Positions 1-42,268 of a DNA stretch of 42,268 nt are shown in pieces. The translations under genes were made by a program, and so were the position numbers. The notes beneath the pieces were generated by a model. The model was not told where the DNA came from, did not search any database, and was given only the letters and a program-made list of their open reading frames with translations. The stretch spans positions 1 to 42,268 of the forward strand of contig PXRO01000021.1 in the NCBI GenBank assembly GCA_003021685.1. Reading direction: 5' to 3'. This DNA is from Halobacteriales archaeon QS_4_62_28 (GTDB lineage Archaea; Halobacteriota; Halobacteria; Halobacteriales; Haloarculaceae). Every line of letters begins with the position of its first letter. Position 1 is the first letter of the stretch.

Positions 1-1
1 G

Positions 2-289
2 ACGTGGAACCGCGACGACGAGCGCGTGAAGTACCGGGAGGCGCGGCTGGAGCCCGGCGACCCCGTCCACGTCGCGGGCGGCGCGGTCACGCACGTGCCC
101 GACGAGTGGGGGGCCGAGGTCGACGCCACCGTCGGAGCCCCGGAAACCGATGACCGGTTTCTGATCAGTCAGGGAACCGAGTCCAGCGTCGTACGTAAGC
201 ACCTTGTCCAGTTCATCACCGGCGTCGTGGTCGGAACGATTCTGTTGGTGCTTGGAATCTCCGCGCTCGGCGTGGCGATTCCGGTTTGA
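2..289 (+). CDS. C-terminal part of a GIDE-domain (E3 ligase-like) membrane protein, 5' end outside window
   Basis: The frame is open to the left edge of the window, so this is the tail of a longer gene. A GTG at 26 lies inside the frame but is unlikely to be the true start, because coding sequence continues upstream (TWNRDDERVKYREARLEPGD). The conserved pattern of an R/E-rich strand followed by EPGDPVHVAGGA resembles the GIDE domain seen in haloarchaeal membrane proteins annotated as E3 ubiquitin ligase-like. It is followed by a short variable segment, an FLISQG strand and one C-terminal membrane helix (about residues 65-87 of the visible part). The family's biochemical role in archaea is not established. 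The family call is moderate; the partial status is certain. Confidence 0.7.
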   Translation, partial: TWNRDDERVKYREARLEPGDPVHVAGGAVTHVPDEWGAEVDATVGAPETDDRFLISQGTESSVVRKHLVQFITGVVVGTILLVLGISALGVAIPV

Positions 290-593
290 GAGGGATGTTG
301 GCTACGTATGTTCGATTCACCGGTGGGTCAGCCTCACCCCCTGCGACCTGTCGGAAGACGAGAGGTTCGAAATGGTCAAGAGACTCGTTAACGCCACCCA
401 CGACGACCTAAGGAAACCCTGAACGCGGGATCGAGCCCGTGCCAGCTACAGAATTTGTTCGCGTGGAGTATTGATTGCGGCATCTGACGTCCGATAATCC
501 GGGGAATATCTCACTTGGTACAATAAAAAGGGTGCATACCGTGCACAGTTCCCGCCCGGTAGCATAATACGCTCATATTCATATCGATACGCT
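290..593. other. Intergenic region, no convincing gene
   Basis: About 300 bases between the GIDE-type gene and the beta-helix lipoprotein. A plus-strand frame ends at 422 with a plausible-looking tail (LSEDERFEMVKRLVNATHDD), but it has no credible start and overlaps the upstream gene out of frame. The last 150 bases are AT-richer and hold the TATA-like promoter of the next gene. Confidence 0.5.
561..571 (+). promoter_or_regulatory. TATA-like promoter of the beta-helix lipoprotein gene
   Basis: AGCATAATACG is centred 27-28 nt before the ATG at 594. This is the distance expected for an archaeal TATA box driving a leaderless transcript that begins at or next to the start codon. Confidence 0.6.
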
Positions 594-2594
594 ATGTCTG
601 ACGACCAACTACGACGGCACATTCGAAGACGGGAATTTGCGATCTTTTCAGGTATTTCACTCTCTACAGCGCTTGCCGGTTGTGCCGGGATATTAGATAG
701 AGGGGATGCCGAGCCAAACAGCGAAACGACGGACGAAAGCGAGCTTACCAAGGTGACAAGTACAGAGACCCGAGAAGTGACAAGTACAGAGACCCGAGAA
801 GTGACAACCCAGCAACCTGAAGCAGCAATCGAAATCACAGATGTGTCACTTCGTGAGGACACCATCACCGTCGGGGAGCACATCGAAGTCGAGATCTCGT
901 TCAGTAACACGGGGGACGTGGACGGTACAACTACTGTCTCACTCGAAGTAGACGGTGAAGCGGTAGACACAGAACAGTATGAGATCCCTGCTGGCGAGGA
1001 GAGACAACGGACTCTGGCCAGTTCTGAACGGTCACGAGCTGGCACCGTGAGTGTCACACTCGACGACCGAACCGTCGGTGACGTTGTGATCGAAGCACCT
1101 GACGTGTTACACGTTGCACCGGATGGCGTGAACGACGGTACAGGAACACGGGACGACCCGCTTTCGTCCATCCAGGCAGCTATCGAAAAAGTCGGGCCAG
1201 GACAAACCGTGTCCGTCCAATCGGGAGAATACTTCGAGTACGTCGAGTTCAAAACTGCTGGCGAGTCCGATGCTCCGATCACGCTGACGGGCCCGCCGGA
1301 CGCCGTGTTGAAACCACCGAAAGAAATCGACCACCAGGTGATTTCGGTCGGAGCGAGCCACGTCCACATCACGGGTCTCACCATCACCGGACTGTACGAC
1401 CCGGACGAGCCCGAGAACCCGGAGTCCTATCACCCGGGAAAACTGATCGACCTCAACACGTTCGCCGAGCACGGCGACGATTACGTCGAGGGCTTGGTCG
1501 TCTCGCCACATCGGCTTGGGGGTGCGGGACAGTCCCTGATCAACAGTCAGATGATCAGAGACTCCGAAATCGGCGGATTCGAGGTCATCGGCCCTGCCGG
1601 GACCGAGTGGATTTTCGACGATGTACCGGGTCACAACGGAGAAATCCTCTATCTCGGGACGGCACCGAACAATCGAATCAAGAAGGGGTTCGACGGATAC
1701 GACCGGACACGGAACATTCGCGTCCACCACATCGACAACAGTGACGGCCACCCCCACTCTGAACTCGTGGACATCAAGGCCGGAGTCGAGAACGTCACCA
1801 TCGAGTACTGTACGGACGGCGGGAGCGCACAATCGAACGACAGCTACTTTTCGCGGTCGATTACGGTGGACGGGCATCGGTGTACAATCCGCTGGAACGT
1901 GATCCGGGACGCTGCTGGCTTCGGGGTCCGAATCGGCCCACAGTCCTTCATGAGTAGTTTCGACGACGAGGGCCAGTTGGTGGCGGAGAGTGTGCTGGAT
2001 ACGAAGCCGCAAACGGAGTTCGAGAGGCGGTTCGGCAAGGAACACGCGATCTACGGCAACGTGTTCGCGGGTAACTCACACGATGCTATCGGGTTCTACC
2101 GCGAAGGCAGACGGCCGGGCCGTGACAGCAATCCGCGCCCCGAGGACCAACGCGTCCTCTGTGGTAACCTGTTCGACGGTTACAGCGACGACGCACCCGG
2201 GAAGTCGTGTCACTCCGACATCTCGTCGGGAGACGGTGTCGGGCACCTCGGCGGTGACAGTCCGTGGAACGGAGACACCCCTACGAAAGAAGACGTTTTC
2301 TCACGGTACGCGATGGCGAAACACCTCGACGTGACGGTTGCGGCAAGCAATGTTCCTACGAACACGGATATCGCAGCGACGATTACGCTCACGAACGAAG
2401 GTGACAGCCACGAAGAGGTAGTGTTGCGCTTCCGAGTACGTGAGCACGTGCTGACGACCGAAACAGTCTCCGTGCCAGTCGGTGAAACGCGAGAGGCTCA
2501 GCTCACGGAGGGCGGCTTACCGAACCCGGAAGAGGTGTCGATAACGCGAAACGGCCAGAAAGTCGGGTTCGTGAGAGTCACAGACGATGGCTAA
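594..2594 (+). CDS. Secreted lipoprotein with CARDB-like and right-handed parallel beta-helix domains
   Basis: This is a 666-residue exported protein. The N-terminus carries RRREFAIFSG followed by a hydrophobic stretch and the lipobox LAGC, which fits a Tat-exported lipoprotein. A Thr/Glu-rich linker (about 45-75) contains an exact 24-bp tandem duplication. Residues about 80-165 look like a CARDB-type adhesion module (ITVGEHIEVEISFSNTGD). Residues about 170-530 begin with the beta-helix entry motif HVAPDGVNDGTGTRDDPLSS and continue as repeated short strands, as in pectate-lyase-fold and DUF1565 proteins. A second beta-sandwich (about 575-660) closes the protein. No catalytic residues could be assigned, so polysaccharide binding or cleavage at the cell surface is only an inference. 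It stands alone, with its own promoter. Confidence 0.75.
   Translation: MSDDQLRRHIRRREFAIFSGISLSTALAGCAGILDRGDAEPNSETTDESELTKVTSTETREVTSTETREVTTQQPEAAIEITDVSLREDTITVGEHIEVEISFSNTGDVDGTTTVSLEVDGEAVDTEQYEIPAGEERQRTLASSERSRAGTVSVTLDDRTVGDVVIEAPDVLHVAPDGVNDGTGTRDDPLSSIQAAIEKVGPGQTVSVQSGEYFEYVEFKTAGESDAPITLTGPPDAVLKPPKEIDHQVISVGASHVHITGLTITGLYDPDEPENPESYHPGKLIDLNTFAEHGDDYVEGLVVSPHRLGGAGQSLINSQMIRDSEIGGFEVIGPAGTEWIFDDVPGHNGEILYLGTAPNNRIKKGFDGYDRTRNIRVHHIDNSDGHPHSELVDIKAGVENVTIEYCTDGGSAQSNDSYFSRSITVDGHRCTIRWNVIRDAAGFGVRIGPQSFMSSFDDEGQLVAESVLDTKPQTEFERRFGKEHAIYGNVFAGNSHDAIGFYREGRRPGRDSNPRPEDQRVLCGNLFDGYSDDAPGKSCHSDISSGDGVGHLGGDSPWNGDTPTKEDVFSRYAMAKHLDVTVAASNVPTNTDIAATITLTNEGDSHEEVVLRFRVREHVLTTETVSVPVGETREAQLTEGGLPNPEEVSITRNGQKVGFVRVTDDG
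753..800 (+). repeat. Exact 24-bp tandem duplication inside the lipoprotein linker
   Basis: The 24 bases at 753-776 are repeated without change at 777-800. They encode the octapeptide VTSTETRE twice, in frame, in the Thr-rich linker between the lipobox and the first folded domain. A third, partial copy (gtgaca) follows. Identity at every base suggests recent replication slippage. Confidence 0.9.
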
Positions 2595-2677
2595 GTAAAA
2601 CCGTCGCACTTCGATATCTCGAACGACGTACTCTGTCGCGGTTTCGGTGATTTGATAGTGGGCGGCGGCGGGATACG

Positions 2678-2688
2678 TTGTATATATG
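2678..2688 (+). promoter_or_regulatory. TATA-like promoter of trkH1
   Basis: TTGTATATATG is centred about 23-24 nt before the GTG at 2706. It favours that GTG over the in-frame TTG at 2652 and suggests an almost leaderless mRNA. Confidence 0.5.
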
Positions 2689-2705
2689 CACGAGTGTTGT
2701 CTGCC

Positions 2706-4268
2706 GTGAGGTGGCGGATCGACTGGCGGGCGAGCATGAGTCTCGTCGGGACCGTCATCAAGTATCTGTCACTGACGATGGTAGTCCCGCTCGTCGTCGC
2801 TCTCATCTATCGTGAGGACATTTTGATCTTCCTCCTTTCGATAGCTCTCACTGCCGCACTCGGTCTGGCACTAGAGCAGCTCGACTCGGACCCGGACGTT
2901 GGGCCACGAGAGGCGCTGTTGCTGGTTTCGGTGGCGTGGATGGCCGCGGCTCTCGTCGGTACGATTCCCTATCTGCTGGCCGGCAACGGCGTACCGTTCG
3001 TGTTTCTCGCGAGCGCGCCCGAGTCGACGCTCGCCAACCCCGTCAACGCTCTCTTCGAGTCGATGAGCGGGTTCACGACGACGGGGGCGACCGTCTTGGG
3101 CGCGATCAGCCTCGACCGTCACTCGCATGCCATCATGATGTGGCGGCAACTCACCCAGTGGCTCGGTGGGATGGGGATCATCGTGCTCATGATCGCAATC
3201 TTGCCGGAACTGGCGGTCAACGGTGCGCAGTTGATGCAATCGGAAGCGCCGGGGCCGGAACTCCAGAAACTCACTCCGAAAATCGTCGAGACGGCACGGG
3301 CGCTGTGGTTGATCTACTTCGGCTTTACCCTCCTCTACATCCTGATACTGTACGGTCTCCATCTGGGTGGTTTCGCACCGAACATGGGACTGTACAACGC
3401 AATCGCTCACGGGTTCACGACACTGCCGACTGGCGGTTTCTCACCCGAGGCCGATAGTATCGCTGCCTTCTCGGCGGTCGTCCAGTGGGTGGTTATCCCG
3501 TTCGTGATGATCGCTGGCGTGAACTTCGCGCTGTTCTGGCACGTGATCCGTGGCGAGGTCCGTGTCCTCATAGAGGATACGGAGTTTCGTGCCTACGCCG
3601 GTGCGACTGCGGTTGCGATTGCGATTCTGTCGTTCCTGTTGTTCCGCGGTGGGGCCCCCGTCCTCGAACTCGGTGGTGCTACCCGGGGCGTCACCGAGAA
3701 TTCGCTCCGACAGGCTGCCTTCCAGATCACGTCGCTGTTGAATTCGACGGGGTATGCGACAAGTGACTTCGCACAGTGGGACACGCACGCCCAGGTCTTC
3801 CTCCTGTTCGTCATGTTCATCGGCGGTTCCGCTGGTTCGACCGGTGGTGGCGTCAAGGTCGTTCGGTGGCTGGTGGTGTTCAAGTCCGTCCATCGGGAAC
3901 TGTTTACGACTTCGAATCCCAACACCGTCCGCCCGGTGCGGCTTGCCGGTCAGGTCGTTGACGAGGAGGCGATCCGGGGCATCATGGCTTTTACACTCCT
4001 ATACTTGCTCCTGTTCGGGGCCAGCGCGGTATTTATCGGTCTCGATTCGGCCCGGATCGGCTACGAACTGAGTGTCCTCGAAGCGGTCAGCGCGTCCCTG
4101 GCGACGCTGGGGAACATCGGTCCGGGTTTCGGTTCGCTGGGTCCGTTCGGAAGCTACCTGCAGTTTTCCGCCCCGTCGAAGCTTCTAATGATCTTCTTGA
4201 TGTGGTTCGGCCGACTGGAGATCGTCCCCGTCTTGGCGCTCGTCGTCGGTGGTTTCGACCGGTCCTGA
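2706..4268 (+). CDS. trkH: TrkH-family potassium uptake channel subunit (first copy)
   Basis: This is the membrane subunit of a Trk/Ktr potassium uptake system, 520 residues from the chosen GTG. It shows the four pore-loop modules of the family: SMSGFTTTGATVL, HGFTTLPTGGFSP, NSTGYATSDF and TLGNIGPGFGS, each ahead of a membrane helix. The invariant GGSAGSTGGGVKVVR segment before the last module and the terminal FGRLEIVPVLAL are also present. The start is set by the N-terminal pattern VRWRIDWRASMSLVGTV and by the promoter; the frame can be extended to 2652. The next gene encodes a matching TrkA gating subunit. Confidence in the family is high; the transported ion (K+ or Na+) is inferred from the family. 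Confidence 0.92.
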   Translation: MRWRIDWRASMSLVGTVIKYLSLTMVVPLVVALIYREDILIFLLSIALTAALGLALEQLDSDPDVGPREALLLVSVAWMAAALVGTIPYLLAGNGVPFVFLASAPESTLANPVNALFESMSGFTTTGATVLGAISLDRHSHAIMMWRQLTQWLGGMGIIVLMIAILPELAVNGAQLMQSEAPGPELQKLTPKIVETARALWLIYFGFTLLYILILYGLHLGGFAPNMGLYNAIAHGFTTLPTGGFSPEADSIAAFSAVVQWVVIPFVMIAGVNFALFWHVIRGEVRVLIEDTEFRAYAGATAVAIAILSFLLFRGGAPVLELGGATRGVTENSLRQAAFQITSLLNSTGYATSDFAQWDTHAQVFLLFVMFIGGSAGSTGGGVKVVRWLVVFKSVHRELFTTSNPNTVRPVRLAGQVVDEEAIRGIMAFTLLYLLLFGASAVFIGLDSARIGYELSVLEAVSASLATLGNIGPGFGSLGPFGSYLQFSAPSKLLMIFLMWFGRLEIVPVLALVVGGFDRS

Positions 4269-4371
4269 CCAACTCCTGACTTTCCGTCTCGGTTGGATCG
4301 TCATTGTGGTCCGTAATGCACTTACCGGGACCTCCAGAACGTTGATTCAATATGATCGCGAAGTGGGTTTC

Positions 4372-5706
4372 ATGCGAGTGATTATCGTCGGGGCCGGTGA
4401 AGTCGGCCGTTCGATTGCCGCAAATCTCGCCGAAGGCCACGATGTCATCCTCATCGAACGTGACGAGGATATCGTCGAGGAACTCACGTACTCGCTCGAT
4501 GTCCTGTTGCTCCAGGGCGACGGGACCGATCTCTCGGTCCTGCGAGAAGCGGGCATCGAGAACGCTGATATGTTGATCGCTAGCACCGATATCGACGAGA
4601 CCAACATCGTCACCTGCGGTGCGGCCAAGACCGTTTCGGACGTCTTTACGATTGCACGCGTCAAACGTCGGGATCTGTTGTCCACCTGGAAGAACTCCCG
4701 TAAGGCGTTCAACATCGACTTCATGGTCTGTTCTGATCTGCTGACGGCGGAGGCGATCTTCCGGATTTCGGGTATTCCCGGTGCACAGGATGTCGACGCC
4801 TTCGCTGGTGGCCTCGTCCGGATGGCCGAGTTCGGCATCGGCGGCGACAGCCCCGTCACCGGCCAGACCGTCAGCGAGGCCGACCGCTACTCGTCGCTGA
4901 CGTTCGCAGCCATTTTCCGCGGGGACGAGGTCGTCATCCCTCGCGGGAACACCGTCCTCGAACCGGGTGACCGCGTCGTTGTCATCGGAAGCCCGGACTC
5001 GATTGGCGACTTCGCGATGGACACCGTCCGTGACGAGGACAGCAGCACCGAGTCGGTCGTCATCGTCGGTGGTGGGGAACTGGGCTTTCAGACTGCACGG
5101 CTCTTCGAGGAACACGGCTACCGGCCAAAGTTGATCGAACAGAACGAGGGACGCGCTCGCGAACTCGCCGAAGCACTCCCGAACACGACTGTCCTCCAGA
5201 GCGACGCGACGAATACTGAGTTTCTCGCCCATGAGGACATCGACAGAGCCGACGTGGTCGTCGCGGCCCTGGAGAGCGACGAGAAGAACTTGCTCGTCTC
5301 GCTGCTTGCCGACCGGATCGGCGTCGATCGGACGATTGCTGTCGTCAACGCTGTCGAGTACGCAGACCTGTTCGAGACCGTCGGCGTCGACACCGCGGTC
5401 AATCCCCGTGAAAAGACGGCAGAAGAGATCATCCGCTTCACTCGGCACAACCGGACCGAAAAGATCGCGATACTGGAACACGACCTGGCAGAGGTCCTGG
5501 AGATCGAAATCTCCCGGGACAGCGTTCTCGCGAATCGTCGGATCGTCGACGCTGTCGGTGATCTCCCGGACAGCGTCGTCATTGGGGCGATCTCCCGCTC
5601 GGGTGAACTCGTGACGCCACGTGGTGAGACCGAAATCCGAGTTGGCGACCACGTCGTGGTGTTCGCCGAAACGGCCGTCCTCGACAAACTGACCGACAAG
5701 ATCTGA
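4372..5706 (+). CDS. trkA: TrkA potassium uptake regulatory subunit with two RCK_N/RCK_C pairs
   Basis: This cytoplasmic gating protein of the Trk channel has 444 residues. It starts with a Rossmann nucleotide-binding motif, MRVIIVGAGEVGRSIA, with the acidic end LIERD. A first RCK_C (about 145-215) follows, then a second Rossmann module (about 220-340; VVIVGGGELGFQTARLFEE) and a second RCK_C (about 360-440) ending in GETEIRVGDHVVVFAE. This four-part layout is the full-length TrkA arrangement. The RCK_N parts bind NAD(H) or ATP, and RCK_C parts in this family can bind small ligands including c-di-AMP. It lies 103 nt after trkH1 on the same strand and is presumably its partner. Upstream in-frame codons exist back to 4249, but the ATG at 4372 begins exactly at the conserved domain. 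Confidence 0.92.
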   Translation: MRVIIVGAGEVGRSIAANLAEGHDVILIERDEDIVEELTYSLDVLLLQGDGTDLSVLREAGIENADMLIASTDIDETNIVTCGAAKTVSDVFTIARVKRRDLLSTWKNSRKAFNIDFMVCSDLLTAEAIFRISGIPGAQDVDAFAGGLVRMAEFGIGGDSPVTGQTVSEADRYSSLTFAAIFRGDEVVIPRGNTVLEPGDRVVVIGSPDSIGDFAMDTVRDEDSSTESVVIVGGGELGFQTARLFEEHGYRPKLIEQNEGRARELAEALPNTTVLQSDATNTEFLAHEDIDRADVVVAALESDEKNLLVSLLADRIGVDRTIAVVNAVEYADLFETVGVDTAVNPREKTAEEIIRFTRHNRTEKIAILEHDLAEVLEIEISRDSVLANRRIVDAVGDLPDSVVIGAISRSGELVTPRGETEIRVGDHVVVFAETAVLDKLTDKI

Positions 5707-5869
5707 TCGACCGACGGAGTCACGTGCGCGGTGAGCAGCCGTCTGATAGTGACTGTTGTAAGCCGGTACTGGACAACACCGACTCCGGGTCGGTGTCTAC
5801 CGGTACGTAGTGACAACGATTCCTGTGAGGTGTGAGAACCTGTCGCTGTGTACGGGCACGAAACGACTG

Positions 5870-6610
5870 TTACTCACTGAATATGTCGAGTGTACCACTG
5901 GAGACTCCCTCCCGAGAGAACACTGAGACCAGATCCCCGGCCCGGATTTCGGTGTTTCCTTTCGGTGTGATGATCTGATCCTCGCGTTCGATGGCGATTA
6001 TCAGTAACTGGTCGTCCAGGAGGTCCTTTTCGTTGGCTCCGCGGAGCGTTTCGTTTACAATCTGTGCCCCCTCGCTCACAGTCACTTCGACGACCGTTGC
6101 ACCGCCTGCCAGGTTCACGACATCGGTCATGACCCCACGCTGGGCACCGTCTCCAGGGCCGAAGGGCTGATAGGGTGCGAAGTATTCGCGCTGGACGAGA
6201 TCTTCGTCTTCGATTTCGAGTCCCATCTTGTTGAGTTGCTGTGCGATACGAGTGAGATCGCTCATATCTTCACCGACGGCCTTGATCTGTAAGTTTCCCC
6301 GTCCAGTCCGGAGTTCGCGAACGTTCACAACCCCTGGGATCGTCAGGACCTGTCTGGCGAGGTCGTCCCGGTCGCCGATGGGCGCATCACAGACGAAGAG
6401 ATCGGTCATTCGCCCCTCACATCGCTCGAAGTCGATGTCCGCATGGTATCCCCTGATGATACCTGCCTCTTCGAGTTGCTGTATCCGATTGCGGATGGTC
6501 GCAGCAGAGACATCGACTTCTTCGGCGACCTGTGGTGCAGAGATTTTACGTGCGTCTTTGGCCAGCTCGTAGAGAATTCGTTTGTCGATCTCGTCGAGAC
6601 GACGACTCAT
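5870..6610 (-). CDS. Lrp/AsnC-type transcriptional regulator fused to an RCK_C (TrkA-C) ligand domain
   Basis: The protein has 246 residues. Residues 1-55 form an Lrp/AsnC helix-turn-helix (LDEIDKRILYELAKDARK, then VSAATIRNRIQQLEEAGII). Residues about 60-135 are the RAM-like alpha/beta domain of the family. Residues about 165-240 form a TrkA C-terminal (RCK_C) domain, seen in VVEVTVSEGAQI...NETLRG, LLIIAIERE and the closing TPKGNTEIRAGDLVSVFS. It is encoded convergently to trkA1 and divergently from the Usp-trkA2-trkH2 genes, which suggests control of potassium transport in response to an RCK_C ligand. Known RCK_C ligands include c-di-AMP, but no ligand is shown here. The ATG at 6610 was chosen because MSRRLDEID begins the conserved HTH; an in-frame start lies at 6649. 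Confidence 0.9.
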   Translation of the reverse strand: MSRRLDEIDKRILYELAKDARKISAPQVAEEVDVSAATIRNRIQQLEEAGIIRGYHADIDFERCEGRMTDLFVCDAPIGDRDDLARQVLTIPGVVNVRELRTGRGNLQIKAVGEDMSDLTRIAQQLNKMGLEIEDEDLVQREYFAPYQPFGPGDGAQRGVMTDVVNLAGGATVVEVTVSEGAQIVNETLRGANEKDLLDDQLLIIAIEREDQIITPKGNTEIRAGDLVSVFSREGVSSGTLDIFSE

Positions 6611-6778
6611 ACCTGAACTGTGGCGGGCGTCGCCAATTGCTCTTTCCATTCGCTGGACCTGCCTCTGGTTTCGTCGGTCGTGGAACGTGGCATGGTCCTG
6701 TAGTCTGTCCGGTGTCGTACCCGCGACTGGCTCAGCAGATATACAAGAAATTTGATAGTTCTTTCGACACTCTAAGAA

Positions 6779-6790
6779 TATAGATCTATA
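6779..6790. promoter_or_regulatory. 12-bp perfect palindrome between the Lrp-RCK_C regulator and the usp gene, candidate operator
   Basis: TATAGATCTATA is a perfect inverted repeat in the 236-bp divergent intergenic region. It lies about 30 nt upstream of the usp TATA box in an unusually AT-rich stretch. Lrp-type regulators bind short AT-rich dyads near their own gene, so autoregulation and control of the usp-trkA2-trkH2 operon is a reasonable inference. No binding data are available. Confidence 0.4.
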
Positions 6791-6813
6791 CTTTCTATTC
6801 GGTACTACAAGAC

Positions 6814-6822
6814 AGATTTATT
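6814..6822 (+). promoter_or_regulatory. TATA-like promoter of the usp-trkA2-trkH2 operon
   Basis: GATTTATTG is centred about 29 nt before the ATG at 6847. It therefore supports that start, with a nearly leaderless mRNA, and argues against the GTG at 6823. Confidence 0.55.
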
Positions 6823-6846
6823 GTGCCTCACGGTTTTGGTGGTGGC

Positions 6847-7695
6847 ATGGAACCCGACCGTGGGAGTTCGACCGATGACACTGCTGGCGGGCCTGTCGAT
6901 ACCACCCCCCAGCAATTCGTTCTCTATCCGGTGTTTGACTCTCACGATAGCCGCACGTTCGAAATTGCCCGTGATGTCGCCGAAGGTGCCGGAATGACGC
7001 TGTTCGTTCTCGACCTCATCGGGACGAGCGACGAGCCTATCGACGAGTCCCGGAGCGTCTTCAGGGAATTGCTCGACGAGCATCTGGACGACCAGCACGA
7101 CGTTTCCGTCGAGACGCGCTTCGAGCAGACGGACGATCCGGTCGGCGAAACCATCTCTGTCGCCCGGAGCGAGGACACAGCGCTGATCGTTTTCGACGAC
7201 CACTCGCCGGATTCGCTCGTCGGTGGCAACGTCACGAACCGCATCAGCGACGAGGTGCCCTGTGACATCGTCACCGTCGAGCGAACCAGAGGGAATCGGC
7301 TCGCGTCGATTCTCGTCCCGGTGGCCGGTGGCCCTCACTCCCAACTCATCGTCACCGTTGCCGGTGCCATCGCGCGCAGTGCCGATGCGGTCGTCGACCT
7401 GTTTCACGTGGTTACGCCAGACGCGAGGGACGATCAGTCCGGCGCACTCTTCGAAACCGCCCGCAAGCAGTTGCCGGCTGACATCACGGTCGACACCTGG
7501 CGTCTCGAACGCCCGGACGTGAGCGACGCGATCATCGAACAGTCCGACCGGTACGATCTCACCATCCTCGGGGAACCGGACTGTGGACGACTCCGTAGAT
7601 ACCTGTCCGGGTCTGTCACTGATAGCGTGAGTACAGATGCGTCCAACACGGTACTCGTGAGTCGCCGAAGTAATGTATCGTCGTTCGGACTATGA
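6847..7695 (+). CDS. Tandem universal stress protein (two UspA domains)
   Basis: A 282-residue cytoplasmic protein with two UspA folds in series (about 20-145 and 153-280). The first has FVLYPVFDSHDSRTFEIARDVA and ends CDIVTVE. The second has SILVPVAGGPHSQLIVTVAGAIA and ends NTVLVSRRS. The second keeps a glycine-rich segment resembling the ATP-binding loop (LGEPDCGRLRRYLSGSV), whereas the first lacks its leading glycine. Usp proteins associated with transporters often modulate them by binding ATP or AMP. Here the gene is immediately followed (3 nt gap) by trkA2 and trkH2, so a regulatory role in K+ uptake is likely but inferred. Confidence 0.85.
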   Translation: MEPDRGSSTDDTAGGPVDTTPQQFVLYPVFDSHDSRTFEIARDVAEGAGMTLFVLDLIGTSDEPIDESRSVFRELLDEHLDDQHDVSVETRFEQTDDPVGETISVARSEDTALIVFDDHSPDSLVGGNVTNRISDEVPCDIVTVERTRGNRLASILVPVAGGPHSQLIVTVAGAIARSADAVVDLFHVVTPDARDDQSGALFETARKQLPADITVDTWRLERPDVSDAIIEQSDRYDLTILGEPDCGRLRRYLSGSVTDSVSTDASNTVLVSRRSNVSSFGL

Positions 7696-7698
7696 CTC

Positions 7699-8391
7699 AT
7701 GTACATCGTCATCGTCGGCGCTGGTGATATCGGCACTCCGCTGATCGAGATCGCCTCGACGAACAGCAACGAGGTCGTCGTGATCGAGCGCAACGAGCAG
7801 CGTGCAGAGCGGGCCGCATCGCAGTACGACTGTCTCGTCATTAACGACGATGCAACGGTCAAGGAGACGCTAGTGGACGCGGGCGTCGACAGGGCCGACG
7901 CTCTCATCAGCACGACCGACGAGGACGCGACGAACGTGATGGTCTGTCTTCTCGGTCAGGAACTTGACGTGCACAACGTCGTCTCCGTGGTCCACAGCCC
8001 CCAGCACATGGACCTGTTTCGTCAGATCGGCGTCAACACTATCGAGAACCCCCAGCGTCTCATCGCCGACTACCTCTACAGGGCGGTCGAGCGGCCATCT
8101 ATCGTCGACTTCATGCGAATCGGCGACGAGGCGGAAGTGTTCGAAATCACGATCAAAGAGGGGGCACCGATTGCTGGCCGAACGCTTATGGAAGCGGGCG
8201 AGGAGGGTCTGCTCCCGGTAGACGTCCTCGTCGTCGCCATCGAGCGCAACGGAACAGGTGATCCGATCACCCCGCGGGGGGCCACTCGCCTCGAAGTCGA
8301 CGACCTCCTGACTGTCTACTCTGCCTCGGGAGCGACGCCCGAAGTGACTGATCTGTTCGGTCATACTGGGGACCACGATCAGTATGTCTGA
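7699..8391 (+). CDS. trkA: Single-unit TrkA potassium uptake regulator
   Basis: A 230-residue protein with one RCK_N (about 1-120; MYIVIVGAGDIGTPLIEIAS, then VVVIERNEQRA) and one RCK_C (about 135-220; FEITIKEGAPIAGRTLMEA ... TPRGATRLEVDDLLTVYS). It is half the size of the upstream TrkA, so the ring on the channel would be built from more protomers. It follows usp by 3 nt and overlaps the trkH2 start by 8 nt, which implies one operon and translational coupling. It is the probable gating subunit of TrkH2. Confidence 0.92.
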   Translation: MYIVIVGAGDIGTPLIEIASTNSNEVVVIERNEQRAERAASQYDCLVINDDATVKETLVDAGVDRADALISTTDEDATNVMVCLLGQELDVHNVVSVVHSPQHMDLFRQIGVNTIENPQRLIADYLYRAVERPSIVDFMRIGDEAEVFEITIKEGAPIAGRTLMEAGEEGLLPVDVLVVAIERNGTGDPITPRGATRLEVDDLLTVYSASGATPEVTDLFGHTGDHDQYV

Positions 8392-10069
8392 TCGGGTTCT
8401 CACTGCCGTTCCAGACGGCCTGGCGACCATTGGGAGGGACGTCGGTTCGTTGCTCCTGATCGAAGCGCTCCTGATGACTGTGAGTGTCGTCGTCGCACTC
8501 GCCTTCGGGGAGGTGTATCCTGCACTGGGATTTCTCATCGCCGGCGGACTCACGGCGGGCGTTGGCGGGCTGGCGAACAGATCGTTCAAGGACGCGCCCA
8601 CCCCCCGGATGAAACATGGGATGGTGATCGCGGCCAGCGGTTGGCTCATGGTCGCTCTCTTCGGTTCGTTGCCGTTCTTCCTGAGTGCCTGGTTGACCCC
8701 ACCCGAGGTCATGGCGACGTTCGTCCCGGCAGGTGCCGAGACCGGGGACTGGCGGCCAGTCACCGTCGGTTCGACGACCACGCTGTCGAGTCTCGCGTAC
8801 TTTCGTGACCCGATCCACGCCCTGTTCGAGAGCATGAGTGGCTGGACCGGGAGCGGGCTGACGATGGCCGTCCGCGAACCGTCGCTGCCCCGCTCGATCC
8901 AGTGGTGGCGGTCGCTGATCCAGTGGGTCGGCGGTGTGGGCGTGATCGTCCTGACCGTCTCGATCCTGGCCCGGCCCGGCAGTGGGAGCTACGCACTGTA
9001 TCGCAGTGAGGCCCGCGAGAAGAAGATCCACCCGAGCATTATCTCGACAGTTCGGACGGTCTGGAAACTCGTCCTCGGGTACACTGGTGGGGCCTTTCTC
9101 CTGCTCTTTCTGGCGATCCGGGCCAGTGACTTCGGGAGCACGCTCCCCCTCTGGGAGATCGGCTGGCAGGCCCTCAATCACGCGATGACAGGGCTGACGA
9201 CGGGCGGATTCAGCGTCACCGACAACTCGATTGCAACGTACGAATCGCCGCTCGTCGAGGCGACGCTGCTCCCGATCATGATCGCCGGGGCGGTCGCGTT
9301 CCCGGTTCACTACGCCGTTCTCCACGACTTCGAGTTCAGTGAACTCGTTTCCGATATTCAGACGCGGTGGTTGTTCATCCTGTTCGCTCTCGGTGTCATC
9401 GGACTCTCACTCCAGAACGCACTCTCGATTTCGGCAACGACGGACGCCTTCGCCACGCAGTCGACTCTCGGCGGGGCGGTCCCACTGGACGCCCAGCAGA
9501 CCGACGCGGTCAGGGACGCCACGTTCCAGTGGATCAGCGCGCTCAGTTGCACCGGGTTCCAGTCGGCACCGATCGGTCGGTGGGTCGCCGGCGGAAAGGT
9601 CATGATCGTCAGTGCGATGGTTGTCGGCGGGGCCGCCGGTTCGACCGTCGGCGGCATCAAGATCATTCGTGCCTACACCGTCGTCCGGGGGATCGTCTGG
9701 CAGTTCTCGCGTGTCTTCCTGCCGAAAAACGCCGTCGTCATCGCCAGGATGGGCGACCGAACACTCGACCGGACGACGATGGAGCGGGAGTTCAGCGAAG
9801 CGGCGATTGTCTCACTGCTGTGGATCATCCTGCTCGTGGCCAGCAGTCTCGTCCTCGTCAATCTTTCCGGACCGGACTTCGGGTACGCCGACGCGCTCTT
9901 CGAGACAGCGAGCGCACAGAGCAATGTCGGCCTCTCGGCGGGTATCACTGGTCCAACTATGTCGCCGATTGCCGAAGCAATGTTCGTCCTGAATATGTGG
10001 ATCGGCCGCCTGGAGATCATTCCAGTGCTGGTGTTCGTCCGGTCGGCGATATACGGGCTGAATCCGTAA
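8384..10069 (+). CDS. trkH: TrkH-family potassium uptake channel subunit (second, divergent copy)
   Basis: This 561-residue membrane protein is longer than TrkH1 and only distantly similar to it. The four pore-loop modules read SMSGWTGSGLTMA, NHAMTGLTTGGFSV, LSCTGFQSAP and SAQSNVGLSAG. The first departs from the usual GFTTTG pattern (GWTGSG). The invariant GGAAGSTVGGIKIIR and terminal GRLEIIPVLVF are present. An insertion of about 25 residues follows the early membrane helices (around 105-130, PEVMATFVPAGAETGDW). The start overlaps trkA2, and the gene ends 9 nt before the convergent antiporter gene. Selectivity may differ from TrkH1 because of the altered first loop; this is inference. Confidence 0.9.
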   Translation: MSDRVLTAVPDGLATIGRDVGSLLLIEALLMTVSVVVALAFGEVYPALGFLIAGGLTAGVGGLANRSFKDAPTPRMKHGMVIAASGWLMVALFGSLPFFLSAWLTPPEVMATFVPAGAETGDWRPVTVGSTTTLSSLAYFRDPIHALFESMSGWTGSGLTMAVREPSLPRSIQWWRSLIQWVGGVGVIVLTVSILARPGSGSYALYRSEAREKKIHPSIISTVRTVWKLVLGYTGGAFLLLFLAIRASDFGSTLPLWEIGWQALNHAMTGLTTGGFSVTDNSIATYESPLVEATLLPIMIAGAVAFPVHYAVLHDFEFSELVSDIQTRWLFILFALGVIGLSLQNALSISATTDAFATQSTLGGAVPLDAQQTDAVRDATFQWISALSCTGFQSAPIGRWVAGGKVMIVSAMVVGGAAGSTVGGIKIIRAYTVVRGIVWQFSRVFLPKNAVVIARMGDRTLDRTTMEREFSEAAIVSLLWIILLVASSLVLVNLSGPDFGYADALFETASAQSNVGLSAGITGPTMSPIAEAMFVLNMWIGRLEIIPVLVFVRSAIYGLNP

Positions 10070-10078
10070 CGTCGACGT

Positions 10079-11962
10079 TCACGCGTTACAAAAGGCCAGT
10101 GCCTCGCGGACGGCCTCTTTCCGACCGATAAAGGTGAGGTGATCGCCCAGTTCGATGGTATCGCTGGGATGGGGAAGCCGATTGACCTCGTTTCGGCTGA
10201 TGAGCGCGAGGTGGCAATCGTCGGGCAACTCCGCGCGCAGCTTTGCGACCGTCTCGCCTGCCATCTCGTCGGTCGTCACCTCCACTTCCTGTACGTCGCC
10301 TTCGCGGTCGAGTTCGGTCATCCAGCGGGCGATTGCCGGTCGCTCGATGACGTTATCCATCGACCAGGCGATAGACATACCACTCGAAATAGCCTCGATG
10401 TCGAGATTCTCGAACGCCTCGATATTGTCCGGTTCGTTGACCCGTGCGACAATCGTTTCGACGTCGAAGGTGTTCCTCGCGAGTTGCCCGATGAGCAGGT
10501 TCACGTCGTCGTCGGCAGTTGCGGCCGCGACGACCTTGGCGTTGTCAGCGCCTGCGTTTTCCAGTACGTCCCGTTTCGTTCCGTCGCCAGCGTGAACCGA
10601 AAACCCGTCCTGACGGAGGCTTTCGACGACAGCCTCGTCAGTCTCGATCAACAGGACTTCCTCACCGCGGTCCTCCAGGCGCTCGGCGAGTGCTCTGCCG
10701 ACCCGGCCGCCGCCGACGACGATTGCTCGCATCGGTATCACGTTCAGGCCCTGTGCGATATGACGGGCTAGCCCTCCTTCAAGGACGACGGTCACGACGA
10801 TGACGAGAAACACTGTCCCGACGAGAGTCGCTGCTGCGTCCGGGTTCCGTGGCCGCAGTTCGAGGGCAAACAGCGTCGCGACGCTGGCCGGAATGATACC
10901 TCGTGGTCCGATTGCACTGATAAATGCCCGCTCTCCGATAGTCAACCGGTCGCCGACGGTACAGAGAAAGACGAGTGCGGGACGAACGAGGCCGGCGATT
11001 GCGACGACGGCGGCGATACCGCCGGGACCGAGGGCCGTGAGGTCATCAAGCGAGAGCAACGACGCGAGCGTGACGAATACGAACGTGAGGACGAGCAACG
11101 TGATGTCACCCTTGAACTGCTCGATTTCGTCACGGTACGGGAGATCGACGTTGCCGAGGACGAATCCGGCGATTGCGACCGCGGCGATCCCAGATTCCGA
11201 GCCCAGTTCGCCGCCGATTCCGACTGCAGTCGCGACTACTTCGGCGACGCCGTAGGCACCGAGTGCGGCGATCAGGACGATAAACCGGGCGTTCTGGGGG
11301 GCGTTCTCGACGGAGAGACTGACGTGATTGAGGAGATACCACACGACGGCGGCAACGACACCGCCGACGGCGATACCCAGTCCCAGCCGAGTTGCGAACT
11401 TCTGGACGAGCGTCGGGAGGCCACGCGACCCGAGCAGGACGTACTCGAACATCACGAGCGCGAGAATGGCCGCGGTCACGTCGTTGACGACCCCCTCCGT
11501 TTCGAGCGTCGTGGCGACTCGCTCGCGCACGGGGACAACGTTCATGATCGGTGTGATTACGGTCGGCCCAGTGGCGACAAGGAGCGCACCGATCAACAGC
11601 GACACGTCCCAGGATGGCCCGATCACGAACCGGACCACTGCTGCTGTCCCGACCAGCGAGACGAGTGCACCGACCGTGACGAGTCGAAGCGTCTCTCTGG
11701 GTGCCTCGCGGAGTCGGTCGACGTGGAGGTGAAACGCCCCCTCAAAGACGATAATCGCGACGCTGAGGCCGACGATTGCGGGGAGCGCGTCACCGAAGAT
11801 CTCCGGTCGAATCAGGCCAACCCCTTCCGGACCGACGACGATTCCCGCGAGAACGAGAAACAACACGCTGGGAATACGAAGCCGATCAGCGAGCACCTGC
11901 GCGGCGACGCCAACCCCCATGATCGTTACGACGATCTGGATGATTGTGGTCGCACTGCTCAT
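10079..11962 (-). CDS. CPA1-type cation/proton antiporter fused to a C-terminal TrkA (RCK_N + RCK_C) module
   Basis: The protein has 627 residues. The first 400 or so form a multi-helix NhaP/CPA1 antiporter core. The ion-site helices carry TGPTVITP (131-138), in the position where many NhaP proteins have TDP, and EGVVND with Asn160-Asp161. From about residue 412 a Rossmann motif MRAIVVGGGRVGRALAERLE begins an RCK_N, followed by an RCK_C (about 550-625). The RCK module makes a regulated K+ or Na+ efflux system likely. The gene converges on trkH2, completing an uptake/efflux island. The exchanged ion cannot be decided from sequence. Confidence 0.88.
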   Translation of the reverse strand: MSSATTIIQIVVTIMGVGVAAQVLADRLRIPSVLFLVLAGIVVGPEGVGLIRPEIFGDALPAIVGLSVAIIVFEGAFHLHVDRLREAPRETLRLVTVGALVSLVGTAAVVRFVIGPSWDVSLLIGALLVATGPTVITPIMNVVPVRERVATTLETEGVVNDVTAAILALVMFEYVLLGSRGLPTLVQKFATRLGLGIAVGGVVAAVVWYLLNHVSLSVENAPQNARFIVLIAALGAYGVAEVVATAVGIGGELGSESGIAAVAIAGFVLGNVDLPYRDEIEQFKGDITLLVLTFVFVTLASLLSLDDLTALGPGGIAAVVAIAGLVRPALVFLCTVGDRLTIGERAFISAIGPRGIIPASVATLFALELRPRNPDAAATLVGTVFLVIVVTVVLEGGLARHIAQGLNVIPMRAIVVGGGRVGRALAERLEDRGEEVLLIETDEAVVESLRQDGFSVHAGDGTKRDVLENAGADNAKVVAAATADDDVNLLIGQLARNTFDVETIVARVNEPDNIEAFENLDIEAISSGMSIAWSMDNVIERPAIARWMTELDREGDVQEVEVTTDEMAGETVAKLRAELPDDCHLALISRNEVNRLPHPSDTIELGDHLTFIGRKEAVREALAFCNA

Positions 11963-12185
11963 TGCTGGGACTCGTGATCCTGTCCACTCAACGGTATCAC
12001 TCCCATTCGGACTCTCAACTATCTAGTGACATGTGACTAAGCAAAACGATTGTCGGTTGTGTCGCCACTGCCTATCGGCGGTCGCCTTCTCCGGCTATAT
12101 GGACCGTTGTTGGCCAGTGCCACTGGTGACGGTGTGGTTGATCCTGATGCTGCCGGTAGTACGAAAACAGCGACAAAAACTCGTA

Positions 12186-12335
12186 TCAGACGTTCTGTAG
12201 CCGCTGTTTCGCGACTTCGGCGATGCCGGCGTTGGCTGCACAGTCCGGGCAAGCCTGCAGTTTGCCGCGGCCGTCGGCGAAGACGCGGGCGAAGCGATCC
12301 GAGACGTGACTTCCGCAGTGATCACAGGTGGGCAT
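12186..12335 (-). CDS. Small DUF7563-type zinc finger protein
   Basis: A 49-residue reading frame: MPTCDHCGSHVSDRFARVFA, then a Gly/Lys-rich turn, CPDC, and a helix NAGIAEVAKQRL. The two CxxC pairs (Cys4/Cys7 and Cys29/Cys32) form a single zinc site. The sequence matches my recollection of the DUF7563 small proteins common in haloarchaea, which often have no assigned function. The gene lies downstream of the TatD-like gene on the same strand, 146 nt away. A perfect GC hairpin sits just before its start. Length, composition and the cysteine pattern make it a confident gene although it is very short. Confidence 0.85.
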   Translation of the reverse strand: MPTCDHCGSHVSDRFARVFADGRGKLQACPDCAANAGIAEVAKQRLQNV

Positions 12336-12347
12336 GGGTTGGGTGGG

Positions 12348-12362
12348 GCGGCCGTGGGCCGC
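12348..12362 (-). promoter_or_regulatory. GC hairpin in the leader of the zinc finger gene
   Basis: GCGGCC, a 3-nt loop and GGCCGC form a perfect 6-bp stem ending 12 nt upstream of the ATG at 12335. A TATA-like sequence near 12392-12398 would place the hairpin inside a roughly 30-nt leader. It could limit translation or act as the terminator of the upstream TatD-like gene. Confidence 0.35.
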
Positions 12363-12481
12363 TCACGTATCTTGACAGCGGGTGGCCTATGTAAAGAAGG
12401 TTTTCCGGGATCTCACCCAAATTCGATCCAAATTGGCTTCAGAGGCGATCTAACGCTGATTACTGGCGTTGGTCGCCACGC

Positions 12482-13318
12482 TCACGCAAGCGTGGTATCG
12501 ATGCCGTACACCCTCGCCGGCGTTTCGACGTGAGCGCGCCTGACGGCCTCGTCGTATCCCTCGTCAAGTAGCCATCGGACGCGTCGTGGTACCGTCTTCG
12601 GTCCGAGAACCGCGCCGGGACGGTCCGGATCGTCGATGTAGTCGGTCTCCATCAGGAACGGATCTCCGGTCTCGATAGCGTCCCGAAGGTCGTCCGTGTT
12701 GGCGATAACGCTCTTGATCGGCCCGCAGACGTTGCCGCCGGAGAAGTGCTTGACGACCTGTTGGCGCGGGAGGCCCTCGGCCTCGGCCCACTCGGCGACT
12801 TCGGTGAAGTCCTCGCCGCCCTCTGTGTGCAGCTGGACAGCACAGCCGACTTCGGCGGCGACATCGAACGCATACCGCATCACCTCGTTCGAAGCGTCCC
12901 AGATAGCATCGTCGACCTCGTAGTGGGGTCGGCCCGACTTGATCGCGAGTGCGGGACCCTCGGCGACGTACTCTGTGGCCACGTCCAGCCCGGTCTGCAT
13001 AATGTCGCGGGCCTGTGCTGGCGTGTAGCCGTCGTCGACGAGTTGGCTGATTAGTGCTGGATGGACACCGAGCACTGGCCACGCACGCCCCGAGAGTCTC
13101 TCGCTGGCCGCTTCGGTGACCTCGACGGTCAGGTCGAAACACTCCCGGAAGATGCCCTCGTCGGTGGCCACCTCGACGAGGTCCCAGGATGGCTTGTTGA
13201 GGACGTTCAGGTGTGTGCCTCCGTGGTCGGCGAACGCCTCGGCGGCCTCGACGCCGCGGCCGTTGACGGGGTCGAGATGTAAGTGATTGTCCAGTATCGG
13301 CGTATCGAGTTCATCCAT
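12482..13318 (-). CDS. TatD-related metal-dependent hydrolase
   Basis: A 278-residue amidohydrolase-fold protein. Metal-ligand signatures are DNHLHLD (His12, His14), then AWPVLGVHP, an IKSGRPHY strand, CAVQLHTEGG, VVKHFSG and METDYIDD near the end, in the order typical of TatD-type deoxyribonucleases and hydrolases. The C-terminus WLLDEGYDEAVRRAHVETPA fits the helix that precedes the final ligand region. The substrate is unknown; haloarchaeal members are usually annotated only as TatD-related. The ATG at 13318 begins the conserved part, while the longer frame to 13513 is low-complexity and unlike a protein. Confidence 0.85.
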   Translation of the reverse strand: MDELDTPILDNHLHLDPVNGRGVEAAEAFADHGGTHLNVLNKPSWDLVEVATDEGIFRECFDLTVEVTEAASERLSGRAWPVLGVHPALISQLVDDGYTPAQARDIMQTGLDVATEYVAEGPALAIKSGRPHYEVDDAIWDASNEVMRYAFDVAAEVGCAVQLHTEGGEDFTEVAEWAEAEGLPRQQVVKHFSGGNVCGPIKSVIANTDDLRDAIETGDPFLMETDYIDDPDRPGAVLGPKTVPRRVRWLLDEGYDEAVRRAHVETPARVYGIDTTLA

Positions 13319-13418
13319 AATCGAATCTCGGGCCCGCGGTGAAAAAGGAGTGTCCCTCTGCTGTGATACTGTCCAGGTATGCAATCGTATTGAACACCAC
13401 TTTGCCGTCGTTGCCGTT

Positions 13419-13877
13419 TTACTCGTCGAGAGTCGTCGCGTTCTGTGCGGCGTTGCGCAGTGCGTCAGAGCGGCCGTGCTCGCCAGGTGCAATCGCCAGC
13501 GTCTCGACACCACGTTCGCCGGCGCTCTCGATGGTGGGCTTGAAGTCGGTATCTCGGGAGACGATGGCCAGCAAGTCGATCTCGCCGTCGACGGACGCAG
13601 CGGTAGCGTCCACCGCGAGTTTCACGTCCACGTCGCCGCTCGTGATGACGACTTCGAACCCGCGGGCTTCGGCGGCCTGGATCAGGCCCGGCGTGGCGTG
13701 TTCATCGAGATAGAGGCGCGTCATAACGAGTCGGCCCCACTTGTCGACTTCTTTACGAACGTCATCCAGGTCGACATCGAACTCACTGCGCAACACGTTT
13801 GGTCCGTCGACGAAGAGGCCGACCCGTGGCTCACCCTGTTTTTCATCAGCACCGAACCAGCGACTCAGCCACGCCAT
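13419..13877 (-). CDS. NYN-domain (LabA/DUF88-type) predicted ribonuclease
   Basis: The protein has 152 residues. After a short N-terminus (MAWLSRWFG) it shows the PIN-like NYN signatures: GLFVDGPNVL with Asp24 and Asn27, an SGDVDVKLAVD segment, and AIVSRDTDFKP. These supply the acidic residues expected at a metal-dependent RNase site. NYN proteins process RNA, but the target here is unknown. The start at 13877 is supported by a TATA-like element 27 nt upstream. The longer frame to 13973 would run through that promoter. Confidence 0.85.
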   Translation of the reverse strand: MAWLSRWFGADEKQGEPRVGLFVDGPNVLRSEFDVDLDDVRKEVDKWGRLVMTRLYLDEHATPGLIQAAEARGFEVVITSGDVDVKLAVDATAASVDGEIDLLAIVSRDTDFKPTIESAGERGVETLAIAPGEHGRSDALRNAAQNATTLDE

Positions 13878-13899
13878 ACGTGCCGTCTCGGGCCGGTAC

Positions 13900-13908
13900 G
13901 TAAAGTCC
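13900..13908 (-). promoter_or_regulatory. TATA-like promoter of the NYN-domain gene
   Basis: On the minus strand the sequence reads CTTTACGTA, centred 27 nt before the ATG at 13877, which matches leaderless spacing. Confidence 0.5.
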
Positions 13909-13985
13909 TTGCCGCTTACGTGACGCCGCCCGTCACGACCCTCCCCACCGAGACACCACTGGTACCGAAACAATCATGACGAATA

Positions 13986-13994
13986 TTTATGTAA
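13986..13994 (+). promoter_or_regulatory. TATA-like promoter of the alcohol dehydrogenase gene
   Basis: TTTATGTAA is centred 27 nt before the ATG at 14017, in a short AT-rich block between divergent genes. Confidence 0.65.
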
Positions 13995-14016
13995 TATTCG
14001 CACAAAGTCTCGGGTG

Positions 14017-15057
14017 ATGCGAGCAGCCAGATTGCACGAGTATACGGACGACATGTCCGGTGGACTCTCGATTGACGAGGTAGACGCACCACAGGTCGCC
14101 ACCAGCCACGACGTTATCGTAGAGGTCGAGGGCGCTGGCTGGTGTCAGACTGACAACCACATAATCGAAGGGATGTGGGAACCGTACGTCCCACAGCCCT
14201 TGCCGATGACACTGGGCCACGAGAACGCCGGGACGGTCGTCGACACGGGCGAGGCGGTCGATATCGTCTCGGCGGGTGATCAGGTCATCTGTCATCCGGT
14301 CCAGACCTGTGGGACCTGTCGGCCCTGTCGGCAGGGCGAGACGATGTACTGCGAGAACGATACGTTCAACGGACTGACCACCGATGGCGGCTTCGCCGAC
14401 CAGTTACTCACCAGCGACAGGTCGGTCATTCCCCTGCCCGACGGGGTCGACCCTGCGGACATTGCACCCCACGCCGACGCCGGGATCACGGCCTATCACG
14501 CTACCAAGAAAGCCGTCGACGGTCTCGTTCCCGGCGATGCCGCCGTCGTCGTCGGCGTCGGCGGTCTGGGCCACATCGGCCTCCAGTGTCTGGACGCGAT
14601 GAGTGCCGCCGACATCGTCGCGGTCGATATCAAACAGTCGGCCCGCGACTTGGCGAGTGACCTCGGTGCTCAGTACACGCTGGACCCCGAAAGCGAGGAC
14701 ATCCCCGGTGAAGTCGAGGACATCACCGACGGCGTCGGTGCCACACAGGTACTTGACTTCGTCGGGGCCGACGAGACGACTGCACTGGCACCCGACATCT
14801 GTGGGGCCGGGGGTGACTACCACATCATCGGTTACGGCGGTCACATCCACGAACCCGCACAGGCACTGGTCAACGGTGAATTCGCCTACCAGGGAAACAT
14901 CGTCGGGCAGTACACCGAACTGCAGGAACTGATGGCTCTGGTCGAGCGCGGCGAAGTCGACCTGCACACGACCCGCCACGACCTCGACGAAGTCAACGAG
15001 GTCGCGGAGAAACTCGAACACCGCGAAATTGACGGTCGAGCCGTCATCACGCCCTGA
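14017..15057 (+). CDS. Zinc-dependent medium-chain alcohol dehydrogenase
   Basis: A 346-residue MDR-family oxidoreductase. Catalytic zinc ligands are Cys43 (WCQTD) and His68-Glu69 (LGHENAG). The structural zinc lobe has four cysteines at 98, 101, 104 and 112 (TCGTCRPCRQGETMYC). The Rossmann motif is VVVGVGGLGHIGLQ, followed by an acidic residue (VAVDIKQS), which favours NAD over NADP. The substrate alcohol is not evident. GTG at 14014 is also in frame, but the promoter spacing fits the ATG. It is convergent with the amphi-Trp gene. Confidence 0.9.
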   Translation: MRAARLHEYTDDMSGGLSIDEVDAPQVATSHDVIVEVEGAGWCQTDNHIIEGMWEPYVPQPLPMTLGHENAGTVVDTGEAVDIVSAGDQVICHPVQTCGTCRPCRQGETMYCENDTFNGLTTDGGFADQLLTSDRSVIPLPDGVDPADIAPHADAGITAYHATKKAVDGLVPGDAAVVVGVGGLGHIGLQCLDAMSAADIVAVDIKQSARDLASDLGAQYTLDPESEDIPGEVEDITDGVGATQVLDFVGADETTALAPDICGAGGDYHIIGYGGHIHEPAQALVNGEFAYQGNIVGQYTELQELMALVERGEVDLHTTRHDLDEVNEVAEKLEHREIDGRAVITP

Positions 15058-15082
15058 CCGTCGCCTCGCGGTATGTCTTCAA

Positions 15083-15367
15083 TTATTCGATTTCGAGGGA
15101 ACCGCCCGAGCCGCTGGCTGCAGCGTTCTCGGGCCACTCCAGTTCGAACTCGATACTGAGTTCGCCGTCGCCACTGGCTGGACCTTCACGCTCGGCTTTG
15201 ACCTCGAATTCGACGCGGTCGGGGGGCGTCATTGTTACCGACTGACCACCCGCTTTGAGAGCGATTGCGTCACCGGCATCGAGGTTGTCGGCCACTCGAC
15301 GGAGGTAGTCGGCGACTTCGCCCGTACTGTGCATCGCTTCGGACTCGAAGAGGACTTCTTCGGACAT
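15083..15367 (-). CDS. Amphi-Trp domain-containing protein
   Basis: A 94-residue acidic protein. It starts MSEEVLFESEAMHSTGEVAD, followed by a helix LRRVADNLDAG and two amphipathic strands VEFEVKAERE and LSIEFELEWPE. This is the pattern of the amphi-Trp family (alternating hydrophobic and acidic residues with a Trp in the last strand). The function of the family is unknown. The start is supported by a TATA-like element 27 nt upstream. Confidence 0.85.
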   Translation of the reverse strand: MSEEVLFESEAMHSTGEVADYLRRVADNLDAGDAIALKAGGQSVTMTPPDRVEFEVKAEREGPASGDGELSIEFELEWPENAAASGSGGSLEIE

Positions 15368-15390
15368 GCCTCTGCTACGTCATCGACACG

Positions 15391-15397
15391 GATATAG
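15391..15397 (-). promoter_or_regulatory. TATA-like promoter of the amphi-Trp gene
   Basis: On the minus strand the site reads CTATATC, centred 27 nt upstream of the ATG at 15367. Confidence 0.55.
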
Positions 15398-15443
15398 CCA
15401 CCCCTCGTGACAATCATTAGCACGGTACGACGACCACTATCAG

Positions 15444-15641
15444 TCACGGTTCCGCGACGGACCGTTCCTCGGTCGAACCGTATTCGCTCCCCAGGAAGAC
15501 GAGGACGAACACCGCCAGGCCGACGGAACAGCCAAACGCAAGTCCGAGCATCGGCTGGCCGGCAAGCAGGTAGAAGCCGGACCCCGACGCGACGCCCGGC
15601 GGGACCGAGAGCAGCAACCCGTACAGTAACGTCTGTCGCAT
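15444..15641 (-). CDS. Small two-helix membrane protein
   Basis: A 65-residue protein that begins MRQTLLYGLLLSVPPGVASG and has two hydrophobic helices (about 4-30 and 33-53) with an acidic tail (STEERSVAEP). A Gly/Pro-rich break separates the helices. I do not recognise a named family. An ATG 33 nt upstream (15674) is in frame, but a TATA box sits 27 nt before 15641, so the shorter form is the likely product. Confidence 0.7.
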   Translation of the reverse strand: MRQTLLYGLLLSVPPGVASGSGFYLLAGQPMLGLAFGCSVGLAVFVLVFLGSEYGSTEERSVAEP

Positions 15642-15663
15642 AGACAAACACTCGGCGGCCAGA

Positions 15664-15673
15664 CTTTTATACA
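15664..15673 (-). promoter_or_regulatory. TATA-like promoter of the small membrane protein gene
   Basis: On the minus strand the site reads TGTATAAAAG, centred 27 nt upstream of the ATG at 15641. It is one of the best TATA matches in the window. Confidence 0.65.
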
Positions 15674-15743
15674 CCCGGACGTGGCTGGTACTACCGGCTC
15701 TCCGTCGTTCGTTCTCGAAAAAAGATGTTCCCCGTACCGCCGG

Positions 15744-16061
15744 CTACTCGTCGAAACTGAACGACTGGACGCGCCGTGCCTCGTAATCGTATTCGAGGAC
15801 GCCGAGTTCGTCCATCTGTGGTAAATGGATGTGATGGAGGGTGACTGCGACCTGCCGCTGCTCGTCTGACTCCTCACGCGCAGTTTCCAGTTCTCTGACT
15901 GCTGCCGTGAGGCAGGTCAGCGAGAGTGGGCAGTCGTTCTCGCTGAGCACTTCGATGACCCGCTGTCGCCGCCCGGACGATAGCAAGTGGTGGTACGCGC
16001 CCGTCGGTAGTTCTGTCCCCTCTGCCGTTGCACTCACCGTATGTAGCGTTGGTTGTGGCAT
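15744..16061 (-). CDS. DUF7344-type winged-helix regulator
   Basis: A 105-residue protein with a single wHTH: HHLLSSGRRQRVIEVLSEND, a middle helix TCLTAAVRELETA, then VAVTLHHIHLPQMDELGVLE and a short wing ending DYEARRVQSF. This is the standard order of the small DUF7344 regulators abundant in haloarchaea. DNA binding is inferred from the fold. It is divergent from the Bat-like gene and separated from it by an AT-rich 237-nt region, so it might control that gene. Confidence 0.85.
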   Translation of the reverse strand: MPQPTLHTVSATAEGTELPTGAYHHLLSSGRRQRVIEVLSENDCPLSLTCLTAAVRELETAREESDEQRQVAVTLHHIHLPQMDELGVLEYDYEARRVQSFSFDE

Positions 16062-16298
16062 TGTGGTCTAACACCGCCCCCTTTCAGGTATCCACCCGTC
16101 TCAAAGCCCCGTTCGAGCGTAAAGTCTCTGCATAAGCTATTAGGTTTGTCAGTATAATTAGTAGTTACTGATTCTTACCAACTGACAAAAAATACGAAGT
16201 TGTTATATTCTCTTACTTGCGGTCTGCTGGCCGTAGAGGGACTCTCCCCCACTTCCGCCGGCGGAGGATTCATACGTGTCAGCGACCAGTATGTTACA

Positions 16299-18614
16299 AT
16301 GACTGTCGATTCGCTGACTGCGGGACTCCAAGAAACGTTCGAGTGCTTCGACGGGAGTGGAACGCCCCAGACGACGACCGAGGTCGCCGAACAACTCGAT
16401 CTCGGCCGGCGCAGTACGTACGACCGTCTGGAGCGACTGGTCGAGACAGGCCGACTCGAAACGAAAAAAGTCGGCGCGAGCGCGCGCGTCTGGTGGCGTT
16501 CAGTCCGGAAGACGGCCGATTCAGTCGAACCGAGCGGTACAATCGACCGCGAGCACCGTCACGACGTGTTCGACCGCATCGACGACGGAGTCTTCGGTCT
16601 CGACAACGATTGGCGAATCACGTATGTGAACGACCGTGCGGCGACGCTACTGGGCCAATCCAGAGACGAATTACTCGGCGACCGATTCGACGGCATCTTC
16701 CCGGAGAACGAAGACATGCGATTCCAGCGTGAGGCCCACAGGGCCAGAGAGCGAGACGAATCACTCACGTTCGAAACCCACTGCGAGCCACTGGACACGT
16801 GGTTCGAAGCGACAGTGTATCCCTCCGAAACCGGCTTTTCGGTCTACTTTCGGGACGTGTCCGACCGTCAGGAGCGCAATCGCCAGTTGCAACAGCGCCT
16901 GGCACAACTCGAAGCGATCTCCGAACTCGGCCATCGCGCGCTCGAAACGCACGACCTGGATGAACTGATGGCCGATGCGGCCACACTCGTGGCCGAGACG
17001 CTGGGGACCGACTACTGCAAGGTGCTGGATCTGGACCAGTCTGCCGACGAACTCCTGCTTCGACAGGGCGTTGGCTGGGACGACGGCATCGTCGGCACGG
17101 CGACTGTCTCGGCTGTCGAGGACGACTCACAGGCCGCATACACGCTCAAGAGCGACGAGCCAGTCAGAGTCGAAGACCTCACGGCCGAAACTCGTTTCAG
17201 CGGTCCTGCCCTCCTCACGGACCACGGGGTTCAAAGCGGCATCAGCGTGATCATCGGCCCGCCCGACGATCCCTGGGGCATTCTGGGCACGCACGACAGG
17301 GACCGCCGGTCGTTTGCCGACCACGACGTGAACTTCGTCCGGTCGGTCGCGAACGTGCTGGCGACTGCTATCAACCGCCACGACCACGAGCAGATGCTCG
17401 TCCGGCAACGCCAGCAACTCTCCGCGATCAACAGCCTGAACCGGACCGTCAGCGATATCGCGAGCGCCGTCATCGACCAGTCGACGCGCTCGGAGATCGA
17501 AGCGGCTGTATGTGAACGTCTCGCCGCCAGCGACTCCTACGAGTTCGCCTGGATCGGCGAGACAGATCCGACTGCTCAGGAGGTCAGGCTTCGGACCGAG
17601 GCGGGCGTCGAGGGATATCTCGACGGCCGAACGATCTCCGTCGATCCCGACGAGGAGTACAGCCAGGGACCGACCGGCCAGGCGCTCCGGACCGGTGCGG
17701 TACAGACCGCTCGCGGGCTACGGACTAACCAGAGACACGACCAGTGGCGCGGTGACATCGAAGCACACGGCGTCACGTCTTCGGCAGCGGTCCCAATCGT
17801 GTGCGAGGACAGCGTCTACGGTGTTCTCAACGTGTACACGCAACGAGACGATGCCTTCGAAGGACAGGAACAGGTGGTGATCGCCCGTATCGGCGAAATC
17901 GTGGGTCACGCCATCGCCGCGAGCGACCGAAAGCGGGCACTACTCAGCGACGAACTCGTCGAACTCGAATTTTGTATCCGCGACTTTTTCGACGCGGTCG
18001 GTATCGACGGGCAACCCGACGCCCGGATCGCCTTCGAGAATATCGTGCCGATAGACGACGAATGTCTCGTCTACGGGACCTCGACGCCCGGCGTCTTCGG
18101 GTTCCTGCAGCGTATCGTCGACGACCGCTCACACTGGAAAAGCGTTCGCATCATCGAGAACGACGGCGAGCAGGCGACCTTCGAACTCCGCCTCGCACAG
18201 TCATCGATGATCTCGGCCGTGGCCTCGCTTGGCGGCCGTATCGAGCGAGCAGTCATCGACGACGATTTCCGGATGACGGTGTCACTGTCGGCCGACAGCG
18301 ACGCGCGACCGGTGATAGACGCTATACAGACGCTCTACCCCTCGGCCGAACTGCTGAAACGCCGGCAGATCACGCGGGAGGGCAACACCGAAGACCGAAT
18401 CGAACGGATGCTGGCGGAGGGACTTACCGACCGACAGCGCACGGCACTGGAGACTGCCTACCACGCTGGCTTCTTCGAGTGGCCCCGGGTGACTGCTGGC
18501 GACGAACTCGCAGCATCACTCGATGTCTCGCCGCCGACCTTCCACCAGCACCTCCGCAAAGCCGAGCAGAAACTCGTGGCTGCCGTTCTCTCGTCGCCGT
18601 CTTCGGACGCGTGA
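16299..18614 (+). CDS. Bat-like sensor-regulator: wHTH, PAS, GAF, GAF and bacterio-opsin activator HTH
   Basis: The protein has 771 residues. Residues 1-75 form a winged helix (EVAEQLDLGRRSTYDRLERL). Residues about 85-190 form a PAS domain (FDRIDDGVFGLDNDWRITYV). Two GAF-type domains follow (about 200-350 and 370-545), separated by coiled-coil helices. Residues about 555-700 match the region that precedes the HTH in Bat proteins. The C-terminus (about 705-765) has LTDRQRTALETAYHAGFFEWPR and LDVSPPTFHQHLRKAEQKL, the bacterio-opsin activator HTH. Having DNA-binding domains at both ends is notable. Sensed signals (redox, light or small molecules) cannot be read from sequence. No bacteriorhodopsin gene is nearby. 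The ATG at 16299 begins the HTH; earlier in-frame starts lie in non-protein-like sequence. Confidence 0.88.
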   Translation: MTVDSLTAGLQETFECFDGSGTPQTTTEVAEQLDLGRRSTYDRLERLVETGRLETKKVGASARVWWRSVRKTADSVEPSGTIDREHRHDVFDRIDDGVFGLDNDWRITYVNDRAATLLGQSRDELLGDRFDGIFPENEDMRFQREAHRARERDESLTFETHCEPLDTWFEATVYPSETGFSVYFRDVSDRQERNRQLQQRLAQLEAISELGHRALETHDLDELMADAATLVAETLGTDYCKVLDLDQSADELLLRQGVGWDDGIVGTATVSAVEDDSQAAYTLKSDEPVRVEDLTAETRFSGPALLTDHGVQSGISVIIGPPDDPWGILGTHDRDRRSFADHDVNFVRSVANVLATAINRHDHEQMLVRQRQQLSAINSLNRTVSDIASAVIDQSTRSEIEAAVCERLAASDSYEFAWIGETDPTAQEVRLRTEAGVEGYLDGRTISVDPDEEYSQGPTGQALRTGAVQTARGLRTNQRHDQWRGDIEAHGVTSSAAVPIVCEDSVYGVLNVYTQRDDAFEGQEQVVIARIGEIVGHAIAASDRKRALLSDELVELEFCIRDFFDAVGIDGQPDARIAFENIVPIDDECLVYGTSTPGVFGFLQRIVDDRSHWKSVRIIENDGEQATFELRLAQSSMISAVASLGGRIERAVIDDDFRMTVSLSADSDARPVIDAIQTLYPSAELLKRRQITREGNTEDRIERMLAEGLTDRQRTALETAYHAGFFEWPRVTAGDELAASLDVSPPTFHQHLRKAEQKLVAAVLSSPSSDA

Positions 18615-18761
18615 GGCCGCACTCGCCGTTGCAGGGGTCGACCGGTCGCGTGCAATCGTTCGCTTCTCGGCCACATCTCGGACCGTCCGGAGAGCTTGCG
18701 GTCGTCATCTACTTTTCCTCGACACTGGCGCGGTCCCAGACGAGTTCACTAGCTACCGGTC

Positions 18762-18773
18762 ATTTCATTAGAT
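18762..18773 (+). repeat. Left copy of a 12-bp direct repeat flanking the abrB-vapC/transposase segment
   Basis: ATTTCATTAGAT occurs here and again, identically and in the same orientation, at 20255-20266. The two copies bracket a lower-GC segment holding the toxin-antitoxin pair and a transposase remnant. Confidence 0.6.
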
Positions 18774-18842
18774 TATAATGGTTCTTCAGGCAGCGCAGGC
18801 GTTTTGTATGTCAACATAGTAGTGGGTATTAGGTGATTTGAA

Positions 18843-19118
18843 ATGGGTAATGATTCGGTCGAGGTGGTTTCCAGGGAAGAAATCACGCTGAAAGTCGATG
18901 ATAGAGGAAGAGTCACGCTTCCAAAAGAGGTTCGAGACCAACTCGGAATCGAGTTCAACGACGAGATTCCTGCACGGCTGATTGGCTCGGTTTTAGAGGT
19001 CAATCCAAAGCCGAGTTCGAAGTTACAGACGGCAACAGCGGGCCGCGGTTCGTGGGAGAACACGACTCCGGCTGACGCTGGTGAAAGCCTCTTCGGACCG
19101 ATGGAAGACAACGAATGA
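18843..19118 (+). CDS. AbrB/MazE-fold antitoxin (SpoVT-AbrB domain)
   Basis: A 91-residue protein with a swapped-hairpin DNA-binding domain: ITLKVDDRGRVTLPKEVRDQ (about 14-33), then LGIEFNDEIPARLIGSVLEV. A disordered C-terminal tail (about 60-91) would wrap the toxin. The sequence AGGTG at 18831-18835 lies at Shine-Dalgarno distance from the ATG, unlike most genes here, which look leaderless. Its stop overlaps the toxin start by 4 nt (ATGA), the normal antitoxin-first arrangement. It probably autorepresses the pair. Confidence 0.88.
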   Translation: MGNDSVEVVSREEITLKVDDRGRVTLPKEVRDQLGIEFNDEIPARLIGSVLEVNPKPSSKLQTATAGRGSWENTTPADAGESLFGPMEDNE

Positions 19119-19603
19119 CCAGCCGAGTGGACTCGCTTCCAACTGAGGTGACGGTCCTCACAGATGTCAACATCCTCGCTATTGGACTCACTGACGACCA
19201 TCCGGCGTACGATGAGGTCTACCCGTGGATTGAAGATGCACTCGATGGGCCGAATGCGTTGCTCGTGTTCGACTACTACCCCCTTCAAGCACAGTATATT
19301 ATGACTCAACAATTCGGTGTCGAACCGGTAGACGCCCGAAACGCTGTTCAGTCACTGGTTCAGAGTCCGACTCGGATAATCAATGCCAATGACACCACAG
19401 TGCTCGATGCATACGATATCAGTGCCGAGAAGAACCACGACGTGTACGACGCATTTCTTCTCGCGCTTGCCCGGTCGTACGATGCTGACTATCTGCTCAC
19501 CACTGATACTGACTTTGAAGAACTCTGTGAGGCGGAAGATGTGACGTATCAGAACCCGATTCCGGCAGAGAAACGCAACGTTTTGACTGTCACTGAGGGA
19601 TAA
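19115..19603 (+). CDS. PIN-domain toxin (VapC-like)
   Basis: A 162-residue PIN-fold RNase, inferred toxin of the preceding AbrB-type antitoxin. Acidic site residues are Asp17 (VLTDVNILAIG), Asp112 (HDVYDAFLLALARS) and Asp131/Asp133 (TTDTDFEEL). The conserved glutamate normally found in the helix after the second strand is not obvious; the segment reads VFDYYPLQAQYIM, so Asp53 may substitute. Codon use is lower in GC than in flanking chromosomal genes, consistent with transfer. The start overlaps the antitoxin stop, so translation is coupled. Confidence 0.85.
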   Translation: MTSRVDSLPTEVTVLTDVNILAIGLTDDHPAYDEVYPWIEDALDGPNALLVFDYYPLQAQYIMTQQFGVEPVDARNAVQSLVQSPTRIINANDTTVLDAYDISAEKNHDVYDAFLLALARSYDADYLLTTDTDFEELCEAEDVTYQNPIPAEKRNVLTVTEG

Positions 19604-19605
19604 AT

Positions 19606-20136
19606 ATGACTGGATCTACATCTAAAGAGTTGCTTTCAGAGTTTGCTGAGGCCACTGAAGAAGATGCTGAGAAGACCGGTCGAATGTTCGGTGATCTTCC
19701 TGATGAAATCCGCGAAGAGGAGGAAGAGCGGGATCTGTTCGGAAACGATGACGATACGCAGTTGTACATACTATTCGAGACTAATCACCCCGATCTAGAA
19801 CTACCAGATGAAGGGAGTGACGAGGGTGAAAATTCTGAGATTGAGAACGTGCATATGGTGAGTCGGCTTATTCGGCAGTATAGCAATCGGTAGGGGATTG
19901 AGAACGGGTTCAAGCAGATCAAACGCTTCCGCGTTCGGACTACCTCGATGAAGTTCGGGTATCGGTTCTTTAATTTCCTGTACGCCTGCATAATGTACAA
20001 CGTTTGGCGGTTAGTCGATCTACTCGTGAAGTTGGAGCTGCTGGCCGAGTCGGAGTTCCGTCACAAGCCGCTCGTGACAGCTGATCTCTTCTTGACGATA
20101 GCGAAGGAGTACGCTGGTTCGGACCCGCCTGACTGA
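19606..20136 (+). pseudogene. C-terminal remnant of a DDE transposase with an internal amber codon
   Basis: The frame begins 2 nt after vapC and is interrupted by TAG at 19891-19893, then continues in the same frame to 20136. Translation across the stop gives NR*GIENGFKQIKRF, where related transposases, including the one at 26.1-27.0 kb, have RWGIENG. So the stop replaces the Trp next to the catalytic Glu of the DDE triad, by a single TGG-to-TAG change. The rest reads FRVRTTSMKFGYRFFNFLYA and NVWRLVDLLVKL, the family's C-terminus. The N-terminal catalytic part is missing, so the element is dead. The acidic start (EFAEATEEDAEKTGRMF) matches the variable linker of such proteins. Confidence 0.8.
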
Positions 20137-20254
20137 AGCACACCTCTTCTCGGGCCTGTTTTCGGTAAGTGGCAACACTCATTGAAACGGCGTATTTTCA
20201 CCGTTTTCGCGAAGATTCCGTCTCCGATTGGTACTGTGGAATCACTCACTATAA

Positions 20255-20266
20255 ATTTCATTAGAT
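20255..20266 (+). repeat. Right copy of the 12-bp direct repeat
   Basis: Identical to 18762-18773 (ATTTCATTAGAT). It lies just beyond the transposase remnant, in the lower-GC region before gcvT. It could be an old target-site duplication or recombination scar. Confidence 0.55.
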
Positions 20267-20397
20267 AAGGATCTGTAACTAAGTGGGGTGGGCGCTCTTT
20301 CGACCGTGTCATGAAACTAGTGATTGCCAGCAGGTCCCACATTTGCTATCGCGGTATACAGTTTACGCGCGCTGCTCGACTCGGCCTCAAGCACCGA

Positions 20398-20406
20398 TGT
20401 ATAAGC
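20398..20406 (+). promoter_or_regulatory. TATA-like promoter of gcvT-gcvH
   Basis: TGTATAAGC is centred 28 nt before the ATG at 20430, so the gcvT message is probably leaderless. It rules out the longer frame that could start at 20283. Confidence 0.65.
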
Positions 20407-20429
20407 CAGCGCCGGGCGAGAGAGGACGC

Positions 20430-21515
20430 ATGGGCCTTCGCACACCACCGCTCGGGCCGGTCCACGAGGATGCCGGGGCCACCTTCACTGATTTCGGGGG
20501 CTGGGAGATGCCCGTCGAGTTCGACTCGATCCGGACAGAACACGCCGCAGTCCGGGAGTCAGTCGGCAAGTTCGACGTCTCACACATGGGTGAAATCGTC
20601 GTGTCCGGGCCGGACGCGACGCAACTCATGCAACGCCTGACGACTAACGACGTGACAGTGCTCGACCCGGGCGAGTCTCACTACTCGGCGATGACGCGTG
20701 AGGACGGCGTCATGCTCGACGATACCATGGTCTATCGATTGCCAACGTCCGTCGACGACGACTTCCTCTTTATCCCCAACGCGGGCCACGACGAGCAGAT
20801 GGAACGTCGCTGGCGCGACCACGCCGACGGACTCGATGTCACGGTCGACAACCGGACGGCAGCGTACGGCCTGATCGCACTCCAGGGCCCCGACGCGAAG
20901 GGCCTGCTGGCTCCCGAGACCGACCTCGACCTCGACGCTGTCCCCGCATTCGCCATCGTCGAGGGGACCACCGCTGGCGTCGAGACGCTCGTCGCAACGA
21001 CTGGTTACACCGGTGAGCGGGGGTACGAACTGCTCTGTCCGGCCGAGGAGATCGAGACGGTCTGGGACACGCTGAACTGTCAGCCCTGCGGGCTGGGCGC
21101 TCGTGATACACTGCGCCTGGAAATGGGCTTTCTCCTCGCTGGCCAGGACTTCCACCCCGACGAGGAGCCACGAAATCCCTACGAGGCGGGAATTGGCTCC
21201 GTCGTCGAACTCGATACCGAGTTCATCGGCCGCGATGCACTGGAGCAGATCGCCGTGGAAGGGCCAGACGAGAAACTCACCGGCCTCTCGTTGATCGACC
21301 GGGGTATCCCGCGTGACGGATACGACGTGACGACGCCAGACGGCACGCACCTCGGAACGATCACCAGCGGGACGATGAGTCCGACGCTTGGCACACCAAT
21401 CGCGCTCGCGTATCTCCCGATGGAGTATCGAAACGCCGGCACGACACTCCGCGTCGTCGTCCGGGACGAACCGAAGAAAGCACGTGTCAGGGCCACCCCA
21501 TTCCTCGATAGATGA
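20430..21515 (+). CDS. gcvT: Glycine cleavage system T protein (aminomethyltransferase)
   Basis: A 361-residue T protein, which moves the methylene group from the aminomethyl-lipoyl H protein to tetrahydrofolate and releases ammonia. Signatures are [41 protein letters not shown], the LQGP strand, [14 protein letters not shown] and [20 protein letters not shown], all in family order and at full length. The stop overlaps gcvH by 4 nt (ATGA). It forms an operon with gcvH and functions with gcvPA/gcvPB downstream. Confidence 0.95.
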
Positions 21516-21895
21516 GTTTCAACGTTCCCGACGACCTTCGATACCTCGACACCCACGAGTGGGTACGACAGGACGACGACACAGCGACGGTCGGTATCTC
21601 CGACTTCGCCCAGGACGAACTCGGCGACGTGGTCTTCGTCGAACTCCCAGACGAGGGCGACGAACTGACTGCCGGCACAGACTTCGGTGTCGTCGAATCG
21701 ATCAAGGCCGTTTCGGACGTCTACGCGCCCGTCTCCGGCACGGTGACGGCTGTCAACGACGACCTGATCGACCGGCCGGAACTGCTCAACGAGGACCCCT
21801 ACGGCGACGGCTGGTTACTCGAACTCGAATTGGCCGACGAGAGCGAACTCGACGGCCTGCTCTCGCCCGACGAGTACAGCGACCAGATCGCATAG
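21512..21895 (+). CDS. gcvH: Glycine cleavage system H protein
   Basis: A 127-residue lipoyl carrier. The lipoylated Lys65 sits in the conserved hairpin [17 protein letters not shown]. The N-terminal [11 protein letters not shown]-type strand and the C-terminal [10 protein letters not shown] complete the fold at normal length. It shuttles the aminomethyl group between the P, T and L proteins. Overlap with gcvT implies coupled translation. Confidence 0.95.
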
Positions 21896-21973
21896 CGGTC
21901 CCGTCCCTCTCTGATCGGCGTTGCGCTCGCCAGCACGTCACAGCCACACATGGCGTGGAGAGAAAGCGCACAC

Positions 21974-21982
21974 TAATATATA
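21974..21982 (+). promoter_or_regulatory. TATA-like promoter of the gcvPA-gcvPB operon
   Basis: TAATATATA is centred about 27 nt upstream of an ATG at 22005 and 55 nt upstream of the gcvPA ATG. Standard spacing therefore puts the transcription start at the mini-ORF ATG, not at gcvPA. Confidence 0.6.
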
Positions 21983-22004
21983 CAGCGCCGTAAGCCCCGA
22001 TATC

Positions 22005-22043
22005 ATGTCCGGATGCCGGACGACCCTGGAATATGAGCGATAA
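22005..22043 (+). CDS. Putative 12-codon leader ORF overlapping the gcvPA start
   Basis: The ATG at 22005 opens [12 protein letters not shown] and stops at TAA 22041-22043, which lies inside the first codons of gcvPA (ATG 22033). The promoter geometry makes this ORF leaderless, and the gcvPA start has no clear Shine-Dalgarno. Termination 8-10 nt past the gcvPA start would allow reinitiation on gcvPA. Whether the peptide is made or regulates is unknown; an untranslated 28-nt leader is the alternative. Confidence 0.4.
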
Positions 22044-23370
22044 CCATTCTCGCGGTAGCCCATACGCACCGCACACGGAGGCGATGACGATGGCGATGCT
22101 GGATGCCGTCGATGCCGAGAGCGAGGCGGCACTGTTCGACATCCCCGACACCGTTACCTTCGACGGCAAATTCGATATCCCGGAGCGATCGGAGCGCGCA
22201 ACGCGCCGGCACGTCGAGGGAATACTCGGGCGAAACGACGACCTGACGGCGTTCATGGGTCGGGGCCACTACGACCACTACGTCCCGTCGGTCGTCGAAG
22301 ACCTGGCGGGTCGGTCGGAGTTCTTGACGTCTTACACACAGTACCAGCCAGAGGTCGCCCAGGGGTTCCTGCAGGCGCTCTTCGAGTACCAGTCGATGCT
22401 GGTAGCGTTGACCGGCCTCGACGTGGCCAACTGCTCGATGTACGACGGGGCGACGGCACTCGGCGAAGCGGTAACCCTCTCCCAGCGAGTCCGGAGTATC
22501 TCGGGTGACCGCGTGCTGGTGCCCGACCTGCTGCGGGACGGCAAACGTGAGGTCCTCGAAAACTACGCCGCTGGACCCGGTGTCATCGTCGACACCTACT
22601 CGACGGCGGATGGCAACGTCGATACGGCGGCGCTCGAAGAGACATTCGACGACGACGTGGCGATGGTGTACGCCGAGAATCCGACTGTCCGTGGGACCAT
22701 CGAGGAACACCTCTCGGCCGTCGGTGACCTCGCCGACGCCCACGACGCGCTGTTCTGTCTGGGGAGCGATCCGGTCGCGCTCGCCCTGCTCGAAGCGCCA
22801 GCCAGCGTCGGCACGGATATCGTCGTCGGTGATGCGAGTTCGCTGGGCATCGGCACGGCCTACGGCTTCGGTCTGGGTCTGTTTGTCACTCGCGAAGAAT
22901 ACCTCCGGCAAGTGCCTGGCCGACTCGTCGGGGCGGCGACCGACGAGAGCGACCGCCGAACGTACACGCTGACGCTGCAGACACGAGAACAGCACATCCG
23001 CCGGGAGCGAGCGACCTCGAACATCTGCACGAACCAGGCCTGGGTCGCCCTGCGGACGGCGATACACGCTGTGTGGCTTGGCCCGGATGGGCTGCTCGAT
23101 CTGGCCGAATCCTGCGTGACACGCGCCACTGACCTCGCGGCGCGGGTCGACGAGATTCGCGGCGTCAAAGCGCCGGTCCACGACCGGCATCACTTCAGGG
23201 AGTTCGTCGCTCACACCGACCAGCCAGCGGGGGCCGTGCGCGCTGGTCTGGCCGACAACGGCTACGGTGTCCACGCGGTCGGCGACCACGAGATACAGAT
23301 CTGTGTCACCGAGACGACCGAGCGGGCGGTCGAGGAGTTCATCGAGACGCTCGCGGAGGTGGCAGTATGA
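22033..23370 (+). CDS. gcvPA: Glycine dehydrogenase (decarboxylating) subunit 1
   Basis: A 445-residue N-terminal half of the split P protein, which with GcvPB decarboxylates glycine using PLP. Signatures are [55 protein letters not shown] and [15 protein letters not shown], followed by the [14 protein letters not shown] and [10 protein letters not shown] segments. Length and order are those of the archaeal and Gram-positive split form. The final ATGA overlaps a 21-codon ORF that leads to gcvPB. Confidence 0.95.
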
Positions 23371-23432
23371 AACACCGCCTGACGCGTCGCGCCCGACGAA
23401 TCTCGTGCTGCCATGAGAGGTGGCCCGCGTGA
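23367..23432 (+). CDS. Putative 21-aa bridging ORF between gcvPA and gcvPB
   Basis: The ATG overlaps the gcvPA stop by 4 nt (ATGA), and the TGA (23430-23432) overlaps the gcvPB GTG at 23429 by 4 nt (GTGA). The encoded peptide begins [15 protein letters not shown] and is Arg-rich (6 of 21), unlike the acidic proteins around it. The exact stitching at both ends suggests that ribosomes ending gcvPA translate this ORF and then reach gcvPB. Function as a translational bridge is inferred; it may produce no stable peptide. Confidence 0.4.
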
Positions 23433-24868
23433 GATACGACCAGGCTCGTTGGACTAACGACGAGGCGCGGTACGAACCACTGCTTTCGGAGAAATCGACG
23501 ACCGAAGTGTCGACCGACGACAGTCCGCTCCCAGACGACCTGACCCGGGACTCGCTTGCACTGCCCGACCTGAGCGAACCCGAACTGGCGCGCCACTACA
23601 CGCGCCTCTCCCAGATGAACTACGGCGTCGAGAGCGGCCCCTTCCCACTTGGGTCGTGTACGATGAAATACAACCCATCGTTCACCGAGGACCTCGCCGC
23701 TCACCCCGCGGCAGCGGTCCATCCCGACCAGCCAACACGGACCACGCAGGGGACCCTCGAACTCCTCTTTGGCCTCCAGGACTACCTGGGCCGGATCGGC
23801 GGGATGGACGCTGTCTCGCTTCAGCCACCGGCCGGCGCGGCCGGGGAGTTCGCGGGAATCCTCGTCGCGAAGGCCTCCCACGAGCACAGCGGAGAGGGCC
23901 AGCGTAGTGAGGTCATCGTCCCCGAATCGGCCCACGGGACCAACTTCGCCAGCGCGGCGATGGCGGGTTACGACGTGGTATCGCTGGCGAGCGACGACGA
24001 CGGCCGGGTCGACCTTGACGCTCTCGAAGCGGCCGTCGGCGAGGAGACGGCGGCGCTGATGCTCACCAACCCCAACACGCTGGGACTGTTCGAGCGCGAC
24101 ATCGAGGCAATCGCGGACATCGTCCACGACGCCGGCGGTCTGCTGTACTACGACGGCGCGAATCTCAACGCTCTGCTCGGACAGGCCCGACCGGGCGACA
24201 TGGGCTTTGACGTGATGCACTACAACGTCCACAAGACCTTCGCGACGCCCCACGGCGGCGGCGGTCCCGGTGCCGGACCAATCGGCGTCACTGCCGAACT
24301 CGCACCGTTTCTCCCGTCGCCACAGGTCGAGCGGTCCGACAGCGGCTACGAGTTCGTCGAACCCGACCACTCTATCGGCAAGGTCCACGGGTTCTACGGC
24401 AACTGGCTCGTTCTCGTGAAAGCCTACGCCTACATCGCTCGACTGGGTGACGGCGGCCTCGAAGACGCCAGTGCGAAGGCCGTCCTCAACGCCAACTACC
24501 TCGCCGAACAGATGGACTTCGAGGTCCCCTTCGAACCGTTCCACCACGAGTTCGTGGCCAGTGCTGGCGACCGAGACGCCGCAGACGTGGCAAAGCGGAT
24601 GCTCGACCACGGCGTTCACCCGCCGACGACCAAGTGGCCAGAAATCGTCAGCGAGGCACTGATGACCGAACCGACGGAAGTCGAGTCCAGGCGCACACTC
24701 GAGCACCTCGCCGAGGCGTTCAATGCCGTTGCTGACGAGGACGACGAGACGCTGGCGGCGGCACCCGAATCGACGGCGGCTCGCCGGATCGACCAGGTTC
24801 GGGCCGCCCGTGAACCGCGACTGTCCTGGCAATCGCTGGGCGAATATACCGGTGGACGTACGCACTGA
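23429..24868 (+). CDS. gcvPB: Glycine dehydrogenase (decarboxylating) subunit 2
   Basis: A 479-residue C-terminal half of the P protein carrying the PLP-binding Lys269 in HYNVHKTFATPHGGGGPGAG. Other signatures are GSCTMKYNP, LQPPAGAAGEFAGILVAKA, HGTNFASAAMAGY and MLTNPNTLGLFE. The start is placed at GTG 23429 because GAGGTG at 23416-23421 lies at ribosome-binding distance and the bridging ORF stops there; GTG 23420 is also in frame and would add three residues. With gcvPA, gcvT, gcvH and a lipoamide dehydrogenase elsewhere it completes glycine cleavage. Confidence 0.94.
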   Translation: MRYDQARWTNDEARYEPLLSEKSTTEVSTDDSPLPDDLTRDSLALPDLSEPELARHYTRLSQMNYGVESGPFPLGSCTMKYNPSFTEDLAAHPAAAVHPDQPTRTTQGTLELLFGLQDYLGRIGGMDAVSLQPPAGAAGEFAGILVAKASHEHSGEGQRSEVIVPESAHGTNFASAAMAGYDVVSLASDDDGRVDLDALEAAVGEETAALMLTNPNTLGLFERDIEAIADIVHDAGGLLYYDGANLNALLGQARPGDMGFDVMHYNVHKTFATPHGGGGPGAGPIGVTAELAPFLPSPQVERSDSGYEFVEPDHSIGKVHGFYGNWLVLVKAYAYIARLGDGGLEDASAKAVLNANYLAEQMDFEVPFEPFHHEFVASAGDRDAADVAKRMLDHGVHPPTTKWPEIVSEALMTEPTEVESRRTLEHLAEAFNAVADEDDETLAAAPESTAARRIDQVRAAREPRLSWQSLGEYTGGRTH

Positions 24869-24992
24869 TACATTCAGCCCGGGGACCGTGACGGCTGAGA
24901 CGTATCAAATCGACAGGTGTCACCGAGTGCGTTCCCCCACGACAGTGACGTGATCGTCGACGACCGTATCCGCGCTGTCACCGACGACAGTA

Positions 24993-25367
24993 TTAGATAG
25001 CTGCCCTGATGTGTTCGGCCAGTTCTTCGTACTGCTCGGTCCCCGTACTTTTCGTGACGAACGCTGTCGGGCAGGACGTGGCCGCCCTGTCGATGTTGCT
25101 CTCGTTTCGCCCGGTAAAGACGAGAAACGGGAGGCCGGGTCGAGATTTCCTGATCGCTTCACACAGTTCGAGCCCGTCGAGTTCTGGCATCGTCATGTCG
25201 CTCACGACGGCATCGAACGCGCCGCTTTCGAGTCGTTCGAGCGCTCGTTCGGGATCGTTCTCGGTAGATACGTCGATCCCATCCTGTCGCCCCAGAAACG
25301 CCTCGGTGATATTGAGCACGTCGTCGTCCTCGTCGACTATCAGGACCTCAATTGCCATCGTCGTCAT
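24993..25367 (-). CDS. Stand-alone response-regulator receiver domain
   Basis: A 124-residue single-domain receiver. The acidic pocket is VDEDDD (12-16), the phosphoacceptor is Asp57 in VVSDMTMPELDG, the switch residue is Thr85 (FTGRN) and the conserved lysine is Lys106 (VTKST). There is no output domain, so it probably relays phosphate between histidine kinases or acts on a partner protein. A second ATG at 25358 begins at MAIEVLIVDED and has a weak TATA-like sequence 28 nt upstream, so the product may be three residues shorter. No kinase gene is adjacent. It converges on gcvPB. Confidence 0.9.
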   Translation of the reverse strand: MTTMAIEVLIVDEDDDVLNITEAFLGRQDGIDVSTENDPERALERLESGAFDAVVSDMTMPELDGLELCEAIRKSRPGLPFLVFTGRNESNIDRAATSCPTAFVTKSTGTEQYEELAEHIRAAI

Positions 25368-25400
25368 GAATGGCGCACACCGGGTTAAACCTCTCGGGTA

Positions 25401-25604
25401 TCACCGCATCGAATCGAGGGGTTCGAAGGCACTCCGGTCGGCACTGAGCCACGTCGACATCCGGTCGATATCGTCGGTGCTCGTCGGAAACATCGTCGCG
25501 CGGTCGGGTTTGTCGGGGTAACGGACGACGGTCAACTGGAGGTCGATGAAGCATCGGTTCGCGTCCTCGGCTCCCGTACCCGCCCGGTCTTCGTTGCATG
25601 CCAT
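25401..25604 (-). CDS. Small DUF7511-type protein
   Basis: A 67-residue protein. After a variable start it reads LQLTVVRYPDKPDRATMFP, then a short loop and DDIDRMSTWLSADRSAFEPL ending DSMR. The combination of a VRY...PDRAT strand and RMSTWLSAD helix matches the small DUF7511 proteins found throughout haloarchaea, whose function is unknown. The start at 25604 was chosen because the longer frame to 25745 is basic and low-complexity, unlike halophilic protein. It lies 33 nt upstream of the receiver gene on the same strand and may be co-transcribed. Confidence 0.75.
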   Translation of the reverse strand: MACNEDRAGTGAEDANRCFIDLQLTVVRYPDKPDRATMFPTSTDDIDRMSTWLSADRSAFEPLDSMR

Positions 25605-26102
25605 ACGTGGTAGACAACTCTGATGGCCTTCAAAACGGCTGCTAAGACCTCTATTGAGAGCTATACTGCAGTGGATAGACTGCTGTCCGTTCCCAGTCGT
25701 TGCGGGCGGATGTTTTTGCAACGTCTCGCGAACGCTGGATTTCATTTCACAGGACAGTTTTTATTTGACACTCTGGACCGACTCTCGCTATCGAGGCCCC
25801 TCGACGAGATCTATTTTCCGGACGAGAGAACCCAGAACACGCATTTTTCCGATTCCATCGTCCTCGCCGCGTTCACAGTGATAAATCTATAAACGCTATA
25901 TCAAAATCACCTCCTGATTCCGACGAAGTAGCACATCAATCGGTAGGATTTCGATATTTTCACCGGTACCAGGAGGTGACGAAAAGAGAACAGTCTTCTC
26001 GGGGATTGTAACCTACCAGAACGAGAAAACGTTTCCGCGGGAATCGACAGCGCTGACGAGAGCCGTGGCTACCGAGTCAGCAAACCCGAAGAAGGAACGG
26101 CG
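25605..26102. other. Roughly 500-base gene-poor, AT-richer region
   Basis: I see no convincing gene. A plus-strand frame at 25623-25892 is basic and has no recognisable domain. A further plus-strand stretch around 25918-26105 is open without a start codon. The region contains a 10-bp inverted repeat with anti-Shine-Dalgarno/Shine-Dalgarno character and several A/T runs. It borders the transposase remnant and is probably decayed mobile DNA. Confidence 0.5.
25907..25979. repeat. Inverted repeat with 10-bp perfect arms, 53 bases apart
   Basis: TCACCTCCTG (25907-25916) is the exact reverse complement of CAGGAGGTGA (25970-25979). The left arm with its preceding A reproduces ATCACCTCCT, the conserved 3' end of archaeal 16S rRNA, and the right arm is the matching perfect Shine-Dalgarno. 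No start codon follows the right arm at usable distance, and no other 16S sequence is present. Confidence 0.6.
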
Positions 26103-26998
26103 TTAGTCCGGCGGTGGCTTTGCCTCAAGGCCGAACATGCCCTCGGTAACCGCGAGGAAGCGGCTCGCAGTCACGAGCGGTGTGTACTCGGGGTCGTCCT
26201 CGACGGACAGGTTCACGAGGAGATTGACCAGCCGCCAGCAGTTGTAGAGCGTCGCCGCGAACGCGAATTCGAAGAACCGCAGACGTGGTCCTTGCTCCCC
26301 GACCGGGGGAGGAAATGGCCGAGCTTCTTGTAGCCGTTCTCGATGCCCCAGCGATGGCCGTACTTCCGTACCATCCGCGCGGCCGCGTGGCGCTGCTCGC
26401 TCTTCGGGATCGAGTCCCGACCGGCGGCACTGCGCTTGTCGGCCAGCGGGTCGTTCGTCTCGAAGACGACGTACTTCTCAGAGCCGTCCACGTCCTCCTT
26501 GGCCCGCTCTTCCTCCTCGTGCGTGTCGTCGAGGAGCGACTCAAACGGCGACTCCTCGGCCATCTCGGCACCACCAGCGTCCGAGAAGTCCGAGAGGAGT
26601 TCTTGCCGAAGGCCGTCGTCTTGGTCGTCGTCCTCCTTGTCGTCTTCGTCATCGACGGCGATGTGCGGGACGTAGATTTTCTTCCGCGTCGGCATCCCGT
26701 GGCGGTCCTCTTCTTCGACGATGCGGACGGCCTCGTCGTTCTTCCACATCTGCCGCATTCGCCGCTTGTCCTCTTTGTCGCGGCTCTTCCGGTTGGTGTA
26801 GAGAACGCCGTGCTTCTCGGCGGCGTTCTTTACGGCCGCCGAGTCGTAGTCGGCGTTCATGTAGACGCACTCGATGTCGTCCACCATCTCGGTCGCTGTT
26901 TCGAGGAGACCGTCCACGATGTCACCGCGAGCGTACTCACGGTGGACCGGAACGTCAAGGCCGACGATCTGGACCGAGGCCCACTGGAAGTAGTATCT
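26103..26998 (-). pseudogene. Frameshifted DDE transposase remnant
   Basis: The main frame (26213-26917) holds VDDIECVYMNADYDSAAVKN, a long acidic insert, and KYGHRWGIENGYKKLGHFL with the catalytic Glu. Near 26282 the frame shifts by one base: the true C-terminus (LRFFEFAFAATLYNCWRLVN ... ending KPPPD) continues in another frame to the stop at 26103-26105. Upstream, codons for RYYFQWASVQIVGLDVPVHR lie ahead of the main start. The segment between LDV and PVHR seems to have lost about six residues relative to relatives as I remember them. The N-terminal third is absent. It is the same broad family as the remnant at 19.6 kb but not a close copy. Confidence 0.82.
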
Positions 26999-27245
26999 CG
27001 CCCTCGAACCTGAGTGCGCCAGCGAGATAGTCGATGTCCGGCGCGTCGGTCGCCTTCACTTCCTTCTGGAGCTGGACCTCGACGGGACCGGTCTCCAGGT
27101 GGACGTCGTACGTCCAGTCAAGTTCGCACTCGAAGAGTTCGAATCCCGAGGAGTCGTCGGCGGTCTGCACACCACCGTCGGGCAGGAGTTTCGGCGGTTG
27201 TTCACCAGAATCAGCCCGGTCGTGTGTGCCACCGCGACCTGTCAC
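26955..27245 (-). pseudogene. Unrecognised 96-codon ORF fragment running into the transposase remnant
   Basis: A GTG at 27245 opens MTGRGGTHDRADSGEQPPKL, then an acidic stretch with FELFECELDWTYDVHLETG and EVQLQKEVKATDAPDIDYLA. The composition is that of a normal halophilic protein. From about 26998 its codons overlap, in another frame, the transposase remnant, and the last residues look like frame-shifted transposase sequence, so the real gene was probably cut here. An upstream TATA-like TTTAAG near 27271-27276 could drive it. I do not recognise the domain; it could be a truncated host gene or the altered N-terminus of the element. Confidence 0.45.
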
Positions 27246-27431
27246 AAGTGACTAGAAAGCTAACCGCTCTACTTAAACGATTGGATAATGGACTTCGAAA
27301 GATGGCGAGAGGTTCGACGTTATTGGGCGGCCTCTGAGAGTTTCAGTTGCTCCGTCTCGTAACAGTAGTCGGTAATACGGTTTTTTATTCAAAACGCGGG
27401 ATGAAACATCCGATACAGATAGGGCAGGGAC

Positions 27432-27821
27432 TTACTCTGGGATAATCGCAACCGCCTCAATCTCAACGAGTAATTCCGGATCGATGAGGCGATTCACCTC
27501 CACCATGCTGGTGGCTGGGCGAACGTCACGAAATACTTCACCATGGGACTCACCGATCGCCTCCCACTCATCTATATCGGTGACGAACATTCGAGTTCTG
27601 ACCACGTCCTCAAGTGATGCACCAGTCTCTCGAAGGGCGTCTTCGATGTTCTGGAGTGCTTTTTTCGTCTGTTTGTACGCGTCGTCTTTGCCGACTATAT
27701 CACCATCATCGCTAGTCGCTGTCGTCCCAGAAACGTGTACTTGAGAGCCCGTTTGAACGGCCCTAGAGTACCCGACTTTCGACTCCCATTCGGTTCCGGA
27801 CGATATTCGTTTCCGTTCCAT
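27432..27821 (-). CDS. RidA/YjgF family protein (enamine/imine deaminase)
   Basis: A 129-residue RidA-fold protein. It has GYSRAVQTGSQVHVSGTTA, the helix QTKKALQNIEDALRETGASL, the conserved VVRTRMFVTDIDEW with the substrate-carboxylate arginine, and the last strand LVEIEAVAII. RidA proteins hydrolyse reactive enamines and imines made by PLP enzymes. This subfamily could instead act on another amide substrate. It lies in a lower-GC tract with a nitronate monooxygenase on the same strand, 204 nt away. Confidence 0.88.
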   Translation of the reverse strand: MERKRISSGTEWESKVGYSRAVQTGSQVHVSGTTATSDDGDIVGKDDAYKQTKKALQNIEDALRETGASLEDVVRTRMFVTDIDEWEAIGESHGEVFRDVRPATSMVEVNRLIDPELLVEIEAVAIIPE

Positions 27822-28025
27822 AGTTCAGGCTCATAGCCGTTATTGAAAGAAGTTCGGTCGGTGATACGCCTATCAGTTCGAGCGAATTGCTTATTTCTTG
27901 CCTATGCAAATTCCCTCCAGAGAATAGAGTAGCTCTAGTCGAAGATAGTCATAATTGTGTCATTATTATGGAATAGCCTTGGCGGATAGTGAATTGCACT
28001 TCACCGGTTAAACGGGTCTGCAATT

Positions 28026-29033
28026 CTATCTGTTAGCTTGTTCCAGCGCCTCAAACGTTTCTTTGGTGAGGGTCATCACAAGCTCATCTGCTGGTTCTAC
28101 TTCACGTGTCAGTCCGGCACTCTGGCCTGCATAGAGAGGTAATTCCTCTACGTCTCCACTCATATCTGGTACTGCAAGTGAATCTTCGTACCGCCGTACC
28201 GGAGTACCATCATCTGTTTTGGCGACGATGTCGCCTTCTCCCGGTCGTTCCATTGAGGGGTGTTCTGCTGCCCTCCATTCTTTGACAGTCCCATTTTCGA
28301 TTACCCGATGTGGCACATCTGGCCATCCTTCGTTGAAAAGCGTCGAGTAAACTGTATCAGTCTCTTCCGCGTCAATTACCCGCTGTCGATACAGCCGGTG
28401 GACGTAGGCTTCTTCCGTTGCGAGAAATCGCGTGCCGAGCCACGCGCCTGCCGCGCCAAGAGTGAGCACCGCAGCAATTCCGCGTCCATCTGCGATACCA
28501 CCAGCGGCGATGACTGGTGTGTCGGGTACGGCATCAACGATACGGGGTACTAGCGGGAGTGTGGCGACTTCACTCTGCACGTGCCCACCTGCTTCCCATC
28601 CCTGTGCAACGAGAATATCTACATCTGCATCGACAGCATCCTTCGCCTCTTTAGCACTCGCTACCGACTGGAGAACGATCCCATCGCGCGAATGAATCTG
28701 CTCGGTATACGGTGCGGCCTCCCCAAATGAAAAGGAGAAGATGTCAATTCCTTCGTCAAGACAGACTTCAACGTGGGTCTCTGTTGGGACGTTTTTCGCG
28801 TCTGAATCCGCGACAATATTGACGCCGAAAACACCCTCTGTCCGCTGTTTGGTTTCGGTGATAACCTTACGGGTCGCTTCAGCGTCACGCCATGTAACGG
28901 CCAGCATTCCGAGTGCGCCAGCGTCAGCAACGGTGGCTGCCAAAGCGGGACAGGTCGCACTCCCGACCGGTGCTTGAACGATGGGAATATCAAGACTGAG
29001 GGCATCAGTGAGGGCCGTCGTCAGCTGGGGCAT
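28026..29033 (-). CDS. Nitronate monooxygenase-like FMN enzyme
   Basis: A 335-residue TIM-barrel flavoprotein. Signatures are PIVQAPVGSATCPALAATVA, GALGMLAVTWR, FGVNIVAD, VAQGWEAGGHV and IAAGGIADGRGIAAVLTLGA followed by WLGTRFLAT, the FMN-phosphate site. The family oxidises propionate-3-nitronate or nitroalkanes; some members act as enoyl reductases, so the exact substrate is uncertain. Codon use is AT-richer than the chromosome around gcv and rec genes, suggesting horizontal acquisition. Confidence 0.87.
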   Translation of the reverse strand: MPQLTTALTDALSLDIPIVQAPVGSATCPALAATVADAGALGMLAVTWRDAEATRKVITETKQRTEGVFGVNIVADSDAKNVPTETHVEVCLDEGIDIFSFSFGEAAPYTEQIHSRDGIVLQSVASAKEAKDAVDADVDILVAQGWEAGGHVQSEVATLPLVPRIVDAVPDTPVIAAGGIADGRGIAAVLTLGAAGAWLGTRFLATEEAYVHRLYRQRVIDAEETDTVYSTLFNEGWPDVPHRVIENGTVKEWRAAEHPSMERPGEGDIVAKTDDGTPVRRYEDSLAVPDMSGDVEELPLYAGQSAGLTREVEPADELVMTLTKETFEALEQANR

Positions 29034-29149
29034 AGCGAATCAAGTAGAGATTTGATGTATGGGTTCTTGGTTCTAGTGATGTATGCACCCTCTGTATCTG
29101 TCGGTGGGGTTGGTAATCATATCCCCCCTCAAGGATTTCAACAGAGCCA

Positions 29150-29461
29150 CTACATCATATTCCTGAATATTAGGACAGCTGCAACACCACAGAGGAGTGC
29201 GAGAAGCACGTTCTCGGTCCGCCACATCACGAGAAGGACGACAGCGGCAGAACTCCATTCCGCAGGACCAGCACTGATTAGTTCAGGGCCGAGAATGGAG
29301 ATAATAATTGCACCGGGTAGCATCTTAAGCCCAGATTCGACCCGATCTGAGACATTGATGCGGCTGAGAAGCCACAATCCCCCTGCTTTCGTCGCATAGG
29401 TCACAACGCTCATTCCAACAATAACTGCAATGACAAGCGGGTTGAGTTGAAAGCTACTCAT
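29150..29461 (-). CDS. azlD: AzlD family small subunit of a branched-chain amino acid exporter
   Basis: A 103-residue membrane protein with three to four helices. It contains VVTYATKAGGLWLLSRI and a proline-bearing KMLPGAIIISILGP, which are typical of AzlD. It pairs with AzlC to export branched-chain amino acids or their analogues. The ATG at 29461 is preferred to the in-frame TTG at 29464. It overlaps the azlC stop by 8 nt, and GAGGTG on the minus strand (29472-29477) can serve as the ribosome binding site inside azlC. Confidence 0.86.
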   Translation of the reverse strand: MSSFQLNPLVIAVIVGMSVVTYATKAGGLWLLSRINVSDRVESGLKMLPGAIIISILGPELISAGPAEWSSAAVVLLVMWRTENVLLALLCGVAAVLIFRNMM

Positions 29462-30191
29462 CAATGCGAATCACCTCAACGAGACTACCGGCGACTCCTC
29501 CGAGGAGGATATACCAACGTCCGGGTAGAAACTGCGCGCTAAGAGTGGCGATTCCGAAGGCCGTTAGCCACGGCAGCAGACTCGACTTACCTTCCCAGAG
29601 CCCGACTGCAATCGCTATAAAGACGGCTGTGAGAACGAAATCAAGCCCGTACTGTGACGGTTCACCAATCACATCTCCAGCTATTGCACCGATAACTGTC
29701 GCAACAATCCAGAACAACCAGATAGCAAGCCCGCTCCCGAGAAGATATGCCCCTTGTTGACTCCCGGATTTGAGCTGTCCCATGGTGAGCGCCCAATTCT
29801 CGTCTGCGGTGAAGAAGACGCTTCCATACGCTTTGAGGGGGGAGAGCTGGCTGAACCAAGGACGTAGCGCAGCGCCCATCAGCACGTAGCGAAGATTAAC
29901 GATAAACGTCGTACCGATGACCGCAACCACAGGAATCGGAGTTTCCCATAACTTGATTGCGATCAGCTGAGCTGCCCCCGTGAGAACAGTTGCGCTCATG
30001 AACGCTGCTTCAGCGACACTTAATCCAGCTTGTCGAGCAAGGACACCGAAAACGATCCCATATCCGGCTACGCCGAGGGCGAGAGGCACACACTCAATGA
30101 AGCTGTCTCGCACATCTTCAATGGAGAATCGCACAGACGCCTCTCCTGATGCCTCCGATTGCCGTGGCGTATCAGCAGTCTCAGCACCCAT
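29454..30191 (-). CDS. azlC: AzlC family large subunit of a branched-chain amino acid exporter
   Basis: A 245-residue protein with about eight membrane helices. It has PLALGVAGYGIVFGVLARQAG, FMSATVLTGAAQLIAI and NLRYVLMGAALRPWF, then FFTADENWALTM. These match the conserved AzlC core (GxxFGxxA, S.....G..Q and NLR). It forms the exporter with AzlD. The N-terminal 25 residues are a hydrophilic extension. Expression may be controlled by the HTH gene just upstream on the same strand. Confidence 0.9.
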   Translation of the reverse strand: MGAETADTPRQSEASGEASVRFSIEDVRDSFIECVPLALGVAGYGIVFGVLARQAGLSVAEAAFMSATVLTGAAQLIAIKLWETPIPVVAVIGTTFIVNLRYVLMGAALRPWFSQLSPLKAYGSVFFTADENWALTMGQLKSGSQQGAYLLGSGLAIWLFWIVATVIGAIAGDVIGEPSQYGLDFVLTAVFIAIAVGLWEGKSSLLPWLTAFGIATLSAQFLPGRWYILLGGVAGSLVEVIRIDE

Positions 30192-30310
30192 CTTTCCTAC
30201 TTCTTAACAAATTCCTCTGGTTGTTAGTCGAAGTCGACACGGTCACAACTCTGGTAGAAGATGAAATCGCCTAAATGCTCGGAGAAATTGATTTCTCCTC
30301 GACTGAATAC

Positions 30311-30664
30311 CTACTCGTACTGAATAATCTGGTCTTCAGAAAGAACAACCTGTATTAGTTCTTCACCATGCTCGGTCAGTGTATATTTTCCATCCTGATT
30401 CCGAACGAACTGTTCTAGCTGACGAAGATGATAGTTGAATCGTCCTTTATCATCAACTGATGTCGATTCTCGAAGCTCTGTGTAGGAGATTGGGTCCGAT
30501 CGGCTGTGGAGTGAGGCGAGAATCTCAAGACGATTCGTATTCGACAGGACCTCAAATACACTGGTCATACTTTCAATTTCAGACGTTTCGGGAAATGCGC
30601 TAGAGGACTGGACCTTCCCATTCTTGACGCTATTATCAGGCCAGAGCCATCCGGGTATTGCCAT
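30311..30664 (-). CDS. Winged-helix (ArsR-like) transcriptional regulator
   Basis: A 117-residue protein. Residues about 33-115 form a wHTH: VFEVLSNTNRLEILASLHSR, ISYTELRESTSVDDKGRFNY and HLRQLEQFVRNQDGKYTLT, ending in a terminal helix. The first 30 residues are a hydrophilic extension. A TATA box 29 nt upstream of the ATG at 30664 supports the long form over the internal ATG at 30568. It lies 119 nt upstream of azlC on the same strand, so it is a likely regulator of azlCD, by position only. Confidence 0.82.
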   Translation of the reverse strand: MAIPGWLWPDNSVKNGKVQSSSAFPETSEIESMTSVFEVLSNTNRLEILASLHSRSDPISYTELRESTSVDDKGRFNYHLRQLEQFVRNQDGKYTLTEHGEELIQVVLSEDQIIQYE

Positions 30665-31016
30665 TATTAAGCTGTTCTGTATGATCTCCCATAAATCATG
30701 GTCGAAGTTTACCTGATTGCGGTACTATCTGTAATGGCAAGGCCGAGTAACCAATACGCACTCTCTACTTACCAAATCGATGGATTCGGTTTCGACCCCG
30801 AGGTTAAATAAAGAAACCATATTACCGACTACTGTTACACTCGTTCTCGCCCACGGACGGTAGTCACACACTCATTAGGAATCGTGGTAGTCCAAGCGAT
30901 ACGAAACTACTTCGTTGGAATCAGTACCTCGATTGTCATAGTGGCATTTGCAAGTCTTCACGCCAAAATTCCATCTGTTCGACGGACTTTCGCTGTCGAC
31001 GATCGCGACAGGGATG
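30665..31016. other. 350-base region without a gene
   Basis: It lies between two minus-strand genes. It holds the promoter of the ArsR-like gene and several A/T-rich stretches (for example GGTTAAATAAAG near 30802). Minus-strand frames through its right end are out-of-frame shadows of the zinc ribbon gene. I see no RNA gene or repeat. Confidence 0.5.
30690..30697 (-). promoter_or_regulatory. TATA-like promoter of the ArsR-like gene
   Basis: On the minus strand the site reads GATTTATG, centred 29 nt upstream of the ATG at 30664. Confidence 0.55.
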
Positions 31017-31187
31017 TCACGTGGTCGCGGCGGTGTCGACTTCGCCGTCGATCCGGACGAACCCGTGGTCACATTCCTCGCAGTGCCACTTGGTTTTCGT
31101 TCCCAGGTGCATCGTCGTGCTGGCGACTTTCCAGAAGGTGCGGTACTCCTCGCACTCGACACAGTAGTGTTCCAGATCCATTGCCAT
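31017..31187 (-). CDS. Small DUF7838-type zinc ribbon protein
   Basis: A 56-residue protein. It begins MAMDLEHYCVECEEYRTFWK, continues through VASTTMHLGTKTKWHC and EECDHGFVRIDG, and ends in a short Asp/Thr tail. The CxxC pairs (Cys9/Cys12 and Cys36/Cys39) form a zinc ribbon. The HLGTKTKWHC spacing matches the haloarchaeal DUF7838 family as I remember it; its role is unknown. An in-frame ATG at 31181 is an alternative start. The gene is hidden under longer out-of-frame ORFs and faces the LssY-like gene divergently. Confidence 0.85.
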   Translation of the reverse strand: MAMDLEHYCVECEEYRTFWKVASTTMHLGTKTKWHCEECDHGFVRIDGEVDTAATT

Positions 31188-31277
31188 GTACTGCTCTTTC
31201 TACGCGGTCCAGTTGAAGTTCCCGGTTTCCAACCGGCTGATCGCTGTCCCGGATGGCTGGTCGAGAGCCATAAAAGC

Positions 31278-31285
31278 AAAATACA
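31278..31285 (+). promoter_or_regulatory. TATA-like promoter of the LssY-C-like gene
   Basis: AAAATACA is centred about 27 nt before the GTG at 31308. It supports that start and excludes the frame extension to 30948, which overlaps the zinc ribbon gene. Confidence 0.5.
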
Positions 31286-31307
31286 TCGAATAGAAACCCT
31301 ACGTGCT

Positions 31308-32432
31308 GTGGCGTATCGACGGCTGCTCCTCGCTTCCATCGTCGTCGTCGGCTTGTTCGGGAGCGCAGTAATCAGTCCGAGTTCGCCCGACCGAGACGGG
31401 ACACCGTCCAGTAATCAGCTGGTCGTGCCGGACGAGAAGACGACTGCCCTCTGGCCGTACACCAGTCGAAGCCCCTTCGTCAATGACCGCACCCTCGCAC
31501 TCAACGTCATCATCTATGGCCAGCCAGACCGCATCAAGCGAGCGTTCCTCCAGCGGTCGGACGCCAACTGGACCACGGTCGACGGTGACGCTGCTGTCGG
31601 AGAGTCGGACTGGCAATCCGCTCGCGGGGCGACCCGGTACACGTACATCAGGACGGCCGATGGTGACGGCCGCTGGATCAGATCGGCCTATCAGTTGGGG
31701 ACCGGAACGTACCTCGGTAGCCGTGTTCACGTGCGCGCTTATCCCGCACCGTCTGGTAACTGGACGGCACTGCAGGCCCACACGGAGTACTGGGACTGGT
31801 TCAGGTTGCGCCACACGGTGACGGGTGCCCGCTCCGGTTCCCGGTTTGTCGAACGTGACCTGCGCGAGGAACCCTTCGTCGAGGGTGTCAGCCGCGAATA
31901 TCACGGCCTCAACGGCGGTAACAGTGATGGCTGGCTGACCGTCATCGAATTCTGGTCGGCTCCGGCGGCGCTGGTGGCTGGTATCGGACTGCCCCTGGCC
32001 AGTCGTCGCCGGCAGGACCTGCTCGACGCTGTACTTCCGATCAGTCTTGCCACACTCGTCGTCGGCGTCCGCGGAGCGGGTATCGCCGCCGAGCAGGCGT
32101 TTCCGGCGTTCTCCCCGAAACTGTTCGCAGCGGTGCTGTATCCGCTGTTGCTGACTGGGCCCCTCGCGCTGTCGTTTACGTTCGCACGCGACCGACCGGC
32201 GACCCGGAGCGCGCTGCTCGCCGTGTGCGGTCTCGGTACAGGTGTCGTGGTAGACATGGGCAGTGTCGGTGTCAACACTGTCCCGATCAGTCTCGCACTC
32301 CACCGGGTCGCACTGGTCAGCACCCTGGCCCTGTTCACGCTCGGTGTCGCTCGCGGCGACCGCCGGACGATGGGCGTCGGTATCGCCGCGTGGCTCGCAG
32401 TCCTCGCAGCACCTCTGCTCGGTGTCGTCTGA
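31308..32432 (+). CDS. Membrane protein with an extracytoplasmic LssY-C-like domain
   Basis: A 374-residue protein. One N-terminal helix (about 5-25) is followed by an exposed domain (about 45-200), then about six helices (about 210-374). The exposed domain has LALNVIIYGQPDRIKRAFLQ, YTYIRTADG, AYQLGTGTYLGSRVHVRAYP and AHTEYWDWFRLRHTVTG. The order (NV..G....I..AF, then a basic HVR strand) resembles the LssY C-terminal domain seen beside PAP2 phosphatases and DedA proteins, but this is my recognition, not a search result. Function is unknown; a membrane lipid or secretion role is speculative. A PAP2-type gene lies 2.2 kb downstream. Confidence 0.65.
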   Translation: MAYRRLLLASIVVVGLFGSAVISPSSPDRDGTPSSNQLVVPDEKTTALWPYTSRSPFVNDRTLALNVIIYGQPDRIKRAFLQRSDANWTTVDGDAAVGESDWQSARGATRYTYIRTADGDGRWIRSAYQLGTGTYLGSRVHVRAYPAPSGNWTALQAHTEYWDWFRLRHTVTGARSGSRFVERDLREEPFVEGVSREYHGLNGGNSDGWLTVIEFWSAPAALVAGIGLPLASRRRQDLLDAVLPISLATLVVGVRGAGIAAEQAFPAFSPKLFAAVLYPLLLTGPLALSFTFARDRPATRSALLAVCGLGTGVVVDMGSVGVNTVPISLALHRVALVSTLALFTLGVARGDRRTMGVGIAAWLAVLAAPLLGVV

Positions 32433-32757
32433 TACTATCGGACGGGAGTCCACGAAGGATTTCGCTACCCCAGGGTGACAAGAATCTCCAGATAGGTACG
32501 TCCGACAGGATGGCTACGACCGGCCGTCTGTGAACGATCTCGACATCCGTGCGTGTCGAGTGTCGCCGCGTTGTTACAGCCGGCAGTACAGTAGTTGACA
32601 ACCGAATGCCACGACGTGCGTCCCTGATCAGCCCATTACGATCCCTGTTTTCTCATCGATCTATTATCACTTTCGTAGCGCTTCTGACGGCCGTTGGAAA
32701 GCCCCAAGTGACCGTACATAGCAATATATACCAATGGGAACCCCGCCGCAGTCGCTG
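32433..32757. other. 325-base region without a gene
   Basis: No convincing frame or RNA was seen. The last 60 bases are AT-rich and hold the TATA-like box of the substrate-binding lipoprotein. A run of T/A near 32645-32690 (TTTTCTCATCGATCTATTA) could include upstream promoter elements. Confidence 0.45.
32722..32730 (+). promoter_or_regulatory. TATA-like promoter of the substrate-binding lipoprotein operon
   Basis: CAATATATA is centred about 31 nt before the ATG at 32758. An ATG at 32734, only about 8 nt after the box, would lie upstream of the expected transcript start. Confidence 0.55.
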
Positions 32758-34587
32758 ATGGCCGCCACCGTCGACAGGCGTGCCGTCCTCGCGACGCTCG
32801 CAACTGGTGGGGCTACAGTCACTGGCGGTTGTATGGGGCGGTTACGGACCATCGCTGGCTGGGAGTCCGCTTCTCAGATCTCTCTGGAAATCAAGACGCT
32901 GCCGGCCGACGCCGATCCGTACGCGATCAGGATCGCTCGACAACTGGCGCTCTGGCTCACCGAGGCGGGAATCGACACCACTGTCACACCGATGGATGGC
33001 GAGGAACTCCTTCGGCAGGTACTGTTACGCAACGAGTACGATCTCTTCGTTACCCGAATCCCCGACCGGTTTCGGTCTCCTGAGACCCTCTACTCGCTGT
33101 TACACTCCAGATACTCCGAATCTCCAGGCTGGCAGAACCCGTTTGGCTATACGAACCTCGACGTGGACGATCAGTTAGAATCACAGCGGCGTGTGACCGG
33201 TGACACTCGGTGGCGTGCGGTCAGTCGTCTCCAGCAAACGGTCGCCCGCACACAGCCCTTTACCGTCATTGCGTTTCCCGACGACATCCGTGCAGCCCGG
33301 ACGAACAACTACGCGAACTGGCGCGAGGTCGATATGCGCTCACCGTTCGGGTACCTGCGACTATCGAACGACACCGGACGTGATCGAGAGACCGGTTCGA
33401 CCACTGCGACGCCGGGACCGGAACTTCGGGTGGTCTCGACAGACCACCGACCGACCGAGAACCTGAATCCGCTCTCGGTCGAATTCCGCCGCGACGGTCT
33501 CGTTACCGGTCTGCTGTACGACTCGCTCGGTTTCGAGCGAACGAGCGAGTCGATCGAACCGTGGCTGGCGGCATCCTGGTCGTTCGAGACCAGCGTCGAG
33601 GGGATCTATGCGACGGTTCGACTTCGTGACGACCTGACGTGGCACGACGGGACTGCGATCACTGCAGACGACGTCGCGTTCACGTACCCTTTCCTCGCGG
33701 ATACGTCCATGGGGTCGATAGACACGCCTGGCAGTGACGAGGATCGGGACAGTCCCGTCCCGGCACCGCGATTCCAGGGGCCAGTCAGCCTCGTCGAGAC
33801 GGTTCGTGCCACCGGTCCCCGGACGGTCGAGTTCGATTTCGTCGACTGCACGCGCCGTATCGCCAGGCGCGCTTTTACCGTGCCGGTCCTGCCCAAACAC
33901 GTCTGGCGGGAGCGTACCGGTTCCGCGTCGGTCGGCGGCATCGAAGTCGGCTCGGCGACAGAAGCGCTGGTAACGACGAACATTCCACCGGTCGGGAGTG
34001 GCGCGCTCAAGTTCGAAGAGCACACGGCTGGTGACAAACTCGTCTTGGAGCAGTACGAAGACCACTTCCTCTCGGCAGCTACCGAGGAGTCACTGCCTGC
34101 CGGGTTCGCCGGAAAGCCCACCTACGAACGGCTCTCGGTGAACGTTGCTGGCTCTGACACGACGGCCGTCGAGATGGTCAGGCGCGACGAGGCAGACGTG
34201 ACCGGGACGGCAGTCGGTGCCGAGACGGTGCCTCGCATTGGTCGGGCAAGCGACCTCGAACTGCTTGTCAGGCGCTCTGAATCGCCATTTCTGGTCGGGT
34301 ACAACACCCGGCGACCGCCACTGACAAACCCGCGCTTCCGCAATACGATTGCACGGTTGATCGACCAGTCCCACCTCACCCAGGAGGCGTTCGAGGGGTA
34401 TGCCGCGCCAGCGGTCAGTCCGCTCGCAGCGACTCGTTGGCTCCCGGAGGATCTCGAATGGACCGGCGAGAGCCCCGTCGCTCCGTTCCTCGGAACCGAC
34501 GGTGAACTTGACATCGACCGCGTCCGCGATGCCTTCCGTGACGCTGGCTACCAGTACAACGACGATAAACTCGTGGAGACCAACTGA
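32758..34587 (+). CDS. Family 5 substrate-binding lipoprotein with apparently circularly permuted lobes
   Basis: A 609-residue exported protein. The N-terminus DRRAVLATLATGGATVTGGC has a Tat-like RR and the lipobox TGGC. Residues 41-190 (ISLEIKTLPADADPYAIRIA ... YDLFVTRIPDRF ... LYSLLHSRYSESPGWQNPFG ... FTVIAFPDDIRA) look like the last part of a family 5 peptide/solute-binding protein. After a linker (about 203-220) the usual N-terminal part begins, with TENLNPLS and the signature DDLTWHDGTAITADDVAFTY (291-310). The chain ends at AFRDAGYQYNDDKLVETN, the point where the normal protein would continue into the segment found here at the N-terminus. No permease or ATPase genes are adjacent. The stop overlaps the next ATG by 1 nt. 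Confidence 0.85.
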   Translation: MAATVDRRAVLATLATGGATVTGGCMGRLRTIAGWESASQISLEIKTLPADADPYAIRIARQLALWLTEAGIDTTVTPMDGEELLRQVLLRNEYDLFVTRIPDRFRSPETLYSLLHSRYSESPGWQNPFGYTNLDVDDQLESQRRVTGDTRWRAVSRLQQTVARTQPFTVIAFPDDIRAARTNNYANWREVDMRSPFGYLRLSNDTGRDRETGSTTATPGPELRVVSTDHRPTENLNPLSVEFRRDGLVTGLLYDSLGFERTSESIEPWLAASWSFETSVEGIYATVRLRDDLTWHDGTAITADDVAFTYPFLADTSMGSIDTPGSDEDRDSPVPAPRFQGPVSLVETVRATGPRTVEFDFVDCTRRIARRAFTVPVLPKHVWRERTGSASVGGIEVGSATEALVTTNIPPVGSGALKFEEHTAGDKLVLEQYEDHFLSAATEESLPAGFAGKPTYERLSVNVAGSDTTAVEMVRRDEADVTGTAVGAETVPRIGRASDLELLVRRSESPFLVGYNTRRPPLTNPRFRNTIARLIDQSHLTQEAFEGYAAPAVSPLAATRWLPEDLEWTGESPVAPFLGTDGELDIDRVRDAFRDAGYQYNDDKLVETN

Positions 34588-35438
34588 TGGCGCTGTTCGA
34601 TATCGCTGTCCAGATACTCGTCGTTATCGCCGTTGCGAACTGTGTCGCGACACTCGTTTTCGTCGGCCCGGACCGAATCCGGGCCGGTCGCCGATATCTC
34701 CGGGACAACGTCGTCGCAACCTGGCCGTCACTGGTTGCGCTCGTTCTCTTTCTGGTTGCAAACAGCATCATCCGCGACGCCGGTGTCGACCTCTCGTGGC
34801 TGATCGGACTGAATATCACGGGCTACATCTACGCCATCGAGGGACAGTTCGTCGACTTCCTCCAGTCGATGGCGACGCCGCCAGTGACAGCGTATTTCAG
34901 TGCCATCTACATCTACGGCTACATCTTTCTGCTGACGTTTCCAGTGATCGCTTACGCGCTCCACGACGACTCGCGACCGCTTCGGATCGTCGTACTGACC
35001 TACATTCTGAACTACGGCATCGGGTTGGTCTGCTACGTGGTCTTTATCGCCTACGGGCCGCGAAACCTCCTACCAGCAGTGGAATCGATCCTCTACACTA
35101 ACTGGCCCCAGTCACAGCTGCTGACGAGCACGATCAACTCGAACACGAACGCCTTTCCCTCGCTGCACGCCTCGCTGTCGGCCAGCGTTGTCCTCATCGC
35201 CTATCGATTCCGTGCAGTATACCCCCGCTGGACGCCGATTGCCACCTTTCTCGCCATCTCGGTGGCCGTCTCGACGATGTACCTGGGCATCCACTGGGCG
35301 ACCGACGTGCTCTTTGGCGTCCCGCTTGGCGTCTTCGCTGCCGTTGGGGCTGTCCGGATCGCGACCCCAGAGCGACAGGGCTGGTTCTGGCGACTGCGGT
35401 CCCGCTTTTCCGAGACGGGCTACCGTCGGAACCACTGA
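34587..35438 (+). CDS. PAP2 / inositol phosphorylceramide synthase-like integral membrane enzyme
   Basis: A 283-residue protein with about six to seven membrane helices. The catalytic motif is FPSLHAS (190-196, His194), followed by YLGIHWATDVLFGV (His236, Asp240). These motifs are the C2 and C3 phosphatase motifs of the PAP2 superfamily, in the form seen in Aur1/IPC synthase-like proteins. The motif-1 lysine is less clear. It could hydrolyse or transfer a lipid-linked phosphate at the outer face of the membrane. The ATG shares its A with the stop of the lipoprotein gene (TGATG), indicating tight translational coupling. Confidence 0.88.
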   Translation: MALFDIAVQILVVIAVANCVATLVFVGPDRIRAGRRYLRDNVVATWPSLVALVLFLVANSIIRDAGVDLSWLIGLNITGYIYAIEGQFVDFLQSMATPPVTAYFSAIYIYGYIFLLTFPVIAYALHDDSRPLRIVVLTYILNYGIGLVCYVVFIAYGPRNLLPAVESILYTNWPQSQLLTSTINSNTNAFPSLHASLSASVVLIAYRFRAVYPRWTPIATFLAISVAVSTMYLGIHWATDVLFGVPLGVFAAVGAVRIATPERQGWFWRLRSRFSETGYRRNH

Positions 35439-35521
35439 TAGGGATCGCTGTCAGTCGCCTTGCCCGGGTTCACCGCTGTCGATACGCCGACCGTCGGTAT
35501 ACCGGTGGACGTACGCTCACC

Positions 35522-35531
35522 GGTATATAAG
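35522..35531 (+). promoter_or_regulatory. TATA-like promoter of the cobalamin adenosyltransferase gene
   Basis: GGTATATAAG is centred about 30 nt upstream of the ATG at 35556 and excludes the longer frame from 35460. Confidence 0.65.
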
Positions 35532-35555
35532 TCGTTCCCGTTCTCATTGTCTCCT

Positions 35556-36089
35556 ATGACAATCTATACCGGACGCGGTGACGCCGGCCAGACCGACCTC
35601 AGGAACATGGAGCGTGTCTCGAAAGACAGCAAGCGCATCGAGGCATACGGCACTGTCGATGAGGCCAATGCCCTCATTGGCGTCGTGCGCCCGACCGGCC
35701 ACGACGATGTCGACGAGAAGCTGCGCGCCATCCAGAACCACCTCCACGTCGTTCAGGCCGACTTCGCCAACCCGAACCCCGACGAGGGCGACCCACAGAT
35801 CACCGAGGACCACGTCGACGAACTGGAGGCCATCGTCGACGAGGCCGACGAGGAACTCGACCCCCTCCAGGAATTCGTCCTCCCATCTGGCTCTGCGCCC
35901 GGCGCAAAACTCCACCACGCCCGCGCCGTCTGCCGACGCGCTGAACGCCGCGCCGTGTCGTTCTCGGCCGAAGAACCCGTCAACGAGACCGCCATCGTCT
36001 ACCTCAATCGCCTCTCTGACGCCCTCTTTACGTTGGCGCGTCTCGTCAACAAACGCGAAGGCGTGCGCGAAGAGAATCCGGAGTACTGA
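35556..36089 (+). CDS. PduO-type ATP:cob(I)alamin adenosyltransferase
   Basis: A 177-residue cytoplasmic enzyme that transfers the adenosyl group of ATP to cob(I)alamin to make adenosylcobalamin. The ATP-binding N-terminus is YTGRGDAGQTDL. RIEAYGTVDEANALIGV, FVLPSGSAPGAKLHHARAVC, RRAERR and VYLNRLSDALFTLARLVN are all diagnostic and in order. Length is normal. No other cobalamin gene is in the window. Confidence 0.94.
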   Translation: MTIYTGRGDAGQTDLRNMERVSKDSKRIEAYGTVDEANALIGVVRPTGHDDVDEKLRAIQNHLHVVQADFANPNPDEGDPQITEDHVDELEAIVDEADEELDPLQEFVLPSGSAPGAKLHHARAVCRRAERRAVSFSAEEPVNETAIVYLNRLSDALFTLARLVNKREGVREENPEY

Positions 36090-36152
36090 CTTTGTCCGGA
36101 GTACTGACTCTGGATAGAAACGCTCTTGGCCCGGACGGACACACGAGAAAAC

Positions 36153-37403
36153 ATGAGCAACGGGGACGACGACGGCGACGATGCCGAGAGTCCGGTCGTC
36201 ACTCTCGAAAGTCGCCTCGACGACGCGGCAGCAAGTCTCGAGGCCGCCGAGACGGAGGCGGATCTGGACGATGTCGAAGCCACACTCGACGAAATCGAAT
36301 CGGACCTCGAAGACGCGAACCTGCCCGAACCGGACGAGGACGACGAAGAGGCCGAGGATCCACGCGAGGAACTGGAATCGCGCCTCTCGGACCTTCGTGC
36401 AGACCTCGAAGCACGGCGCGGGCCGTACATCGAGGACGTCGTCGACATCGTCGAGAACGCACAGTCGACCGTGGCCGACAGCGAGTGGACCGACGACGGC
36501 GAGAGCGAGGCGGTCGCGGCCGTCGAGGACTTCATCGACGCCGCGGGCGAACAGTACGACCTCGACGAGTCGGTCGGTTCGACGCCGAAAAAAGCCGCGA
36601 AGACACTCGGCGACGTTGCCGAGACACTGGCCGAGTCGGGACTCGATCCGGACGAGGACGCAGAGACCATCGCGGGGCTGCTCGAAGCCGCCGAAGCGCT
36701 CGAAGACGACCTCGAAGCGGCTGAGACGTGGGACGACCTCACCGTCCAGGCGCAACTCGACGCCCGCGGGTTCTACGACGTACTGGACGACGAGAACCGC
36801 AAGGACTTCCCGCCCGAATGGACCGCACTCAAAATCTATGCCAGGCGTGGTGAGGTCGAACCGATGGCGTTCGCCCTGGAGAAACTGGGCGACTCGGAGT
36901 TCATGGAGGAGTACGTCCTCGATCAGTTCCTCTACATGGGCAGCGAGGCCGCCGAAGCCTTCGACGTGCTCCACCAGCGCGCCCAGAAGCGCAACAAACT
37001 CCCGATCCGGATCCTCGGGAAGATCGGCGACGAGCGAGCCGCGGAGACGCTGCAGGACTTCATCGACGGCGACGGCGACCACCAGCTCCAGAAGGTCACC
37101 CTGCGTGCGCTCGGTGAGATCGGGAGCGAGGAGTCGACCCAGCCAGTCGCCAACCGACTGGCGGCCGAAGAGTCGGAGGTCCGGTCGGTCGCGGCCCGTG
37201 CCCTGGGTCTCATCGGAGACACGCGGGCTATCGAACCGCTCTCGGACGCACTGAGCGAGGACGAAGACGATTCGGTGCGGGCATCCGCCGCGTGGTCGCT
37301 CCGACAGATCGGTACCGAGCGCGCGCTTGATGTCGCCAGCGAGTACACCGACGACGACGCCTACCTCGTCCAGGCCGAAGCCGAAAAGGCCGCTGGTGTT
37401 TGA
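36153..37403 (+). CDS. HEAT-repeat protein with a long acidic helical N-terminal region
   Basis: A 416-residue protein. Residues 1-100 are extremely acidic and predicted coiled coil (LESRLDDAAASLEAAETEAD and similar). Residues about 100-250 are helical. From about 285 onward at least three HEAT/PBS-lyase-type repeats are visible: LPIRILGKIGDERAAETLQD, VTLRALGEIGSEESTQPVAN and VAARALGLIGDTRAIEPLSD, plus a degenerate fourth with AAWSLRQIGTERAL. Such repeats form protein-binding scaffolds. The partner is unknown. The start at ATG 36153 was chosen over 36126 because the extension is basic. Confidence 0.85.
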   Translation: MSNGDDDGDDAESPVVTLESRLDDAAASLEAAETEADLDDVEATLDEIESDLEDANLPEPDEDDEEAEDPREELESRLSDLRADLEARRGPYIEDVVDIVENAQSTVADSEWTDDGESEAVAAVEDFIDAAGEQYDLDESVGSTPKKAAKTLGDVAETLAESGLDPDEDAETIAGLLEAAEALEDDLEAAETWDDLTVQAQLDARGFYDVLDDENRKDFPPEWTALKIYARRGEVEPMAFALEKLGDSEFMEEYVLDQFLYMGSEAAEAFDVLHQRAQKRNKLPIRILGKIGDERAAETLQDFIDGDGDHQLQKVTLRALGEIGSEESTQPVANRLAAEESEVRSVAARALGLIGDTRAIEPLSDALSEDEDDSVRASAAWSLRQIGTERALDVASEYTDDDAYLVQAEAEKAAGV

Positions 37404-37446
37404 GATACAATGCCGTCCTCCGAACCACGAGTTCGCTGGTCCCCGG

Positions 37447-37454
37447 TTTTAAAC
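37447..37454 (+). promoter_or_regulatory. TATA-like promoter of the PLD-like gene
   Basis: TTTTAAAC is centred about 30 nt before the ATG at 37480. Confidence 0.55.
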
Positions 37455-37479
37455 GAGAGGACGGGACCACTCGTCACCG

Positions 37480-39141
37480 ATGGTTCGTGGTCCCCGACCG
37501 GTGGCGTTTGCACTCTGTCTCCTGCTCGTGGCGACTGTGCCGCCAGCGGCGGGTGGTATCGACTCCCAGCCACGCCAGCCCCGACAGGTCGAAGCGGTCC
37601 AGCCGGCGAGCCAGAACGGGTCTGGCGACCACCCGGGCATCGCCGCCGTCTACCCTGATCCCGTCGCCGACGGCGATGCCGGCGAGTTCGTCGTTCTCGA
37701 CCTGCCGAGGGGGACCTCGCTCGCGGGCACCGTGTTCACTGACGGCACGACGACGATTCCCCTCGCGAACGTGAGCGCGCGCGGGCGGGTCGCACTTACT
37801 TCCGAGCCGAACCGCACACGCAATCGAACGGACGCCACGGTCGTCGCTGTCGACCGCCTCACACTGGCAAACAGCGGTGAGCACCTCCGGATCCGTCAGG
37901 ACGACACCGTCGTCGATCAGGCAGTGTACCGCGACGCCGAGGAGGCCCATCTCGCGACGTGGAACGGGAGCCGAATCGACTGGCGACCGATCGGTGCGAC
38001 AGACCGGCCACCGATCCGCGCCAATGGTGGAGATGTCCGAGCATTTGTACTCCCCGATTCCCCGTCTGTTGGGATATCGACGATCCGAAACACCGAGGAC
38101 CGACTGTTACTGGCGGGTTACACGCTGACTGCCGAGCGGGTCGCCGACGCGCTCGTGGCCGCCCACGAGCGCAACGTCACTGTCCGGGTTCTGCTCGAAG
38201 GCGAGCCCGTCGGCGGCCGGACGCGACGGGGCGCGCGCCTGCTCGACCGTCTCGTCGAGAGCGGCATCGAAGTTCGAGTCATCGGTGGCCCGCACGCCCG
38301 TTACGACTACCACCACGCGAAGTACGCCGTCGCCGACGACCGCGCTATCGTCCTGACGGAGAACTGGAAGCCGTCCGGGACCGGCGGTCACAGTAGCCGC
38401 GGGTGGGGAGCCGTCACCGACCAGTCGGCGGTCGTCGATGGTCTCGCAGCGACGTTCCGTGCCGATGCCGGCTGGGACGACGCGGTTCCCTGGTCACGCT
38501 TTCGCCGGGGGCGTTCCTTCGAGAGCGGCGAGGTATCCACAGCCACCTACGACACGCACTTTGGGTCACAGACAGTCCCGGTCGACAGCACCACGCTGCT
38601 GGTCACGCCCGACAACGCTCAGAGTGTGCTCGTCGACACGCTCGACCGGGCCGACGACTCCGTCGACGTGATCCAGGTGACCGTCGACTGGGAGAGTCAA
38701 ACCGCGACCGCGCTCCGTCGAGCAGCAAAACGCGGCGTTCGGGTTCGACTGCTCCTTTCCAGTGCATGGTACGTCCGGGAGGACAACCGGAAACTCCGCA
38801 AGCGGTTCGACGAGTGGGCCGAGACGAACGACGCGTCACTGTCTGTGCGCCTCGCTGATCCGGACGGTCGCTACGGAAAGGTCCACGCGAAGGGCGCAAT
38901 CGTCGACGACGACACGGTCGTCCTCGGGAGTCTCAACTGGAACGAACAGGCGGCGACGAGCAACCGCGAGGTCCTGCTCGCACTGCGCGGGCAGGCCGTC
39001 GCCGACTACTACGGCGCGGTGTTCGACGCCGACTGGCAGGGCGGGCGCGACCGGATTCCCTACAGTCTGGTAGCGGCACTGCTTGGCTGTCTGGGTCTGG
39101 TCGTTATCGTCGGCGGGAAGATACGGTTCGAGAATCGATAG
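37480..39141 (+). CDS. Secreted, membrane-anchored phospholipase D-like protein with an N-terminal lamin-tail-like domain
   Basis: A 553-residue protein. A Sec signal peptide (about 7-25; VAFALCLLLVATVPPAAGG) is followed by a beta-sandwich (about 50-165) with AGEFVVLDLPRGTSLAGTVF and RIRQDDTVVDQAVYRD, which resembles a lamin-tail domain. Two PLD active-site motifs follow: YHHAKYAVADDRAIVLTENW and GKVHAKGAIVDDDTVVLGSL, each HxKx4D with a following N. A C-terminal helix (about 528-548) with a short basic tail would anchor it, leaving the enzyme outside the cell. Family members are nucleases, phospholipases or phosphatidyltransferases; the substrate is unknown. An extracellular nuclease is a reasonable guess because LTD-nuclease fusions are common. 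Confidence 0.85.
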   Translation: MVRGPRPVAFALCLLLVATVPPAAGGIDSQPRQPRQVEAVQPASQNGSGDHPGIAAVYPDPVADGDAGEFVVLDLPRGTSLAGTVFTDGTTTIPLANVSARGRVALTSEPNRTRNRTDATVVAVDRLTLANSGEHLRIRQDDTVVDQAVYRDAEEAHLATWNGSRIDWRPIGATDRPPIRANGGDVRAFVLPDSPSVGISTIRNTEDRLLLAGYTLTAERVADALVAAHERNVTVRVLLEGEPVGGRTRRGARLLDRLVESGIEVRVIGGPHARYDYHHAKYAVADDRAIVLTENWKPSGTGGHSSRGWGAVTDQSAVVDGLAATFRADAGWDDAVPWSRFRRGRSFESGEVSTATYDTHFGSQTVPVDSTTLLVTPDNAQSVLVDTLDRADDSVDVIQVTVDWESQTATALRRAAKRGVRVRLLLSSAWYVREDNRKLRKRFDEWAETNDASLSVRLADPDGRYGKVHAKGAIVDDDTVVLGSLNWNEQAATSNREVLLALRGQAVADYYGAVFDADWQGGRDRIPYSLVAALLGCLGLVVIVGGKIRFENR

Positions 39142-39170
39142 CGTCGCAGACGCCGACGGACTGCTCGGCG

Positions 39171-41081
39171 CTAGTCGTCGCTCAGCGCGCCGGTACTCTG
39201 GAGGCCTTCGTCGATTTCGGCGTCGGCCATCTTCTCGACGAGAGCGTCGAGGACCTGCTCGCGCATTCCCTTGACGAACTTGATCGATCCGACGACGAGG
39301 TGACCGCCGCCGCTGACGCCGCCGCCGTCGATCTCGTCGGTCAATTCAGAGACGTACTCGGGGATGTCGAGCCGAACACCATCGGAGCGCAGGACGGCGA
39401 AGTCCGGGCCGTAGCCGATTGTGATCACAGGGTCACCAGTCGACTCGACCTTCCGGTCGTGGATCTTGCCGGTGGTCTTGCCCGGAGCGGGGTAGGTAAA
39501 GCGGTGGGCGTAGTTCTCCACGTCGATCCGGTAGAGGTGTGCGCCGTTGTTCAGTTCCTCGTGTTCGAGGTGGTCCATTGCGGCGTCGAGTTGCTCCTCG
39601 ACGTCGCGTTCGGCCCGCGTCGAGAGAAATTCGACGACCGCCTCGTGTTGCTTGCGGTCGTTGCAGTTGACGTTCAGTGCGTCGTCGATCAGCTCTCGGC
39701 CATCGTCGTACTTGAGCCAGAACGTGGCGTAGTCGAGGGCTTCCCCGATATCGCGAAGGTCCTGTTCGTCGTACCCCTCCTCGCTGGCCATCTCGACGTA
39801 GTCGGGCATGGCTTCGCCCTCCGAGCGGTCGGAGATGCCGGCGACGGCTGGGACGTGGCGGAGTTCGTCAGTCAGTGACGGATCGATCATGCGCGCGAGT
39901 TCGACACACATCATGCCCGTCGTGATGCGGTAGTCCTCGTCGTGGAGGTAGGGATTGACGTGGGCGTCGATCAGTGGCTCGACGGCCTCGGGGTCGGGGT
40001 GGTGGTGATCGAGGACGACCACGGGAATGTCGTAGTGACGGAGGTTCCGGTAAGCCGGCGTGTCCTCTTCGGTCGAGCCGTTGTCGAGCATCAGGAGGAG
40101 TGGGAGCTTCTGGCCGTGGCGCTCGCGGTTCTCCAGCGCGAAGTTGAGGTCACGCGTCACGTCTTCGAGTTCGTAGTACGGTGCCTTGCTCGGCAGTCGC
40201 TTGAGCATGTGGCGGCCCGCTTCCTCGTCTTGGTAGTGGTCGGCGATGAAGCGCTCCAGTGCGAACTGGAGGGGGACGCTGGCACAGAGTCCGTCACCGT
40301 CGGCGTGGTGGCGCATCCGGATCGGACGCCCTTCGAGCACCGTGCGGCGAAGCTGGCGGGCGACCTCGCGAAGGTCGTCCCAGAGCTTCTCGAAGGCGGT
40401 CCAGTCGACGAGCGGGTCAATATCGGCTGGGTCGGCGGCCTCATCGAGTGCCTCGTCGAGTGCTTCGCGAACGCGGTCCTCGGCTTCGCTGGTGAGGACG
40501 GTCAGTTCCTCGACTTCGAGCTGGACCCCACCGTTACGGCTCTCGACGCGGCCTGTTAGCTGGACGATATCACCCAGTCCGACGGCGGGATAGGCACGGA
40601 CGCCCGCTTCGTCGAAGGCGGCACACGGCACGACGCCGCTTCGGTCGCGTAGCTGGAAGATGGTCGGACCGCCGGTCTGCTTGATCTGGAGGACCTCGCC
40701 ATTGACGGTGACGGTTTCGCCCGTCGCGTCGGCCAGGTCGTCGACGACCTGCTCGCTACCGCGCCCGACTTGCTGGAGCGTGAAGTCAGCGACCCGGACT
40801 TCCTCGAAACTCACGTCGCCGTTCTCGCGGACATCGGCGAGTTCGACGAGTACCTCGTCGCCAACGTCGTAATCGCCGATCAGGTTCGAGTCGTGGACCA
40901 GTCCGGACAGTTCGTCCGAGAGGTCGACGAAGACGCCGTACTCGACGACGCCATTGATCGTGCCGCGGTAGTACTGGCCCGCTTCGACATCGTCGAGCGT
41001 GCAGCTATCTGCGAGTTCGTAAACGACGGTTCCCTCCTCGGGAACCTGGGCACCGTCACCGGTGCCGGTTTGCGGAGACAT
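39171..41081 (-). CDS. RecJ-like DHH-family phosphoesterase/exonuclease with S1 and OB domains
   Basis: The protein has 636 residues. An S1-like RNA/DNA-binding domain (about 28-95; GQYYRGTINGVVEYGVFVDL) is followed by an OB fold (about 110-200; VTVNGEVLQIKQTGGPTIFQ). The DHH core comes next (about 245-480), with MRHHADGDGLCASVPLQ and VVVLDHHHPDP. The DHHA1 region has GGGVSGGGHLVVGSIKF. This is the haloarchaeal RecJ-like architecture; related archaeal proteins associate with the replisome and act as single-strand nucleases. The start at 41081 is supported by a TATA box 30 nt upstream; the extension to 41180 crosses that promoter. Confidence 0.9.
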   Translation of the reverse strand: MSPQTGTGDGAQVPEEGTVVYELADSCTLDDVEAGQYYRGTINGVVEYGVFVDLSDELSGLVHDSNLIGDYDVGDEVLVELADVRENGDVSFEEVRVADFTLQQVGRGSEQVVDDLADATGETVTVNGEVLQIKQTGGPTIFQLRDRSGVVPCAAFDEAGVRAYPAVGLGDIVQLTGRVESRNGGVQLEVEELTVLTSEAEDRVREALDEALDEAADPADIDPLVDWTAFEKLWDDLREVARQLRRTVLEGRPIRMRHHADGDGLCASVPLQFALERFIADHYQDEEAGRHMLKRLPSKAPYYELEDVTRDLNFALENRERHGQKLPLLLMLDNGSTEEDTPAYRNLRHYDIPVVVLDHHHPDPEAVEPLIDAHVNPYLHDEDYRITTGMMCVELARMIDPSLTDELRHVPAVAGISDRSEGEAMPDYVEMASEEGYDEQDLRDIGEALDYATFWLKYDDGRELIDDALNVNCNDRKQHEAVVEFLSTRAERDVEEQLDAAMDHLEHEELNNGAHLYRIDVENYAHRFTYPAPGKTTGKIHDRKVESTGDPVITIGYGPDFAVLRSDGVRLDIPEYVSELTDEIDGGGVSGGGHLVVGSIKFVKGMREQVLDALVEKMADAEIDEGLQSTGALSDD

Positions 41082-41106
41082 TTGCCCATCCTTGGACGCT
41101 ACCGGC

Positions 41107-41116
41107 TTTTTATGCT
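41107..41116 (-). promoter_or_regulatory. TATA-like promoter of the RecJ-like gene
   Basis: On the minus strand the site reads GCATAAAAAG, centred about 30 nt upstream of the ATG at 41081. Confidence 0.65.
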
Positions 41117-41161
41117 TCGGTATCGTTTTCTGGACTGACCGTCCCGCCGCATCCTCGGAAG

Positions 41162-41168
41162 TTTTAGA
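41162..41168 (+). promoter_or_regulatory. TATA-like promoter of the JAMM-ribL operon
   Basis: TTTTAGA is centred 28 nt before the ATG at 41193, giving a leaderless message. It lies back-to-back with the RecJ-like promoter. Confidence 0.55.
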
Positions 41169-41192
41169 AGGCGCGGTCACTCAGGGTCGAAC

Positions 41193-41684
41193 ATGGGTTT
41201 GTTCCGCTCGAGTGGTATTCTCGGGATCGCCGAGCCGGCACTCGAGTTCGCACTCGCGGCGTCCGAAGAGAGCCACCCCAACGAGTACATGGGCCTCCTG
41301 CGGGAGGAAGACGCGCGCAAGCTCGGACTCGACGAGGACGGCACTGTACTCTCTGACGTGCTCGTGATCCCGGGAACAGAGTCGAACCCGGTGAGTGCGA
41401 CGCTCGACACGAACATGGTGCCAAACGACGTGCGCGCTGCAGGGTCGATCCACTCCCATCCCAACGGCGTTTTGCGACCGAGCGACGCCGACCTGCAGAC
41501 GTTCGGCCGCGGTGACGTCCACATTATCGTCGGCGCACCCTACGGCTGGGACGACTGGCAGGCCTTCGACAACGAGGGTGAACCGATCACACTGGACGTG
41601 CTCGACGTGGATCCGCCCGAAGAGACGTTTTTCGACTTCGATCAGGCCGACATCGACGCAGAGTTGCGGGAGGACGAGTGGTGA
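41193..41684 (+). CDS. JAMM/MPN-domain metalloprotease (Mov34 family)
   Basis: A 163-residue zinc isopeptidase-fold protein. The JAMM signature is complete: Glu31 (HPNEYMGLL) and the His87-x-His89-Pro-x6-Ser97-x-x-Asp100 motif in [17 protein letters not shown]. Haloarchaeal JAMM proteins include desampylases that remove ubiquitin-like SAMP tags; whether this one does is inference. The acidic C-terminus ends ELREDEW. It is translationally coupled with the FAD synthase gene, its stop overlapping that start (GTGA). Confidence 0.9.
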
Positions 41685-42112
41685 CGGTTGACGTCGTCGC
41701 ACAGGGGACCTTCGACGTTCTCCATCCCGGGCATCTCCACTATCTCCGGGAAGCCGCGTCGATGGGTGATCGACTGCACGTGATCGTCGCGCGAAGCCAG
41801 AACGTCACCCACAAGCCGAAACCGATAGTGCCCGACACGCAGCGCCGCGAGATGGTCGGTGCACTCGACCCCGTGGATGTCGCCCGGCTGGGTCACCCCG
41901 ACGATATCTTCGTGCCAATCGAAGCGATCAGGCCCGACCTGATCGTGCTGGGCTACGATCAGCACCACGACGCCGACGGGATCAGGGCGGCACTGGCCGA
42001 CCGCGGTATCGACTGTGCCGTCGAGTACGCCTCCCCCCGCGACCAGTCGGACGACGAACTCCTCTCGACGGGCGATATTATCGAACGGATTCTGGCCGAA
42101 CGCGACGATTGA
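41681..42112 (+). CDS. ribL: Archaeal FAD synthase-type cytidylyltransferase-fold nucleotidyltransferase
   Basis: A 143-residue nucleotidyltransferase. It has the HxGH motif in [20 protein letters not shown] and the downstream [17 protein letters not shown], with a C-terminal [10 protein letters not shown] where the family has its ISTxxI-like motif. Archaeal RibL makes FAD from FMN and ATP; the glycerol-3-phosphate cytidylyltransferase fold is shared, so a different substrate is possible. GTG 41681 was chosen because GGGAGG at 41668-41673 lies 7 nt upstream; GTG 41678 adds one residue. Confidence 0.87.
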
Positions 42113-42173
42113 TTTCTCTCTTGGGCGCTCACGCGGGCAGAAGCACACTCGGAAAAACAGGAGTCAGTCGCCC

Positions 42174-42268
42174 CTACAGGAGGCCGGCGTCATCGAGTCG
42201 GTCGATTGCTTCCTGAAGTCGTTCCTTGTTGTTGGCGTAGGAGATCCGGGCGTAGCCGGGCGTCCCGA
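42174..42268 (-). CDS. C-terminal end of a PLP-dependent class I/II aminotransferase, 5' part outside window
   Basis: The minus-strand frame is open to the window edge and stops at 42174-42176. It reads GTPGYARISYANNKERLQEA, then IDRLDDAGLL. The GYxRISYA strand with the following helix is the standard C-terminus of aspartate-aminotransferase-type enzymes, where the Arg binds the substrate carboxylate. Only 30 residues are visible, so substrate cannot be judged. It converges on ribL. Confidence 0.8.
   Translation of the reverse strand, partial: GTPGYARISYANNKERLQEAIDRLDDAGLL

Follow-up and report, generated by a model that had tools for sequence, protein, structure and literature searches.

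Evidence for natural circular permutation of a family 5 substrate-binding lipoprotein paired with a PAP2-superfamily gene in haloarchaea

Introduction

Among binding proteins, the family 5 substrate-binding proteins (SBPs) form a large class that has been studied in depth. The locus analysed here lies in a 42,268-nucleotide stretch of DNA from Halobacteriales archaeon QS_4_62_28 (contig PXRO01000021.1; the whole stretch is referred to as 'the window') and encodes a putative family 5 lipoprotein in which the order of the two main segments appears to be swapped. The initial annotation read this as a circular permutation that moved the lipid anchor to the opposite lobe, and offered two reasons for it: an altered presentation of the closing motion to a permease, or use as a receptor that is not linked to transport. 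Is the protein indeed permuted, in what setting did the permutation arise, and what does the protein do at this locus now?

Results

Segment order in the window protein

The gene and its parts are laid out as follows:

32734..34587, + strand: family 5 substrate-binding lipoprotein, almost certainly permuted, 617 aa (PF00496, swapped segments, relatives at 56–29% identity)
32734..32832, + strand: Tat-type signal (Arg-Arg at aa 15–16) with a lipobox ending in Cys33, assigned from residue conservation
32854..33303, + strand: front segment, aa 41–190, normally C-terminal (canonical HMM 388–531), assigned from HMM, hhalign and PDB profile matches
33304..33420, + strand: tail of the front segment and polar Ser/Thr/Pro linker, aa 191–229 (Ser/Thr/Pro stretch 211–229), in the gap between the two canonical matches
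33367..34563, + strand: rear segment, aa 212–610, normally N-terminal and middle (HMM 41–394), with the WHDG signature, assigned from HMM and PDB matches

The coordinates given initially hold apart from the start: the frame has its first ATG at 32734, and the earlier reader began at the second Met, at 32758. Residue n of that numbering is residue n+8 in the 617-aa numbering used here, and both Met residues precede the conserved Arg pair and Cys. A Pfam search (E up to 1) matched the protein to a single family, PF00496, with a score of 139.5 bits (cut-off 32.4); the main match places aa 274–613 on profile positions 2–285. The first 221 aa searched alone placed aa 41–123 on the end of the same profile (276–360), a weak match below the cut-off (E 0.0057, 16.3 bits).

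We then aligned the two segments with a canonical HMM of 557 positions, made from 25 canonical haloarchaeal PF00496 proteins of the window genome and its relatives. Window aa 41–190 matched HMM positions 388–531 (27 bits, E 3e-9) and aa 212–610 matched positions 41–394 (129 bits, E 6e-40); the two together cover HMM 41–531 of 557 once, in an order that is not the canonical one. This is the outcome that the initial annotation had predicted for separate alignment: both segments match, their order is swapped and the fold is covered once, with the normally C-terminal part in front and the classical N-terminal part second. The chain ends 7 aa past canonical position 394, where the front segment would normally follow, and the HMM search found no second C-terminal part later in the window protein, as would be seen in a duplication. 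The same two-piece order was found in 37 of 37 permuted proteins tested with the canonical HMM (window included); when the canonical proteins, the same 25 from which the HMM was made, were searched back, 24 matched as one colinear piece and one (L056) as two pieces in canonical order.

Profile–profile comparison agrees with this arrangement. With hhalign, an alignment of front segments from the family matched columns 399–539 of the canonical alignment (probability 96.5, E 8e-10; five column-shuffled front-segment controls gave E 0.01–0.72), and the rear segment matched columns 64–398 (probability 100). A front-segment profile of 11 segments (one, the window's own, from the PAP2-linked branch described below, and ten from the ABC-type group described further on) gave 88 matches in the PDB at E up to 1, the best at E 5e-18. 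DppA was matched at 356–488 of 507. In each of the best 60 of the 88 the match fell in the C-terminal half, and nearly all of these 60 carry binding-protein names (exceptions include Lmo0135 protein and an uncharacterized protein). A whole-family profile placed the rear segment on the N-terminal and middle parts of chains in the best 60 of 102 PDB matches, and no permuted chain was evident among those 60.

Structure prediction was set aside as proof of topology. AlphaFold models were of low confidence both for the whole protein (with four canonical rows; pLDDT 49.6, pTM 0.42) and for the front segment (four rows; pLDDT 48.0, pTM 0.40). With Foldseek, the top chains for the whole model are family 5 by name (E down to 2.7e-15, TM ~0.3), and the 50 matches listed for the front model are mostly family 5 with other folds mixed in (E 0.01–0.3, best 0.0095, none below 0.001).

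Could the swapped order be an artefact, that is an assembly error, the remains of fused genes, or a duplication with a later C-terminal part? The one point in favour is the weakness of the Pfam match of the front segment (E 0.0057). Against it, 53 of 97 genomes have the same colinear architecture, as do plasmid records that are described as complete, the chain stops just past canonical 394, and the next ORF is already a PAP2 gene. An artefact is thus vanishingly improbable and, as judged from the conserved segment order, already refuted. The product of the window gene is almost certainly a family 5 substrate-binding lipoprotein with a natural circular permutation, and by alignment the cut falls within the latter half of the canonical sequence.

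The new N-terminus carries what we take, by motif, to be a Tat signal and a lipobox: all 25 sequences aligned, that of the window protein among them, have RR15–16, G32 and C33. The predicted lipid anchor has thereby moved, as initially claimed, and is now borne by the normally C-terminal segment; going by the domain layout of DppA and OppA, this would presumably put the N-terminus and anchor on lobe 2, the other lobe than usual. The Ser/Thr/Pro linker (aa 211–229) sits at the expected junction of the old termini. The gap between the canonical matches measures 18–47 aa in 34 members of the PAP2-linked branch and 10–48 aa in 22 ABC-type permuted proteins. In the window protein the linker stretch runs into the beginning of the rear match.

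A PAP2-superfamily gene follows the permuted lipoprotein gene

Directly downstream of the SBP gene lies the following feature:

34587..35438, + strand: PAP2-superfamily membrane enzyme, 283 aa (PF14378 E 4.6e-15, PF01569 E 1.8e-12)

Its start overlaps the SBP stop (TGATG), and both Pfam families are above their cut-offs. The initial annotation had called for a survey of the permuted form in haloarchaea. A search with the window protein matched 54 of the 97 genomes from its order at E 1e-20; without ABC-type matches there are 57 branch proteins in 53 of the 97. ABC-type matches were dropped before counting (G025, where the whole genome drops out, G046:C3, G083:C6 and G069:C3), split matches were merged in G022, G037, G075 and G092, and a second piece in G048 was left out. 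The relatives share 56–29% identity with the window protein, and those that carry names are Halobacteriales. In an even draw of 196 genomes across the phylum, 18 were matched at E 1e-40, all of them in the order of the window. Up to 6 candidates per genome were scored in the phylum draw and 13–14 in the order searches, so second copies may be missed. Where annotated, permuted members are mostly named 'ABC transporter substrate-binding protein'.

The PAP2 gene is directly downstream of the permuted SBP gene in 30 of 30 loci (L006–L035, the window being L006), in 9 of 9 plasmid records examined from among the 12 closest branch hits, and for 50 of the 57 branch SBPs. Among the other seven, two share one PAP2 gene (SBP–PAP2–SBP), four are without PAP2 in the stretch examined and one is at a contig edge. 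Across the 97 genomes, 52 have both SBP and PAP2, one has the SBP only, three have PAP2 only (weak matches at 29–30%) and 41 have neither; these counts come from related genomes and the events are not independent. Another 25 rows of PAP2 matches are not next to a listed SBP (two of them, both in G009, may belong to a single gene). H194, H236 and D240, which we take to be the catalytic positions, are invariant in 42 of 42 PAP2 sequences. Plasmid annotations name the partner inositol phosphorylceramide synthase in some records and PAP2 phosphatase in others. Cultivable haloarchaea are among the carriers of the pair, for example Haloferax gibbonsii or a Haladaptatus strain. The PAP2 family is not known for being paired with binding lipoproteins.

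Queries for permeases and ATPases had no hit in the 1.5 kb around the window gene. Of the 30 branch loci, only L034 has permease-like ORFs close by, upstream of the SBP; L043 has an ABC ATPase gene nearby on the opposite strand, and both cases speak against a clean separation from transport. Because PAP2 is the usual next gene and permease-like ORFs lie near one locus in 30, it is likely that the PAP2-linked branch is detached from ABC transport.

The same permutation occurs in ABC operons

A second permuted group was unexpected: it surfaced in a tblastn search of plasmid records, as matches colinear in one piece with the permuted query. Proteins of Nitratireductor, Roseomonas and Halalkalicoccus each have two PF00496 stretches and the permuted order by the canonical HMM, and in each case the gene is followed by two ABC permease and two ATPase genes. 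Those of Maritalea and Ketogulonicigenium are permuted as well and stand in ABC operons with permease and ATPase parts, and at the haloarchaeal loci L072–L088 a permease-like ORF adjoins the SBP in 15 of 17, within the flanks examined. No PAP2 gene is annotated near the Nitratireductor and Halalkalicoccus genes in the stretches examined. The bacterial one-piece, high-coverage hits among the matches listed come from Nitratireductor, Microvirga, Neorhizobium, Ketogulonicigenium, Roseomonas and Maritalea, all Alphaproteobacteria. Bacterial coverage for the permuted form consists of the plasmid records and one pattern scan with the window protein; that scan yielded no permuted order in bacterial loci (three loci, four ORFs, all canonical by HMM).

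The canonical HMM found the permuted segments in 22 of 22 proteins of this ABC-type group. Three of the 22 had been labelled canonical automatically, their extra first match being a signal or low-complexity region on HMM 1–68, and were counted as permuted; the front match is weak in two (L085, 16 bits; L088, 6 bits). The rear segment ends at HMM 391–404 in the 22 ABC-type proteins versus 382–396 in 34 branch members, and because these ends coincide we regard the cut as the same in both groups. Family alignments of the two groups are colinear over 526 columns, signal included (probability 100, E 2.4e-81). A lipobox-like motif is present in only 16 of the 22 ABC-type proteins; L039 and L040, both permuted proteins of ABC operons, have plain Sec signals without a lipobox, as judged by eye. 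By these alignments, permuted family 5 proteins with the same cut occur in both haloarchaea and Alphaproteobacteria.

This second group bears directly on the two reasons first offered for the permutation. Because the same cut is found in proteins of ABC operons, the permutation did not arise for non-transport use, and it is in itself no mark of a non-transport role. The idea of a receptor unlinked to transport is accordingly not supported as the reason for the permutation, given the same cut in complete ABC operons; what survives of it is the likely separation from transport of the PAP2-linked branch, whose loss of transport linkage looks like a later recruitment. That the permutation serves an altered presentation of the closing motion is not supported either: the same permutation, with the same cut, occurs in ABC operon proteins.

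Origin of the permutation

Same-cut permuted relatives sit in apparently normal ABC operons in both haloarchaea and Alphaproteobacteria, from which we infer that the permuted protein quite probably descends from one that served an ABC importer. The rearrangement may have arisen in such a protein on one or a few occasions, through a duplication and a subsequent truncation. Permutations usually come about in this way, and it would fit with the signal remaining at the front.

Did the PAP2-linked branch and the ABC-type group become permuted independently? In a tree of the rear segment (76 rows, with 21 of the 34 branch members), the PAP2-linked members form a single clade (SH-aLRT 100) and the deeper branching is weakly supported. 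Two bacterial rows of canonical order are placed within the ABC-type set, and the free trees do not recover the permuted proteins as one clade, requiring 2–3 label changes (3 without five long rows, which were removed for the constrained-tree test); both observations speak for independent events. Forcing all permuted rows into one clade, however, is not rejected (p-AU 0.54) and improves the likelihood by 1.5 units over the free tree. The shared cut (HMM 391–404, n = 22, versus 382–396, n = 34) and the full-length colinear match of the two profiles, signal included, also argue against independence, which we regard as improbable. The data are compatible with a single origin of all permuted proteins.

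We also searched with a doubled canonical profile. Of the 22 ABC-type proteins, 21 gained more than 5 bits, as did 22 of 34 members of the PAP2-linked branch (window, 0.7 bits), and in the six ABC-type proteins for which ranges were printed the match crosses the old C-to-N joint in all six. Three of 33 canonical controls also gained more than 5 bits, via changed domain splitting, and the branch match was often split; for these reasons the test is not relied on as proof of permutation.

Neighbouring genes and the possible role of the pair

Upstream of the SBP gene lies a further conserved feature:

31284..32432 (ORF listed from 30948), + strand: conserved membrane protein X, with homologues upstream of the SBP gene elsewhere

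Protein X is 32–41% identical to two plasmid homologues and matched no Pfam or NCBIfam family above cut-off (Pfam: 14 members). A homologue is upstream of the SBP in 11 of the 30 loci L006–L035 (window included; within ~1.5 kb); among the nine plasmid-record loci, X lies within the stretch in four and directly upstream in two. Searches with phmmer found arylsulfotransferase genes near the pair in 5 of 30 loci and 6 of 9 plasmid loci, and genes for GT-C-like membrane proteins in 2 of 30 and 7 of 9 (both counts include the records that supplied the queries, L042 and L100). One of the four GT-C proteins scanned passed a Pfam cut-off (L042; PMT_2 and PTPS_related), and glmM or glmS is near the SBP–PAP2 pair in several records. 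These neighbours hint at surface glycan work.

The explanation that we favour, and consider on the whole rather probable, is that of a permuted SBP of ABC ancestry of which one haloarchaeal branch has lost its permease linkage and become paired with a PAP2 enzyme. The lipoprotein would sit on the outer face of the membrane and bind a soluble ligand in its cleft. It would pass the ligand on to, or gate, the neighbouring PAP2 phosphatase or phosphotransferase, which would act on a lipid or lipid-linked substrate at the same membrane face, probably in the modification of surface glycan or glycolipid. That the lipoprotein supplies or gates the enzyme is a tentative proposal built on gene order and family assignment. 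Equally tentative is the fuller picture in which the permuted SBP has left ABC transport and may now be the substrate-presenting or ligand-gating subunit of a surface PAP2 enzyme, together with protein X.

Two other readings of the pair have to be weighed. The permuted SBP could be part of an ordinary importer that uses a permease and ATPase encoded elsewhere, with PAP2 a mere operon neighbour. Permuted SBPs with full ABC operons do exist, the genome of the window has four other PF00496 genes, many canonical SBP loci of its relatives (L045 onward) adjoin permease-like ORFs, and the permuted SBP of L034 has such ORFs upstream. Such an importer is nonetheless rather unlikely given that the SBP–PAP2 pair is kept at 29–56% identity across many families of the order, and that 40 of the 53 branch genomes are without an ABC-type permuted SBP at E 1e-30.

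An extracytoplasmic receptor or sensor that signals to a membrane protein such as X, with PAP2 as the output gene, would also fit the occurrence of X, which is upstream of the SBP at 11 of 30 loci and within the stretch at four of nine plasmid loci; a naturally permuted SBP of another class, TpMglB-2, has been proposed as a chemoreceptor (PMC4990184). This reading we hold to be unlikely: X was not found in the ~1.5 kb flanks of 19 of the 30 loci, and in nine annotated neighbourhoods, where many genes are hypothetical, the regulators are of DNA-binding types (helix-turn-helix, MarR, PadR) and no kinase or transducer is named.

Discussion

Compared with the family 5, or cluster C, SBPs of PF00496 (OppA, DppA, AppA, NikA), the window protein is homologous over nearly its whole length. 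It differs from canonical members in its swapped order, with the new N-terminus and anchor on the normally C-terminal part, and in its setting: the next gene in its branch is PAP2 (50 of 57), and permease-like ORFs are near one locus in 30. The partner gene resembles PAP2-superfamily enzymes (PF14378/PF01569) in its family profile and in the conserved His, His and Asp. The ABC-type proteins of Nitratireductor (WP_206544944.1) and Halalkalicoccus (WP_238532955.1) share the permutation and the cut; unlike the window branch, they have their own operons with two permeases and two ATPases.

Natural permutation of an SBP is already known in another class. According to the report on TpMglB-2 (Tp0684), that protein is a naturally permuted lipoprotein SBP for which 'Type Ic / Cluster Bc' was proposed, together with a link to tethering (PMC4990184). 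Natural circular permutation of a lipoprotein SBP is what the two share. TpMglB-2 belongs to the sugar-binding cluster B, has N-lobe strands moved to the end, is encoded in a cluster with ABC transporter genes and has a solved structure (PMC4990184), whereas the window protein matches only PF00496. In open PMC full text, among the matches listed, we found no prior report of permuted family 5 binding proteins, and none of an SBP–PAP2 pairing; it is the pairing that is the more novel part.

The same-cut permuted proteins in two domains of life provide a natural experiment on the features that a permease reads: the chain termini and the anchored segment can shift while ABC linkage persists. In the PAP2-linked branch, it is a membrane enzyme that the binding protein seems to serve, and, if this is true, the system that depends on a binding protein would here be a lipid or glycan enzyme instead of a transporter.

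Structural match of the front-segment model, and the upstream gene

The top structural match of the low-confidence predicted model of the front segment of the circularly permuted substrate-binding protein (SBP) is PDB 3noh (123 residues, 'putative peptide binding protein'), which, as judged from this model, may represent a stand-alone version of the front-segment lobe. Upstream of the SBP gene lies:

31284-32432 (ORF listed from 30948), protein X, a conserved membrane protein

The LWP-T and DWFR-RH stretches are invariant among the 14 aligned members of protein X. Searches of Pfam and NCBIfam yielded no family match above cut-off.

Genomic context of permuted SBPs in relatives

Operons of the ABC-type permuted SBPs (loci L039, L040, L041, L106 and L107) are accompanied by genes for M28/M20 peptidase, hydantoinase/oxoprolinase, creatininase, Asp/Glu racemase or gamma-glutamylcyclotransferase, which makes a small peptide or a cyclic amide a possible ligand.

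In the PAP2-linked branch the gene arrangement varies: Natronorubrum bangense carries two SBP-PAP2 pairs in tandem (L044:3094-8519), and the order at L115 and L116 is SBP-PAP2-SBP. PAP2 is absent from the examined stretch around four SBPs of this branch (L114, L117, L118 and L120); the respective genomes contain PAP2 matches elsewhere. At L034, permease-like ORFs (2-1365) precede a permuted SBP gene that has PAP2 downstream; these ORFs may be a remnant or belong to an unrelated transporter. The Salinigranum rubrum SBP copy (L103:5923-7714) looks broken, as its coding sequence extends over two frames and the annotation lists it as a pair of separate proteins.

Finally, on haloarchaeal plasmids, genes for arylsulfotransferase and/or a GT-C-like membrane protein recur near the permuted SBP-PAP2 pair (L042, L043, L100, L102, L103, L104 and L105), accompanied in three of these seven loci by glmM or glmS. 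This recurrence suggests that the plasmid loci constitute a surface glycan or sulfation island.
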